IMG/VR virus record: IMGVR_UViG_3300022562_000872
Span: 1-46,924 of that record
Reading direction: 5' to 3' (one strand)
DNA: 46,924 bases
Source: a virus
Below are positions 1 to 46,924 of the stretch, one piece after another; within the stretch, counting starts at the first letter, position 1, and each line of letters begins with the position of its first letter. The position numbers were made by a program, and so were the translations under genes. The notes under the pieces were generated by a model. The model saw only the letters and a program-made list of their open reading frames with translations. It was not told the DNA's origin and ran no database searches.

Positions 1-144
1 TCCGACCGGCCGTGACGGCCAGCAGATGCCCGTGCTGGCACCGGGCTTTCACCCCGGCACAAGCTCAAACGTGGCGTACGCGGCCTCGCTGTCGGCGATC
101 TGCTGGGCCACCGGGTTCGTCACCCGCTGGCTGGCCGCGAACCG
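1..144. repeat. Left copy of the contig-end overlap
   Basis: These 144 bases are identical to 46569-46712. They cover the 3' end of the exported-protein gene and, on the minus strand below base 52, the first codons of the zinc-ribbon gene that is complete at 46348-46620. Both genes therefore read correctly only if the contig is closed into a circle. This is assembly overlap of a circular or circularly permuted genome rather than a packaged terminal repeat, because the match decays into diverged homologous sequence instead of ending at a molecule end. Confidence 0.9.
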
Positions 145-705
145 GGCCACCAGCGCGGCCTTGCAATCCGCGCTCGCCTGCTTGCCCACCGCCCACTTGC
201 CGTCCCAGAACTGCGTGGCGAGGCAGAACTTATACTGCTCGTCCGTCCGCATCTGAGTGCCGGTGATCGGCAGGGCCATCGTCACCTTGATGGTGGTTTC
301 AAGGTTGCCGGTCGGCGGCGGCGGCGGCACGTCCTGCTCGGTGTACGACCACGGCAGCTTGAGGGTGTCCGAGGTCAGGCCCCGGCGCTTCGTCCACAGG
401 CGCACCGTGTCCCGGATCGTCTGGCCGGGCGCGGGCTGCAGCAGCTCAAAGCTGTCCCGGCTGACACAGGGCGCGAACCGATGCGTGTGCGTGGAGTCCG
501 TCATGGGCGAGCGGGTCCGGATGAACAGGGAGTCCGGGTTCCCCGGACAGGTGATGTTCGTCACCGTGATCCGCACGTTCCCCGGTGCCACGGCCCGGAC
601 GCTCACCATGGCCTTCGGCCTCGGCTCCGCGCTGGCGGGCGTGGGCGAGCAGTTCATGCCAGTGAGGCCCAGCACCGCCAGCGCGGCCCACAGGATCGGC
701 TTCAT
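49..705 (-). CDS. Exported protein of unknown function, lysis region
   Basis: 218 residues with a signal-like N terminus: a hydrophobic stretch at about residues 4-17, Cys19, and an A-S-A before residue 27 that could be a signal peptidase I site. The context of Cys19 (G-M-N-C) is a poor lipobox, so lipoprotein status is doubtful. The mature part looks beta-rich with a five-proline linker near residues 130-135. ATG at 705 is preceded by GGAGGGG and overlaps the upstream stop as ATGA. It lies between the DUF5675 gene and the zinc-ribbon gene, so an outer-membrane role in lysis is conceivable but unproven. Its 3' end falls in the contig-end overlap and a diverged allele lies at the other end. 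Confidence 0.75.
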   Translation of the reverse strand: MKPILWAALAVLGLTGMNCSPTPASAEPRPKAMVSVRAVAPGNVRITVTNITCPGNPDSLFIRTRSPMTDSTHTHRFAPCVSRDSFELLQPAPGQTIRDTVRLWTKRRGLTSDTLKLPWSYTEQDVPPPPPTGNLETTIKVTMALPITGTQMRTDEQYKFCLATQFWDGKWAVGKQASADCKAALVARFAASQRVTNPVAQQIADSEAAYATFELVPG

Positions 706-1160
706 GTCCCCTCCGGGTTAATGCCGTGCGCCCACTGGACCGTGAGCCACGCATCGTCGTGGTGCTGCATCTCCTTCATGAACACCTCAAACGCCTCCCG
801 GCTGGCCACCACCGCCCGCTTGAGGGTGAGGGGCTTGCCCGGCGCATCTTCATCATGCACCCAGAGCTTCCCGCGCCGCAAGCCCACGCCGATGCACCCC
901 TTCACGTCCTCCTCCGTGTTGGCCCGGTGAATCAGGATGCGGCTGCGGCCCGGCACGTCCGTCACCCAGAACGTCTCGTACCCGCCCTTGTGGTAGACGG
1001 TCCGCACCAGCCGGTAGCGCCCGGCCGGGATGCAGCTCTCGCTGGGCTGGTTGTTCTTCCAGTCGTCCTCGACCGTGTGGAGGTGGGCGTGGCCCACCGA
1101 GAGCAGGCCGAACACCCCGTCGGCGGTGTTCTCGGTCCGGAGCAGGGTCAGCTCAAGCAT
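702..1160 (-). CDS. DUF5675 family protein, candidate lytic enzyme
   Basis: 152 residues. The pattern I-P-A-G-R-Y (44-49), then D-V-P-G followed by I-L-I-H-R-A-N-T-E-E-D and G-C-I-G-V-G (H78, C89), is the signature of the phage DUF5675 family. The paired H and C in an IH...GCI setting recalls L,D-transpeptidase-type active sites, but the enzymatic activity of the family is not something this sequence proves. It sits directly after a holin-like gene, the usual endolysin place, and no other lysozyme, amidase or peptidase of known type is visible, so it is the best endolysin candidate. Confidence 0.75.
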   Translation of the reverse strand: MLELTLLRTENTADGVFGLLSVGHAHLHTVEDDWKNNQPSESCIPAGRYRLVRTVYHKGGYETFWVTDVPGRSRILIHRANTEEDVKGCIGVGLRRGKLWVHDEDAPGKPLTLKRAVVASREAFEVFMKEMQHHDDAWLTVQWAHGINPEGT

Positions 1161-1386
1161 CAGCCGCGCCTTTCTGTGAGTGGTGCTCGACCGCGTTGGC
1201 CACGGCGAAGCTGCCGTAGACGGTCATGGTGGCCGTGATAAAGTGGGTCAGGATCGTGACGAGGTGCTCGGTCAGCTTCCCGGCGAACGCCAGCCCGATG
1301 GCTCCCAGCACCATCACGGCGTCTATGAGCAGCACCAGCTTGGCCATCTGCTCCTTGCGGGAGCCCTTCTCGGACGGGTGCATCAT
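1153..1386 (-). CDS. Holin-like small membrane protein
   Basis: 77 residues. A charged N terminus (MMHPSEKGSRKEQ) precedes two hydrophobic helices at about residues 16-35 and 41-65, followed by a short polar tail. Size, two-helix layout and position just upstream of the candidate lytic enzyme fit a class II holin that sets lysis timing in the inner membrane. Two adjacent ATG codons give alternative starts at 1386 and 1383; a third at MAKLVLL near residue 14 could make a dual-start holin/antiholin pair, which is only an inference. It overlaps both neighbours by a few bases. Confidence 0.7.
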   Translation of the reverse strand: MMHPSEKGSRKEQMAKLVLLIDAVMVLGAIGLAFAGKLTEHLVTILTHFITATMTVYGSFAVANAVEHHSQKGAADA

Positions 1387-1751
1387 GGCGGGTCAATCCC
1401 CTGTTCGTTAATGATCCGAGCGCACGGCACCCGCGCATCAGCCGCCGCCTGCCGGGCGGCTTGGCTGGGCTCAAGGCACCGCATGGACACCAGCATCAGC
1501 ACCAGCTCGCGGGTTTCCTCGTTGTCGTCGGCCAGCTGGTGGAACATGCTGTCCACCGTGCGCTTCCGCAGGGAGTCGTACACCTCCAGCTTCATGAGGC
1601 GCTCGTTCGTGCTGGTCCCCATGAACCCGATTGCGCCGAGCGCACGGGTAGCGACCCCGCCGAGCAGGGAGGTGATGGTCAGCACCCCGATGATCCACGG
1701 GAGCGTGGGCAGGCGGGGGCCGTTCCGGCGTCGGTCTACGGCAAGGATCAT
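1383..1751 (-). CDS. Small membrane protein of the lysis block
   Basis: 122 residues. One hydrophobic segment at about residues 18-42 (WIIGVLTITSLLGG onward) is followed by a charged helical stretch (NERLMKLEVYDSLRKRTVDSM) and two cysteines near the C terminus. It starts inside the stop of the giant protein gene (ATGA overlap) and overlaps the holin-like gene. I do not recognise a family; the position suggests a lysis accessory or virion membrane protein. Confidence 0.6.
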   Translation of the reverse strand: MILAVDRRRNGPRLPTLPWIIGVLTITSLLGGVATRALGAIGFMGTSTNERLMKLEVYDSLRKRTVDSMFHQLADDNEETRELVLMLVSMRCLEPSQAARQAAADARVPCARIINEQGIDPP

Positions 1752-4700
1752 GGCTGGGCTCGCATGCGTCGGATGTAGTCAGGGGGCGTATGGGGGGACA
1801 CCCCGCGCACCACGTCCACCAGCGCCGACCGCTGCACCTCGCGCTTCACTTCCTCCAGCGACTTCCCGGCCATGTCGGGGTTGCCCATCATCCACTCCCG
1901 CGCCACGCGGTCGAGGTAGGCCGGGTCGGTGAACAGCGGGCTGGTCTGGAACAGCTCCCCGGCGACATCCTTGCGGAGCGCCCCGATGAACGCGGCGCGT
2001 TCACTGTACGCCTCCGGCGTCTCGCGGGGAGTGGTGGGCGTGGCCTTGTCGCGGGCGATCCGGCTGGGGGCGTACCCCAGCTCGCCCGCCTGCGCCACGA
2101 CGGGGTTGTCAATGCGGTTGTCCGGGCTTCCGGCCACGGGGTTGAACAGGCGGTTCATGAGGCCGGTCCGGCCCCGGATCGGGTCGCCCCAGCCGGTGTG
2201 CCGGATCGGGAGCTGCTCGGCCAGTCCGGGCAGGCGGCCCTGAATCGCCTCCAGCGGCCCGTTCACGTCCCGGCTGAACCCGCTGGCGTTGGCCACCTCG
2301 TTGACGATGGACGGCACGATGCGGCCCGCCTGCGACTCCAGATACCGCTCGCTGGCCCGCACCGGGTCTTGCAGGGCGTCGAGCGCCGACTGGCTCCCGG
2401 TCAGGAAGGGCTGGTCGAGGATCGTGCGGCCCAGCGCCGAGGCGGCCCCGACGCCGAACCCGAGCGGCCCGCCTTCCTTGCTCCGGTGCTTGGCGATCTG
2501 GGCCATGGTGGCCCCGATGGCCATGCTGGTGCCGAACGGAGCCAGCCGCCCAATCGGCCGCCACTCCCCGTCAATCAGCATGGAGTTGGGGCTCTGGCCC
2601 TCGGCCACCTCCACCGCCCGCTCGCCGGGCTCGGTGCTGGCCGCGCCGGTCATGATCCCCTGCTCGTACAGGTACGCGCCCAGCGCCACCATCCCGGTGC
2701 CGGTCAGGTTCCGGGACAGCACCTCCACGGCCACCCGCTGCTTCCGGTTGCGGAGCGACCGCTCCAGCTCGGGCCGGAACGCGCTCCACAGGTTGTAGAG
2801 CCCCCGCGTGGTGCCGACGCCGGGCAGGTAGTCCATGGCGCGGGCCGTGATGTTGGCCGCCGTCCGCACCACCGGGAACTGGAACCGCATGGCCGCGTCC
2901 GTCACCTCGGCCGCCGCCGTGGCGGTCGGCCCCTCGATGGAGCGGAGCGCGTCGCCCGGTGCCCGCATGAGCTTCTTGCCCATGAGCGCAGCGGCCTCGT
3001 CGTTGTTGAACGTGATGCGCGTGGCCATCAGGTTGGCCTCAAAGCGCATGTCGTCCGGCGGCGCAGCGATCAGCTCCTGCGCCCGCTGCTTCGGGTTGGC
3101 CGCCCCCTCGCCCAGCGCCCGTGCCATGGCGAGGTCGGCAATCGCGCCCTCGTACGCGGCGTTGACGAGGATGCGGTCCGTCACGCCAAGCGAGCGGTAG
3201 ATCAGCTTCTGGGCCAAGTCCATGGCCACGTTCACCGGCGTCTCCGGATCACGCGCCAGCGAGAACATGTCAATGTTCGTCAGGTGCGGGAGGTCGTACC
3301 GGGCCAGCATGTCCGGACTGATTTCCGCGTTCCGGATGTATTCCCGCCACGCGGCCCACCGCTGCCCGGCCGGGGCCTCCATGGCGGCGTGGAAGCCCAT
3401 GGACCGGGCCGCCTGCTGCAGCCCGTGCCACGCGCCCCGGCCGATCCCCTCGACCTGCAGGGCGTCCGGCATGGTGGCCGTCCGGGTGCCGGTCGCCAGC
3501 GCCACCGCCCGGTCGAGCAGCACCCGCATGGGCGCGTTGACCCCGTGCTCCAGCAGGAGGTTGCCGCCGGAGCTGAGGAGGTCAATCCCGCGAGCGGCCG
3601 GGCGCGTGAACAGGCCCGCGTTGAGCAGGGTCACGATCTGCGCCGGGATGCTCGTCTTACGCAGGCGGGCGAGGTACTGCACCAGCCCGGCCCGGTCCTT
3701 GTCCTTCAGGAACCCCTCGATCTTCGACCGCTCCTCGCCGGTGAGCGGGCGGTCGAGCAGCTTCATCGTCCGGGTCCACCAGTAGGCCGGATCGTCCTTC
3801 AGGTTGGCCAACACCTTCAGGGCGTTGAGGTTGCGGCCCGCCTCGGAGCCGCCCCGCATGGCCCCGGACATCAGGTGGAGGAAGTCCTCGTCCATCTTGC
3901 TGGCATGCGCGAGGTTGGCCCGCTGCTCGGACACACTGAGCGACGGGTCCATGGACCGCTGCCAGAACAGCTCGGCGGTGTTCTTTTTCTGCACCGCCAG
4001 CGACGCAATCGCCAGCAGGGTGTGCCGGTCGGCCCGCTCCGGGTCCACGTCCATCAGGGCGTCCTCGCCCAGCCCCATCCGTTCAGCGGCAATCGCCCGC
4101 AGCTCGTCCCATGTCTCGACGCGGGGGGTGTCCCCGGTCAGGCCGCGCTCGTACTCGATCATCTGCACGACCTGCCCCGACAGCTCGGGCGGGAGGTCGA
4201 GCCGCTTGACGGCGTTCTCGGTCAGGCGGGGGAGCGGGCCCCGGCCTGCCACGGGCGGGGTGCCGCCCGGTCCGGGGCGTCCCTTGACGTGCGTGTCGTA
4301 CCGGGGCAGCTCGCCCGTGGGCTTGGGCGTCCGGCCCTCCAGCTGGCCGTGCGCCCCCCGCCGCAGGGCATGGACGCCCTTCATGGCGGCGTACAGGGCC
4401 ACGCCCCCCGCCGCTGCCCCCGCCGCGTACTTGGCAATCGTCTTGAGGTGGGACTGCAGCTCGGCGGCCTCCGGGTTGTCGCCCGCCTGCTGGGACAGCT
4501 CGGCGTACAGGCCGACGAGGCCCAACGGGCTGAGGGTCAGGAACTTCAGCCCCTTGCCCAGCACCGCCTGCCGAAGCCGATCCACGAACTGGTCGGGGAT
4601 GCGGACGGTCCACCCGGCCCGCACATCCTTCGTGGCGGTGCCACCGTTGCTCGGCATCATCTGCGCGATTTCCGACGAGGTGAACCCCAGCTCCTTCAGC

Positions 4701-7700
4701 GCCGCCTTCCAGTACGCGAGGTGCCCCTTGTCGTAGATGTGCTCGTACAGTGGCCGCCACGACTGGTCCCACCGGCTGGCCAGCTGGTCGGCGTTGCTCC
4801 AGCCCAGCCACGGGCCCCGGCCGTTCTCGGCCCACTCGGTCAGCAGGCGCAGGATGTTGAACTGCGCGACGACGGTGTTGTCCACGAAGAACGACGGCGG
4901 CACCCCTCGCGGGTTGTTCATGCGCTCCCGCGTGAAGGGCTCCGTGTTCCCCTGCTGGTACCAGTCGAACGCCTGCCGGGTGTAGGCGACGTACTCTTGC
5001 GCCGCGTACATAGCCAGCTCGGCCTCCCGCGCCGCCATGATAATGGGCCGGGTGGCCGGGTCGGTCAGCAGCAGTCGGATGGCTTCCTCTTGGCTGGCGA
5101 TGCCGTGCCGGGCCGCCAGCTGGGTCGCGGTCTGGACCGCGTGGTCGTACTTCCGCTGGAAGTCGGCGACGGCGGCCGTCTGCTCGGCGTGGGCCTGCCG
5201 GTGCTCCACGTCAGCCGTCCCGGCGTCCACCACTTCCCGCTCATAGGTGCGCTCCTGCCAGCCGCGCACCGGGGTGCCCGCCTTGTCGGCGTCCGGGGTG
5301 TAGTTGGACCGGCCGGGGTCGTCGTTCTGCCACGTCTCGCCCGCCTTGTTGGCCGGGTCACTCTGCCCCTCGTCCAGCCACGTCATGTATTCGCCGTTAA
5401 TGATGTAGTCGGCGATCCGGGTGAGGTGATGCACCCCCGGAATCTCGGGGTAGTGCCCCGTCTTGGACGGGTGGGTCCGGCCGTACTCGTCGGCCAGCGG
5501 GTTCCCCTGCCGCACAACCGTCAGCAGCTCGCGGTAGCTCTCCCCGCCGGGGATCAGGTGGTCCGCATACTTCGGCCCGGTCAGCGGCCCCTCGGACGGC
5601 GCGTACAGGTTGGCCCCCTGCCGGGCGAGCTGGGCCTCGGCCAACGCCGCCGCGTCCACCGGCTCCGGGCGAGCGTGACTGAGGCGGGCCGTCTCAAACT
5701 TGAAGCCGTTGCGGTCGGCGATCTGCAGCAGCTCGGACGGCGTAAGCCGCACGTCACCCCAGTCAGCGGGGTCGGCCCCCAGCACGTCAGGCAACCACGG
5801 GAAGGTGTCGGCCCGTCCCGCGATGATGTGCTCCAGTGGCTTGCCCAGCACGGCGTTGAACTGGCGGGCGGTGTAGGCCCGGCTCTTGGCCAGCTTGCCG
5901 TGCCACTCCTTCGCGGTCAGGGCCTTATCCTCGGGCAGCTTGGCGAGCGTCGCCCCCAGCCGATCATAGGTGCGACCCTGCGGGTCCACGTCCAGCTCCC
6001 GCCCCGGCGACCCGCGCTCGGGGCGGTTGTATTCGGCCGGAGCCCCCTTCGTGTAGGGCACCTCCGGGGCGGCGGGCGCGGCGTCCTCCCGCGCCGGACG
6101 CGGCCCCTCCACCACGTCGAAGGTGCCGTCCGGGTTCGGCCGGACATGCGCCTCCCCCTCGACCGTGGCGCGGAACGCTGCCGCCTCCCGGCCCGACGCG
6201 AACCCCTCGCGGATCACCTTGTTCCCGTAGCGCATAGCGCCCAGCATGAACGCCAGCCCCGCCAGCTGCTCCAGCTTGGACAGGGCCGCCCGCTCGTCCG
6301 GGTCGGCGTTCTCGTTCGCCTTGCTGTACGCCAGCGCCACCGGCAGCGGGGCCAGCGACATGAAGGGCAGGCCGTGCTGGAGGACCGCCGCTCGCAGCTT
6401 GGCCCGCTGCTCGGGCGAGAGCCGCACCAGCCACGCACCGGGCTTCTCCCGCCAACCCACCCGACGGAACTCCTGCGTCTCGCCCGCCATCGTCCCGCCC
6501 CGCCCATACCGCAGCTGCTCGCCGCCGTCATGCACGGGCACCATGGCCGCGAACGTCTCCGGGTCGCCGGTCTGGCGGCCCAGCCACTGCATCATCCACC
6601 GCCACTCAGCAGGCCACAGCTCGTCGTACGACAGGCGGTACATGCGCCGGTAGGTGGGGTTCCAGCGCAGCTCCAGCGTCCGGCCGTCCATCCAGCCGAT
6701 GTGATCGTCCCCGCCGCGCTCGGCCCAGTCCGTCAGCAGGCGGCCCACGCCCACGCGAACGACGCCTTCCTGTGACCGCAGGAAGCCATCGGGCAGGCCG
6801 GTCGGCATCCCCCCCATGACTTCCACGTCCACCGGCCCCGGTTCGCCGTCGGTCGCCATGCGGTAGTACGCCTGATCGGCGGCCCGCAGGTCGCCGAGCG
6901 CGGCCTGCCAGTCGCGGAAGGCGGCCTCGACCTCCGCGAAGATTTTGGCCCCGTCCGGCGTCCGCGCCCAGTCGCGGAACAGGTTGGCCACATGGTCAGG
7001 GCCGGGATACACCGTCACCGTGGACCCAGAGACGTAGGGCATGTTCCCCGCCGCATGCTGCTCCAGCGCGAACGCCTCGGCCTCCTCTGGCGTGTTGAAC
7101 GTCTCCGTGTGCTCCTTCATCTCATGCTGGCTTCGGTAGTCCATGAACGACTGATCCATCGTGCCAGCCGTGTTCTTGTAGCGGTCGTGCAGGGTCCGCA
7201 CGGCGTCCCCCGCCTTGCGGCTCGCCTCCCCGGCCTCGGTCAGCGAGGTGAACCGGCGGGTTTCATAGATGCGGGTCCGCTGGCCGTACCACGGCGCGAT
7301 TGTCTCCGAGGGGTTGCCGCGCTGGTACTCGGAATCCGACCGCAGACTCCCGCTCTTGTGGCCGTAGTTGAACAGGTCGGACTGCCCCTCCAGCCCCATG
7401 AAGAACGCCTCGCCCGTGACCGGGTGCGTCCACCGTCCCGTGAACTGGTCATGCACAATGAGGGGGGGATCGTAATGGAAGTTGCCGTACTGGCTGTTCC
7501 AGTCCCGCTCCCCCCGCTGCTGGCTCCACGCCGTCTCGTACGGGTTCAGCCCACGCGGCTCCGTCTGCACCAGCAGCTCACGAACACTTCCCGGCATCGG
7601 GTTGTGCCCCGGTGTGCGGGGGTGCGTCATATGGGAGGCGTGGCGCAGATAGCTGGTCGGGCCGGTGTCACGCTCGGGCTCCCCCGGTCGCGGGGTCCGG

Positions 7701-10700
7701 TTCGCCGACGCCTCCTCTCGCGCCATGGCGGCGGCTTCGTCCTTCTTGACGTAGTGCCCGTACTGGTCGTACACCAAATGCCCCTCGGGGCGGTCGTAGA
7801 CACCGGGGCCCGACTGCGCGTTCTCCGGCCCCATGCGAAGCGCCCCGTTCTCGTCGGCGACGAGGCCGTACGCTTCCGGCGTCGGCGGCTGGCGGTCGGC
7901 CCAGTCCGAATGATGGGCGAGCAGCCACGCCCGTGCCGCGTCGGGCCCCTGCAGCCGGATGTCCTCCATCGTGCGGATCGGCGGGGGCTCGGCGGCCTTC
8001 AGCTGCAACACCTTGTCCATCAGCTCGCGGGCCCCAACGTACTGCCCACCCTCCCCGAACGCCTGCTCATATGCCTGCTGCCGGGCCAGCTCCATCTCTT
8101 GGGCATGTCGCGGGTTCTCCGGGTAGCGGACGCGGCCCGCTGCGTCCCGCCATGCCTGATAATGCGTCCACCCGCTGCCGAGGGTGGTCCCCTCCGGGGT
8201 CCGCACCACCCACTGGCCCTGCACGTCGTCCCGGTACGAGTACGAGCCCGGCGGGATACTCGGGTTGCCCCCCAGCTCCTCAATGCTGACCGACGCCACG
8301 TCGTCCAGATCGGGGCGAGCGACCTGCATGATTCGGACGTAATCGTCCCCCATGCGCTGCGCCGCCAACGCCCCGACGCTGTAGGCGTCCACGTCAGCGA
8401 GGACTCGCTCCTCGGCCACCTTGCGCCAATCGGCGTACGCCTCGTCGGGGGTCACGCCGTCCTCGGTCACGCGACGGATGGCTTCCGCGAACTCGTCGGC
8501 GAGGCCGTAGTAGTAGTGTCGGGTGCCCGCTCGCATGGCCTCGTGGGCCGGTTGGACCCGCATCCGGTTGGCGATGTCCTCGTCCGCTTCCGCAGACCGC
8601 CACGCCTCCGACATAAACGGGTTCTCCCACTCATGCCGATCCGATCCGAACCGGCGTGGGTCGTCGCGCCAGCTCACCATGGCCCGGTTGCGGCGGTCGT
8701 CCGGCGTCTCCTTGGCCCGGTAGTCGGCGCTGTTATACAGCGTGTTGCCGGTGATCCGGTGATGGTACGCCAGTTTGAGCAGGTCGTCCTTCGACAGCCG
8801 CGCCGTCGCCCAGCGGCTGGGGTCGCTGCCCAGCAGGGGGCTCACCACATCCTGACCGAACCCGGCGTTCGCGTTCTGGCTGGCGTACCCGGCGGGCCGC
8901 CCGAACACCTGTGGGAACAGGGTCTGCGCCTTCACCTGATCCCCTTCCTGCAGCGCCTTCAGGATCGGCGCGAGCACGGTGTCGTACTCGTCCTTGGCCC
9001 AGTCGCCGCCCTTCTCCAGTCGGGCCGCCCACTCGGCGGGCGTCATGCGGTCGCTGTCGGCGAACGCGGTGATGGCCCGGCCCAGCCGGGAGACGAACCG
9101 GCCGGTGGGGTCATACGGCAGCGGGTTCCGGTCGCTGCCCAGCAGGGGCCGGTTCGCCTCGGGCGGGGCCGAGGGATCGTACGGGATGGGCTCCCCGAAC
9201 TCCTTGGGGGCAGCGGCGGCCTGTGCCTGCGCCTCGCCCCGTGCCACCAGCGCGAACGTGCCGTCGCCGTTGGGCCGGGGCCGGAACCGCACCCCCTTCT
9301 CCTTCAGCTGGCGGGACGCCTCGATCATCTCCTCCTTCGACAGCTGCTCGGCGATCACCTCGCCCGGCTGGTACTGCTCCCCCAGCACTCCGGACTCGTC
9401 GCGCCAGAACGAGGGCCGCTCCGGCAGGCGCGGGAACGCCATCCGGCGAGCGGTCGCCGCACCGAACCCCGCGCCCAGCGTCAGGCCCAGCGCCGCGCCC
9501 AGCGCCAGTCCGGCACCCCGGTTGTCCTCGTCAGCCAGCAGCCCGCCCGCCGTCGCGCCCAGCAGCCCGCCCGCCGTCATGCCCGCCATGATCCGGGGTC
9601 CGGTGTGGCCCGGCGCGGCGGCCAGCTCGGGCTCCACCACGCCCGGCATCTCCTGCTCCACCGGGCGGTCGGTCGCGTCCACCCGCTCGGGGTACGGGCG
9701 CAGATGGGCAACCGTCTCGGGCTGCAGGTTGTCGCCTGCATGGGCCGGGTCACGGGTCGGCGCGTACCCCTCGGGTTGCAGCCGGTTCGCGTACTGCGGG
9801 TCGCGGCCGGGGGCGTACACGTCGTGGATCGGGCGGGGGGTGGCCGCGAACCCCCGGCTGAACGGCAGCTTCGCCGCTCCGGCGAAACGCCACGGGGCAC
9901 CACCCGGCAGGGGGAGCCCCACCTCCATGAGCGCCCCGATCCCCGCGCCGTAGAGGCCGCCATAGGCGATGCTCTCGCCGACCGGCCGCCCTTCCACCAG
10001 CGCCCGGCCTGCGTCAATCGCCACGCCCACCGGCGCTCCCTGCAGGGCCCCCTGTGCGCCCGTCCGCAGCGCGTAGCCGAGCGCCGACGTGCCGGGCCGG
10101 ACCGGGGTGTAGGCCGCCTTGAAGTACGCCTCCGCAGGCCGGGCCAGCGGCGCGAACCGGGTGGCGGCCAGCGCCGACGTGCCCGCCCGCAGCAGGCCCT
10201 CGCCCGCCATGAACTGGGCGATGCCGCCGGTCAGCTGTCCGGCCAAGCCCGCCTTCCCGACGGTCGGCGTGGTGGCCGACCCCAGCGGCTCGCCCAGCAG
10301 GGCCTCCACGTCCTCCGGCGTGACCCACTCCCCGGCCTTCATCCGGCGGTCCATCTCGCGGGTGTACGCCCCGCCCACCGCCCCGAACGTCACGGCGCTG
10401 GCGGCCTGCTTGCCGTACTGCTCCAGCGCCTCGCCCTGCCCCACGTCCAGCCCCGCCCGGCGGCCCAGCTCCAGCTGCTGCTCCAGATTGTGCTTCGTGG
10501 CCACCAGCGGCAGGCGCTGCTCCGGCGTCAGGGACGGGTCGGCGATCCGCTCGGTGAGCTTCGCCAGCGCCGCGTCCACCCGTGGCCGGTTGACCGAGAG
10601 GTTGGGGGGCCTGCTGCGCTCCAGCGACTGGCGGCGCAGGTTCTCCTCGATGGGGTTCATCGGCTTGCCGACCGTCACCCGGTCGGACCCGGCGCTCACG

Positions 10701-11113
10701 CCCAGCTCGGGCATCCGGTAGGCCCCGCCCTTCCCGCCGGTGTAGACCGGCGGGGGCGCGGGCGCGGCGTTGGGATCGGCCGGGGGCCGCAGCTGCATGG
10801 AGGGGAGGTCGGACACGTCCCCCCACGCCGACCGGGCCAGCCGTCCCAGCGCACTGGGCAGCGGCAGGTCGCGCCAGCCCAGCTGCGGGCGGGGCGGCTC
10901 CGGGGGTGGGGCGGCCTCGATGGGGGGCAGGACCGGGAGGGTGTCCCGTGGCAAGCCACGCTCCGCGTCCCGGATGCCTTCCAGCCGGGCGCGAATCTCG
11001 TCGTCACTCCACGTCGAGGACTGGGGGTCCGCGAGCAGGGAGTCGAGGATTTCCTCCGTACGCCGACGCCGCTTTTGCGGCGGGCGGCCCGGATCGTCCT
11101 GCCAGCCGTCCAT
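1748..11113 (-). CDS. Giant 3121-residue polyvalent protein, probable ejected virion protein
   Basis: At about 340 kDa this gene fills a fifth of the genome. Glycine/alanine-rich hydrophobic stretches occur near residues 508-555, 1612-1635 and 2222-2245. Two paralogous modules follow one another. Each has a V-R-x-R-P-N-x-D-G-T-F element (about 610 and 1655), an acidic-helical adaptor (from about 655 and 1698), a V/Y-R-E-L-L element, an E-G-Q-S-D motif (about 1242 and 1914), then L-L-T-(D/E)-W-A-E and G-W sequences. The EGQSD setting resembles the EIQSD element of the giant polyvalent proteins of phages. Copy 1 carries roughly 370 extra residues before its EGQSD. The C-terminal 650 residues, with PVVRTAANI, resemble the LPD38-type end of such proteins. 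Position before the lysis genes and after two likely ejection proteins suggests it travels in the capsid and enters the host. I see no RNA polymerase motif. Confidence 0.75.
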   Translation of the reverse strand: MDGWQDDPGRPPQKRRRRTEEILDSLLADPQSSTWSDDEIRARLEGIRDAERGLPRDTLPVLPPIEAAPPPEPPRPQLGWRDLPLPSALGRLARSAWGDVSDLPSMQLRPPADPNAAPAPPPVYTGGKGGAYRMPELGVSAGSDRVTVGKPMNPIEENLRRQSLERSRPPNLSVNRPRVDAALAKLTERIADPSLTPEQRLPLVATKHNLEQQLELGRRAGLDVGQGEALEQYGKQAASAVTFGAVGGAYTREMDRRMKAGEWVTPEDVEALLGEPLGSATTPTVGKAGLAGQLTGGIAQFMAGEGLLRAGTSALAATRFAPLARPAEAYFKAAYTPVRPGTSALGYALRTGAQGALQGAPVGVAIDAGRALVEGRPVGESIAYGGLYGAGIGALMEVGLPLPGGAPWRFAGAAKLPFSRGFAATPRPIHDVYAPGRDPQYANRLQPEGYAPTRDPAHAGDNLQPETVAHLRPYPERVDATDRPVEQEMPGVVEPELAAAPGHTGPRIMAGMTAGGLLGATAGGLLADEDNRGAGLALGAALGLTLGAGFGAATARRMAFPRLPERPSFWRDESGVLGEQYQPGEVIAEQLSKEEMIEASRQLKEKGVRFRPRPNGDGTFALVARGEAQAQAAAAPKEFGEPIPYDPSAPPEANRPLLGSDRNPLPYDPTGRFVSRLGRAITAFADSDRMTPAEWAARLEKGGDWAKDEYDTVLAPILKALQEGDQVKAQTLFPQVFGRPAGYASQNANAGFGQDVVSPLLGSDPSRWATARLSKDDLLKLAYHHRITGNTLYNSADYRAKETPDDRRNRAMVSWRDDPRRFGSDRHEWENPFMSEAWRSAEADEDIANRMRVQPAHEAMRAGTRHYYYGLADEFAEAIRRVTEDGVTPDEAYADWRKVAEERVLADVDAYSVGALAAQRMGDDYVRIMQVARPDLDDVASVSIEELGGNPSIPPGSYSYRDDVQGQWVVRTPEGTTLGSGWTHYQAWRDAAGRVRYPENPRHAQEMELARQQAYEQAFGEGGQYVGARELMDKVLQLKAAEPPPIRTMEDIRLQGPDAARAWLLAHHSDWADRQPPTPEAYGLVADENGALRMGPENAQSGPGVYDRPEGHLVYDQYGHYVKKDEAAAMAREEASANRTPRPGEPERDTGPTSYLRHASHMTHPRTPGHNPMPGSVRELLVQTEPRGLNPYETAWSQQRGERDWNSQYGNFHYDPPLIVHDQFTGRWTHPVTGEAFFMGLEGQSDLFNYGHKSGSLRSDSEYQRGNPSETIAPWYGQRTRIYETRRFTSLTEAGEASRKAGDAVRTLHDRYKNTAGTMDQSFMDYRSQHEMKEHTETFNTPEEAEAFALEQHAAGNMPYVSGSTVTVYPGPDHVANLFRDWARTPDGAKIFAEVEAAFRDWQAALGDLRAADQAYYRMATDGEPGPVDVEVMGGMPTGLPDGFLRSQEGVVRVGVGRLLTDWAERGGDDHIGWMDGRTLELRWNPTYRRMYRLSYDELWPAEWRWMMQWLGRQTGDPETFAAMVPVHDGGEQLRYGRGGTMAGETQEFRRVGWREKPGAWLVRLSPEQRAKLRAAVLQHGLPFMSLAPLPVALAYSKANENADPDERAALSKLEQLAGLAFMLGAMRYGNKVIREGFASGREAAAFRATVEGEAHVRPNPDGTFDVVEGPRPAREDAAPAAPEVPYTKGAPAEYNRPERGSPGRELDVDPQGRTYDRLGATLAKLPEDKALTAKEWHGKLAKSRAYTARQFNAVLGKPLEHIIAGRADTFPWLPDVLGADPADWGDVRLTPSELLQIADRNGFKFETARLSHARPEPVDAAALAEAQLARQGANLYAPSEGPLTGPKYADHLIPGGESYRELLTVVRQGNPLADEYGRTHPSKTGHYPEIPGVHHLTRIADYIINGEYMTWLDEGQSDPANKAGETWQNDDPGRSNYTPDADKAGTPVRGWQERTYEREVVDAGTADVEHRQAHAEQTAAVADFQRKYDHAVQTATQLAARHGIASQEEAIRLLLTDPATRPIIMAAREAELAMYAAQEYVAYTRQAFDWYQQGNTEPFTRERMNNPRGVPPSFFVDNTVVAQFNILRLLTEWAENGRGPWLGWSNADQLASRWDQSWRPLYEHIYDKGHLAYWKAALKELGFTSSEIAQMMPSNGGTATKDVRAGWTVRIPDQFVDRLRQAVLGKGLKFLTLSPLGLVGLYAELSQQAGDNPEAAELQSHLKTIAKYAAGAAAGGVALYAAMKGVHALRRGAHGQLEGRTPKPTGELPRYDTHVKGRPGPGGTPPVAGRGPLPRLTENAVKRLDLPPELSGQVVQMIEYERGLTGDTPRVETWDELRAIAAERMGLGEDALMDVDPERADRHTLLAIASLAVQKKNTAELFWQRSMDPSLSVSEQRANLAHASKMDEDFLHLMSGAMRGGSEAGRNLNALKVLANLKDDPAYWWTRTMKLLDRPLTGEERSKIEGFLKDKDRAGLVQYLARLRKTSIPAQIVTLLNAGLFTRPAARGIDLLSSGGNLLLEHGVNAPMRVLLDRAVALATGTRTATMPDALQVEGIGRGAWHGLQQAARSMGFHAAMEAPAGQRWAAWREYIRNAEISPDMLARYDLPHLTNIDMFSLARDPETPVNVAMDLAQKLIYRSLGVTDRILVNAAYEGAIADLAMARALGEGAANPKQRAQELIAAPPDDMRFEANLMATRITFNNDEAAALMGKKLMRAPGDALRSIEGPTATAAAEVTDAAMRFQFPVVRTAANITARAMDYLPGVGTTRGLYNLWSAFRPELERSLRNRKQRVAVEVLSRNLTGTGMVALGAYLYEQGIMTGAASTEPGERAVEVAEGQSPNSMLIDGEWRPIGRLAPFGTSMAIGATMAQIAKHRSKEGGPLGFGVGAASALGRTILDQPFLTGSQSALDALQDPVRASERYLESQAGRIVPSIVNEVANASGFSRDVNGPLEAIQGRLPGLAEQLPIRHTGWGDPIRGRTGLMNRLFNPVAGSPDNRIDNPVVAQAGELGYAPSRIARDKATPTTPRETPEAYSERAAFIGALRKDVAGELFQTSPLFTDPAYLDRVAREWMMGNPDMAGKSLEEVKREVQRSALVDVVRGVSPHTPPDYIRRMRAQP

Positions 11114-11115
11114 GG

Positions 11116-12006
11116 CTAGTCCTCGTCGGGAGGCATGGTGTTCAGGATGCGGTTGCGCCGCCGGGCGTTCTGGCGTTCCTGCAGGGCGCGATCAGCCGCC
11201 CGCCGCGCCTCCTCGTCCGTCGGCGTCGGGGCGTACTTGCTGGCGGGCTTCAGGGCGTTGCGGTACATGGTCGCCCAGAACGCATCGTCCGCAGCGCGAA
11301 TCCGGTCCTCCTCCGTCCGGGCCGGACCGGCCGACGGCGGCCGACGCACCGGCTCCCCGTCGTTGGCCCACCGGGCCGGGACGAACTCGCCCGTCTCCGC
11401 GTCCGGCCACGCATACCCCCGCTCGGTGGCCACCGGCGCGTAGGTCCGACCGTCACGGCTGGACCGCCCCTCGTTCGGCATGCGCCCGCCCAGCAGGTAC
11501 TGCTGCTTGGCCAGTGCGCTCATGTGGTAGGCAAACGGGTTCTCGCCGCTGGCAGCGGGCTGGCCGTTCACGTCCACCCCGAAGCCGATAGGGGCGGTGG
11601 TGCCCTGCGCCCGGTTCACCGCCCCCTCGACCAGCGGGATGTTCCGGGCCCGGCCCTCGATCCCGGCCGTGGTGACGATGTTCTCCATGTCGGCCTGCTC
11701 ACGGGCGAAGCGCGGCATGTCCCGGCGGTAGGGCGTGTCCCCGGCGAACACCGTGCCGTCCATGCCGGTGGCGTCCCCCACGCCGCTGGCGTCGGGGTAG
11801 TAGCCGCTGTTCTGCAGCCGGATGGCCTCGGCCGCGATCCGCGCCTTTTCCCGCTGATCCAGCTCGCGCTCGGCCAGCCGGTTCCGCTGCCACGCAATCG
11901 CGTCCCCCGGCGACTGCGCCAGCGACCGCCCCAGCTCCTGATTGAACCCGGTCCAGAACGGTGTCGGCTCCGGCATGGGCCGGACCGTCGGTGAGTAGCG
12001 TCCCAT
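11116..12006 (-). CDS. Probable internal virion protein
   Basis: 296 residues, highly charged and mostly helical, with an A/R/E-rich stretch at about residues 38-70 and a strongly basic, glutamine-rich C terminus (ALQERQNARRRNRI). No membrane segment or known motif. It lies immediately upstream of the giant protein (2 bases apart) and downstream of a glycine-rich protein, the place where podoviruses keep ejected internal proteins. The family is not recognised. Confidence 0.6.
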   Translation of the reverse strand: MGRYSPTVRPMPEPTPFWTGFNQELGRSLAQSPGDAIAWQRNRLAERELDQREKARIAAEAIRLQNSGYYPDASGVGDATGMDGTVFAGDTPYRRDMPRFAREQADMENIVTTAGIEGRARNIPLVEGAVNRAQGTTAPIGFGVDVNGQPAASGENPFAYHMSALAKQQYLLGGRMPNEGRSSRDGRTYAPVATERGYAWPDAETGEFVPARWANDGEPVRRPPSAGPARTEEDRIRAADDAFWATMYRNALKPASKYAPTPTDEEARRAADRALQERQNARRRNRILNTMPPDED

Positions 12007-12015
12007 CGGTGCCCC

Positions 12016-12651
12016 CTACTTGAAGATGCTGCCCGCGAGCTTCGCACCGAACGCGGAGCCCACCGGACCGGCGACACTGCCGACCACCCCTCCCACGATC
12101 TTGCCCAGCCCGCCGAGGAACCCGCCCTTCTTGGCATCCTTGGCGGCCTTCTCAGCGGTCGCTCGGTCGTACCCGCCGTGCAGCAGGTCGAGGTAGCGGT
12201 TCCGCGCCTCGGCCCCGTAGTTGAGCAGGCCAAAGTTGTTCTGCTGCTGCATCCCGGCGGTCTGCAGGGCGGCGGCGCTGGCGGTCCGGCCGTAGTCGTC
12301 CCAGACGTTCCGCACCACGTCGCCCTGATCCATGTCATAGAAGCCGGTGTCGAGGCGGCCCGCGCCCACCGCCTGCCCGGCCAGCTGCTTCAGCTGCTGG
12401 CCCAGCGTGTCGGCGGCCTTCGACCGCGCCCCCTCCATGTACGTCCCGTAGGCGGCCGACGGGTCGAAGCTCTTGGCTCGCTCGTACGCGCCGCGCTCGG
12501 CGTCGAAGCTATACTGATCCTCCAGCGTCGTGGCGTCGTGAATCTTGCGACCCCAGTAGGCCGGGCTGGAGGGGTTGCCCCGCTTCCGCGCCAGTGCCTG
12601 CGCGAAGAAGCGGCCAAGGTTGGAGCCGCCGAGAGGGATGGGCATGGACAT
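12016..12651 (-). CDS. Probable ejection protein with glycine-rich hydrophobic tail
   Basis: 211 residues. The body is polar and helical with many alanines and glutamines (QQLKQLAGQAVG, AGMQQQNNFG). The last 35 residues form a lysine-rich then glycine/valine-rich amphipathic stretch (KKGGFLGGLGKIVGGVVG), suited to insertion into membranes. Such tails are common in podovirus internal and ejection proteins. It forms a block with the next two genes. Confidence 0.6.
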   Translation of the reverse strand: MSMPIPLGGSNLGRFFAQALARKRGNPSSPAYWGRKIHDATTLEDQYSFDAERGAYERAKSFDPSAAYGTYMEGARSKAADTLGQQLKQLAGQAVGAGRLDTGFYDMDQGDVVRNVWDDYGRTASAAALQTAGMQQQNNFGLLNYGAEARNRYLDLLHGGYDRATAEKAAKDAKKGGFLGGLGKIVGGVVGSVAGPVGSAFGAKLAGSIFK

Positions 12652-12654
12652 GTC

Positions 12655-12840
12655 CTACTCCGTGTAGAGGATCAGGGCGCTGTATTCCTTCGTGGCCAGA
12701 TCGGAGCTGTGATGCACCGCGTACCGGATGTCGAGGAACGTCTGCTCCGACCGGGCGGCCAGCCAAGTGTTCACGTTCGTCTCCAGCGTGGCCGCCACGG
12801 CGTTCGTCTCGATGTGGACCTTCACTTGAGTCAGCTTCAT
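12655..12840 (-). CDS. Small Cse60-like protein
   Basis: 61 residues. Start chosen at MKLTQVK (12840), which overlaps the preceding stop as ATGA. The layout K-V-H-I then N-x-W-L and F-L-D-I-R-Y-A-V ending Y-S-A-L-I-L-Y resembles the small Cse60-like proteins found in sporulating bacteria and in many phages. Function is unknown; placement among virion genes is the only clue. Confidence 0.55.
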   Translation of the reverse strand: MKLTQVKVHIETNAVAATLETNVNTWLAARSEQTFLDIRYAVHHSSDLATKEYSALILYTE

Positions 12841-13340
12841 GGCAGGGCTGCGGGCTCCCGGCTGCTGGTGACTTCCTGATATTCGACCCACACCCCGTCG
12901 AGAATGAGGTCGCCGGAGCCCAGACTCCCCGTCGTCTCGATCCGCAGGGCCAGTCGCGCCCCGCGCATGGCGAGCCGCCCAATCTCCGTCACCCCGTCCA
13001 CGCTGTCGAGCAGCGGGCGGGTGAGCGGAATCTCAAACGTGTCCGTCTGGCGGTTCGTGCTCGACCCCAGCGCGAACGTCAACCGCTCGTCCGTTGTCCC
13101 GCCCGTGCCGTCGTACACCACGCCGTCGAGGATCGGCGTGACCCGGATGCTGGTGGCCGTCGTCCACGTCAGCGTCAGGTAGCACACCGGGAAGATGGCT
13201 TCCCCCTGCGCCCCGGCGGGCCAGAACGACGCGCTCTCCATGTACGGCGTGTACGCGGTCGCGTCGTCCAGCATGCTCTCCAGAAACCCGTAGAGCTTGG
13301 GGCCGTTGCCCTGCCCGGCGTAGAGACTGATCGTGCTCAC
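12837..13340 (-). CDS. Beta-rich virion protein, unknown function
   Basis: 167 residues from a GTG at 13340 that overlaps the upstream stop as GTGA; an upstream ATG at 13349 is possible but lies inside the previous gene. The sequence alternates short hydrophobic strands with turns (FPVCYLTLTWTT, RLALRIETTG, LILDGVWVEY), typical of a jelly-roll or beta-sandwich. It follows the split neck protein, so it is probably a tail, neck or spike component. Confidence 0.6.
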   Translation of the reverse strand: MSTISLYAGQGNGPKLYGFLESMLDDATAYTPYMESASFWPAGAQGEAIFPVCYLTLTWTTATSIRVTPILDGVVYDGTGGTTDERLTFALGSSTNRQTDTFEIPLTRPLLDSVDGVTEIGRLAMRGARLALRIETTGSLGSGDLILDGVWVEYQEVTSSREPAALP

Positions 13341-13747
13341 AGGGCGCACCCGTCCGTCGGGGTATACGGCGACCCGCTAATGGCGGTCGCATCCGACACT
13401 TCCCCGGTCGAGAGCCGGTGCCGGACCCAGAGGTACACCGGCGTCGAGCTGCCGCCCGGCGACTTCAGCACCGTCCAGTCCATCTGATCCGTGCTGCCCA
13501 CCACCGGCTCCGTGTTGACGACGCTGGCGGTCGCCGGGTCGTTCGTCGTGGAGCTGAGGAGGTCGGTGTAGTGCCCGCTCCCCACGGTGTTCGTCCACTG
13601 GAACGTGTGCGTGGCGTAGGTCTTGCCCGCCACCACGTCCTCGGTGCAGTTAATCTCGGTCGGGCTCGTCGGGGCCGACGGCGTGTTCGGCACCACGATG
13701 CTGTCCACGCTCTGGCTGATTTCCGTCGCGCCCCAGCCGCCCGTCAC
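13337..13747 (-). CDS. C-terminal part of the split neck protein (fibronectin-like)
   Basis: 136 residues if started at the GTG at 13747, but no ribosome-binding site precedes that codon. The frame is the same as that of the gene at 13787-15154, from which it is separated by a TAA and 13 sense codons. Those codons (R-R-G-T-E-Y-T-A-N-Y-D-D-P) read as the last strand of a fibronectin type III-like domain that starts before the TAA. The rest looks like a further beta-sandwich (T-H-T-F-Q-W-T-N, then V-Y-L-W-V-R-H-R). It is probably the second half of a 605-residue protein rather than an independent gene. Confidence 0.55.
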   Translation of the reverse strand: MTGGWGATEISQSVDSIVVPNTPSAPTSPTEINCTEDVVAGKTYATHTFQWTNTVGSGHYTDLLSSTTNDPATASVVNTEPVVGSTDQMDWTVLKSPGGSSTPVYLWVRHRLSTGEVSDATAISGSPYTPTDGCAL

Positions 13748-13786
13748 CGGGTCGTCATAGTTGGCGGTGTATTCGGTGCCCCGCCG

Positions 13787-13789
13787 TTA
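13787..13789 (-). other. In-frame TAA inside a fibronectin-like domain
   Basis: The TAA interrupts V-A-L-R / R-R-G-T-E-Y-T at a place where related domains usually carry a hydrophobic or aromatic residue, such as Tyr (TAC or TAT, one base away). TAA is the normal stop for other genes here, for example 41855-42895, so the code is not changed genome-wide. Nonsense variant, sequencing error and readthrough are all open. Confidence 0.6.
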
Positions 13790-15154
13790 CCGCAACGCCA
13801 CGGTGTGCGTCGCCCCCGGCGAGAGGCCGTCCGACGAGACGAGCACCACCGAGGTCAGCGACACCGACAGCTGCCGCACCCGGACGTAGGCCGCCGCGCC
13901 CACCTTGAGCCACACCTCCACCGTCTCGTCGCCCACCGCGCTGATGTTCGTCCACGGCACCGTGATCGAGTCGGCCGTGGCGCTGAGGGTGCCGATGTCC
14001 GGGTAGCCGGTCGGGGCCCCGCCCACCGCCGCGTAGAACCGGCCCACGGTCATGACCGCTTTCTGGAACTCCAGATAGCTCCAGCGCGGGTTCTGCGGGT
14101 CACGAATGGACAGGCAGTACGCCCGCGTCTTGCCGCCCCCACGGTCCGGGAACCCGAACACGACCAGCTTCTCGTCCGGCGCATGCACCGCCCAGCCGTA
14201 GGCCGCGTCCCCGCTGGCCACCAGCCCGGCCGGGTCCGGCCCGGTCAGGTCGAGCGGCAGGCCGAGGTCGGCCGAGGGGCCGCCGCTGGAGACGCGGGGG
14301 CCGGACTTGCTCCAGAAATAGCACTCGCCTGCCACCACCACGGCAAGGTGCGAGCCCGCCAGTCCGTACTGGCTGTCCACCAGCTGGAGGCCGAAGGTCG
14401 CCCGGTCGTACCCCGTGATGGCGTACAGCTCGTCCTCCTTCAGCACCAGCATCTGCGTCGGCATGGCCACCACGTTCAGCACCGGCTCGGTGCGGGGGCC
14501 GCAGACGAAGTAGTGGTTCTTGTCCCAGCTCGTCGGGTCGCCGGGCAGGGACATGCGGACAATCTCCGGCCGGTCCTGATCGCTCGCCGTGCCGAACCCC
14601 CAGCCCACCAAGTAGTTGAGGTACCGCATCACGCCCCGGAACTTCACGTCCGCAGCGCCGCCCCCGTCGAGGTTGGCCTGCAGCGCCGTGCCCGTGAACG
14701 TGGTGCTGAGGTACACCGTCTTGGCCCGGCGGCTGATCAGCGCCTCGTCGTTGGCGAGGAAATACTTGGCGTAGCTCTCCGCGCCGAACACTTGGAACGG
14801 GGCCACCGGCGCGAGCGGCGGTACCCATGCGTACCCGAACACCGGGTTGAGGCCGGTGGTCGCGGTGCGCCACACCTCCACCGCCTGCGCTGCGGTGGCC
14901 CCCACCTCCACCGCCACCACCAGCCCCCGGTTCGCGGCCCGGAACGGGCCGATGTGCATGAGGTCGGTGGCCGCGTTGGTCGAGCCGTTCATCGTGAAGC
15001 TGACCTTGCTGGACAGGCCCTTGCGGGCCTGCACCTTGCCCTCCTTCACGATCAGGTTCCGGATGTCCCGGAACTGGCCGGGGGCGGTCGCGCCCTCGCC
15101 CGTCGCCCGGTCAATCCCGGCTCCGAAGGGGAACGGGGCCTGCGGGCGGCTCAC
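13787..15154 (-). CDS. P22 gp10-like neck/tail hub protein (DNA stabilisation), ends at internal TAA
   Basis: 455 residues from a GTG at 15154 overlapping the upstream stop. The N terminus R-D-I-R-N-L-I-V-K-E-G-K-V-Q-A-R-K-G and the series of strand-rich units (YLSTTFTG, YLNYLVGWGFG, EIVRMSLPGDPTSW, MLVLKEDELYAITG, GECYFWSKSGPR) match the beta-propeller character of podovirus head-closure proteins such as P22 gp10, about 470 residues. After the propeller, about residues 395-455 begin a fibronectin-like domain cut by TAA. It follows two adaptor-like genes, as in P22-type neck clusters. The exact family is inferred from pattern and order. Confidence 0.65.
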   Translation of the reverse strand: MSRPQAPFPFGAGIDRATGEGATAPGQFRDIRNLIVKEGKVQARKGLSSKVSFTMNGSTNAATDLMHIGPFRAANRGLVVAVEVGATAAQAVEVWRTATTGLNPVFGYAWVPPLAPVAPFQVFGAESYAKYFLANDEALISRRAKTVYLSTTFTGTALQANLDGGGAADVKFRGVMRYLNYLVGWGFGTASDQDRPEIVRMSLPGDPTSWDKNHYFVCGPRTEPVLNVVAMPTQMLVLKEDELYAITGYDRATFGLQLVDSQYGLAGSHLAVVVAGECYFWSKSGPRVSSGGPSADLGLPLDLTGPDPAGLVASGDAAYGWAVHAPDEKLVVFGFPDRGGGKTRAYCLSIRDPQNPRWSYLEFQKAVMTVGRFYAAVGGAPTGYPDIGTLSATADSITVPWTNISAVGDETVEVWLKVGAAAYVRVRQLSVSLTSVVLVSSDGLSPGATHTVALR

Positions 15155-15837
15155 TGCGCCGACGCCCCGCCGCCGAGGAAGGCGGCTGTCAGGTTCGCCA
15201 GCTCCGTCGTGACGTACATGTCCGGCGTGAACCGGCCCGTCATGGCGAGGTTCGCGCTCCGCAGGAAGGCGACGTACGACTGGACCCACTGGTCCCGCGT
15301 CACCCGCAGCCGCTCCAGCTCGCTGTCCCGCCCGTCCTTCAGGGCGAGGTACATGGCCATCTCCTCCACCAGCAGGCCCGCGTACTGATCCGGCCACCAG
15401 CTGTCCAGCGTGTTGCCGGTGGCGGTCAGGGTGGTGGGCCACGTCAGTCGGTAGAAGGTCAGGGTGTCGGTGGCCGCCGGGTCGCCCGCCGCGCCCACGC
15501 TCTTGTACGTCAGGGCGCTCGTCTGATAGACCCGTGGCGTCCCCACGTCCGTGCTGCGGTCCGCGAGCGGCACGACCGACACCTTGGCCCCGCCCGCCGT
15601 CTCGATGCGGTAGAGGGGCAGGTTGTTGGTCAGGGTCCAGACGCTGGCCACCCCGACAAGCGGGGTGCTGGTGAGGTGCCGCTCCGGGGCCAAGAGATGG
15701 CCGATCTGCGTGGTGATCGCCAGCGTCCGGTTGAGCTGCTGCACCAGCTCGCTGGCGTAGGTCGCGGCCCACTCCGGCCGGTTCTGCTGGCTGCGGAGGA
15801 TCGCCGCGTCAATGATGGACTGGACCGAGGTGCTCAT
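15151..15837 (-). CDS. Probable head-tail adaptor
   Basis: 228 residues. A helical N terminus (IIDAAILRSQQNRPEWA, then ELVQQLNRTLAITTQIGHLL), a beta-rich centre, and a helical C-terminal half (LLVEEMAMYLALKDGRDSELERL) fit a podovirus adaptor that binds the portal, comparable to the role of P22 gp4. Overlaps both neighbours by 4 bases and is immediately followed by the gp10-like gene. Family assignment is by layout and order only. Confidence 0.55.
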   Translation of the reverse strand: MSTSVQSIIDAAILRSQQNRPEWAATYASELVQQLNRTLAITTQIGHLLAPERHLTSTPLVGVASVWTLTNNLPLYRIETAGGAKVSVVPLADRSTDVGTPRVYQTSALTYKSVGAAGDPAATDTLTFYRLTWPTTLTATGNTLDSWWPDQYAGLLVEEMAMYLALKDGRDSELERLRVTRDQWVQSYVAFLRSANLAMTGRFTPDMYVTTELANLTAAFLGGGASAQ

Positions 15838-16532
15838 GGCATCACGTCCCGGACCAGCACCTTACGCGGGCGGCCCGTCCGAAGGGTGTGCGCGAGGAAG
15901 GCCGACTTCGCCTGCTCGGCGACCGTGGCGAAGCTGGCGAGGTCGGGCTTGTGCCCCAGTCCCGCCGCCCGCAGGGCCATGGCCAGCGCCAGCTGCTCGA
16001 TGAGCGCGTTGTCCATGGTGCTGGGCTGGACGAGGTTGGTGGGGATCGTGGCGGGCTTCCCCAGCGCCATCGTGTAGTAGATGGCGTTCACGTCCGTCCA
16101 GTCGTCCGACGTGCCGAGCGGGTACAGGATGAAGTCCCGGATCGTCACCGGGTAGTCGCCCCACGGGTGCAGGCGCGAGCCCCACGGCACCACCGTGATG
16201 TCCACCCGGTAGTCCGGGTCGTCCACCGGGCTGGCCGCGTGGGTCAGGTTCCCCTGCATCCCCGTCGTCACGATGTATTCCGCGTCCTGCCCACTGGTGA
16301 GGGCGATGCCCGCCGTGAACATCGTGGCGTGACCGCTCTCCAGCGACCCGCTGCCGCCGTCGAGCTGGGCCGCCGTCGTCATGAACATCGGGTCGTGGAG
16401 CCGGACTTCCGAGGTCAGCTGGTAGGCCAGATCGTGCAGGCGGCGCTGGGCCATCCCCGCGTCCATGACGGCTTCATTGAACAGCGGGGACCGATCCCGC
16501 GCCGACTGGATCACCGAGGCATACGAGGTCAT
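15834..16532 (-). CDS. Probable head-completion or neck protein
   Basis: 232 residues. Helical start (SYASVIQSARDRSPLFN), then strands around D-Y-R-V-D-I-T-V-V-P-W-G, and a helical end with ALIEQLALAMALRAAGLG and a basic tail. It lies between the repeat protein and the adaptor-like protein in an overlapping series, so it is likely part of the connector. Family not recognised. Confidence 0.5.
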   Translation of the reverse strand: MTSYASVIQSARDRSPLFNEAVMDAGMAQRRLHDLAYQLTSEVRLHDPMFMTTAAQLDGGSGSLESGHATMFTAGIALTSGQDAEYIVTTGMQGNLTHAASPVDDPDYRVDITVVPWGSRLHPWGDYPVTIRDFILYPLGTSDDWTDVNAIYYTMALGKPATIPTNLVQPSTMDNALIEQLALAMALRAAGLGHKPDLASFATVAEQAKSAFLAHTLRTGRPRKVLVRDVMP

Positions 16533-18055
16533 TTCTGCCCCCCACCGGAGAAGTCATAGTACCGCCGCCACCAGCGCCGTCCCGTGAACACCGGCAGCTG
16601 GGGCTCGCCGCCGACCAGCTCCGCGTCCACCGCCGCCACTTGCACGATAGCCGATTCCGGGGTGAGGGCTACGGCACTCACCGTCAGGGCGGGGGTCTGT
16701 GCCACCACCGTCACCGTCGCCGCCGCCGGGACCAGCGCCGTCGAGCTGGCCAGCACCGGGCTCTGTGCCACCACGGCCACCTCGGCGGCGGCCGGGGTAA
16801 GCGCCGTCCCGCCGCTGGTAATGGCCGGATCGTTCGCCACCACCGTGACCAGCACCGACGGGGCCACCAGCGTCTGCAGCGGGCCCGGCGTCGTGGCCGC
16901 CCGGAGCCGGAACCGCTGGGGCACCACCACCGGCTGGTACTGGGGCCACCGGGTCGCCAGCTGCTGGGGCCGGAACGGCGGGGACGCGGGGGGCCCGGCC
17001 GCCGTGATCCCGGCGTCGTTCGCCACCACCGTGACCGCTGCCACCCCCGAGCTGAGGGCCACCGTGGACCCCACCCCAGCGTCGTTCGCCACCACGGTGA
17101 CGGTCGCCGCGCCCGGCTCCAGCACCGTCTGCTGGAGCAGCCGGGGGGCCGGGGCCTGCCGCTGGTAGTCGTCCCGGAGGAACTGGCTCCAGCGGGGCGT
17201 GACCTGCGTGTGGATCGAGGGCAGCGGGGTCAGCACCACCGGGGCCTCGGCGCTGATCCCCGCGCCATTCGCCACGACCGTCACGGTCGCCCCGCCCGCC
17301 GCCAGCGACTGGTTCGTGGGCGGGGTCAGGACCGCCACCGGGGCGGCAGTCGCGTTGTCCCGCTCCCGCAGGTAGGCGGCCCACCGGGGCGCGAGCGCCG
17401 GGGCCCGGAGCCGGATGTACGGCAGCACGTCCGGCGGGAAGCCCGCACTCAGGCCCGCGTCGTTGGCCACCACCGTGACGACCGCCGCCGGTGGGGCGAA
17501 CGGCGGCAGCGGCTGCGTGGCGAAGGCCGTGACCGCCGGGCTGGGGTGCAGCCACCGGGCGGTCTGATACTCCGGCCACCGGACGGCGGGCTGGAGCCGC
17601 CGGGGCCGGGGCGGCTGGGCCGCCTGCCCTTGCGTCAGGGTCGGCTCCTGCGCCACGACCGTGACCGTGGCGGCACTGGGAGCCAGCGACACCGATCCGG
17701 GGGCTACCGTGGGCTCCTGCGCGACGACAGCCACCGTGGCGGCGGCCGGACTCAGGGTCACGGTCGCCGAGACACCGGCGTCGTTGGCCACGACCGTCAC
17801 CACGGCCGAGGCCGGGGTCAGGGGGGTCGCTTGACTGAGGGTGGAATCGTTGGCCGTGACGTTGACCAACGCACTGGAGGCCACGATGGTGGCCACGCCG
17901 GGCACCACCGTCGCGTCGTTGGCCACGACGGTGACGGCGGCGGCACCGGGCGTCAGGACGGTGGGGGCAATGAGGAAGAAGGCACCACTCGATGCCTTCC
18001 TCCACCACCACTTCCGATAGAGCCCGCCCCGGAGGTATCCGTTGCGGTAGCTCAC
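16529..18055 (-). CDS. Thirteen-repeat VTVVANDA protein, probable fibre or appendage
   Basis: 508 residues made largely of about 13 copies of a 20-residue unit, L-x-P-x-A-A-x-V-T-V-V-A-(N/Q)-(D/E)-x-x-(V/I/L). Copies 1-5, 8-9 and 10-13 are in tandem; the runs are separated by four proline- and arginine-rich linkers with a repeated R-W-x-x-(Y/F) core (AVRWPEYQ, APRWAAYL, TPRWSQFL, ATRWPQYQ). The N terminus (LYRKWWWRK) and C terminus (GRRWWRRYYDF) carry similar Trp/Arg clusters that look like end caps. Two subtypes alternate, VVAND and VVAQ. Each unit could be one beta strand and turn of a long solenoid or stacked fibre. The place among virion genes supports a structural role. No known family is recognised. 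Confidence 0.65.
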   Translation of the reverse strand: MSYRNGYLRGGLYRKWWWRKASSGAFFLIAPTVLTPGAAAVTVVANDATVVPGVATIVASSALVNVTANDSTLSQATPLTPASAVVTVVANDAGVSATVTLSPAAATVAVVAQEPTVAPGSVSLAPSAATVTVVAQEPTLTQGQAAQPPRPRRLQPAVRWPEYQTARWLHPSPAVTAFATQPLPPFAPPAAVVTVVANDAGLSAGFPPDVLPYIRLRAPALAPRWAAYLRERDNATAAPVAVLTPPTNQSLAAGGATVTVVANGAGISAEAPVVLTPLPSIHTQVTPRWSQFLRDDYQRQAPAPRLLQQTVLEPGAATVTVVANDAGVGSTVALSSGVAAVTVVANDAGITAAGPPASPPFRPQQLATRWPQYQPVVVPQRFRLRAATTPGPLQTLVAPSVLVTVVANDPAITSGGTALTPAAAEVAVVAQSPVLASSTALVPAAATVTVVAQTPALTVSAVALTPESAIVQVAAVDAELVGGEPQLPVFTGRRWWRRYYDFSGGGQK

Positions 18056-18064
18056 CGGGGACGA

Positions 18065-18517
18065 CTAGCCGATGGACTTGAAGGTCAAGACCACCCGAGC
18101 GGCCAGCGCGGCACCGGGAGCCGTCTCCAGCCGGACGGCGATGATCCCGCTGGGCGGCACGATGATCCGCTCGTCCGGGACGGGATGGTAGAGCCATCCC
18201 GAGAGCACGTTCTGGGCGCTCGTCCAGAGCGGCTCGGTCGGCGACTTCGTGGTGTCGGCCGTGAGGTTCACGACCGCCGACCCGGCGAAGGCGTTGTCCC
18301 CCACCTCGTACGGACGCGGGGTCGCGGCCGTGCCGGTGCCCGCCGTGCTGGCCCGGTAGATCGAGAGCGGGAGCTGCTCGCTCGTCTCGCTGGTGTCCTG
18401 CGTGACCTCCAGCCGGATCAGCTCCAGCACCGCCGTCGCGGGCGCGGTGAGCCGGGCGATGTCCTTGGCCGCCGCGAGGGAGGCGATGGTGAAGTCAAGC
18501 GAAAAAGTCCGTCCCAT
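18065..18517 (-). CDS. Virion-associated beta-rich protein
   Basis: 150 residues. Strand-rich throughout, with A-V-L-E-L-I-R-L-E-V-T-Q, P-L-S-I-Y-R-A-S and the C-terminal RVVLTFKSIG. The start at 18517 follows GGAGGACACC. It resembles small phage surface proteins with a single beta-sandwich but I cannot place it in a family. A strong hairpin lies just upstream. Confidence 0.6.
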   Translation of the reverse strand: MGRTFSLDFTIASLAAAKDIARLTAPATAVLELIRLEVTQDTSETSEQLPLSIYRASTAGTGTAATPRPYEVGDNAFAGSAVVNLTADTTKSPTEPLWTSAQNVLSGWLYHPVPDERIIVPPSGIIAVRLETAPGAALAARVVLTFKSIG

Positions 18518-18564
18518 GGTGTCCTCCGAATGGTGAGCCGCCGCTGCCTACCTGTGAGAAGATG

Positions 18565-18592
18565 GGCCGTTACCCCGGCGGGGGCTACGGCC
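18565..18592 (-). terminator. 28-nt hairpin between two virion genes
   Basis: On the minus strand GGCCGT pairs with ACGGCC and inner CCCC with GGGG around a CGCC loop, with one mismatch and one wobble between. No T-run follows, so it is not a classic terminator; it may be an attenuator or an RNA end-protector between 18603-19160 and 18065-18517. Confidence 0.45.
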
Positions 18593-18602
18593 GAGTGCCA
18601 CC

Positions 18603-19160
18603 CTACCGTGCCCGAATGTTCCAGCCCTGCAGCCGCTTCAGCTGCCGGGACACCAGCTCCGGGGGCACCGGCCCTGCGCCGGGCGTGTAGTTCACGCCCC
18701 ACTGGACCGCGCCAACCTCCATGGAGGCGCGGTTGCTGGGACTGCCGCCGCCCGGTGAGCCCACCAGCCGACACTCCACCAGCGATCCATCTGCTGTCCC
18801 CAGCAGGGAAGCGTTCCAGCTGCCGGTGAGAATCTGCCCGGTGGTGCTGGAAATGGCGATTCCGCTGGTGAGCGAGGCAACCAGCGACCCATTCTCGTAC
18901 AGCTCAATCGCGCCCGTGGGGTTGGTGCTGTGGTTCGTTTTCCGCACCCACGCCCGGAACTCCTGCAGGTCGGTGCCCACCGTGGGGTTCCCCGTCGGGG
19001 TCGGGAAGGACACCCGGACCACGGTGGTGTTGTTCGTCCCGGCGACGAGGCCCCACAGCCCGTCCGGGCTGCTGGTGCCCTCGTCAATGTCCGTGATGTC
19101 AATGGTGTCCCAGCCGCTGGACTCCAGAATCGCGTCGGGCAGCTGAACCTCGGTTGCCAT
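18603..19160 (-). CDS. Lectin-fold-like virion protein
   Basis: 185 residues. The sequence W-D-T-I-D-I-T-D-I-D-E with T-V-V-R-V-S-F, F-R-A-W-V-R-K and A-I-E-L-Y-E-N-G suggests a concanavalin-type beta-sandwich, a fold common in appendage proteins that bind glycans. It starts at 19160, sharing one base with the neighbouring gene, and is the first of three similar beta-rich proteins in a row. Confidence 0.55.
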   Translation of the reverse strand: MATEVQLPDAILESSGWDTIDITDIDEGTSSPDGLWGLVAGTNNTTVVRVSFPTPTGNPTVGTDLQEFRAWVRKTNHSTNPTGAIELYENGSLVASLTSGIAISSTTGQILTGSWNASLLGTADGSLVECRLVGSPGGGSPSNRASMEVGAVQWGVNYTPGAGPVPPELVSRQLKRLQGWNIRAR

Positions 19161-19762
19161 TACCGCCGCCGCCGGAGCATGAAGATGTCGTCGGGCGTCA
19201 CGTTGAAGTCGCCCATCCGGAAGTCGTCCAGACTCCCGCCGCCGTTGGCGACATTCGACCAGATAGTGAGGCCGGGATTGCCGCCGCTCTGCGGCCCGCC
19301 GCTATTGCTGATGTCCGCACCGACCTGCACCCCGTTCTGGTAACACCGCAGGATGCTAGGGCTGGCCCCAGTGATTTCCAGCCGGAGCACATCGTTGTTC
19401 GCCCACGTCGGGGCGCGGGTGGCGATGACCGTCTGGCCGGAAAAGTTCAGCTGGTTGTGCCACACCACCGCGCCGTCATAGAACAGCCAGCAGTAGTACC
19501 CGCCCGCTTGGGCCCGCACGAACAGTCCTGCATCCCGCTTGGCGGCGGTCGAGGCGTCCAGCAGGACGCACTCGGCCCACTGATCGCTCCCGACGCCGGT
19601 GCCGCCATAGACGGAGCCGGTGTTCAGCGAGGTGCTAACCCCCTGCGCGATGTTGTTGAGCAGCTGGATGCCACCCGCCGTTAGGTAGCTCGTCCACGGG
19701 CTCGCAATCGGGTTCTCGTTGGCCCGATTAAAGTTGTCGGTGGCCAGCACGTTGAGCGGCAT
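19160..19762 (-). CDS. LamG/DUF1080-like virion surface protein
   Basis: 200 residues. D-N-F-N-R-A-N near the start, G-L-F-V-R-A-Q, Y-Y-C-W-L-F-Y, the pair L-R-L-E-I-T-G and Q-N-G-V-Q-V-G, and a late L-D-D-F-R-M-G-D-F form a laminin-G-like beta-sandwich pattern, probably for carbohydrate binding on the virion. It ends with F-M-L-R-R-R-R, nearly the same tail as the next gene upstream (F-V-L-R-R-R-Q), which may be a shared attachment signal. Confidence 0.6.
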   Translation of the reverse strand: MPLNVLATDNFNRANENPIASPWTSYLTAGGIQLLNNIAQGVSTSLNTGSVYGGTGVGSDQWAECVLLDASTAAKRDAGLFVRAQAGGYYCWLFYDGAVVWHNQLNFSGQTVIATRAPTWANNDVLRLEITGASPSILRCYQNGVQVGADISNSGGPQSGGNPGLTIWSNVANGGGSLDDFRMGDFNVTPDDIFMLRRRR

Positions 19763-20458
19763 CTACTGCCGCCGTCGCAGGACGAACATGGGGGACGCGG
19801 AGGAGTCGGCCGGGATCAGGGACACCGCGCTCATGGCCCACGCCGAGGTGCCGCTGTCCCGCGTCCAGCTCATGGTGACGTTGCCCGCCGCCCCGGCTTC
19901 ATGGGACGTTCCGCAGACCCCGGACACCACACCGCCGACACCCGCGTTGAGCGTGAAGTTGCTGTCCTGCGTCTGACTGCCATCTACCGTGAGGACGTAG
20001 GTGGTGTCCGTGAGCAGGATCGCATCCAACACCATGTCGCCCACCGCGCTCGCAATGTCCAGCGTCAGCGCCCCAGAGGTGCCCGTGGTCGCCGCCCCAC
20101 CCCGAATCGGTGCGGACAGGTGGGTGCCGGTCAGCTGGTGAATGGTCAACGCCAGCCGCTGGGCGGCGGTGGGCGTGGCCACCACGTTGTAGGTGCCGCT
20201 CGCGGGGCTGAGGACGAAGAACAGCTGCGTCCGGCGAGCGGTCGAGTCGGCCGACCGGGCGGCCGTCACCTCGGTCGCGGACACCCCGTTCACCGTCACC
20301 GTGTCCACCTTGTTGGTGACGGTGCCGCCGTTGTAGGCCGTGTGGCAGGCGACCATGATCATCGAGAGGCCCGCGCCCGCCGTGATGCTCTTGGTGTGGG
20401 TCGCAGGGGTCGAGTTGCCGCTCTCGTAAGTGTCCGTCTGGGCAATGGCGATGGGCAC
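19763..20458 (-). CDS. Beta-rich virion surface protein with FVLRRRQ tail
   Basis: 231 residues, threonine- and alanine-rich with regular strands (SMIMVACHTAYNGG, VDTVTVNGVSATEV, TQLFFVLSPASGTYNVV, LDAILLTDTTYVLTVDG). It looks like a single large beta-sandwich repeat. It ends F-V-L-R-R-R-Q, like the adjacent LamG-like protein. No catalytic motif is seen. Likely an appendage or decoration protein. Confidence 0.6.
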   Translation of the reverse strand: MPIAIAQTDTYESGNSTPATHTKSITAGAGLSMIMVACHTAYNGGTVTNKVDTVTVNGVSATEVTAARSADSTARRTQLFFVLSPASGTYNVVATPTAAQRLALTIHQLTGTHLSAPIRGGAATTGTSGALTLDIASAVGDMVLDAILLTDTTYVLTVDGSQTQDSNFTLNAGVGGVVSGVCGTSHEAGAAGNVTMSWTRDSGTSAWAMSAVSLIPADSSASPMFVLRRRQ

Positions 20459-21562
20459 CTAGGCCGCCTTCCCGCTGATGTAAACCTGATCTATGTCGTA
20501 GTAGTCGTCACGGGTCTTGGCGTTGCCGCCGCCGCCATAGGTCGGGTTCAGCTTCCACGAATGGAACTTCCGGTCCAGCCCGATGGGCTCGTCAATCTCA
20601 TATGCGGAGGTCGCGTCCGGCGGGGTCGTCCACGCGCTGCTGACGGTGGCGACCTTCGTGCTCCCCGTGTACCCGTTGCAGGTCCGGGTCTGCCCCGCGC
20701 CGGTCCCGCTGACGATCCGGATGGCGCAATACTGGTAAACCGCGTTGCTCCCCGACGCATCGGAGGCCAGCGTGATGGACGACGCGCCGCCCGCCTGCGC
20801 GGTGCCGGTGTGGAACGCCGTCGCGGGCGTTCTGCGCCACACCACGTCGGTCTGGTTCGCCACCAGCACCCCGTCAATCCACTGCTTGCCGATGCCGTCG
20901 GCGCTCCCCAGCGTGTTCTGCTTCCAGTAATACTCCATGTGTTGCCAGCCCGCCCCGATGAAGATGCGGGGCGAGCCGTCGTCGCTGGTAGTCACTTGGT
21001 CGGCGAGGAACACCCCCTGCAGGATCGTCGCGTGGCCGGTCATGGGCCGCGAGGTGACGAGCGTATTCACGGGCTGGGTGGCCTCGCCCCAGATGATCGG
21101 GTAAATCTGATTGCTCGACGCGCCCACCGGGGTGGGGCCAGCGGCGAAGAAGGTTTTGATGCCGACGCCGTTCCACTCAAAGTTGGTCCCGTTCCCGTAG
21201 TACCGGAAGCGGTAGCTGATATACAGCTCGTCCATCTCCCCGAACTCGCTCGTCCAGTCCACGTTCATGTTCACGTCGGGCGCGTAGCCGCCGAGGAGGC
21301 CGTTGGGGTAGTTGACCCGGAGGGCCTTGCCGTTCAGGGCGAGCGCGTCGTCAATGATCGAGGTGTCCCCGCTCCCGGACTCAAAGTTGCCCCAGAGGCC
21401 GACCCACCCGGTGGGGGTCGCGGCCGGGGTCGGGTACACGGGCGGGAGCACGTCGAACGGGGCGTACGCCACGACGGTCATGCCCGTGGGTTCGTTCGGG
21501 TACAGCACGACGCCGCCCTCGGGGCCAGCGGTCGGGAGCACCCGGTACCGACGACGGGTCAT
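20459..21562 (-). CDS. Candidate receptor-binding protein with lyase-type jelly roll
   Basis: 367 residues. After a linker of about 60 residues comes a concanavalin/heparin-lyase-like fold: E-L-Y-I-S-Y-R-F-R-Y-Y-G, then H-M-E-Y-Y-W-K-Q-N, a K-Q-W-I-D-G-V-L-V turn, and a late F-H-S-W-K-L-N-P-T-Y-G-G with D-D-Y-Y-D-I-D-Q-V-Y-I-S. The fold is used by polysaccharide lyases and glycan-binding proteins; I cannot identify catalytic residues, so binding is as likely as cleavage. A small inserted segment near residues 265-335 may be another domain. Confidence 0.6.
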   Translation of the reverse strand: MTRRRYRVLPTAGPEGGVVLYPNEPTGMTVVAYAPFDVLPPVYPTPAATPTGWVGLWGNFESGSGDTSIIDDALALNGKALRVNYPNGLLGGYAPDVNMNVDWTSEFGEMDELYISYRFRYYGNGTNFEWNGVGIKTFFAAGPTPVGASSNQIYPIIWGEATQPVNTLVTSRPMTGHATILQGVFLADQVTTSDDGSPRIFIGAGWQHMEYYWKQNTLGSADGIGKQWIDGVLVANQTDVVWRRTPATAFHTGTAQAGGASSITLASDASGSNAVYQYCAIRIVSGTGAGQTRTCNGYTGSTKVATVSSAWTTPPDATSAYEIDEPIGLDRKFHSWKLNPTYGGGGNAKTRDDYYDIDQVYISGKAA

Positions 21563-21579
21563 GCGCCCTCCAGCGCGAA

Positions 21580-21604
21580 GGGCGTGAGGCCATGCCCCAC
21601 GCCC
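21580..21604 (-). terminator. Hairpin in the gap upstream of the receptor-binding candidate
   Basis: On the minus strand GGGCGTG pairs with CACGCCC around GGGCATGGCCT, which can itself fold as GGC/GCC. No T-run follows. It may slow transcription or protect message ends. Confidence 0.4.
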
Positions 21605-21632
21605 CCGGTGTCACGCGGTTGGATCACGGCGA

Positions 21633-22100
21633 TCAGGTGTTGAAGAACAGGAACCCGTTGGCCGCGAACTGGATCACGATGTCGCCGCCGTTCGTGGCGG
21701 TGTCCGTCACGTCCTGATAGGTCAGCATCTGGCTGGTGGTGTCGTTGGACCCACCCTCCTTGATCACGATGCCGGCCGCGATGGTCGCCCCGGCTCCCAG
21801 CGCCGTGAACGTCACGTCGGCCGCGTCCATGGCGACCCGGTTGTTGGCGTCGTCCACGGTGATCGTCTTGCTGGCCAGCGTCTTGCGCCCGCTGTTGCCC
21901 CAGCCGGGGATGTACCCCGTGACGCTGATTTCCGCGTCCACCGGATCGTTCGCCCCGGCTTCGTCCACGAAGTCGTGGTCTACGTTCGGGGTGTAGGGCG
22001 TCGCCGTCCCGACGAGCATCAGCTTGATGGTGTCGGTCAGGTACGCGAGGTTCTGGGCCAGCATCTCGCGGACGCCGCTGGTATAGGCAAGTGAGGCCAT
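21633..22100 (-). CDS. Small virion protein, beta-rich
   Basis: 155 residues. It begins M-A-S-L-A-Y-T-S-G-V-R-E-M-L and continues with strands T-I-K-L-M-L-V-G, K-T-I-T-V-D-D, and I-A-A-G-I-V-I-K-E-G-G to I-V-I-Q-F-A-A-N-G-F-L-F-F. This is the style of small capsid-associated proteins found near the major capsid gene in many phages. Its exact role is unknown. Confidence 0.6.
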   Translation of the reverse strand: MASLAYTSGVREMLAQNLAYLTDTIKLMLVGTATPYTPNVDHDFVDEAGANDPVDAEISVTGYIPGWGNSGRKTLASKTITVDDANNRVAMDAADVTFTALGAGATIAAGIVIKEGGSNDTTSQMLTYQDVTDTATNGGDIVIQFAANGFLFFNT

Positions 22101-22103
22101 GGG

Positions 22104-22562
22104 CTACTCCTGACCCAGCGGGTCAACGAGGCGGGTGGCCACGGCCGCTGCCTCAGCGGCGGTGTACGCCGGTGGGTTCGGGTCGAGGCGGGGGAGGTGG
22201 CGGCCCGGCAGGTACCAGTGGCCGCCGCTGTCGTGGTGGTCAATCAGGGCGGTGGCCGTGGCGCGAGCGAGCGCCCGCATGACGGGCCGACCCCGGATCA
22301 GGTTCTCGGCCTCGTCGGTGACGAGCTGGGCGTACTCCTCGGCCGTGGCGCACCAGTGCAGGTCGGCCATGCAGCCGGACCCGGACTTGTAGCGCACCGC
22401 GCCCTTGCGCGTCCCATGCCCCTTCGTGAACTGGAACAGGCCGGGCTGCGGCTCGTCAATCCCGGACAGGATGTAGTTGTGCCCGTCCAGCCGGAACGGC
22501 GCTCCCACCTTCGGGGTATCGGGGGCGCTGGCCACCGGCTCGGGGCTACGGCGTCGTGCCAT
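22104..22562 (-). CDS. Unknown protein between virion genes
   Basis: 152 residues with a basic start (MARRRSPEP), a middle with C-M-A-D-L-H-W-C, and an alanine-rich helix at the end (YTAAEAAAVATRLVDPLG). No family is recognised. It lies between two beta-rich virion genes and is probably co-transcribed with them. Confidence 0.55.
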   Translation of the reverse strand: MARRRSPEPVASAPDTPKVGAPFRLDGHNYILSGIDEPQPGLFQFTKGHGTRKGAVRYKSGSGCMADLHWCATAEEYAQLVTDEAENLIRGRPVMRALARATATALIDHHDSGGHWYLPGRHLPRLDPNPPAYTAAEAAAVATRLVDPLGQE

Positions 22563-22574
22563 GGGTCAGTCTCC

Positions 22575-22931
22575 TTACCACCAAGAGGCGTCAATGGTGG
22601 CGGTGCCACCAGTGCCGCCGGACTTCACCCGGATGCGGACCCCCCGCCATCCGGCGAGGGAGAGGACCGAGGTGAGGCCGACGGAGTTGTAGGTCTGCGC
22701 GGCGGTGCGCCATGTGCCGCCCATGCTCTGGCCGGGCACCAGCAAGTCCACCTCCACCACCGCCGACGCAGGCAGGGCGCTGATGTAGAGCTGCAGCTCG
22801 CCCACCTCGTCGGGGGGCGCGGTGGCCACGTTGCTCCGGGCCATGTAGAGCACCTCGGTCGCGTACGCCCCGGCGCTCGCCGTGACGGTGAACGAGCCGG
22901 TACGCTCCGAGACGGTGAGCTTGTTCTCCAT
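22575..22931 (-). CDS. Small beta-sandwich virion protein
   Basis: 118 residues. Strands G-S-F-T-V-T-A-S-A, E-L-Q-L-Y-I-S-A-L, A-V-V-E-V-D-L-L-V and G-V-R-I-R-V-K-S make a compact beta-sandwich. The length and position near the capsid genes fit a minor head or decoration protein. Confidence 0.55.
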   Translation of the reverse strand: MENKLTVSERTGSFTVTASAGAYATEVLYMARSNVATAPPDEVGELQLYISALPASAVVEVDLLVPGQSMGGTWRTAAQTYNSVGLTSVLSLAGWRGVRIRVKSGGTGGTATIDASWW

Positions 22932-22940
22932 CGAGGGTTC

Positions 22941-23342
22941 CTATTCTCCCAGCAAGCGGGAACAGCCAGCGATAAGCGCCGGATCACCGTCCTCGCCCCG
23001 GTCCACCTCGGACTGGCGCAGGGCCCGCAGCACGGTCTTGCGTGGGCCATCGGCCCGTGCCAGCTCGGCCGCGTAGAGGTCAGCACTCCGGGCGGGCACC
23101 TCAGCCAACAGGGCGAGGGCTTCCTTCGCGGAATATGCGCCGCTGGCGAGGTCGCCAGCTGGCGAAGCGGCCTTCGGGACGGCGGGGGCCTCGGCATCGA
23201 GTGAGGGCACCGCGTCGGGCACGGGGACGGCGGGGCCGGTCATGCGGCTGCCGAAGCCGATCCCGCTGGTGCGGGCCTGTCGTTGCTGCTCGGCGTAGGC
23301 CGCGTCGCCGATCATCCGGGGGCCGAATCCTGCGTTCACCAT
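22941..23342 (-). CDS. Unknown protein, probable head-associated
   Basis: 133 residues. The N-terminal third repeats G-F-G-(P/S)-R-M with I-G or T-G (residues about 5-11 and 29-35). A proline/alanine linker leads to a helical end (KEALALLAEVPARSADLYAAEL). No family is recognised. Confidence 0.5.
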   Translation of the reverse strand: MVNAGFGPRMIGDAAYAEQQRQARTSGIGFGSRMTGPAVPVPDAVPSLDAEAPAVPKAASPAGDLASGAYSAKEALALLAEVPARSADLYAAELARADGPRKTVLRALRQSEVDRGEDGDPALIAGCSRLLGE

Positions 23343-23352
23343 GGTCGAGTCC

Positions 23353-23856
23353 TCAGTGGGTCGCTGGGGCCGGGGGCAGGGAATACACTGTCCGGCGGCC
23401 GGAGACGACGTGACGGTAGATGGACCGGGCGTCAGCGTGGAGCTTGTCCTTCATCATGCTGCGGGTGTTCTGCTGCCGGACCCGCTCCGGCTTCTCCAGC
23501 AGGGTGTCCTCCACCCGGTCCCGGTCGTGCGCCCACAGCCAAGTGGACTCCCGGAAGTCGTTGACGATCCTGCCGTCCGGCTCGCCCTCAATGACCCACG
23601 TTCCGCAGAACGCGAACCCCTGCCGCATGAGCTGGCCGTACCGGAGCTGCTGCCAGTCCTTGACGGACTTGCGCCACTCCCGGCCCAGCAGGGCGTCGCC
23701 CTGCGCTCGACGGAAGGTGTTGGGCTTCACGACGCCCAGCCACCACTCCCCCTCGCCGACGTAGATCAGCTCGGCAAGGGGGTCAATCTCCCGCAGCTGC
23801 GCCAGCAGCGCCGGAGGGGGCTCCCGCAGCTCGGGGAGGTCAATCAGGCGGTCCAT
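23353..23856 (-). CDS. Unknown protein downstream of the capsid genes
   Basis: 167 residues; the start ATG at 23856 lies just beyond the stop of the upstream gene. The centre has strands with A-E-L-I-Y-V-G-E-G-E-W-W-L-G and D-F-R-E-S-T-W-L-W-A-H-D, and the C terminus is basic and helical (RVRQQNTRSMMKDKLHADARS). Similar proteins occur near podovirus capsid genes, but no function can be assigned. Confidence 0.55.
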   Translation of the reverse strand: MDRLIDLPELREPPPALLAQLREIDPLAELIYVGEGEWWLGVVKPNTFRRAQGDALLGREWRKSVKDWQQLRYGQLMRQGFAFCGTWVIEGEPDGRIVNDFRESTWLWAHDRDRVEDTLLEKPERVRQQNTRSMMKDKLHADARSIYRHVVSGRRTVYSLPPAPATH

Positions 23857-23858
23857 GA

Positions 23859-24278
23859 TCAGCCCGCGTCCCCGTTCATCGGGAAGGGGCGGTAGTGGAT
23901 GATGCAGTACCCGTTCGTCAGGGCCCCCGACCCGTTGGTGGTGTACCCCACCCGGATGGCCTCGGTGGCGCTGAACTTCTTGTTGGCCAGCGTCGAGGAG
24001 AGGGTCGCCACCGTGTTCGCGTCCGCGACCGGGGCGGTGGCCGTGCAGGCCGACCGTGCGCCGGTGCCGAACGCCGTGCCGCCGGTGCGGACTTCGACCG
24101 TGCAGGTACCCGCCAGCGTCGAGCACTGGAGGATCACCTTCTCGATGATGCCCGCGAAACCGGGGACGTAGTTGAGGACCGACTTGTTGGTCTGGGAGAT
24201 GGCCGTGGTGATGGGCACCAGCAGCACCTTGATCCCGATGGGATCGGTCGAGCGCACCTTCGTCTGTGTGACAGCCAC
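23859..24278 (-). CDS. Probable capsid decoration protein
   Basis: 139 residues of small beta strands with little charge (IGIKVLLVPITTAISQTN, VILQCSTLAGTCTVEVRTGG). It directly follows the major capsid gene after a 100-base gap with a hairpin. A small beta-rich product in this place is commonly a capsid decoration or stabilising protein; the assignment is by position. Confidence 0.55.
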   Translation of the reverse strand: MAVTQTKVRSTDPIGIKVLLVPITTAISQTNKSVLNYVPGFAGIIEKVILQCSTLAGTCTVEVRTGGTAFGTGARSACTATAPVADANTVATLSSTLANKKFSATEAIRVGYTTNGSGALTNGYCIIHYRPFPMNGDAG

Positions 24279-24325
24279 AGCGTTCTCCTCGGGGTGTCCC
24301 CCGCGTTGGTGACTGCCCAGACGGT

Positions 24326-24357
24326 CGGCGGTGTCCCCCTGATGGAGACAGCCGCCG
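24326..24357 (-). terminator. Hairpin after the major capsid gene
   Basis: Minus-strand CGGCGG pairs with CCGCCG, continued by TGTC/GACA and CC/GG with small bulges around ATCA. No T-run is seen. A stem of this strength just past a capsid gene may limit readthrough or protect the capsid message, giving more capsid than downstream product. A GGGGTGTCCCC palindrome lies nearby at 24291-24301. Confidence 0.5.
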
Positions 24358-24378
24358 CCGCTGGACTACGGGCCTCGC

Positions 24379-25728
24379 CTACTGAACGACGGCGAGGTTG
24401 TTGATGCGCCAGTTCTTGCGCGGCGCGGTGGTGATCAGCTCCTCGTACAGATAGCCCGAGGCGTAGAAGGCGTGCTTCCGGCCCGTGGCGTCCGTGACCC
24501 GGTTCCAGATGGAGCCGGTGGAGTCGTCCCACCGCCACTGGCCGAGCGACAGCCGCTTGAACGTCTCGGGGCTGAGGCCGAACGCCAGCTCCGGCGGGAG
24601 CTTCCGCGCCACCCGCAGCTGCAGGGTGCGGTCGCCGAGGATGATGCTGAGGCCGCCGGTGCTCTTGCCGCCCTGATACTGGCCTCGCGGGTCCATCATG
24701 AAGCGGTCGCCCTTGAGGGTCTTCCAGTACCCACGGTTGGCCGAGCGGGACATGACGAGGGCGCTCACCTTCGACATGCCCATGACGTACCCCTGATCGT
24801 CCGCGTAGGTGAGCAAGTCCTCGGACATGCTGCCGTTGAACGGCGCAGCCGAAGCGTCCACCATGACGGACTTCCAGAGCCGGTTGCCCGCGCCGGTGCG
24901 CTGGAGGTTGAGGTAGGTGTCCACGATCCCACCGTCGTCCACGGCGGCGAGCAGGCCCTGAATCTCCCGGTTCTGGCCCCCAGCGTCCACGTTGGACGCC
25001 CCGGCCTCGTCGCCGGAGAAGATGTAGTCGTTCTGGGCGATGGTGTCGGCCAGCGCCACGGAGCCGAAGGTGAACACGACCTGATCGGCCGTCTCCACGA
25101 TGTCCGTGACCTTCCCGCTCCGGATGCCGCCGCTGTTGCGGGGCGAGGAGCCGTCGGCGTTCGCGGAGAAGATGCACCGCTCGCCGTCGAGGAACTGCAG
25201 CCAGCCCTGCGTCAGCCCGGTCACGCCGCAGGCGGCGGTCAGGGTGACGGTCACGGTGGCCGAGCCGGTCGCCGACCGAGCGCCGACGCGGGCCTTGATG
25301 CCCTTGCCGGTGCCGATGGCCATGCGGTCCAGCTCGTTGGTCACGCGCTGCGCGAGCGCCGGAAGGGCCCGGTCCGCGTAGTCGAGGAACGCGCCCTCGT
25401 CGTCGCGCACCCGGTCCATGGTGTCGCCCGTCATCTCGACGGTGCCCATGATCTTCCGGAGGTAGGCCCGGCTGTTCTTGAACACCGGGTCATCCGTCTC
25501 GGGCAGGTACTCGTTCTCGGCACGGGCTCCGACGCCAGCAGGCAGCGCGAAGAAGTGCCCCATCTCGATGTAGCGCCCGCCGGTCGTCTGCTCGGTCTGG
25601 ACGTTCATCTCCGTCTCGAACAGCGACAGCAGCTCGCTGTCGGAAATCACCTGATCGTGCAACGGGCCGCTGTAGATGATCTTCAGCGCGTTGTCAATCG
25701 AGGTGCGGGTGGTGGTGGTGCTGGCCAT
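24379..25728 (-). CDS. Major capsid protein (HK97-like)
   Basis: 449 residues. An N-terminal helix (SIDNALKIIYSGPLHDQV) is followed by the E-loop-like strand region (GGRYIEMGHFFALPAGVGA), a long helix with R-A-Y-L-R-K-I-M-G-T-V-E-M-T-G, and a P-domain-like series with D-D-E-G-A-F-L-D-Y-A-D-R-A and an A-domain with S-A-L-V-M-S-R and R-L-W-K-S-V-M-V. The protein is preceded by a scaffold and portal, the standard order. No cysteine-rich or crosslinking signature is evident. Confidence 0.8.
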   Translation of the reverse strand: MASTTTTRTSIDNALKIIYSGPLHDQVISDSELLSLFETEMNVQTEQTTGGRYIEMGHFFALPAGVGARAENEYLPETDDPVFKNSRAYLRKIMGTVEMTGDTMDRVRDDEGAFLDYADRALPALAQRVTNELDRMAIGTGKGIKARVGARSATGSATVTVTLTAACGVTGLTQGWLQFLDGERCIFSANADGSSPRNSGGIRSGKVTDIVETADQVVFTFGSVALADTIAQNDYIFSGDEAGASNVDAGGQNREIQGLLAAVDDGGIVDTYLNLQRTGAGNRLWKSVMVDASAAPFNGSMSEDLLTYADDQGYVMGMSKVSALVMSRSANRGYWKTLKGDRFMMDPRGQYQGGKSTGGLSIILGDRTLQLRVARKLPPELAFGLSPETFKRLSLGQWRWDDSTGSIWNRVTDATGRKHAFYASGYLYEELITTAPRKNWRINNLAVVQ

Positions 25729-25743
25729 GTCCGTCCTCGTCGG

Positions 25744-27018
25744 TTACTGGTTGCGGAGGAACGCTCGGGCGCGTTGCCCGGCTTCCTTCAGCAGTGTGCC
25801 TCGCGGCGGGGCGACGGGCGCTTTCGGCGTCCCGGCTCCGGCGGGCGGGGTCTGGGCCGCTGCCCGCTTCCGGGCGTCGGCCTTCACGAACGCATCACCA
25901 GTCCGGGCACCCTTCGGGGTGGCGGTGGCGCGAGAGCCCGTGGATCGTGTCGGTCGGCCCGAGGGCGGGGGACCGGACGACGAGGTGGGCTTGCTCCGGC
26001 GCTGCTCCAGCATCCTCGCGGACGCCTGCACCGGGTTGATGCCCGCTTGCGCGAGCCGACCGGCCAACAGGACAGGGAGGGCTTCCGGGTCCAGCCGGTC
26101 AAGGTTGTGGCGGGTCGCGTACTCACTCAGGTCCGTGAGGGCCCCGGCGAGGAACGCGCCTGCCTTCTCTGCATCATATTCCGGCGGGATCATGGCGGCT
26201 ACGGCACTCCGCACCTCCTGCGCGTGGGACTCGCCCGCCTTCCGATCCGCACGGGCCTGTGCCAGCAGCTCCCGTGTCCGGTACGACTCCTCCCGCAGCT
26301 CGGCCGCCTTGGCCCGGCTGGTCTGGGGGTTGAGCAGCTCGCTCAAGTCCTTGGCCACCGCCTTGTAGACGGCGGGGTCAGCCAGCAGCTGGAGCGCGAT
26401 CCTCGGCGCGTAGTCCTGCGGCAGCTGCGTCCGGATGAACCCCAGCGGGTCCAGCTGGATGGCCTCCTCCACGTCCGTGACCTGCCCCCACGCCTCCTCC
26501 AGCTTGGCGCGTTCGGCCCGGACTTCCTCGCCCCGCATGGCCGCGTTCCGCAGCTGGCGCAGCCGTTCGGCCACCTCGGGGTCGGTGACTTCAATCTCCA
26601 CGTCGGGATCGTGGGCGTGGCGGCCCGGCAGCTGGACGACGATGGGCTCGGGCCCGTCCTCGACCTGCTCCTCCTCCCCCTCCGGGGCAGCGGCCTGCTC
26701 CTCCTCGGCCTGCTCCTCGCCCTCAGCCACGGGGGCGGCGTCCTGCGGCTCGGCCTCCTCCCCCTCGGGGGTGGGCTCGGCCTTCTCGACCTTCACGAAC
26801 TTGCCGTCCGGTCCCCGTGCCGGTTCACCCTCCGGCGTGGAGGCGGGGGTGGCCGCCCCCTCCTCCGTGCCGGGGGCAGGCGGGAGCGCGGGCTCCTTCG
26901 CCCACATGGCCGCAGCGGCCTCACGGGCTGAGGCCAGCGGTGACTTCGGGGGCTCGGGGGCGGGCGTAACCGGCGCGGCGGGTGCCGGGGCCGGGGTGCC
27001 AGCGGGAGCGTCGGACAT
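25744..27018 (-). CDS. Scaffolding protein
   Basis: 424 residues, acidic and proline/alanine-rich over the first 120 (P-A-P-A-P-A-A-P, E-E-G-A-A-T), with E-rich stretches (EGEEQAEEEQAA). The middle and end are long charged helices (LRQLRNAAMRGEEVRAERAK; AQARADRKAGESHAQEV), ending in a basic T/P/S-rich tail. Placed between portal and capsid genes this is the usual composition and place of a scaffold that templates procapsid assembly and leaves before packaging. Confidence 0.75.
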   Translation of the reverse strand: MSDAPAGTPAPAPAAPVTPAPEPPKSPLASAREAAAAMWAKEPALPPAPGTEEGAATPASTPEGEPARGPDGKFVKVEKAEPTPEGEEAEPQDAAPVAEGEEQAEEEQAAAPEGEEEQVEDGPEPIVVQLPGRHAHDPDVEIEVTDPEVAERLRQLRNAAMRGEEVRAERAKLEEAWGQVTDVEEAIQLDPLGFIRTQLPQDYAPRIALQLLADPAVYKAVAKDLSELLNPQTSRAKAAELREESYRTRELLAQARADRKAGESHAQEVRSAVAAMIPPEYDAEKAGAFLAGALTDLSEYATRHNLDRLDPEALPVLLAGRLAQAGINPVQASARMLEQRRSKPTSSSGPPPSGRPTRSTGSRATATPKGARTGDAFVKADARKRAAAQTPPAGAGTPKAPVAPPRGTLLKEAGQRARAFLRNQ

Positions 27019-27027
27019 GGTGGGCTC

Positions 27028-29367
27028 CTACATCATGGGGACCGGCAAGCCGGTCGGGTATTGGGACGGGTCGCCGGACTTCTCAGCCGCCGACGGGGGT
27101 TGAACACTCTTGGCCTCGGCCGCGTCGTCGGCCGCCTGCTTCCCTCCGGCCTTGGGGGCGGTCCCCTTCCCGTTCGTGCCGGGCTCGGCCGGGGTGAGGA
27201 GGGCCTGCATCTGGGCCGCCTGCATGGCCGCCTGCATCTGCTTCATGGCCCGCATCTGGAGGTACCGCTGCCGACACTGCGCCATGGCCATCTGGGCCTC
27301 GGGCGGCAGCTGCAGGTACTCCGGGGCCTTCATGTAGTTCTCCAGCACCAACAGGTGAATGTCGTCGTTGTACCAGTCGAAGTACGGGATGCTCTCGGCG
27401 GGTGCGCCCTGCACCAGTGCGCCGACGATCTGCTCGGCCATGGTCCGGTCCACGCCGCCCACCTTCCCCGCCCGCCCCATGTGGGGGAAGTTGGCGAGGT
27501 CGAAGAACTGGTCGAGCGCCTGCGGGGTGCCCGGTGGGCCGAACATCCCGTCGAGGTACATCCGGTAGATGCGGCTCTGCCGCTCGCCCCGGCCCTCCGG
27601 CAGCATGCTCTCCAGATCGGGCACCACGTTCACCTTCCCCTCGGCGAACAGCTCGGGCAGCACGGTGATGGTCCGGGCCACGTTGTCCTCGCCCGCGTAC
27701 TGGATCAGCTTCGGCGCGTCCCAGATGGTGGGAATCATGGCGAACCACGTCTCCAGCACCCGGCCGTACGCCTCCACGTTGCGCCGCTGGGTCGCCCCGA
27801 GGTAGCGGTCGGTGTCGAAGCGCAGCTCCTTCACCAGCTCCCCGCTCGCGTCCCGGCCCGGCAGCTCGCCGGTGCTGTTCTGCGTCATGCCGAGCGCGTC
27901 AATCTCCCGGAGCAGCATCTCCTGCACCCGGTACACGTCGGCCGACAGCGGCGGGGGAGCCACATAGTCCACCGGCTGGACGCCCGGCCGCTTCACCACG
28001 CTGTAGTGCTGGCCCGGCTGGTTGGTGAAGTCGGCTTCCGACAGGCCGCTGGCGCTGTCAATCATGCCGATGGGGTTGGTGACGAGGTTCCGGTGCTCCA
28101 GCATCTGCGCCCAGCCCCGGTTGTACGAGCGGTTGGCCGCGTTGATGGCCTCCTGCGGGGTGGAATCCTGTGGCCGCCCCGGAATCCGCACGAACCCGAA
28201 CGCCATGATCGGGCTCGTATAGGGGTACGCCACGGGGCAGGGGCCGTCGTGCAGCTCGGTGGTCGGGGTCACGACGGTCAACCGGCCGCCCGGTGAGCTG
28301 GCCGTCCGGAGCATGGGGTCGAGGCCGGGGTCGCTGCCGTCCGGCAGCGGGGCGATCTGCGTGAGCGGCGCATGCCAGCAGGTCCGCACGGTGACGTAGC
28401 CCTCGCCCGTGTTGGTCCGGGCGAACTCGCTGCCCCGTGCCCCGGCGCTGGCCCCGAAGTACCCGGCTCCGAACAGGAGCCGGTGCATCTCCTGATGGTT
28501 GCTGGCGTCGGCTCCCCGCAGGTCGGGCTCCACCTCCACCCCGTACATCTCCCAGACCTGCTGCGGGGTCAGGAAGCTGGTCAGCATGTGCCACCGCTTG
28601 AAGTGCCACGGGGTCGGGCCCCACTCGCCCCGCACCTCCAGCGGACTCAGCACGTCGGGCACGATCATCCCCTCGCGGGTGGCGTGGGGTTCGCCCAGCT
28701 CATGCAGCTGGCCGTCCGGCGTGTAGACCGCCAGCGGCTGGCCTTGGGCGTCGAAGGGGACGTTCTGGGCGGGGGCCATCATGGGCTGGCCCTGCTCGTC
28801 CAGCAGGGGCTGCTGGTCGGGGCCGACGATGGGCACCATGCCCTCGCCCCGCCACTCCTTCATGGGGCCCCGGCTGAGGTCAATGCGGCTGTAGAGGTAG
28901 GCCGTGCCGCCGGGGATCATCCACGCCATCAGCCGGTCGTGGGCGTCCGTCATGCCGCTCTCGCGCCAGATGGACTTCACCACCGTGTCAGCCACCTCGG
29001 CCAGCTCGGCGTCAATCCGGTCGGGCCCCGGCAGGAACGTGCAGATCGGGGGGTTCTCGGTCAGCTTGGCGTGGGTCAGGATGAACCACGGCAGGACGCG
29101 GTTGAACACCGGCCGCTGCTTCCACCGCTTCTCCTCCTCGGTGAGCCATGCGTTCGGGTCGAGGTACGTCTGGGTCAGCGGGTCGAAGATGCTCCAGTGC
29201 TGCCCGGCGATCATCCGGATGTTCTGCTCCACCAGCCGGTCCCGCAGTCGCCACGCTTCGTCTTGGGCGCTCCACAGGCCGTTGACCCACGCGACCCGCT
29301 TCCCTTCATGGCCGTCTGGCTCCGGGCTGGTCCGGACTGGCGGCATCGGTGTGCTGGTGGTGTTCAT
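27028..29367 (-). CDS. Portal protein
   Basis: 779 residues. The N-terminal part has W-R-L-R-D-R-L-V-E-Q-N-I-R-M-I-A-G-Q-H-W and R-P-V-F-N-R-V-L-P-W, typical of the large portal proteins of podoviruses (P22 gp1 has 725 residues). A long middle region with stem and wing elements is followed by A-Y-G-R-V-L-E-T-W-F-A-M and a helical, glutamine- and methionine-rich tail (QMAMAQCRQRYLQMRAMKQM), as in portal barrels. Start at 29367 overlaps the upstream stop as ATGA with GGAGCC before it. Confidence 0.8.
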   Translation of the reverse strand: MNTTSTPMPPVRTSPEPDGHEGKRVAWVNGLWSAQDEAWRLRDRLVEQNIRMIAGQHWSIFDPLTQTYLDPNAWLTEEEKRWKQRPVFNRVLPWFILTHAKLTENPPICTFLPGPDRIDAELAEVADTVVKSIWRESGMTDAHDRLMAWMIPGGTAYLYSRIDLSRGPMKEWRGEGMVPIVGPDQQPLLDEQGQPMMAPAQNVPFDAQGQPLAVYTPDGQLHELGEPHATREGMIVPDVLSPLEVRGEWGPTPWHFKRWHMLTSFLTPQQVWEMYGVEVEPDLRGADASNHQEMHRLLFGAGYFGASAGARGSEFARTNTGEGYVTVRTCWHAPLTQIAPLPDGSDPGLDPMLRTASSPGGRLTVVTPTTELHDGPCPVAYPYTSPIMAFGFVRIPGRPQDSTPQEAINAANRSYNRGWAQMLEHRNLVTNPIGMIDSASGLSEADFTNQPGQHYSVVKRPGVQPVDYVAPPPLSADVYRVQEMLLREIDALGMTQNSTGELPGRDASGELVKELRFDTDRYLGATQRRNVEAYGRVLETWFAMIPTIWDAPKLIQYAGEDNVARTITVLPELFAEGKVNVVPDLESMLPEGRGERQSRIYRMYLDGMFGPPGTPQALDQFFDLANFPHMGRAGKVGGVDRTMAEQIVGALVQGAPAESIPYFDWYNDDIHLLVLENYMKAPEYLQLPPEAQMAMAQCRQRYLQMRAMKQMQAAMQAAQMQALLTPAEPGTNGKGTAPKAGGKQAADDAAEAKSVQPPSAAEKSGDPSQYPTGLPVPMM

Positions 29368-29720
29368 GGGGCTCCCCGGCCACTGGTGTTCTTGGAAGCT
29401 GGGGCCATCGGCCCCGCAGGACTACGGCTCTCAGCCGGGGCGGTCCACTGATCCGGCAGCGGACCCACCCTCCGGCCATGGGCGTAGCTGAACAGGGTTT
29501 GGATGTCCGACCCGCGCCACCACAGCACCAGCTTGGCGAGGCAGGGCACGGTGCCGGGAATCTTCCGGGCCGCGTGTTCGCAGTGCATGCGGACAGTCCG
29601 AACGCTCACGCCCAGCGCCTCGGCCGTCTGGCGGTAGGTGTAGCCCGGCCCCACCATGTCCACGCATGCCTGCTGCATGGGGGTGAGCGGGGTCCGGAGC
29701 GGCACACGGTCCTTGCTCAT
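29364..29720 (-). CDS. LuxR/sigma-4-type helix-turn-helix protein
   Basis: 118 residues. L-T-P-M-Q-Q-A-C-V-D-M followed by Y-R-Q-T-A-E-A-L-G-V-S-V-R-T-V-R-M-H (about residues 12-46) is a clear helix-turn-helix of the LuxR/sigma-70 region 4 type. The C-terminal half is unlike any response-regulator receiver, so it is a stand-alone DNA-binding protein. Being just upstream of the portal, it could regulate late transcription or act in packaging as a DNA-recognition partner. Confidence 0.65.
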   Translation of the reverse strand: MSKDRVPLRTPLTPMQQACVDMVGPGYTYRQTAEALGVSVRTVRMHCEHAARKIPGTVPCLAKLVLWWRGSDIQTLFSYAHGRRVGPLPDQWTAPAESRSPAGPMAPASKNTSGRGAP

Positions 29721-30013
29721 GTGTCGAATCCCGTCTGATCGAGCACCCACGCGGCCTGTCGCTCGGCCTCCTCGCGGGTGACTTGGAGGTTGGCGTTGCG
29801 GGCCCGGTCGAGGATGTCGTCCGCGCCCTTGGCGATGGCGTTGGCCCGGAGCCGCTTCCGCAGCTCCAGCTCGCTGTCCACGGGGCCGGGCAGCTTCGTC
29901 GCCGTGGGGGTGGTCAGCAGGGGCAGGCCGTCGTGACGGCGCTGGGTCAGGGTGAAGATGCCCACCGTCAGGGCCACGCCGAACAGGGTGCCACCGATGA
30001 ACGCGACGATCAC
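29717..30013 (-). CDS. Small single-span membrane protein
   Basis: 98 residues from a GTG at 30013, with GGAGC ahead of it and overlap with the upstream stop. A hydrophobic N-terminal helix (VAFIGGTLFGVALTVGIFTL) anchors a charged helical domain (ELELRKRLRANAIAKGADDI). Function is unknown. Confidence 0.55.
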   Translation of the reverse strand: MIVAFIGGTLFGVALTVGIFTLTQRRHDGLPLLTTPTATKLPGPVDSELELRKRLRANAIAKGADDILDRARNANLQVTREEAERQAAWVLDQTGFDT

Positions 30014-30174
30014 AGGACGCTCCGGAGCTGGGCATGGGCCCGCTCGGTGAGGGTGAGGGGCCAGCGGCGAGCGGCCCGCCATGCCCGGCGATAGGCACCG
30101 GGCTGCTCAAACAGGGCGGCGTCCCAGACGATCAGGGCCCCCACCGCCCACCCGGCCAGCACCAGCAGCGGCAT
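30010..30174 (-). CDS. Very small membrane protein
   Basis: 54 residues. The first 20 are hydrophobic (PLLVLAGWAVGALIVW), then a basic, Arg/Trp-rich tail (RRAWRAARRWPL). One base overlap with the preceding stop. It belongs to a set of four small membrane-type proteins between terminase and portal. Confidence 0.5.
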   Translation of the reverse strand: MPLLVLAGWAVGALIVWDAALFEQPGAYRRAWRAARRWPLTLTERAHAQLRSVL

Positions 30175-30395
30175 CAGAACCAGTCCTTGAACGTGCCCGC
30201 CAGCTTGGCGATCAGCTCCACCAGCTCGGCCGGGCTGATGCCTGCCCGCCACATGTAGACCGCGAGCGCCAACAGGCCCACGGTGCCGATCACCTTCCAC
30301 CAGTGCGTGAAGATCAGGTTCAGGCACCCGAGGCGCTCGGCAGCGGCCTTGGCCCGCAGCGCCTCGTACTCGGCGGTGTCAATCTCAGGGCTCAT
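30174..30395 (-). CDS. Small membrane protein
   Basis: 73 residues with a charged N-terminal helix (EYEALRAKAAAERLG) and a hydrophobic segment at about residues 35-50 (VIGTVGLLALAVYMW). Function is unknown. Confidence 0.5.
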   Translation of the reverse strand: MSPEIDTAEYEALRAKAAAERLGCLNLIFTHWWKVIGTVGLLALAVYMWRAGISPAELVELIAKLAGTFKDWF

Positions 30396-30576
30396 GGCGG
30401 CGCTCCACGTCGAGGATGAAGCAGGCAGCGTTGACGTACAGGTTCGTGGTGCTCCCCTCCCAGTCCATGCAGGCCCCGAGGCCGAACACCCGCTCGACGC
30501 TGAGGTAGATGTTCCAGCGGCCCAGCTTCAGGATGTGGAGCTGGACGCCCCACGGGTACCGGCGCAGGGAGGTCAT
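30385..30576 (-). CDS. Small protein of unknown function
   Basis: 63 residues from ATG at 30576 with GAGG-like bases ahead. Strand-rich (VQLHILKLGRWNIYLSV) with cysteines at about 36 and 52. Overlaps both neighbours. No family recognised. Confidence 0.5.
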   Translation of the reverse strand: MTSLRRYPWGVQLHILKLGRWNIYLSVERVFGLGACMDWEGSTTNLYVNAACFILDVERRHEP

Positions 30577-30797
30577 GGCGCACCCCCGCCCCACTTGGCC
30601 CGTGCCCGGAGCCAGAGCAGGGCCCGCCGCACCTTCGCGCCCCACGTCATGCCGTGCCGTGCCGCGCACCCGGCGTCGAGGGTGGCGATGGCCTTCATCA
30701 GCTCGGCCCGTGTCACGGGTCGGTGGGCGTTGGCCGGGTCGTTCCACGGGTGCATGGGCACCCGCTTCGCGCCCGGTGGGGTGCGCTGGCTTCGCAT
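30573..30797 (-). CDS. Small basic protein downstream of terminase
   Basis: 74 residues. Basic, with R-A-E-L-M-K-A-I-A and A-K-V-R-R-A-L-L-W-L-R-A-R-A. The start at 30797 overlaps the terminase stop; an internal ATG at MHPWND is an alternative. Function is unknown. Confidence 0.5.
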   Translation of the reverse strand: MRSQRTPPGAKRVPMHPWNDPANAHRPVTRAELMKAIATLDAGCAARHGMTWGAKVRRALLWLRARAKWGGGAP

Positions 30798-32344
30798 TAC
30801 TGGCCTCCGTAGTAGGTCATGGGATCAACCGACCGCGACCGGCGCGGTCCCGGCGGGGTGGACTTGCCCTTGCGGACGCGCTCGGCCTCGGCGGCCAGCA
30901 CCGCCGGGTCGAAGGCGCGGACCCGCTCGGTGGCGAACGTGCTGGGCGCGGCCTGCGGGCGCTCCATGGCCCCGTACCGCAGCATGTCGTACCCGTCGTC
31001 GCCGCCCTCGCCCGTGAGGGGATCGGCGTCCACCTTCAGCACGTCGGCGTTGTGGTCGGGGTCCACCACCATGGTGCTGAGGCACTCAAACAGGCGGCGG
31101 TTTCCCTCGGTGTCCATCAGCACCAGCTCGGGGTCTTTCTCCCAGTGGCCGTCAGCATCCCGCCACGCGAACAGGTGGAGCAGCTGCTTGAACCCGTCGC
31201 TCCGGCTGAGGTTGGCCTGCTTCAGCGGCACCCCACCCTTGGCGAACCGTTCGGCGGTGCTGGGCCCGGCCTCGCTCCGGGCCTTGATTTCCGACCAGCA
31301 GTCGTGCCCGGCGGCGGTGTAGGTCAGCCGCTCCTTGGGGATGGAGCCCGGCAGGCCCGTCTCGATCCGGTCGAGGATGTCCTCGTCCTTCAGGCGGCGG
31401 CCCCAGATCGTGTCCACGACGTAGAGGCGGCCGTCCTCGTTCGTGGCGAAGATACCGAAGGCCCACGGGTGGGCATAGCCCCAGTCGAAGGCGGCGTACA
31501 CGGGCCAGTGCTTGGGCACCGTGAACGCGGGGACGAGGTGGACGCTCTCCTCCAGCTCCTCAAAGGCCAGCCCTTCCCCGGCGCTCCAGTCGCCGAGCAG
31601 CAGCTGCTTCCGCATGGTGAGCGGCAGGGTCATGAGCTGCGCCATGTAGGCCGGGTTGTTCTCGATCAGCGTCGGGTTGTCGGTCACGCGGGAGGGGATG
31701 AACCGTCGGGTCAGGGTCACGGTCCGGGGGGTGTCAGCGGCCACCATGTAGGTCACGTCCTCCCGGTGGACCCGCTCACCCTTGGGGCCACAGGGCCCGA
31801 TGAAGCGGCGCTTCAGCCAGCCGTGGCCCTCGCCGCCGGGGTTGGCGCTGCCCCGCATCATGGGGTAGATGCCCGGCCCGCCCGAGCGACAGCGGGAGGT
31901 GAGGAACAGCCAGAACCGCTCCTCGGGGCAGTCGCCCAGCTCGTCCCAGCCGATGTAGCTGAACTGGCGGCCCCGGTACCGCTGGTGGTCGAGCCACTTG
32001 TCGAAGTAGCCGAACTCGATGGTGGTGGGTCGGACGCCGTGCGCCTGCTTGAAGTACCAGCGCCGCTCGCTGGCGTTGTAGTGCCCGCCGCAGCTGGGGT
32101 ACAGCGCGTGGGCGAGGTCAATCAGCTCGGGCAGGTCGGTGCCGACCCGGCGCAGGATCAGGGCCCGGTAGCCCGGCTTGTGGACTTGGCGCAGGGCGTC
32201 CACCACCAGCCCCTGTGACTTCCCACCGCCCGCTGCCCCACCGTAGAGCACCTCAAACTCCATGGCCTGCAGGAAGCGGGTCTGGGGGCCGGGGTGGGGA
32301 CGCCAGAGGACCGGCGGCTCCGTCGCCACGGCCGGGGCGGTCAC
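30797..32344 (-). CDS. Terminase large subunit
   Basis: 515 residues from a GTG at 32344 that overlaps the upstream stop as GTGA. Walker A GGAAGGGKS lies at about residues 35-43 and Walker B Y-I-G-W-D-E at 130-135. A-F-D-W-G-Y near 285-290 is the first nuclease aspartate, and G-D-W-S-A-G-E-G near 251-258 is characteristic of this terminase class. A late D-D-G-Y-D-M-L-R-Y supplies another nuclease aspartate. It packages DNA into the procapsid through the portal. Confidence 0.9.
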   Translation of the reverse strand: MTAPAVATEPPVLWRPHPGPQTRFLQAMEFEVLYGGAAGGGKSQGLVVDALRQVHKPGYRALILRRVGTDLPELIDLAHALYPSCGGHYNASERRWYFKQAHGVRPTTIEFGYFDKWLDHQRYRGRQFSYIGWDELGDCPEERFWLFLTSRCRSGGPGIYPMMRGSANPGGEGHGWLKRRFIGPCGPKGERVHREDVTYMVAADTPRTVTLTRRFIPSRVTDNPTLIENNPAYMAQLMTLPLTMRKQLLLGDWSAGEGLAFEELEESVHLVPAFTVPKHWPVYAAFDWGYAHPWAFGIFATNEDGRLYVVDTIWGRRLKDEDILDRIETGLPGSIPKERLTYTAAGHDCWSEIKARSEAGPSTAERFAKGGVPLKQANLSRSDGFKQLLHLFAWRDADGHWEKDPELVLMDTEGNRRLFECLSTMVVDPDHNADVLKVDADPLTGEGGDDGYDMLRYGAMERPQAAPSTFATERVRAFDPAVLAAEAERVRKGKSTPPGPRRSRSVDPMTYYGGQ

Positions 32345-32523
32345 GCCAGCCACCACGCCAGCAGCAGCTGGCTCCCGAGCAGCACCACCAGCACCAGCCA
32401 GCCGAGCACGGCGTCCCGCCATGGGCTCCGGCTGCGGTAGGGCTCCGGCTCGTCCAGCACCGGCGTCAGGGCGCTGGCCTCAGCCCATGCCGCCCGGTAT
32501 GCGGGGTCGCGGAAGTCGCTCAC
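32341..32523 (-). CDS. Small C-terminally anchored membrane protein
   Basis: 60 residues with a polar N-terminal half and a C-terminal hydrophobic helix (LGWLVLVVLLGSQLLLAWW). Overlaps the terminase start and the gene upstream. Function is unknown. Confidence 0.5.
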   Translation of the reverse strand: MSDFRDPAYRAAWAEASALTPVLDEPEPYRSRSPWRDAVLGWLVLVVLLGSQLLLAWWLA

Positions 32524-32987
32524 TTGCTCCTCCGGCCGTTGCCGTTCGGCTGCGGGTGGGGCGGGAGGACGTTGGCGTTGGGGCTGGTGTGGAGCGGGAT
32601 GGCGTTGGTGGCGGGGTCAGGCGGCGGGAGGATGATCACCCCGAGCTGGACGTTGGGGGCGGCCGGGGTCGTCTCGCCCTTCAGGGCCGCGCCCTGCATC
32701 AGCAGCTGGTAGGCCCGGAGCTTCTCGCCGATGGTGGGCTCCACGTTCTGCACTACCCCGTCCACGACGGCGACGCCCTTGGCCTCCCCGTCGAGCACCT
32801 TCATGAGAAACTCATACTTCTCCAGCACCCCGGCCTCAAACAGCGCCCGGACGGCATGCTGGCGAGCTGCTAGCTGCCCGCTAGCGTCCCCCTGCCGCAG
32901 CTGCCGGGCCAGCTCGATGCTCGGCGGCATGGGCGGCAGCTCCGGGACGGGAGCTGGGGCGGGTGTGGCGGCTTTGCGACGGGCCAT
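32520..32987 (-). CDS. Probable terminase small subunit
   Basis: 155 residues from ATG at 32987; a GTG 15 bases upstream also fits but neither has a clear ribosome-binding site. The protein opens with a basic alanine/proline stretch, has a helical core (IELARQLRQGDASGQLAARQ; EKYEFLMKVLDGEAKG) and a proline-rich tail. Position two genes ahead of the large terminase suggests the small subunit that recognises the packaging site, but no helix-turn-helix is obvious. Confidence 0.5.
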   Translation of the reverse strand: MARRKAATPAPAPVPELPPMPPSIELARQLRQGDASGQLAARQHAVRALFEAGVLEKYEFLMKVLDGEAKGVAVVDGVVQNVEPTIGEKLRAYQLLMQGAALKGETTPAAPNVQLGVIILPPPDPATNAIPLHTSPNANVLPPHPQPNGNGRRSK

Positions 32988-33002
32988 GCTGCAACATGCC
33001 AC

Positions 33003-33080
33003 GCGCTGGGGATACGGTCAAGACAGGTGCCGTGACACTGGCGCGAGTGGGGGTGTTTCCCGTGAAACGGGCCTAAGTGC
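33003..33080. promoter_or_regulatory. Gap between early and late gene blocks
   Basis: This short gap holds a weak minus-strand promoter candidate, TTGACC (33021-33016) and CATGTT (32998-32993) 17 bases apart, ahead of the late genes, and the parS-like palindrome at 33054-33069. It may be where late transcription begins. Confidence 0.35.
33054..33069. promoter_or_regulatory. parS-like imperfect palindrome
   Basis: TGTTTCCCGTGAAACG matches the widespread bacterial ParB-binding site TGTTTCACGTGAAACA at 14 of 16 positions and is close to symmetrical (GTTTC / GAAAC arms). No ParA or ParB gene is seen in the genome. It could bind the host ParB protein, be a packaging or operator site, or be chance. 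Confidence 0.4.
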
Positions 33081-33467
33081 CTACGGGGCCACGGGCTCGT
33101 ACATCCACTGGGCGGGGCCGCCGGTGGGGGGCTTGCCCCAGCGTACGGCGACGAACTCGTACGGGTGCAGCTCGGCCACCAGCTTCAGCTTGACGCGGGC
33201 GTCGTCCTCCCAGAAGCCCTTGACCTCGTAGAAGCGCACGATCCCGTTGGCGAGGAGGACGCGGAAGTCGGGGGTGTATTGCGTGTTCTTGGCGAGGACG
33301 AGGCGCTCGGGCTGGTAGTCCCAGCGGGTGATGGTGCCCGCGTGGAGGAGGGGGGTGAGCACCTCGCTGGCGAAGCGGGCCTCGGTCTTGTTCATGCCGT
33401 CCTGCCGCTGGCGGGTGCGGCCACGGCCGGGGCGTCCAGCGCCAGCGCCGGGGAAGGGGCGGGTCAT
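33081..33467 (-). CDS. DUF1064-like PD-(D/E)XK nuclease
   Basis: 128 residues from MTRPF at 33467; MNKTE at 33395 is an alternative start. After F-A-S-E-V-L-T-P-L-L the core Y-T-P-D-F-R-V and F-Y-E-V-K-G form the PD...EXK active site in the DUF1064 style, with V-A-V-R-W-G in the last strand. These small phage nucleases are thought to process branched DNA or support recombination. It is the last gene of the early block. Confidence 0.7.
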   Translation of the reverse strand: MTRPFPGAGAGRPGRGRTRQRQDGMNKTEARFASEVLTPLLHAGTITRWDYQPERLVLAKNTQYTPDFRVLLANGIVRFYEVKGFWEDDARVKLKLVAELHPYEFVAVRWGKPPTGGPAQWMYEPVAP

Positions 33468-33679
33468 GGCATCCATGTCCGGGTGAGGGGATCGGCCTCC
33501 CACCGGCGCTCGCGCTCCTGCTGCTGGCGGGCGCGGCGTTCGCGGTAGGCGGCGAGGGCGGCCCGCTCACGGGGGGTCAGGTGGACCGTGGCGGGGGTGG
33601 GGGCGTGGCGCTGCTGGAGCTGGTACTCCTCAGCCGGGGTCAGCGCCATGAGGGGGGTGCGTCGGAACGGGAAGGTCAC
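33464..33679 (-). CDS. Small basic helical protein
   Basis: 71 residues with a long Arg/Glu/Gln helix (RERAALAAYRERRARQQQER). An inner start at MALTP is possible. It overlaps both neighbours. Possibly nucleic acid-binding; family unknown. Confidence 0.5.
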   Translation of the reverse strand: MTFPFRRTPLMALTPAEEYQLQQRHAPTPATVHLTPRERAALAAYRERRARQQQERERRWEADPLTRTWMP

Positions 33680-33891
33680 GGCGTCCTCGGGTGGGCGGCG
33701 TCGAAGGCGGCGAGTCGCTGAATGGCGCGATACTCACAGTCAACTAGAACCTTGTATTCTGTCTCTGCCCCCGGAATCTGGGCGGCGAAGAATCTCAAGT
33801 CCCGTAGGCGGTCTGCCGCCTTCTGGCGCAAGTCGGTTTCCTGTTCCACCGCCGCCACCAGCCGCTCCCGCTCGGCGTTGGGGTCAGGCAT
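33676..33891 (-). CDS. Small helical protein
   Basis: 71 residues from ATG at 33891, overlapping the upstream gene by eight bases; the ribosome-binding site is weak. Almost entirely helical and charged (ERERLVAAVEQETDLRQKAA). Function is unknown. Confidence 0.45.
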   Translation of the reverse strand: MPDPNAERERLVAAVEQETDLRQKAADRLRDLRFFAAQIPGAETEYKVLVDCEYRAIQRLAAFDAAHPRTP

Positions 33892-34084
33892 CGGGCACAC
33901 TCCCCACCACGCGGCAGTCTCGGGTTGGTGCATACTCACGTTGGATTGTGATGCCACCAGACGCTTCCTCGCGGGAGTATTCCACTTCCACCATCCCGAT
34001 TACTTCGCGCACCACCAGCCCGTAGCGCACGGAACGGGTGCCGAAGCGCAGGGACTCCACGCGCACGACATCGTTGGGCTTCAT
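33884..34084 (-). CDS. Small beta-type protein
   Basis: 66 residues with strands D-V-V-R-V-E-S-L, Y-G-L-V-V-R-E-V and V-E-V-E-Y-S. SH3-like size and pattern; a binding role is a guess. Confidence 0.5.
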   Translation of the reverse strand: MKPNDVVRVESLRFGTRSVRYGLVVREVIGMVEVEYSREEASGGITIQREYAPTRDCRVVGSVPDA

Positions 34085-34287
34085 CCTTCCCCCTTCCCCG
34101 GCAGTCGCTTCACCGGCAGGAGTACCGGGTCAATACTGGCGAGGAAATCCCGGACCTCTGAGTCGGACAGCAGACCGAGGATGGCCGACCGGTCGGCTTC
34201 TCGGCCATCCGGCGACAGCATTTCCTCGACGTGGACAACGAGTGAGGCCAGCTTGAGTGCCGTGCTGGTGTTGACGGTGAGGGTCAC
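34081..34287 (-). CDS. Small protein with RLPGKGEG tail
   Basis: 68 residues, helical in the middle (ALKLASLVVHVEEML, SEVRDFLASIDPVLL). It ends R-L-P-G-K-G-E-G, the same eight residues as the larger neighbour upstream, and the two 3' ends also match at DNA level. Function is unknown. Confidence 0.5.
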   Translation of the reverse strand: MTLTVNTSTALKLASLVVHVEEMLSPDGREADRSAILGLLSDSEVRDFLASIDPVLLPVKRLPGKGEG

Positions 34288-34991
34288 CCTTCCCCCTTCC
34301 CCGGCAGTCGCGTGACGCGCACACGGTCGCCATCTGTGATACGGAACTCCCGGCCCTGATCCCCTGAGAGGTCAGAGCTGATGACCAGCATAGACTTGAT
34401 ATAACGCTGACCGTATGGGTCGTTTGCGTCCTCCACCCCGTCAACGCGCATCACCACAAACTCCTCCCCCTGCTCGACCAGCCGCCGCACGGCGGCATCG
34501 TGAGCAATAAGCGCATCGCCCGCCGCGTCATACTCCCCACCGCGCCCACTCCGATAGTGACGGAGCAGGCGAACGAACTGCTCGGGCGATAGCACTTGCG
34601 CCTCGTCCAGCGCGTCACGGTCAGGCATCGCCTCGGCCTCGGCACGGGAGCGCGGGGTGGACGCACGACTGGCGATCCAGTGCTTCCACGCTGCGGCCCG
34701 CCGCTCGTCGTTGTCCGCCGACCCCATTGCTGCCGATACGTCCTTGCCGGGAGCCATGAGGCCAGTGTCGTGGTAGAACTCCTCAGCAAGCCGCTCATAA
34801 CGAGCGGTGGCCCCTTCCCCCTCCGGCTCGGCCAGCAGGGCGCGGGCGTCCTTGACAACTGAGACCCAATGCTCTGTGGCCGCGAACCCGCGTTGAGGGC
34901 CATAGAGTACCACATCGTAGATATGGTCGCTGGCTTCCACCAGCCGCCTGAGCAGGGCGCGTTCGGGGGTGTCGGTCGTTCGACGCTTCAT
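34284..34991 (-). CDS. Early protein of unknown function with RLPGKGEG tail
   Basis: 235 residues. Helical, with R-A-L-L-R-R-L-V-E-A-S-D-H-I and R-Y-E-R-L-A-E-E-F-Y-H-D, then a strand-rich end (FVVMRVDGVED, SMLVISSDL, RVRVTRLPGKGEG). It has the look of several short phage segments joined, such as an accessory fusion. It shares its C-terminal octapeptide with the next gene. No family recognised. Confidence 0.5.
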   Translation of the reverse strand: MKRRTTDTPERALLRRLVEASDHIYDVVLYGPQRGFAATEHWVSVVKDARALLAEPEGEGATARYERLAEEFYHDTGLMAPGKDVSAAMGSADNDERRAAAWKHWIASRASTPRSRAEAEAMPDRDALDEAQVLSPEQFVRLLRHYRSGRGGEYDAAGDALIAHDAAVRRLVEQGEEFVVMRVDGVEDANDPYGQRYIKSMLVISSDLSGDQGREFRITDGDRVRVTRLPGKGEG

Positions 34992-35317
34992 GCTCCCTCC
35001 CACATGGGGCGGGGGCGCTGGACACGGGTGATCGTGTACCCCAGCAGGCCCCAGCGGTTGAAGTCGGCGACGGTGGGGTTCTGGCGCACGAACCCCGTGC
35101 CCCCGTCGCGGGGGGTGAGCAGCCACCACGTCTCCTCCTCCGGGGCCTCGCGGGCCCGCAGCTGCTCGGCGGCCCGGTGCAGCGTGGCCCGGAAGTCCTT
35201 GGCGTCCGCATGCACTTGGCCGGGCCCCTCGGTGTCGCTGCTGGACAGCAGGTAGCAGTCCCCCTCGCAGCCGGTGGGGATCAGGGCGAGCAGGGCGTCC
35301 ACGGCCTCGCGCTTCAT
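34988..35317 (-). CDS. Early protein of unknown function
   Basis: 109 residues from ATG at 35317. Contains C-E-G-D-C-Y-L-L and E-E-T-W-W-L-L-T-P, and ends with a basic proline-rich tail (RVQRPRPMW). Overlaps both neighbours as ATGA. No family recognised. Confidence 0.5.
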   Translation of the reverse strand: MKREAVDALLALIPTGCEGDCYLLSSSDTEGPGQVHADAKDFRATLHRAAEQLRAREAPEEETWWLLTPRDGGTGFVRQNPTVADFNRWGLLGYTITRVQRPRPMWEGA

Positions 35318-35994
35318 CGGGCACCTCCGGGCAGCGGGGGCCACGTCATGTCCCCGTAGTCGGGGGTGTCGCGGTCGGCGTCGGGCAGGAACTCATGCCA
35401 CGCCTCGTCGTCGCCGACCGTCACGTCGGGCGGTGGGGCGCTGGCCACCACCGTGGCCTGTCCCGGCTCCACCTGATAGGCGTAGGGGAAGCCGGGGTCA
35501 GCCAGCGGCAGCGCCAGTGTGATGGGCTGGCGGGTGGTCAGGTTCCACCGCAGCCGGGTCGGGGTGGGCTGGCCGTCCGGGGTGGACAGGGGGCCGAACA
35601 TGACGTTCCAGTCCCGCAGGAACGGGGCGCGGAGCGCCCCCGGCTTGGCCCCGGAGATGGGGTCGGCCAGTGCGACGGCCTCGCCGCGACCGACCATCCC
35701 CTGCAGGGCGACGGCCTGCTGTTCGTACCCACTGGCGACGTAGCCGACCTGCCGCACGTTCCGGAGGTAGCGCCAGAGGTGCCGCCACCAGCCACCGGAC
35801 GCCTGCCACTGCCAGACATGCACCAGCTCATGGCCGAGAATCCATGCGGGCACGGCGGTCGGGGGCCCGGCGAACCGGATGGTGTGCCGCCACACCCCGC
35901 CGACGATGCCGAACCGCTGGCAGAACCGACTGTTGAAGATCAGCCGGACCTGCTGCTCCCGGCCGTTCACGATGATGGGGAACCGCTTTCTCAT
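35314..35994 (-). CDS. HExxH zinc-metallopeptidase-like protein
   Basis: 226 residues. H-E-L-V-H at about residues 55-59 sits in I-L-G-H-E-L-V-H-V-W-Q-W-Q, the zinc-binding helix of a minimal zincin; E91 in G-Y-E-Q-Q-A, 31 residues on, is a possible third ligand. The pattern recalls DUF4157-type domains. The remaining 130 residues look beta-rich and acidic. The setting among replication genes is unusual: a peptidase here might mature a phage protein or cleave a host one. Activity is untested. Confidence 0.6.
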   Translation of the reverse strand: MRKRFPIIVNGREQQVRLIFNSRFCQRFGIVGGVWRHTIRFAGPPTAVPAWILGHELVHVWQWQASGGWWRHLWRYLRNVRQVGYVASGYEQQAVALQGMVGRGEAVALADPISGAKPGALRAPFLRDWNVMFGPLSTPDGQPTPTRLRWNLTTRQPITLALPLADPGFPYAYQVEPGQATVVASAPPPDVTVGDDEAWHEFLPDADRDTPDYGDMTWPPLPGGAR

Positions 35995-36548
35995 GCGCCC
36001 TCCTTGGGGCTGGGCAATGCGTTGGTGATCGCCGCCGCCAGTGTCGTCAGGCCGGTCGGCGTCCCGCTCGGCCGGAGAATCCGGTCGGGGGGGGTGGGGT
36101 GAGTGCCGTACTCCTCCCAGCCCTTCATGAAATCGCGCCGCAGGAACGCCACGTCGCGGGCCGTGCGGTCCCGGAACGCGGTCGTGCCCCCGGCAGCGGT
36201 GAACGCGGCAAGGGCCTGTGGACCGAAACGGTCCAGCACCGCTTGCGGCGGCCAGTAGTCGCCCCGGTGGGGGTCGTACTTGGGCCCCGCTTGACAGAGC
36301 AGGGCGAACACTGCGCCTGCCTCGGCGAGCGTGGACACCGGCTCCTGCAGGCCCATGGCGTCGCGCAGCGTGGCCACGGTCGGGAAGAACCGCTCGGTCC
36401 GGATCACCTCGGTCACGGCGTCCCGGAACTCGTCCGGGGTGCAGTGCTGGAACGCGCCCCAGAACACCGTGAGCAGCGGCTTGTCGAGCGGCCGGTTGAA
36501 GTTGACGGCGAGCGGGGCCATGGCGCTGGTGAACTCGGCACGGGTCAC
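35991..36548 (-). CDS. Helicase loader-like protein (G39P type)
   Basis: 185 residues. The first 65 (T-R-A-E-F-T-S-A-M, A-V-N-F-N-R-P-L, V-F-W-G-A-F-Q, T-E-R-F-F-P-T-V-A-T-L-R) closely follow the N-terminal domain of G39P-like helicase loaders known from SPP1-type phages. These load or control the replicative helicase at the phage origin. Since no helicase is encoded, it would act on the host DnaB. The next gene upstream but one is a replication-initiator-like protein, which fits a loader role. Confidence 0.65.
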   Translation of the reverse strand: MTRAEFTSAMAPLAVNFNRPLDKPLLTVFWGAFQHCTPDEFRDAVTEVIRTERFFPTVATLRDAMGLQEPVSTLAEAGAVFALLCQAGPKYDPHRGDYWPPQAVLDRFGPQALAAFTAAGGTTAFRDRTARDVAFLRRDFMKGWEEYGTHPTPPDRILRPSGTPTGLTTLAAAITNALPSPKEGA

Positions 36549-36784
36549 GGCGTCACCGCCTTCCAGCGGAGCCGCAGGGTGCCCTTCGTGAGCAGCCCGT
36601 GGTCGAGCAGCTCCCGCACCACCCCGTCACCGAACGCCGGGCCATGCCCCTCCTGTCCTCGCCACACGACGTACCGGGTGCGGGTCAGGCCAGCGACCCG
36701 GATGCACCCGCCCCGCTTCAGCTCCGTCACCACCGCCTCGGCCTCGGGGCTGAGGATCATCTTCGCCTTCGGCTTGCGGCTCAT
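36545..36784 (-). CDS. Small helix-turn-helix-like protein
   Basis: 79 residues. S-P-E-A-E-A-V-V-T-E-L-K-R and V-V-R-E-L-L-D-H-G-L-L-T-K-G suggest a winged-helix-like fold. Lies between the initiator-like and loader-like genes. Function is unknown. Confidence 0.45.
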   Translation of the reverse strand: MSRKPKAKMILSPEAEAVVTELKRGGCIRVAGLTRTRYVVWRGQEGHGPAFGDGVVRELLDHGLLTKGTLRLRWKAVTP

Positions 36785-37479
36785 TCGTCCCTCCATGCGG
36801 CCAGCGCCTTGGCCGTCTTGCGGTTCACGTCGGTGAGCGTGGGGTCGAGCCCCTCGCCTGCCCATGTTCGCCAGTCCCGAGCGAACACCATGGGTCCGTA
36901 CTTGGCGTTGCCCGCCTCCAGCCACGCTGTCAGCGCCTGAGCGCCTCGCTCCGGGCCGATCAGGTCGTGCATGGGTCGCAACGCCTTCGCCAGCTGGCCG
37001 GGGCTCACAGAGCCGCCTAGCGCGTTCCACGCCTCCCAGTACGGCGTGAGCCATGTCTCCTTCACTGTCGTGACAGTGCGTGAGGGCTGTCGCTTCTTCG
37101 GCGGCGCAGCCGCAACGCTGTTCTCTGCCTCTGTCTCTGTCTCTGCCTCTGTCTCTAGAATAGAGTTTTGCTTGCGGTCTGCTAGCACACCGCTAGCGAC
37201 CTCCAGAAACCCTTGCTCCACAAGGACATGCAGGTCTACGGGCTCGGTCGCACCGATGCGTTGGGCGATCCACACGGGGTCGGCCGGGATCACGTTGTGA
37301 TGCCGGGCGGCGAGCAGCCAGATGCCGACGAGGTGCGCCTTGCTAGCATCTTGCAAGCGGGCCCATGCGTAGTTGTCGAGCAGCTGCCGGTGGACTTTGA
37401 TCCACGGCGGGTCGCGCTTGGAGTAGTGCTGGAACGTGTCCCAGCCCACCACGCTGAGGGTCGGGTGGCCGCCGCTCAT
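36781..37479 (-). CDS. Replication initiator-like protein
   Basis: 232 residues from MSGGHP at 37479. The N-terminal domain contains W-I-K-V-H-R-Q-L-L-D-N-Y and A-S-K-A-H-L-V-G-I-W-L-L-A-A-R with a following helix-turn-helix (P-V-W-I-A-Q-R-I-G), found in phage replication proteins that bind the origin. A flexible T/E-rich linker (E-T-E-A-E-T-E-T-E-A-E) encoded by a hexanucleotide microsatellite leads to a helical C-terminal domain (P-Y-W-E-A-W-N-A-L onward), similar in layout to initiators ending in a DnaD-like or helicase-recruiting part. Confidence 0.65.
   Translation of the reverse strand: MSGGHPTLSVVGWDTFQHYSKRDPPWIKVHRQLLDNYAWARLQDASKAHLVGIWLLAARHHNVIPADPVWIAQRIGATEPVDLHVLVEQGFLEVASGVLADRKQNSILETEAETETEAENSVAAAPPKKRQPSRTVTTVKETWLTPYWEAWNALGGSVSPGQLAKALRPMHDLIGPERGAQALTAWLEAGNAKYGPMVFARDWRTWAGEGLDPTLTDVNRKTAKALAAWRDE
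37122..37157. repeat. Hexanucleotide microsatellite in the initiator linker
   Basis: About six units of CTCTG(C/T) on the plus strand encode T-E/A-E pairs in the linker of the replication protein. Unit number can change without shifting the frame. Confidence 0.7.
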
Positions 37480-37883
37480 GCGTCCAGCTCCCAGACCGGG
37501 ATCGGTCGGCCATGGCACTTCCGGCGCAGACTCGGGACGTACTCGCCCGTCTTGCGCCACGGGCCCTGCCGCCAGACGGCCCCCGTCCAGCGCCGGTCCG
37601 GGCCGGGGGCGTCCTCCCACAGCTCCAGCATGCGGATCACGTCGTCGGCCGTGGCGACGGCCCGGCCGCCCAGCGACCGCCGGGTCCGGGCCAGCGTCTC
37701 CAGCCGCAGGTTGAGCACGACCAGCGCGTCCTTGCGCCGCTCGGCGTGGTTGGCGAGCACCCGGTCCCGGTCGGCCCGCGCCGCCTCGCCGTCGAAGTCG
37801 AGGCCCAGCTCGGCCTGTGTCTCCGGGCTGAAGCGGGCCAGCGGCGTGGTGATCGGCCGCAGCCGGGGAAAGTCGTCGGTCAT
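37476..37883 (-). CDS. Early protein of unknown function
   Basis: 135 residues. Helical, with L-D-F-D-G-E-A-A-R-A-D-R-D-R-V-L and I-R-M-L-E-L-W-E. Overlaps both neighbours by four bases. No family recognised. Confidence 0.5.
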   Translation of the reverse strand: MTDDFPRLRPITTPLARFSPETQAELGLDFDGEAARADRDRVLANHAERRKDALVVLNLRLETLARTRRSLGGRAVATADDVIRMLELWEDAPGPDRRWTGAVWRQGPWRKTGEYVPSLRRKCHGRPIPVWELDA

Positions 37884-38095
37884 GCCCCCTCCTTCGGGTA
37901 CACCATCAGCTGCACCTTGACCCGCTCTTGGCTCATGCTGTCGTACGCAAAGGCGGGGATGCGGTTGGCCTCGTCCTCCTGTGCCTCGCGGTGGAGCGAC
38001 TGCTCGATCATGGGCAGGAGGGAGCGGCGCACGGTGAACATGCGGCCGAACGCCTTGCCCACCGGCACCTCGGGCTCGCCAGTGTTGCTAGCCAC
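37880..38095 (-). CDS. Small early protein
   Basis: 71 residues from a GTG at 38095, placed by a strong GGAGGAGGTGG upstream; overlaps the preceding stop. Helical centre (RRSLLPMIEQSLHREAQEDE). Function is unknown. Confidence 0.5.
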   Translation of the reverse strand: MASNTGEPEVPVGKAFGRMFTVRRSLLPMIEQSLHREAQEDEANRIPAFAYDSMSQERVKVQLMVYPKEGA

Positions 38096-38432
38096 GGTCC
38101 ACCTCCTCCTTCCGGGCGGCCCGCAGGGCGAGCAGCTCCGTGAGCAGGGCGTTCTCCCGCTCCAGCGACGCAATGTATCCGCTCGGCAGCTGGCGAGCGG
38201 CGAGCCGGGCCGGGGCCGGGGCGAGCGCCGCCGCCGCCGGATCGGCCCGCTCCTGACTGGGCACCATGCCCAGCTCCTCGGGGGTGAAGCGGAACCCTTC
38301 GTGCTTGTCCCAGCGGGAGATGCAGCTCGGCGCACAGGGCACCGTGGCGGCAATCTCCTTCGCCGTCCCATCCTTCCGGCGGTACATCAGCACCGCCTGC
38401 CGTTTCGTCTCGCGGTTAATGAAGCGGGCCAT
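38088..38432 (-). CDS. IS3-OrfA-like helix-turn-helix protein
   Basis: 114 residues from ATG at 38432. The start (R-F-I-N-R-E-T-K-R-Q-A-V-L-M-Y) and A-K-E-I-A-A-T-V-P-C-A-P-S-C-I-S-R-W form a helix-turn-helix like that of IS3-type transposase OrfA. The end (L-E-R-E-N-A-L-L-T-E-L-L) is a leucine-zipper-like helix, also OrfA-like. No OrfB or inverted repeats are seen, so this looks like a domesticated DNA-binding protein in the recombination block. Confidence 0.55.
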   Translation of the reverse strand: MARFINRETKRQAVLMYRRKDGTAKEIAATVPCAPSCISRWDKHEGFRFTPEELGMVPSQERADPAAAALAPAPARLAARQLPSGYIASLERENALLTELLALRAARKEEVDRG

Positions 38433-39229
38433 CAGGCACCTTCCTGTGTTGAGTGTGATCCTTCCGATTCGGGTGTGTCCTCCCCTGCGTCCACCGCCTG
38501 CTCCAGCACGGCCTGCCACTGGCTGACCGATTCGCTGTCCGGGTTCTCGTCCACGTCAATGGCCTGCGCCAGCTCCCGGCTCTTGGGCAGCAGCTTGCTG
38601 ATGCTGCGGACCGGGCTCTTGAGCGCCATGGCGAGGTAGTCCGTGACCCACGGGCTGTCCGAGCGGTTGCTGCCCGGCGACCGGGCCCGGATCAGGTCCA
38701 CCTCCTTGCGGGTCATGACCCGCAGCACCGGGGGCCCGCCGTTCGCCATGTGGGCCACGGCGTAGCTGAACAGCAGCGTGGCCGGGGTGCGCTCGGCGTC
38801 GAGCTTGGGCCGGTGCAGGATGCTCGGCGTGGTGCCCTCGTCGTACGCCCAGTCGTCGCCCTCAAACACGTTCACGGCGCGGACCGAGGCGACCTTGCCG
38901 GTCCGGTAGATCAGCTCGATGTAGCCCTGATAGCCGATCACCAGCGTCGCCTGCTTCTTGTAGGGGATCAGGTAGGCGTGGTTGAACCCGCCGCCCACCT
39001 CCAGCCCCATCTCACTGGCCTGCAGCAGCCCCATGAACAGCGACTTCGGGCTGCACTCGTACAGCTGCGGCGTCCGTTCGCAGGCCATGAGCGCCATCTT
39101 CGCCATGCGGTGGGGCTCGATATGGCTGGCGGCGATCTGGGCAATGGCGGGCGTCAGCGCCTCCAGCCGGGCCTGCATCCGTTCCTTCGGCGTCTTGGGC
39201 CGGGTGGCCACGTTGGTGCCGGTACTCAT
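38432..39229 (-). CDS. RecT-family single-strand annealing protein
   Basis: 265 residues. S-T-G-T-N-V-A-T-R at the start, then M-A-L-M-A-C, S-L-F-M-G-L-L-Q-A-S-E-M-G-L-E-V-G and Y-L-I-P-Y-K-K-Q-A-T-L-V-I-G-Y-Q-G-Y-I-E-L are the classic RecT core. It anneals complementary DNA strands during phage recombination and replication, working with the exonuclease encoded just upstream. It shares one base with the HTH gene downstream. Confidence 0.9.
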   Translation of the reverse strand: MSTGTNVATRPKTPKERMQARLEALTPAIAQIAASHIEPHRMAKMALMACERTPQLYECSPKSLFMGLLQASEMGLEVGGGFNHAYLIPYKKQATLVIGYQGYIELIYRTGKVASVRAVNVFEGDDWAYDEGTTPSILHRPKLDAERTPATLLFSYAVAHMANGGPPVLRVMTRKEVDLIRARSPGSNRSDSPWVTDYLAMALKSPVRSISKLLPKSRELAQAIDVDENPDSESVSQWQAVLEQAVDAGEDTPESEGSHSTQEGA

Positions 39230-40212
39230 GCGTCCTCCTCACGGGGGTGACTGCTCTTGAACAGGAACCGGCGGGTGCCGGGCTTCGTGCTGGTGAACGG
39301 CTCCCACAGCTTGGGGTCGGGGACGTACTGCTCCACCAGCCCCTGCCAGTCCACCACGGTGCTGTCCTTCGTGCGCTTCCATGTGGCGCGGCCCACCGGG
39401 GTGACGAGGCCGGGGCGGTCGGCGATCAGCAGCTTCAGCTGGTTCTCCAGCGTCGTCTGCTTGACCGACAGGCGCTTCCCCTCGACCCGCACCGCCTCCA
39501 GCTCGGCCATGAGGTTGGTCGTCTCCACGTCGTCATAGACGGGCAGCGGGTCCATGGCCACGTCCTCGGGGAAGCGGGCCAGCAGGTACTGCTTCGCGCC
39601 CCGGCTGGCATCCATGGGCGGCTCGGTGCCGTCCACGACGTGCCGCCAGAACGCCTCGGCTTCGGCGAGGGCGGCGTCGAGGAACTCGTCGTTCCGCATC
39701 AGGTGGTACACCCGGAAGTCCGAGCCACCGATCAGGCAGGCCACGTCCCAGCGGCCCCGGTCCGTCACGAACATGCTCCACTGACACTGAGCATAGACGT
39801 GGGCAGGCACCTCCTCGCTCCATGCGGGGCCGTAGCCCTCGCCGTAGCGGGTCTGCTTGAAGTCCACGCCCCACGTCTCGCCTCCGGCGATCCAGTCCAC
39901 CATGCGGTCGGGGGTGCAGCTCCACGGGGTGTCCGTCATGCGAATGGACGTGCGGCCGTCGCCGGAGAGGGTGAGCAGCTGGCCGTGCTCCTTCAGCATG
40001 GCCTCCTGATAGCTCTCCGCGATCACGGGCTCCATCTTCAGGCCCCACGCCTGCCACGGCGTGTCGTCGCTGCGGGGCTCACTGAGCCCCCGCTTCTCCA
40101 GCCACACCTCAAAGGCCCCCTTGTACGGGCTGACCCCGAGGATGGCGGGCAGCTCGGATGCGCCCAGCGTCTCGCGCCGCGCCTCCAGCTGCTCGGCTGT
40201 GAACCCACTCAT
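39226..40212 (-). CDS. YqaJ/lambda-type exonuclease
   Basis: 328 residues. Helical start, then L-G-A-S-E-L-P-A-I-L-G-V-S-P-Y (about 16-30) and W-G-L-K-M-E-P-V-I-A-E (56-66). P-D-R near 101-103 and V-D-F-K near 116-119 give the PD-(D/E)XK site, and P-A-H-V-Y-A-Q-C-Q-W (136-145) adds the YqaJ-type Q motif. It resects double-stranded ends to load the RecT protein coded directly downstream. Overlap with RecT is four bases. Confidence 0.85.
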   Translation of the reverse strand: MSGFTAEQLEARRETLGASELPAILGVSPYKGAFEVWLEKRGLSEPRSDDTPWQAWGLKMEPVIAESYQEAMLKEHGQLLTLSGDGRTSIRMTDTPWSCTPDRMVDWIAGGETWGVDFKQTRYGEGYGPAWSEEVPAHVYAQCQWSMFVTDRGRWDVACLIGGSDFRVYHLMRNDEFLDAALAEAEAFWRHVVDGTEPPMDASRGAKQYLLARFPEDVAMDPLPVYDDVETTNLMAELEAVRVEGKRLSVKQTTLENQLKLLIADRPGLVTPVGRATWKRTKDSTVVDWQGLVEQYVPDPKLWEPFTSTKPGTRRFLFKSSHPREEDA

Positions 40213-40406
40213 GTGTTGCCCCTTTCGTCGGGTTGCATGTAGGTGCCGGGCGTCCAGAACGTGAGCCCGGTGCGGTGACTCTCGACCTGCATCCGTTGGC
40301 GGGCGGCGTCCACGGCCTTGACCGTGTAGTAGTGCCCGGCGTTCAGGAGTCCGAACCCCCGCAGCACGGTGCCCACGGGGTACAGCGTGATGTCAGCGTC
40401 GGCCAT
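40209..40406 (-). CDS. Small early beta-type protein
   Basis: 65 residues with strands T-V-L-R-G-F-G-L-L and Y-Y-T-V-K-A-V and Q-V-E-S-H-R. Overlaps neighbours. No family recognised. Confidence 0.5.
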   Translation of the reverse strand: MADADITLYPVGTVLRGFGLLNAGHYYTVKAVDAARQRMQVESHRTGLTFWTPGTYMQPDERGNT

Positions 40407-40608
40407 CGGCGGCCTCCAGTGTGGTTTGTAGGCGTCGCAGCGCCATGATCAGGGTCCGGGACGCATCCTTGCGGCGGTGGTTGTGCCGCACGATCCACCC
40501 CGGCCCGACGACCAGCACGTCCCCGCCCTTATAGCGCAGCCGACAGCCGAGGCGCTGGGCAATGGCGAGGGCGTCCTTCAGGGCGAGCCCATGGGGGAGC
40601 GGGATCAC
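40393..40608 (-). CDS. Small early protein
   Basis: 71 residues with strand pair C-R-L-R-Y-K and D-V-L-V-V-G and a basic helical end (RRLQTTLEAADGRR). Unknown function. Confidence 0.45.
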   Translation of the reverse strand: MIPLPHGLALKDALAIAQRLGCRLRYKGGDVLVVGPGWIVRHNHRRKDASRTLIMALRRLQTTLEAADGRR

Positions 40609-40865
40609 CGCCGCCGCTCGGGGTCATGAGCGTGGCAGTATTCCAGCCCCTCGGGCACGAACCGCTGGCAGCGGGGGCCGCCGACGCCGGGGATGGCCCC
40701 GGTCCGGCTGTACCCCATGCACTGGGTGCTGAAGCTCCATGTGGCCCCACCGGAGAGGTGAGGGCGCACCACGTCATACAGGGACTCGTCGTCGCGGATA
40801 TGGGCCACGAACGTGCTGCGGGCCCCGCCCCGGTGGCGTAGCTTGATGCGGTAGGTCCGGGTCAT
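40605..40865 (-). CDS. Small early protein with cysteine/histidine motif
   Basis: 86 residues from ATG at 40865. Strand-rich start (TYRIKLRHRGGARSTFV), then C-M-G-Y, C-Q-R-F and C-H-A-H near the end, a likely zinc-binding group. Unknown function. Confidence 0.5.
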   Translation of the reverse strand: MTRTYRIKLRHRGGARSTFVAHIRDDESLYDVVRPHLSGGATWSFSTQCMGYSRTGAIPGVGGPRCQRFVPEGLEYCHAHDPERRR

Positions 40866-41107
40866 GACGCCCGCTCCTTCCCGAACCTCTGGGCATGGGC
40901 GGCCCGATAGGCGGCGTCCTTGGCGAAGGCGATCACCTGTGCCTCGGAGCACTTCATGGTGAGCCACATCCGGACGGAGCGCATCTGGGGCGCGGTCCCG
41001 TCAATGGCGTCGAGCTGGGCGCTCAGGTAGGTGTGGACCGCTCTCGCATCCTGTGCCTCGCGGAGCAGGGTGCTGAGGGTGGCCATGGTGGGGCGCTGGG
41101 TTGCCAT
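40862..41107 (-). CDS. Early protein, first gene after operator promoter P3
   Basis: 81 residues with a helical pattern (LREAQDARAVHTYLSAQLDA). Its start is preceded by the 22-base leader shared with the DUF932 gene. Unknown function. Confidence 0.5.
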   Translation of the reverse strand: MATQRPTMATLSTLLREAQDARAVHTYLSAQLDAIDGTAPQMRSVRMWLTMKCSEAQVIAFAKDAAYRAAHAQRFGKERAS

Positions 41108-41123
41108 GTGTGAATCCTCACGT
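41102..41123 (-). promoter_or_regulatory. Shared 22-bp translation leader, copy 1
   Basis: Identical to 42890-42911. On the minus strand GTGA and TCAC can pair around GGAT, putting the AGGA ribosome-binding bases in a small stem-loop 5 bases ahead of the ATG. Confidence 0.55.
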
Positions 41124-41155
41124 CGGCGATAGGTGGTTGGTTGTCGGACGAGACA

Positions 41156-41184
41156 AACTTACACTAGTCAGAATGTCCTGTCAA
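41156..41184 (-). promoter_or_regulatory. Operator promoter P3
   Basis: Minus-strand TTGACA and TAAGTT are 17 bases apart; the spacer starts GGACATTCTGACT, a degenerate GGACA-N3-TGTCC palindrome. It drives the gene at 40862-41107 and the exonuclease/RecT block. It overlaps the stop codon of the gene at 41181-41408. Confidence 0.75.
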
Positions 41185-41408
41185 GAGGCGGCCGGTTCTC
41201 CCACGGGCAGGCCGTTGGCCCGGCGCACCTCCGCTATCTCGTACGCCAGCCGGTTGTAGGCCACGTCGTACACATGGGCCAGCATCACGGTCGTGACGTA
41301 CTGGCTGATTTCCTCCTCGGTGTCGCCGTTGCCGCTGTTGTCGTTGAACGCGATCCACTCCACCATCTGCCGCAGGCGGCGGGTGAAGCGTACGGGGCGG
41401 GGGGTCAT
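41181..41408 (-). CDS. Small early protein
   Basis: 75 residues from ATG at 41408. Helical (MVEWIAFNDN, EEEISQYVTTVMLAHVYDV). The stop codon lies within promoter P3. Unknown function. Confidence 0.5.
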   Translation of the reverse strand: MTPRPVRFTRRLRQMVEWIAFNDNSGNGDTEEEISQYVTTVMLAHVYDVAYNRLAYEIAEVRRANGLPVGEPAAS

Positions 41409-41563
41409 GACGCGCCCCCTTCCTTGCGGAGCTGCTCCAGCGCCAGCGTCAACTGAAACAGGCGCTGTTCGGCGTCCACCTTCTGCTGCACCATCCAGTA
41501 CCGAAACCCCTCGGTAGTGTCTCCTGCGGCCACAGCCGCCTTCCATTCGTCCAGCAGCATCAT
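41405..41563 (-). CDS. Very small early protein
   Basis: 52 residues, starting with M-M-L-L-D-E-W-K-A-A and a helical end (FQLTLALEQLRKEGG). It fits exactly between two genes with four-base overlaps at both ends. Unknown function. Confidence 0.45.
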   Translation of the reverse strand: MMLLDEWKAAVAAGDTTEGFRYWMVQQKVDAEQRLFQLTLALEQLRKEGGAS

Positions 41564-41799
41564 GCGCTCCAGAGTTCGGGGATGGCGGCCTGCATGCCTT
41601 GGCGGCGCAGCTCACAGCTGAGAGCGTACTTCGCCTCGCACAGCCGCCGATGGGCTCGGGTTTCCACCCGCTCCAGCCGGATCAGCGTGGTGCCCTTGCG
41701 GTCCCCGGCGTAGTACCGCTCGATCCGGGCGTCAGCCCGCTGATATGCTTGCACCGCTCGGTCGTACCGCTGCCGCAGCGTTCGCAGGGTCTGGGACAT
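41560..41799 (-). CDS. Small early helical protein
   Basis: 79 residues from ATG at 41799 with GGAGGA ahead. Charged and helical with many Arg and Glu (RTLRQRYDRAVQAYQ), a cysteine pair near 54 and 63. Unknown function. Confidence 0.5.
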   Translation of the reverse strand: MSQTLRTLRQRYDRAVQAYQRADARIERYYAGDRKGTTLIRLERVETRAHRRLCEAKYALSCELRRQGMQAAIPELWSA

Positions 41800-41854
41800 G
41801 GCGTCCTCCGTGGGGCGGGCCCCGGCACCGTGCCGGAGCCCTGCCCGGTTGGGG

Positions 41855-42895
41855 TTAGCGGGGCCGGGCGGCCACCGCAACGAGGTCGTTCAGGACCGAC
41901 TGCTTGAGCTGCCCGTAGCTGCCGTCGTACAGCGACTGCAGGCGGTTGCTGCTCGGGAAGATGTCCTCCGTGCCGTGGTCGAGGGCCTGAGTGAGAGCGT
42001 TGTACGCCTCCCATGCCGAGTGATCGCCAGTGTGGCCGATCCCGTCCGTCCACAGCCCGGTCAGCTCGGCCCGGCGACGGACCGTCCGGTCCATGGCGAG
42101 GTCGAAGCGGCGCTGCGCCCCGTCGCCCTTGAAGTTCTCGCGGACCGGCATCGGCAGGGCGGGCTGCAGCACCAGCTGCTTGAACATGGCGTAGTCGAGG
42201 TGCGCCCCCTTCAGCTGGCGGTACTGGACGGCACACACCTCGTACCGCTCCACGATTCCCGTCCACAGGTCGAGCGCCGCATCCACCGTGCGGTTCGCCA
42301 CGTTGCCGGTGTGGCGCACCTTGACCCGCCGCTTGCGGCTCTGCTCGGCCATGCCGAGGGTGTTGGCGCAGACTACCCGAACCGGCGTCTCCCGCACCGT
42401 CACCACCGCCGACCCGTCGTGGCTGTTGCTGACCAGCCCGAACGGCACCACTTCGTCGGCGAACACTTCCTGCACGATGGGGGACGTGATGTTGAAGCGG
42501 ATCATGCCCCAGATCGTCCGGCCTTCCCGCAGCGACCCGGCCGTTTCCCACGTCGCCAGCCCGTTGTCCACCAGCGGCTGGACAGCGCCCAGTGCGTCGC
42601 GGTTCTGCAGGGGGCGGTAGCGGGAGCCGACGACGGCCACGGCGCGGTTCCGGTCCTCGCGGACCACCAGCTTGGAGCCGGGCACTTCCAGATAGTCGCC
42701 GTTCCCGAGGTCGTGGTAGACGGGCTTGAGCGTCACGTCCCAGTCGAGCCCGCTCTGCACCAGCGCCTCGTCCAGCGTCTTGGGCGCTTCGGCGAGGACG
42801 ACGCCCTCCCGGTGCCACGGCGTCTCGATCACCGAGAACATTGCCTTGCGCTCGGTCCCGTCGGCCTGCAGCATCGTGTCGAGTTCGTGTGCCAT
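41855..42895 (-). CDS. DUF932 phage protein
   Basis: 346 residues from ATG at 42895. P-W-H-R-E-G near residue 26, Y-H-D-L-G-N-G-D-Y-L-E-V-P-G, and Y-R-P-L-Q-N-R-D-A show the DUF932 / phage-plasmid-like pattern, with V-V-C-A-N-T-L in the second half. These proteins are common in phage early regions; their role is not known. The shared 22-base leader and promoter P2 sit ahead of it, and it ends in TAA. Confidence 0.75.
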   Translation of the reverse strand: MAHELDTMLQADGTERKAMFSVIETPWHREGVVLAEAPKTLDEALVQSGLDWDVTLKPVYHDLGNGDYLEVPGSKLVVREDRNRAVAVVGSRYRPLQNRDALGAVQPLVDNGLATWETAGSLREGRTIWGMIRFNITSPIVQEVFADEVVPFGLVSNSHDGSAVVTVRETPVRVVCANTLGMAEQSRKRRVKVRHTGNVANRTVDAALDLWTGIVERYEVCAVQYRQLKGAHLDYAMFKQLVLQPALPMPVRENFKGDGAQRRFDLAMDRTVRRRAELTGLWTDGIGHTGDHSAWEAYNALTQALDHGTEDIFPSSNRLQSLYDGSYGQLKQSVLNDLVAVAARPR

Positions 42896-42911
42896 GTGTG
42901 AATCCTCACGT
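42890..42911 (-). promoter_or_regulatory. Shared 22-bp translation leader, copy 2
   Basis: Same sequence as 41102-41123, covering the ATG of the DUF932 gene and its ribosome-binding site. Confidence 0.55.
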
Positions 42912-42948
42912 TGGGGTTGGCCACCGGACCACCCGGCGGCTGAGAACA

Positions 42949-42977
42949 AAGCTACACTAGACATTTTGTCCTGTCAA
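42949..42977 (-). promoter_or_regulatory. Operator promoter P2
   Basis: Minus-strand TTGACA and TAGCTT, 17 bases apart; spacer starts GGACAAAATGTCT, a near-perfect GGACA-N3-TGTCC palindrome. It drives the DUF932 gene and those after it. Confidence 0.8.
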
Positions 42978-42986
42978 GTCCGACTA

Positions 42987-43223
42987 TCAGTCGCCGCGTG
43001 GGAGCAGCTCGTACTCGCCATCGTACAGGCCCACCCCGTACGGGTCGTCAATCAGGGCGGGGGTGGCGATCCAGTACCGGATGTGCCCCTCGCCGGTGGG
43101 CTGGTTCGTCGCCGGGATCACCGGGACGATGGCCCCCTCCTGCAGCTCGGGCAGGCCCTTCGCCCAGCCGGTAACCCACCCGGCGGGGTAGTGCTTCTGG
43201 GTGAGCAGTCGAACGTGTTGCAC
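42987..43223 (-). CDS. Small early protein
   Basis: 78 residues from a GTG at 43223 with AAGGAG ahead. Strand-rich, with I-V-P-V-I-P-A-T and R-Y-W-I-A-T-P, ending with an acidic tail. Function is unknown. Confidence 0.5.
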   Translation of the reverse strand: MQHVRLLTQKHYPAGWVTGWAKGLPELQEGAIVPVIPATNQPTGEGHIRYWIATPALIDDPYGVGLYDGEYELLPRGD

Positions 43224-43225
43224 GG

Positions 43226-43489
43226 TCAGCTCCTTGCGGTGGCGGCCTTGCGGGCCTCGGCCTTGGCACGGCGCAGCTGACCCCGGAACACGTTGCTTCG
43301 GGCCTGCGCCGCTTCGATCAGGACGGTCGTGAAGTAGTCGAGCCGCTTCATGGCCCCCTCGGCCTCGGCCAGATGGGGGAAGGAGGTCGGGTGCTGCTTC
43401 AGCAGGGCGAACGCCTCCACGGCCTGCCGCTCGGCGTGTTCATGGTACTCACGGGCCGAGCGCAGTTCGGAACGCTTGTCACGGGTCAT
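43226..43489 (-). CDS. Small early helical protein
   Basis: 87 residues, charged and helical throughout (AREYHEHAERQAVEAFALL). Basic end with K-A-E-A-R-K-A-A. Unknown function. Confidence 0.5.
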   Translation of the reverse strand: MTRDKRSELRSAREYHEHAERQAVEAFALLKQHPTSFPHLAEAEGAMKRLDYFTTVLIEAAQARSNVFRGQLRRAKAEARKAATARS

Positions 43490-43492
43490 GGG

Positions 43493-43768
43493 TTAGCCCT
43501 CCATCTTGAGACGGGGTTCGTTGGTCGAGTAGCCGTCCGTGGCCACCGTGGTGAGGCCGGACTCAAACCGGAAGCCAGTGTAGGCAGTGTCCGGCTCGTT
43601 GGCGGCCCACTTCTTCACCGCCCGGATCGCGTCCTGCTGGGCCCGGTCGTAACTGGTGGCGCTGGAGAGATGCGAGAACGTGAACCGGAGAGAGAAGCTG
43701 CCACCGTCCATCGTGTAGAACGCGGTGATCCGGCCGGTCGTCTGGAATCGCGGGGTATAGCGGCGCAT
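43493..43768 (-). CDS. Small early protein
   Basis: 91 residues with strands R-I-T-A-F-Y-T-M and S-L-R-F-T-F and a helix Y-D-R-A-Q-Q-D-A-I-R-A. Function is unknown. Ends in TAA. Confidence 0.5.
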   Translation of the reverse strand: MRRYTPRFQTTGRITAFYTMDGGSFSLRFTFSHLSSATSYDRAQQDAIRAVKKWAANEPDTAYTGFRFESGLTTVATDGYSTNEPRLKMEG

Positions 43769-43779
43769 GGTGCCTCCGG

Positions 43780-44076
43780 TTAGCGGTCGGAGCGAACGAC
43801 GTGTTCGCCCAGCTTGATGGCCTTGGCAGCGGAGCGGGGATAGGACAGCCCGCCGTCCACTTCGCTGATCTGCACTTCACGGGGGGCGTCCACAAACACA
43901 TAGGTCTGGCGAGTGGAGCCGTACCAGCGGGGCCGGTTCTCACGGGCCAGCTTGTAGGCCGTGGCTCCGTCCCGACCCTTGCCCCAGCAGTTCGGGCCAA
44001 GCACGACGACGCAGCGGTCCTCGGCGGCCTTGTGGGCCTTGAGCAGTTTGAGCGGGGGAGAGTGGCGAGTAGACAT
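43780..44076 (-). CDS. First early gene, after operator promoter P1
   Basis: 98 residues from ATG at 44076 with GGAGG ahead; longer readings to 44556 run through the promoter and are not used. Contains L-K-L-L-K-A-H-K-A-A, C-V-V-V-L-G-P-N-C-W-G-K-G and T-Y-V-F-V-D-A-P-R. First gene expressed in the early minus-strand unit. No family recognised. Confidence 0.5.
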   Translation of the reverse strand: MSTRHSPPLKLLKAHKAAEDRCVVVLGPNCWGKGRDGATAYKLARENRPRWYGSTRQTYVFVDAPREVQISEVDGGLSYPRSAAKAIKLGEHVVRSDR

Positions 44077-44131
44077 CAGGGAACCTCCGTCGTGAAGTGA
44101 GAGCCATCCGGCAGTCCGGCGACGTGGATCA

Positions 44132-44160
44132 AAGCTAGAGCGGACAAAATGTCCTGTCAA
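44132..44160 (-). promoter_or_regulatory. Operator promoter P1, leftward early
   Basis: Minus-strand TTGACA and TAGCTT, 17 bases apart. The spacer starts with the perfect palindrome GGACATTTTGTCC. Divergent from P4, with about 92 bases between the two -35 boxes. Confidence 0.8.
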
Positions 44161-44252
44161 GGGGCAAATATCATTTGCTGCGGGGGCGGCGCGACCGCGC
44201 TCCATGGGTAGCACGGGGGTGTGACAATCGGCGGGGCGACCAGCTGAAGGGC

Positions 44253-44281
44253 TTGACAGGACAATCTGTCCGGCGTACTTT
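44253..44281 (+). promoter_or_regulatory. Operator promoter P4, rightward
   Basis: TTGACA (44253-44258) and TACTTT (44276-44281) 17 bases apart, with the perfect palindrome GGACAATCTGTCC at 44259-44271. It drives the four plus-strand genes. Confidence 0.85.
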
Positions 44282-44320
44282 AGTAGGGCAGGGCACGACC
44301 ACCCCAACCCCGAGGTTCCC

Positions 44321-44563
44321 ATGTTCGCCACGTTCCAGACGCTGCACCACGATGGCCGCGTCAACGGCGAGGTCCGGATTAACCCGGCCTTCGTCACCAC
44401 GCTGGAGGATGGCCCGCACGGCGAGCTGTACCGCTTCGCCGACCTGCAGACCACCGAAATGCGGATCACCTCCACCCGGATCACGCTGAAGGACAAGCGG
44501 GCTTTCGTGGTGAAGGGGACGCAGGACGAGGTTGCCATCGAGCTGAAGCTGCACACGGCCTAA
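44321..44563 (+). CDS. First gene of the rightward unit
   Basis: 80 residues. Strand-rich with F-A-D-L-Q-T-T-E-M-R-I-T-S-T-R-I-T-L-K and K-R-A-F-V-V-K-G. GAGGT precedes the ATG, about 40 bases after the P4 -10 box. Function is unknown; candidates include an anti-host protein expressed early. Confidence 0.6.
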   Translation: MFATFQTLHHDGRVNGEVRINPAFVTTLEDGPHGELYRFADLQTTEMRITSTRITLKDKRAFVVKGTQDEVAIELKLHTA

Positions 44564-44609
44564 CCCGAGGGGGGCGGCAACGGGACCGCAGCTCGCAAGG
44601 GCTGACACC

Positions 44610-44626
44610 GGAGGGATTCGCCCTCC
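44610..44626 (+). terminator. Small stem-loop in the rightward unit
   Basis: GGAGGG pairs with CCCTCC around ATTCG, between the first and second rightward genes. No T-run follows. It may attenuate transcription or protect message. Confidence 0.4.
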
Positions 44627-44661
44627 ACCGCCCCACTCCCACTCTCACACAGGAGGTCCGG

Positions 44662-45000
44662 ATGGACACACCCCTGAACACACCGATGGACTGCCACTCC
44701 AGAGTGCATGCCACGAACCGCCTGCTGCTGGACGCGGCGGGGCCGCTCGGTGCCTTGCCCGAACCGCAGCAGGCCCGGATTCGGTTGCGGTGTCTGGAGG
44801 CGGCCCTGACGCTGGAGCAGGCCGCCGCCAACGACGGCCTCTACGGTGCCGACCGGGACGACCTGATCGCCGCCACGGGGCGTCGGTGCCGGGAGGATGG
44901 TGCCCACCCCCTGCCGGACGGCAAGCACGGGGCCCTGCTGTTCGTCGGAGCGTTGGACGACGTGACCGGCACCACCATGCTGTCGAGGGTGCTGCCATGA
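44662..45000 (+). CDS. Rightward early protein, unknown
   Basis: 112 residues with AGGAGGT before the ATG. The middle is helical (QQARIRLRCLEAALTLEQAA). The stop overlaps the next start as ATGA. No family recognised. Confidence 0.55.
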   Translation: MDTPLNTPMDCHSRVHATNRLLLDAAGPLGALPEPQQARIRLRCLEAALTLEQAAANDGLYGADRDDLIAATGRRCREDGAHPLPDGKHGALLFVGALDDVTGTTMLSRVLP

Positions 45001-45281
45001 CCCCGGCTAACGACAGTCGCCCCACCGTGCGGTCCATGGTATCCCCCCGGCCGCACCACCACCGCGAGGACGAGTTCGTGGTGGAGCTGCACCGCACGTT
45101 CCTGAAGGTCCGGCCCAAGCGGAGTCGCCGGGGTGGCTCCGCTGAGGTCATTGTCCCGGTGGGCTTGCTCTACCAGCAGGCCCTGACCGCCCGTGTCGAG
45201 GCGGCCCGCCGGGATCGTCAACGCCAGCGCCGCGAAGCAGCGCGGTTGCGGGCTGCATCCAAACCCAGACGGAGGAGATAG
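44997..45281 (+). CDS. Small basic rightward protein
   Basis: 94 residues from ATG at 44997. The C terminus is extremely basic (RRDRQRQRREAARLRA, then RRRR), suggesting nucleic acid binding. Overlaps both neighbours. Function is unknown. Confidence 0.55.
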   Translation: MTPANDSRPTVRSMVSPRPHHHREDEFVVELHRTFLKVRPKRSRRGGSAEVIVPVGLLYQQALTARVEAARRDRQRQRREAARLRAASKPRRRR

Positions 45282-45526
45282 TGCTGCTCGCCGCCCCATC
45301 CCCGACCCCTGTGCGTCCTGCCACGGCCCGGATGATCCGGACGTGGCGGCTCGCTCGGTTGAACCGTGACACCGGCCTGCCCATGACGCAGGCCGAGGTC
45401 GCGGCGTTGTACCGTGTGACCGCCCGAACGTGGAGCCGGTACGAGAATGGGGGGAGTGTGCCCGGTTGGCTGTCCGACCTTGTGCGGCGCGACTACACGC
45501 CGCCCGGCTACTACACCACGGGCTAG
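45281..45526 (+). CDS. Small helix-turn-helix protein, candidate regulator
   Basis: 81 residues from GTG at 45281 with GGAGGAG ahead; the stop of the previous gene overlaps by one base. M-T-Q-A-E-V-A-A-L-Y-R-V-T-A-R-T-W-S-R-Y-E-N-G-G (about residues 35-58) is an Xre-type helix-turn-helix, as in phage repressors. Transcribed from P4, it may bind the GGACA-N3-TGTCC palindrome and control all four promoters. That link is inference. The stop shares CTAG with the stop of the gene on the other strand. Confidence 0.6.
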   Translation: MLLAAPSPTPVRPATARMIRTWRLARLNRDTGLPMTQAEVAALYRVTARTWSRYENGGSVPGWLSDLVRRDYTPPGYYTTG

Positions 45527-46137
45527 GGGGTCCAGCGCACCCCAACCCGGAGGGTGCCCGTGAAGGCCGAGGTGCTGTCTGGCAGGACGCCCAGCTCGGG
45601 ATCGTACACCGGGCTGGGCGTTGTCGTGTAGGTATAGGCCAGCCGGGCCAGCGCCTGCAGGCGGCCCCGGCCGAGGGTGAGGGAGGCGGCCAGCTCGGGC
45701 TTCCAGTCCAGCGTCGTCGTCGCTTCCAGCTCGGGCGTCAGGAACGGGCCCTTGGCCACCCGCTTCCACTGGTCGGCGGCCGTCTGCAGGGAGTCCCCCC
45801 GCTCGCGTTCCACCGCCACCCGCCGCTCACACGTCCCCAGCGCCTGCGTACAGGCCCGGATCGTGGAGTCCGCGACGTACACCAGCACCTCCTTCGGGAT
45901 CGTGTCCACCGTGCCCGGCAGCGTGACCGAATCCCACTTCGTGCGCCAGCTCCGGAGCCGCACCGTGTCCACCCGGTACGCGGCCCGGAGCGAGTCCGCA
46001 ACCACCGCCAGACTGTCCGCTGCGGCGGTGGCTGCGGTCGCTCTCCGCTCCGCTCGACTGATGGCTTGCCGCTGCCATGCCAGCCCGCCCCCGAGCAGGA
46101 GGGCGAGCAGGACGAGCCAGAGGGTGGAGCGGTTCAT
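45523..46137 (-). CDS. Spanin-like membrane protein at the end of the lysis block
   Basis: 204 residues. An N-terminal membrane segment (LWLVLLALLLGGGLAW) is followed by an alanine-rich coiled-coil region (RAERRATAATAAADSLAVVADS), then a paired D-T-V-R-L and D-T-I-P-K linker, and a C-terminal part with strands ELEATTTLDWKPELAASLTL and F-T-G-T-L-R-V-G-V-R-W that may form a surface for the outer membrane. This layout, plus the place after the lysis genes, suggests an inner-membrane spanin or a fused unit. The family is uncertain. Confidence 0.5.
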   Translation of the reverse strand: MNRSTLWLVLLALLLGGGLAWQRQAISRAERRATAATAAADSLAVVADSLRAAYRVDTVRLRSWRTKWDSVTLPGTVDTIPKEVLVYVADSTIRACTQALGTCERRVAVERERGDSLQTAADQWKRVAKGPFLTPELEATTTLDWKPELAASLTLGRGRLQALARLAYTYTTTPSPVYDPELGVLPDSTSAFTGTLRVGVRWTP

Positions 46138-46138
46138 C

Positions 46139-46351
46139 TCACTTCAAGTCCTTCGGTTCCTTCGTCGGCGGCTGCGGCCGGTTGTCGGCGGGCGGCTTGT
46201 TCGGGGTGCGCGGCTTCGGCGGCTCGTACGCTGGGCCGTACCCCTGAATCTGCGTCCCGCGCTGGGCGGCCTGCCGCTTCCGGTAGAAGATGATGCCGAC
46301 CACGATCAGCACCGCCGCGCCCACGAATCCGATCACTGTGCCAAAGCTCAT
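46139..46351 (-). CDS. Small membrane protein with proline-rich tail
   Basis: 70 residues. One hydrophobic helix (VIGFVGAAVLIVVGIIF), a basic patch, and a proline/lysine-rich tail (PPKPRTPNKPPADNRPQPP). Belongs to the lysis block; could bridge the envelope. Function unknown. Confidence 0.5.
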   Translation of the reverse strand: MSFGTVIGFVGAAVLIVVGIIFYRKRQAAQRGTQIQGYGPAYEPPKPRTPNKPPADNRPQPPTKEPKDLK

Positions 46352-46620
46352 GATGTCACTCCTCGGGTGTCCTGTTGACGTAGCCGTACCGCGAACCGCT
46401 CTAACTGCCGAACGTACTCACACTTCAGGCACCGCCGCTTCCCCGTCTTGGGGTTCGGGGGCGGGAGAACGTGATCCCGCTTGCACCGGGTCTGCGCGGC
46501 CTTCAGCCGCCGGTTCGTATCCCCGCCCCGCGCCCCGTGCCGCCGGTTACAGGCCGTGCAGCAGCCGTTCCGACCGGCCGTGACGGCCAGCAGATGCCCG
46601 TGCTGGCACCGGGCTTTCAC
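46348..46620 (-). CDS. Tandem zinc-ribbon protein
   Basis: 90 residues with two repeats of C-x3-H ... C-x2-C: C5-H9 with C21-C24, and C46-H50 with C64-C67. The second unit (C-K-R-D-H onward to R-R-C-L-K-C) resembles the zinc part of phage HNH proteins, but no nuclease residues are seen. DNA or RNA binding is likely. Its 5' end is shared with bases 1-52 through the contig-end overlap, so it follows the exported-protein gene directly. Confidence 0.6.
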   Translation of the reverse strand: MKARCQHGHLLAVTAGRNGCCTACNRRHGARGGDTNRRLKAAQTRCKRDHVLPPPNPKTGKRRCLKCEYVRQLERFAVRLRQQDTRGVTS

Positions 46621-46712
46621 CCCGGCACAAGCTCAAACGTGGCGTACGCGGCCTCGCTGTCGGCGATCTGCTGGGCCACCGGGTTCGTCACCCGCTGGCT
46701 GGCCGCGAACCG
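46569..46712. repeat. Right copy of the contig-end overlap
   Basis: Identical to bases 1-144. After 46712 the sequence lacks 16 bases present at 145-160 and then resumes as a clearly related but diverged version of 161 onward. Merging this copy with 1-144 gives a circle of about 46,568 bp. Confidence 0.9.
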
Positions 46713-46924
46713 TTGCAGTCGTCCGACGCCTTCGACGCCACGGCCCAGCGGTTGTCCTGAAACTGGACCGCGAGGCAGAGCTTCAGCTGCTCGTCGGTGT
46801 GAATCGCGGGGGCCCCGATGGGCAGCGCGAGCGTCACCTTGATAATCGTGTCCACGCCCACCACCGGCGGGGGCGGCGGCGTGTCCGGCTCCGTCCAGCT
46901 CCACGGCACCTTCACGGTGCTGGA
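46617..46924 (-). pseudogene. Diverged, frameshifted partial allele of the exported-protein gene
   Basis: Read on the minus strand from the contig end, the first part encodes a relative of the protein at 49-705: W-S-W-T-E-P-D-T-PPPPP matches W-S-Y-T-E-Q-D-V-PPPPP, and DTIIKVTLALPI matches ETTIKVTMALPI. The frame breaks after D-D-C-N because 16 bases are missing compared with 145-160; the identical C-terminal end (RFAASQRVTN onward) follows in another frame. The 5' end is off the contig. It is best seen as a second strain's allele joined at the overlap, with the 16-base gap either real or an assembly error. A true truncated tandem copy is possible but less likely. Confidence 0.7.

Follow-up and report, generated by a model that had tools for sequence, protein, structure and literature searches.

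Candidate operator palindromes in four early promoters of a probable Gemmatimonadota phage and a putative small HTH autorepressor

The early genes of the virus described here are probably shut off on both arms by a small Cro/Aca-like helix-turn-helix (HTH) autorepressor, the candidate being the protein encoded at 45281-45526. The window, that is, the whole stretch of DNA analysed, is an entire virus record of 46,924 bases (70% GC) which encodes a terminase, a portal, a capsid protein, RecE, RecT and a DUF932 protein. What is read directly from the sequence comprises the sites, their geometry, the order of the genes in the operons and the recurrence of the arrangement in a family of related phages whose 17 near-complete members gave no integrase match.

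Promoters, spacer palindromes and neighbouring genes

Four promoters were identified: P1 (44132-44160, minus strand, TTGACA-N17-TAGCTT), which drives a leftward early operon; P2 (42949-42977, minus strand, TTGACA-N17-TAGCTT), upstream of the DUF932 gene; P3 (41156-41184, minus strand, TTGACA-N17-TAAGTT), which precedes a small gene and the RecE/RecT region; and P4 (44253-44281, plus strand, TTGACA-N17-TACTTT), which drives a rightward operon. All of them start with TTGACAGGACA and carry a TANNNT -10 box after a 17-base spacer, the form of a sigma-70-type promoter (TTGACA and TANNNT, 16-18 bases apart). The exact 11-mer TTGACAGGACA was found four times in the 46.9 kb record, the expectation from a second-order Markov model being about 0.005, and an 18-base version with at most one mismatch occurs in the window at P1-P4 only. 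A strict promoter scan of the 46.9 kb (a box beginning with TTG and matching TTGACA in at least 5 of 6 bases, spacer of 16-18, TANNNT) returned the same four and none elsewhere; no strict promoter that might drive the late genes was identified in the window outside P1-P4. -10 boxes of the form TAnnTTTG had been considered as the mark of a Bacteroidetes-type sigma factor, an idea that was dropped because the relatives show ordinary TANNNT boxes.

The spacer of each promoter contains a palindrome. It has perfect arms in P1 (44142-44154, GGACA-TTT-TGTCC) and P4 (44259-44271, GGACA-ATC-TGTCC), one mismatch in P2 (42959-42971, GGACA-AAA-TGTCT) and two in P3, where it is degenerate (41166-41178, GGACA-TTC-TGACT). 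The three central bases are different at all four sites (TTT, AAA, TTC and ATC) and the arms are conserved, which is the pattern expected of an operator. The perfect form GGACANNNTGTCC was identified in the window at P1 and P4 only. Searched loosely, with up to two mismatches, GGACANNNTGTCC gave 48 matches against 29 expected in this GC-rich window; the loose palindrome is therefore not rare, and the evidence is the palindrome in combination with the promoter boxes. The preliminary description had placed the four promoters at these coordinates and strands with 17-base spacing, had located the palindrome inside the spacers with a weaker form in P3 and had noted no further copies, all of which agrees with the pattern and strict scans.

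The first gene after P1 (43782-44076, minus strand) encodes 98 amino acids of no known family, and the one after P2 (41855-42895, minus strand) is the DUF932 gene (PF06067, E=1.6e-38). The leftward early region also contains a RecE-like exonuclease (39226-40212, minus strand) and a RecT-like annealing protein (38432-39229, minus strand). The 22 bases of leader and start, ACGTGAGGATTCACACATGGCA, are identical after P2 (42890-42911, minus strand) and P3 (41102-41123, minus strand), for which reason these two promoters are probably copies of one cassette; the ends of their spacers are also alike. The rightward operon of P4 comprises four plus-strand genes: three of no known family, encoding 80 (44321-44563), 112 (44662-45000) and 94 (44997-45281) amino acids, and last the candidate repressor, a small HTH protein of 81 amino acids (45281-45526) with a GTG start after GGAGGAG. 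The three genes between P4 and the HTH gene had no Pfam or PHROG family match where tested, and no known acr gene is present.

The phage group and its promoter dyads

The relative designated G001 is 50.4 kb long, a permuted copy of it being also present among the viral contigs, and its proteins share with those of the window 50% identity in the capsid protein, 45% in the portal, 42% in the terminase and 29% in RecT. Starting after G001, alignments of capsid protein and portal gathered about 45 records of relatives. An exact-site scan of 2.9 million viral contigs matched 23, and the two of these compared by terminase (L005 and L012) were both copies of G001. Single-protein searches with RecT and with the portal gave no matches. 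Contigs related by the DUF932 gene were rejected as phage kin, other window genes not being shared in the stretches compared, with the exception of G014. Some of these DUF932-gene relatives (L028, L033 and L044) have repeated palindromes of their own at promoters.

The portal of the group had no match among 50,697 named phage records, and the capsid protein was only about 25% identical to proteins of named phages. The host is probably a member of the Gemmatimonadota, because strong capsid matches were identified in 2 of the 395 genomes of this phylum, the phylum that the capsid search covered, and because a DUF932 search of 84,980 genomes had its top three matches in one Gemmatimonas genome bin.

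Promoters with a palindromic spacer recur in the group. In G001 the arms are identical to those of the window (TTGACA-GGACA-CGG-TGTCC), with no other perfect copy in its 50 kb. The other phages have different letters: GGACC-AAT-GGTCC in G020, CGGA-CAT-TCCG in G014, CCGACA-TCG-TGTCGG in G433, CCCGAC-N5-GTCGGG in G436, GGCAA-AA-TTGCC with three weaker variants in G446, and in G072 two forms at separate promoters, CGCAAA-G-TTTGCG and CGCAA-AGA-TTGCG. With the first base of the -35 box taken as base 1, the dyad is centred at base 13 in 9 of the 13 phages bearing the HTH gene, and in 13 of the 24 strict promoters of these phages; spacer shuffling gave 0.3 expected and a maximum of 3 in 5,000 shuffles. 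Exceptions are G022 (CGACC-AGC-GGTCG), centred at base 15, and G115, centred at base 17. The group has 35 distinct promoters with an exact TTGACA box, and perfect arms of 5 bases or more were found in 13 of them, against 2.9 expected and a maximum of 10 in 2,000 shuffles. These shuffle tests ignore kinship among the phages (the portals of G433 and G436 are 96% identical), so the counts are not independent events, although the arms differ in sequence. In G001, G020, G022, G433 and G072, the perfect form of each phage's palindrome is confined to promoters. The loss of the palindrome in relatives that keep the flanking boxes, which the preliminary description had named as contrary evidence, was not what these genomes present: G001 has the same arms and the others a dyad at the same position in other letters.

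A promoter cassette merely copied around the genome, with a palindrome of no regulatory meaning, is extremely improbable. The common ancestry of P2 and P3 is clear from their shared spacer end and leader, as such copying would have it, but the arms are retained although no two copies have the same centre, and base-13 dyads in other letters are far above the shuffles in the relatives. It is also very improbable that the palindrome is the site of a host regulator exploited by the phage, for example a repressor of the SOS type. The promoters have a host-type appearance, and phages are known whose early promoters respond to the host; however, the operator letters vary among related phages with the position kept, for which a phage-encoded partner is the better fit.

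The divergent pair of early promoters sharing operators is reminiscent of lambda-type control, and the operators differ between relatives much as immunity groups do. Both features would suit a temperate or plasmid-like phage in which the palindrome serves long-term repression of lytic promoters and superinfection immunity. This reading is nevertheless quite improbable. No integrase or serine recombinase was identified in the window, and neither a tyrosine integrase nor a serine recombinase (PF00589, PF00239) was found in the 17 near-complete members of the group, the control genomes being positive; no integration module of a lambda-type temperate circuit was identified in these genomes. Moreover, the HTH gene lies within the early operon that is to be silenced, and no separate maintenance promoter was seen.

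The small HTH protein and the proposed circuit

Thirteen records, two of them Gemmatimonadota genome bins, contain homologues of the HTH protein of the window, which had no match in named phages. Its gene is downstream of the operator promoter and on the same strand in all carriers with an assignable promoter except G457, where the promoter was found downstream of the gene, and G463, where it is remote from the gene and could be a fortuitous match. Most carriers have some 1 to 7 kb between promoter and gene. In six phages (G000, which is the window phage, G001, G014, G020, G022 and G115) the HTH gene is the last before a convergent operon or a strand switch. A spacer dyad with arms of at least 5 bases was present in 10 of the 12 near-complete phages with the HTH gene and in 1 of the 7 without it (Fisher p=0.006). 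Synteny and co-occurrence therefore support the HTH protein as the putative binder of the dyads.

The HTH protein scored 25.7 bits against Pfam HTH_31, just under the 27-bit cut-off, and did not match Aca2_YdiL; every member of its family matched HTH_31 at E<0.01, and only 5 of the 13 homologues matched Aca2_YdiL. The best solved matches of the family profile were Aca2 chains (E=1.7e-5, over the HTH only), and 7xi5, named Aca10 in the Foldseek table, was also among them. Four helices are seen in the AlphaFold model, in which the HTH is of high confidence; after the HTH come a single helix (62-71) and a tail of low confidence. Foldseek matches of the predicted fold included HigA2, Aca10 and Aca2, all of them insignificant (E>=0.1).

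The recognition helices offer a further comparison. G000 and G001 have [TS]ART-W and share GGACA arms despite only 45% portal identity, and in G020 and G022 a helix with ERS-W is paired with GACC arms. Across 12 phages the correlation between helix and operator was weak, r=0.34 (Mantel, p=0.03), and p became 0.055 once portal identity was controlled for. It is suggestive that the operator sequence follows the recognition helix, and this co-variation was not used as proof because the test is only marginal.

The weakness of this co-variation would also fit palindromes that are operators of a phage protein other than the one at 45281-45526, a reading that we consider fairly unlikely. A weak HTH_28-like protein is encoded in the window at 38088-38519, and spacer dyads were found with no HTH homologue in G418, G422, G455 and G419 (the last with TTGACG as its -35 box). 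The first three of these records are, however, fragments, and the joint occurrence of gene and dyad points to the 45281-45526 protein, as does the fact that almost every carrier has the gene downstream of the operator promoter.

With this protein as the repressor, the circuit would run as follows. P1-P4 would be early promoters of the host type (sigma-70-like), fired by the host polymerase on infection. The HTH protein, encoded last in the P4 operon, would accumulate after infection, and its dimer would bind the dyad between the -35 and -10 boxes and exclude the polymerase. The leftward arm (P1-P3, with DUF932 and RecE/RecT) and the rightward arm (P4, with the repressor) would be turned down together, the repressor shutting off its own gene through P4. 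P2 and P3 might be turned off later or less than P1 and P4, because their right arms are weaker or degenerate. We infer the binding, repression, dimerisation and timing, as well as the role of the HTH protein as binder, from the arrangement of sites and genes. A single regulator for both arms, self-limiting through the HTH protein, had been suggested in the preliminary description, and the dyads of the relatives and the HTH gene downstream on the same strand support it; the accompanying claim that P4 transcribes the HTH protein stands insofar as the gene belongs to the P4 operon, although as its fourth gene and not its first.

Known systems and significance

The layout of a Cro-like autorepressor, comprising a small HTH protein, an early operon and operators overlapping early promoters, is present here at the level of the sequence. 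In lambda-type phages Cro is a small early HTH protein which lowers the early promoters of both arms during lytic growth, and it shares these two traits with the proposed circuit. In contrast, lambda has three-part operators and an opposing repressor of the CI type, whereas here there is one dyad per promoter, no CI-type repressor was identified and no integrase was found in the group. The stoperators of mycobacteriophages are many repressor sites per genome, asymmetric and mostly outside promoters. Many copies of the site are common to both systems, but the sites described here are palindromic and confined to promoters, the perfect copies in the window being found only there.

The published Aca set has one inverted repeat always within the core promoter, and Aca represses by blocking the polymerase (PMC9410906, PMC8434428). 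The layout of these repressors (Aca1, Aca2, Aca10 and others), in which a small HTH gene closes the operon and a repeat lies in the promoter, is the same here, the P4 operator (44259-44271) lying in the spacer of the core promoter of the HTH gene's own operon. Aca repressors control one acr operon, whereas the present arrangement involves four promoters and both arms, recombination genes included. Aca2 has a C-terminal dimerisation domain after the HTH, and the 81-amino-acid protein of the window is without such a domain. The Gp5.7 protein of T7 is a small phage DNA-binding protein that shuts off promoters of the host RNA polymerase in a lytic phage (PMC5569994); it is described as winged-HTH-like, the difference here being a defined palindrome in each promoter. 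Control by an HTH protein and a promoter operator is already known, and it is the scope of four promoters and both arms that differs from the published Aca systems. No study on regulation in Gemmatimonadota phages was found in the open-paper literature.

A wider reading, which we regard as unlikely, is that an Aca-like repressor of a counter-defence operon became the master early switch of the whole phage group, with anti-defence functions for the genes that separate the HTH gene from P4 and with operator and repressor diversifying together. If true, each phage lineage would have a private shut-off code written at a constant position within its early promoters.

The promoter-operator rule provides a simple means of finding early promoters and their matching repressor from sequence alone in such genomes, and the group is a natural source of recognition helices paired with their putative operators for work on specificity. 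The small uncharacterised genes beside the repressor are candidates for counter-defence.

A dyad beside P1 and a promoter scan upstream of the late genes

A second, perfect dyad (GCAAAT-ATC-ATTTGC) was identified at 44164-44178, immediately upstream of the -35 box of P1, and is the sole perfect copy in the whole window record. The strict scan (a TTG-initial -35 box with at least 5 of 6 matches to TTGACA, a spacer of 16-18 and a TANNNT -10 box) identified no sigma-70 promoter upstream of the late genes in window positions 1-40800.

Promoter palindromes of other types

The related phage G422 presents five promoters in 4.3 kb (stretch L291, 90-4368), with palindromes of the TAGCGA-N5-TCGCTA type that extend into the -10 box; no member of the window's HTH family was found in its 20 kb. 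Repeated promoters were also identified in L028, L033 and L044, three relatives found through the DUF932 gene, and here the palindrome includes or abuts the -35 box (e.g. CGCTTGACCCCTCAAGCG and CTTGACCGGGCAAG). In the stretch compared, DUF932 is the only gene that these phages have in common with the window.

Operons behind operator promoters in G001 and G020

A MoxR-type AAA ATPase (bpMoxR) is located behind the operator promoter, in the same operon, in the related phages G001 (stretch L204, 154-2779) and G020 (stretch L220, 6575-7678), and in G001 a von Willebrand A protein is encoded adjacent to it. The G001 operon ending in the HTH gene comprises a gene (stretch L206, 8976-9458) whose protein has a weak match to sigma-70 region 4. 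In G020, GGACnGTCC 9-mers are arrayed at steps of about 12 bases at approximately 47788-47850 (L220 7788-7850), between divergent operons and adjoining the operator promoter.
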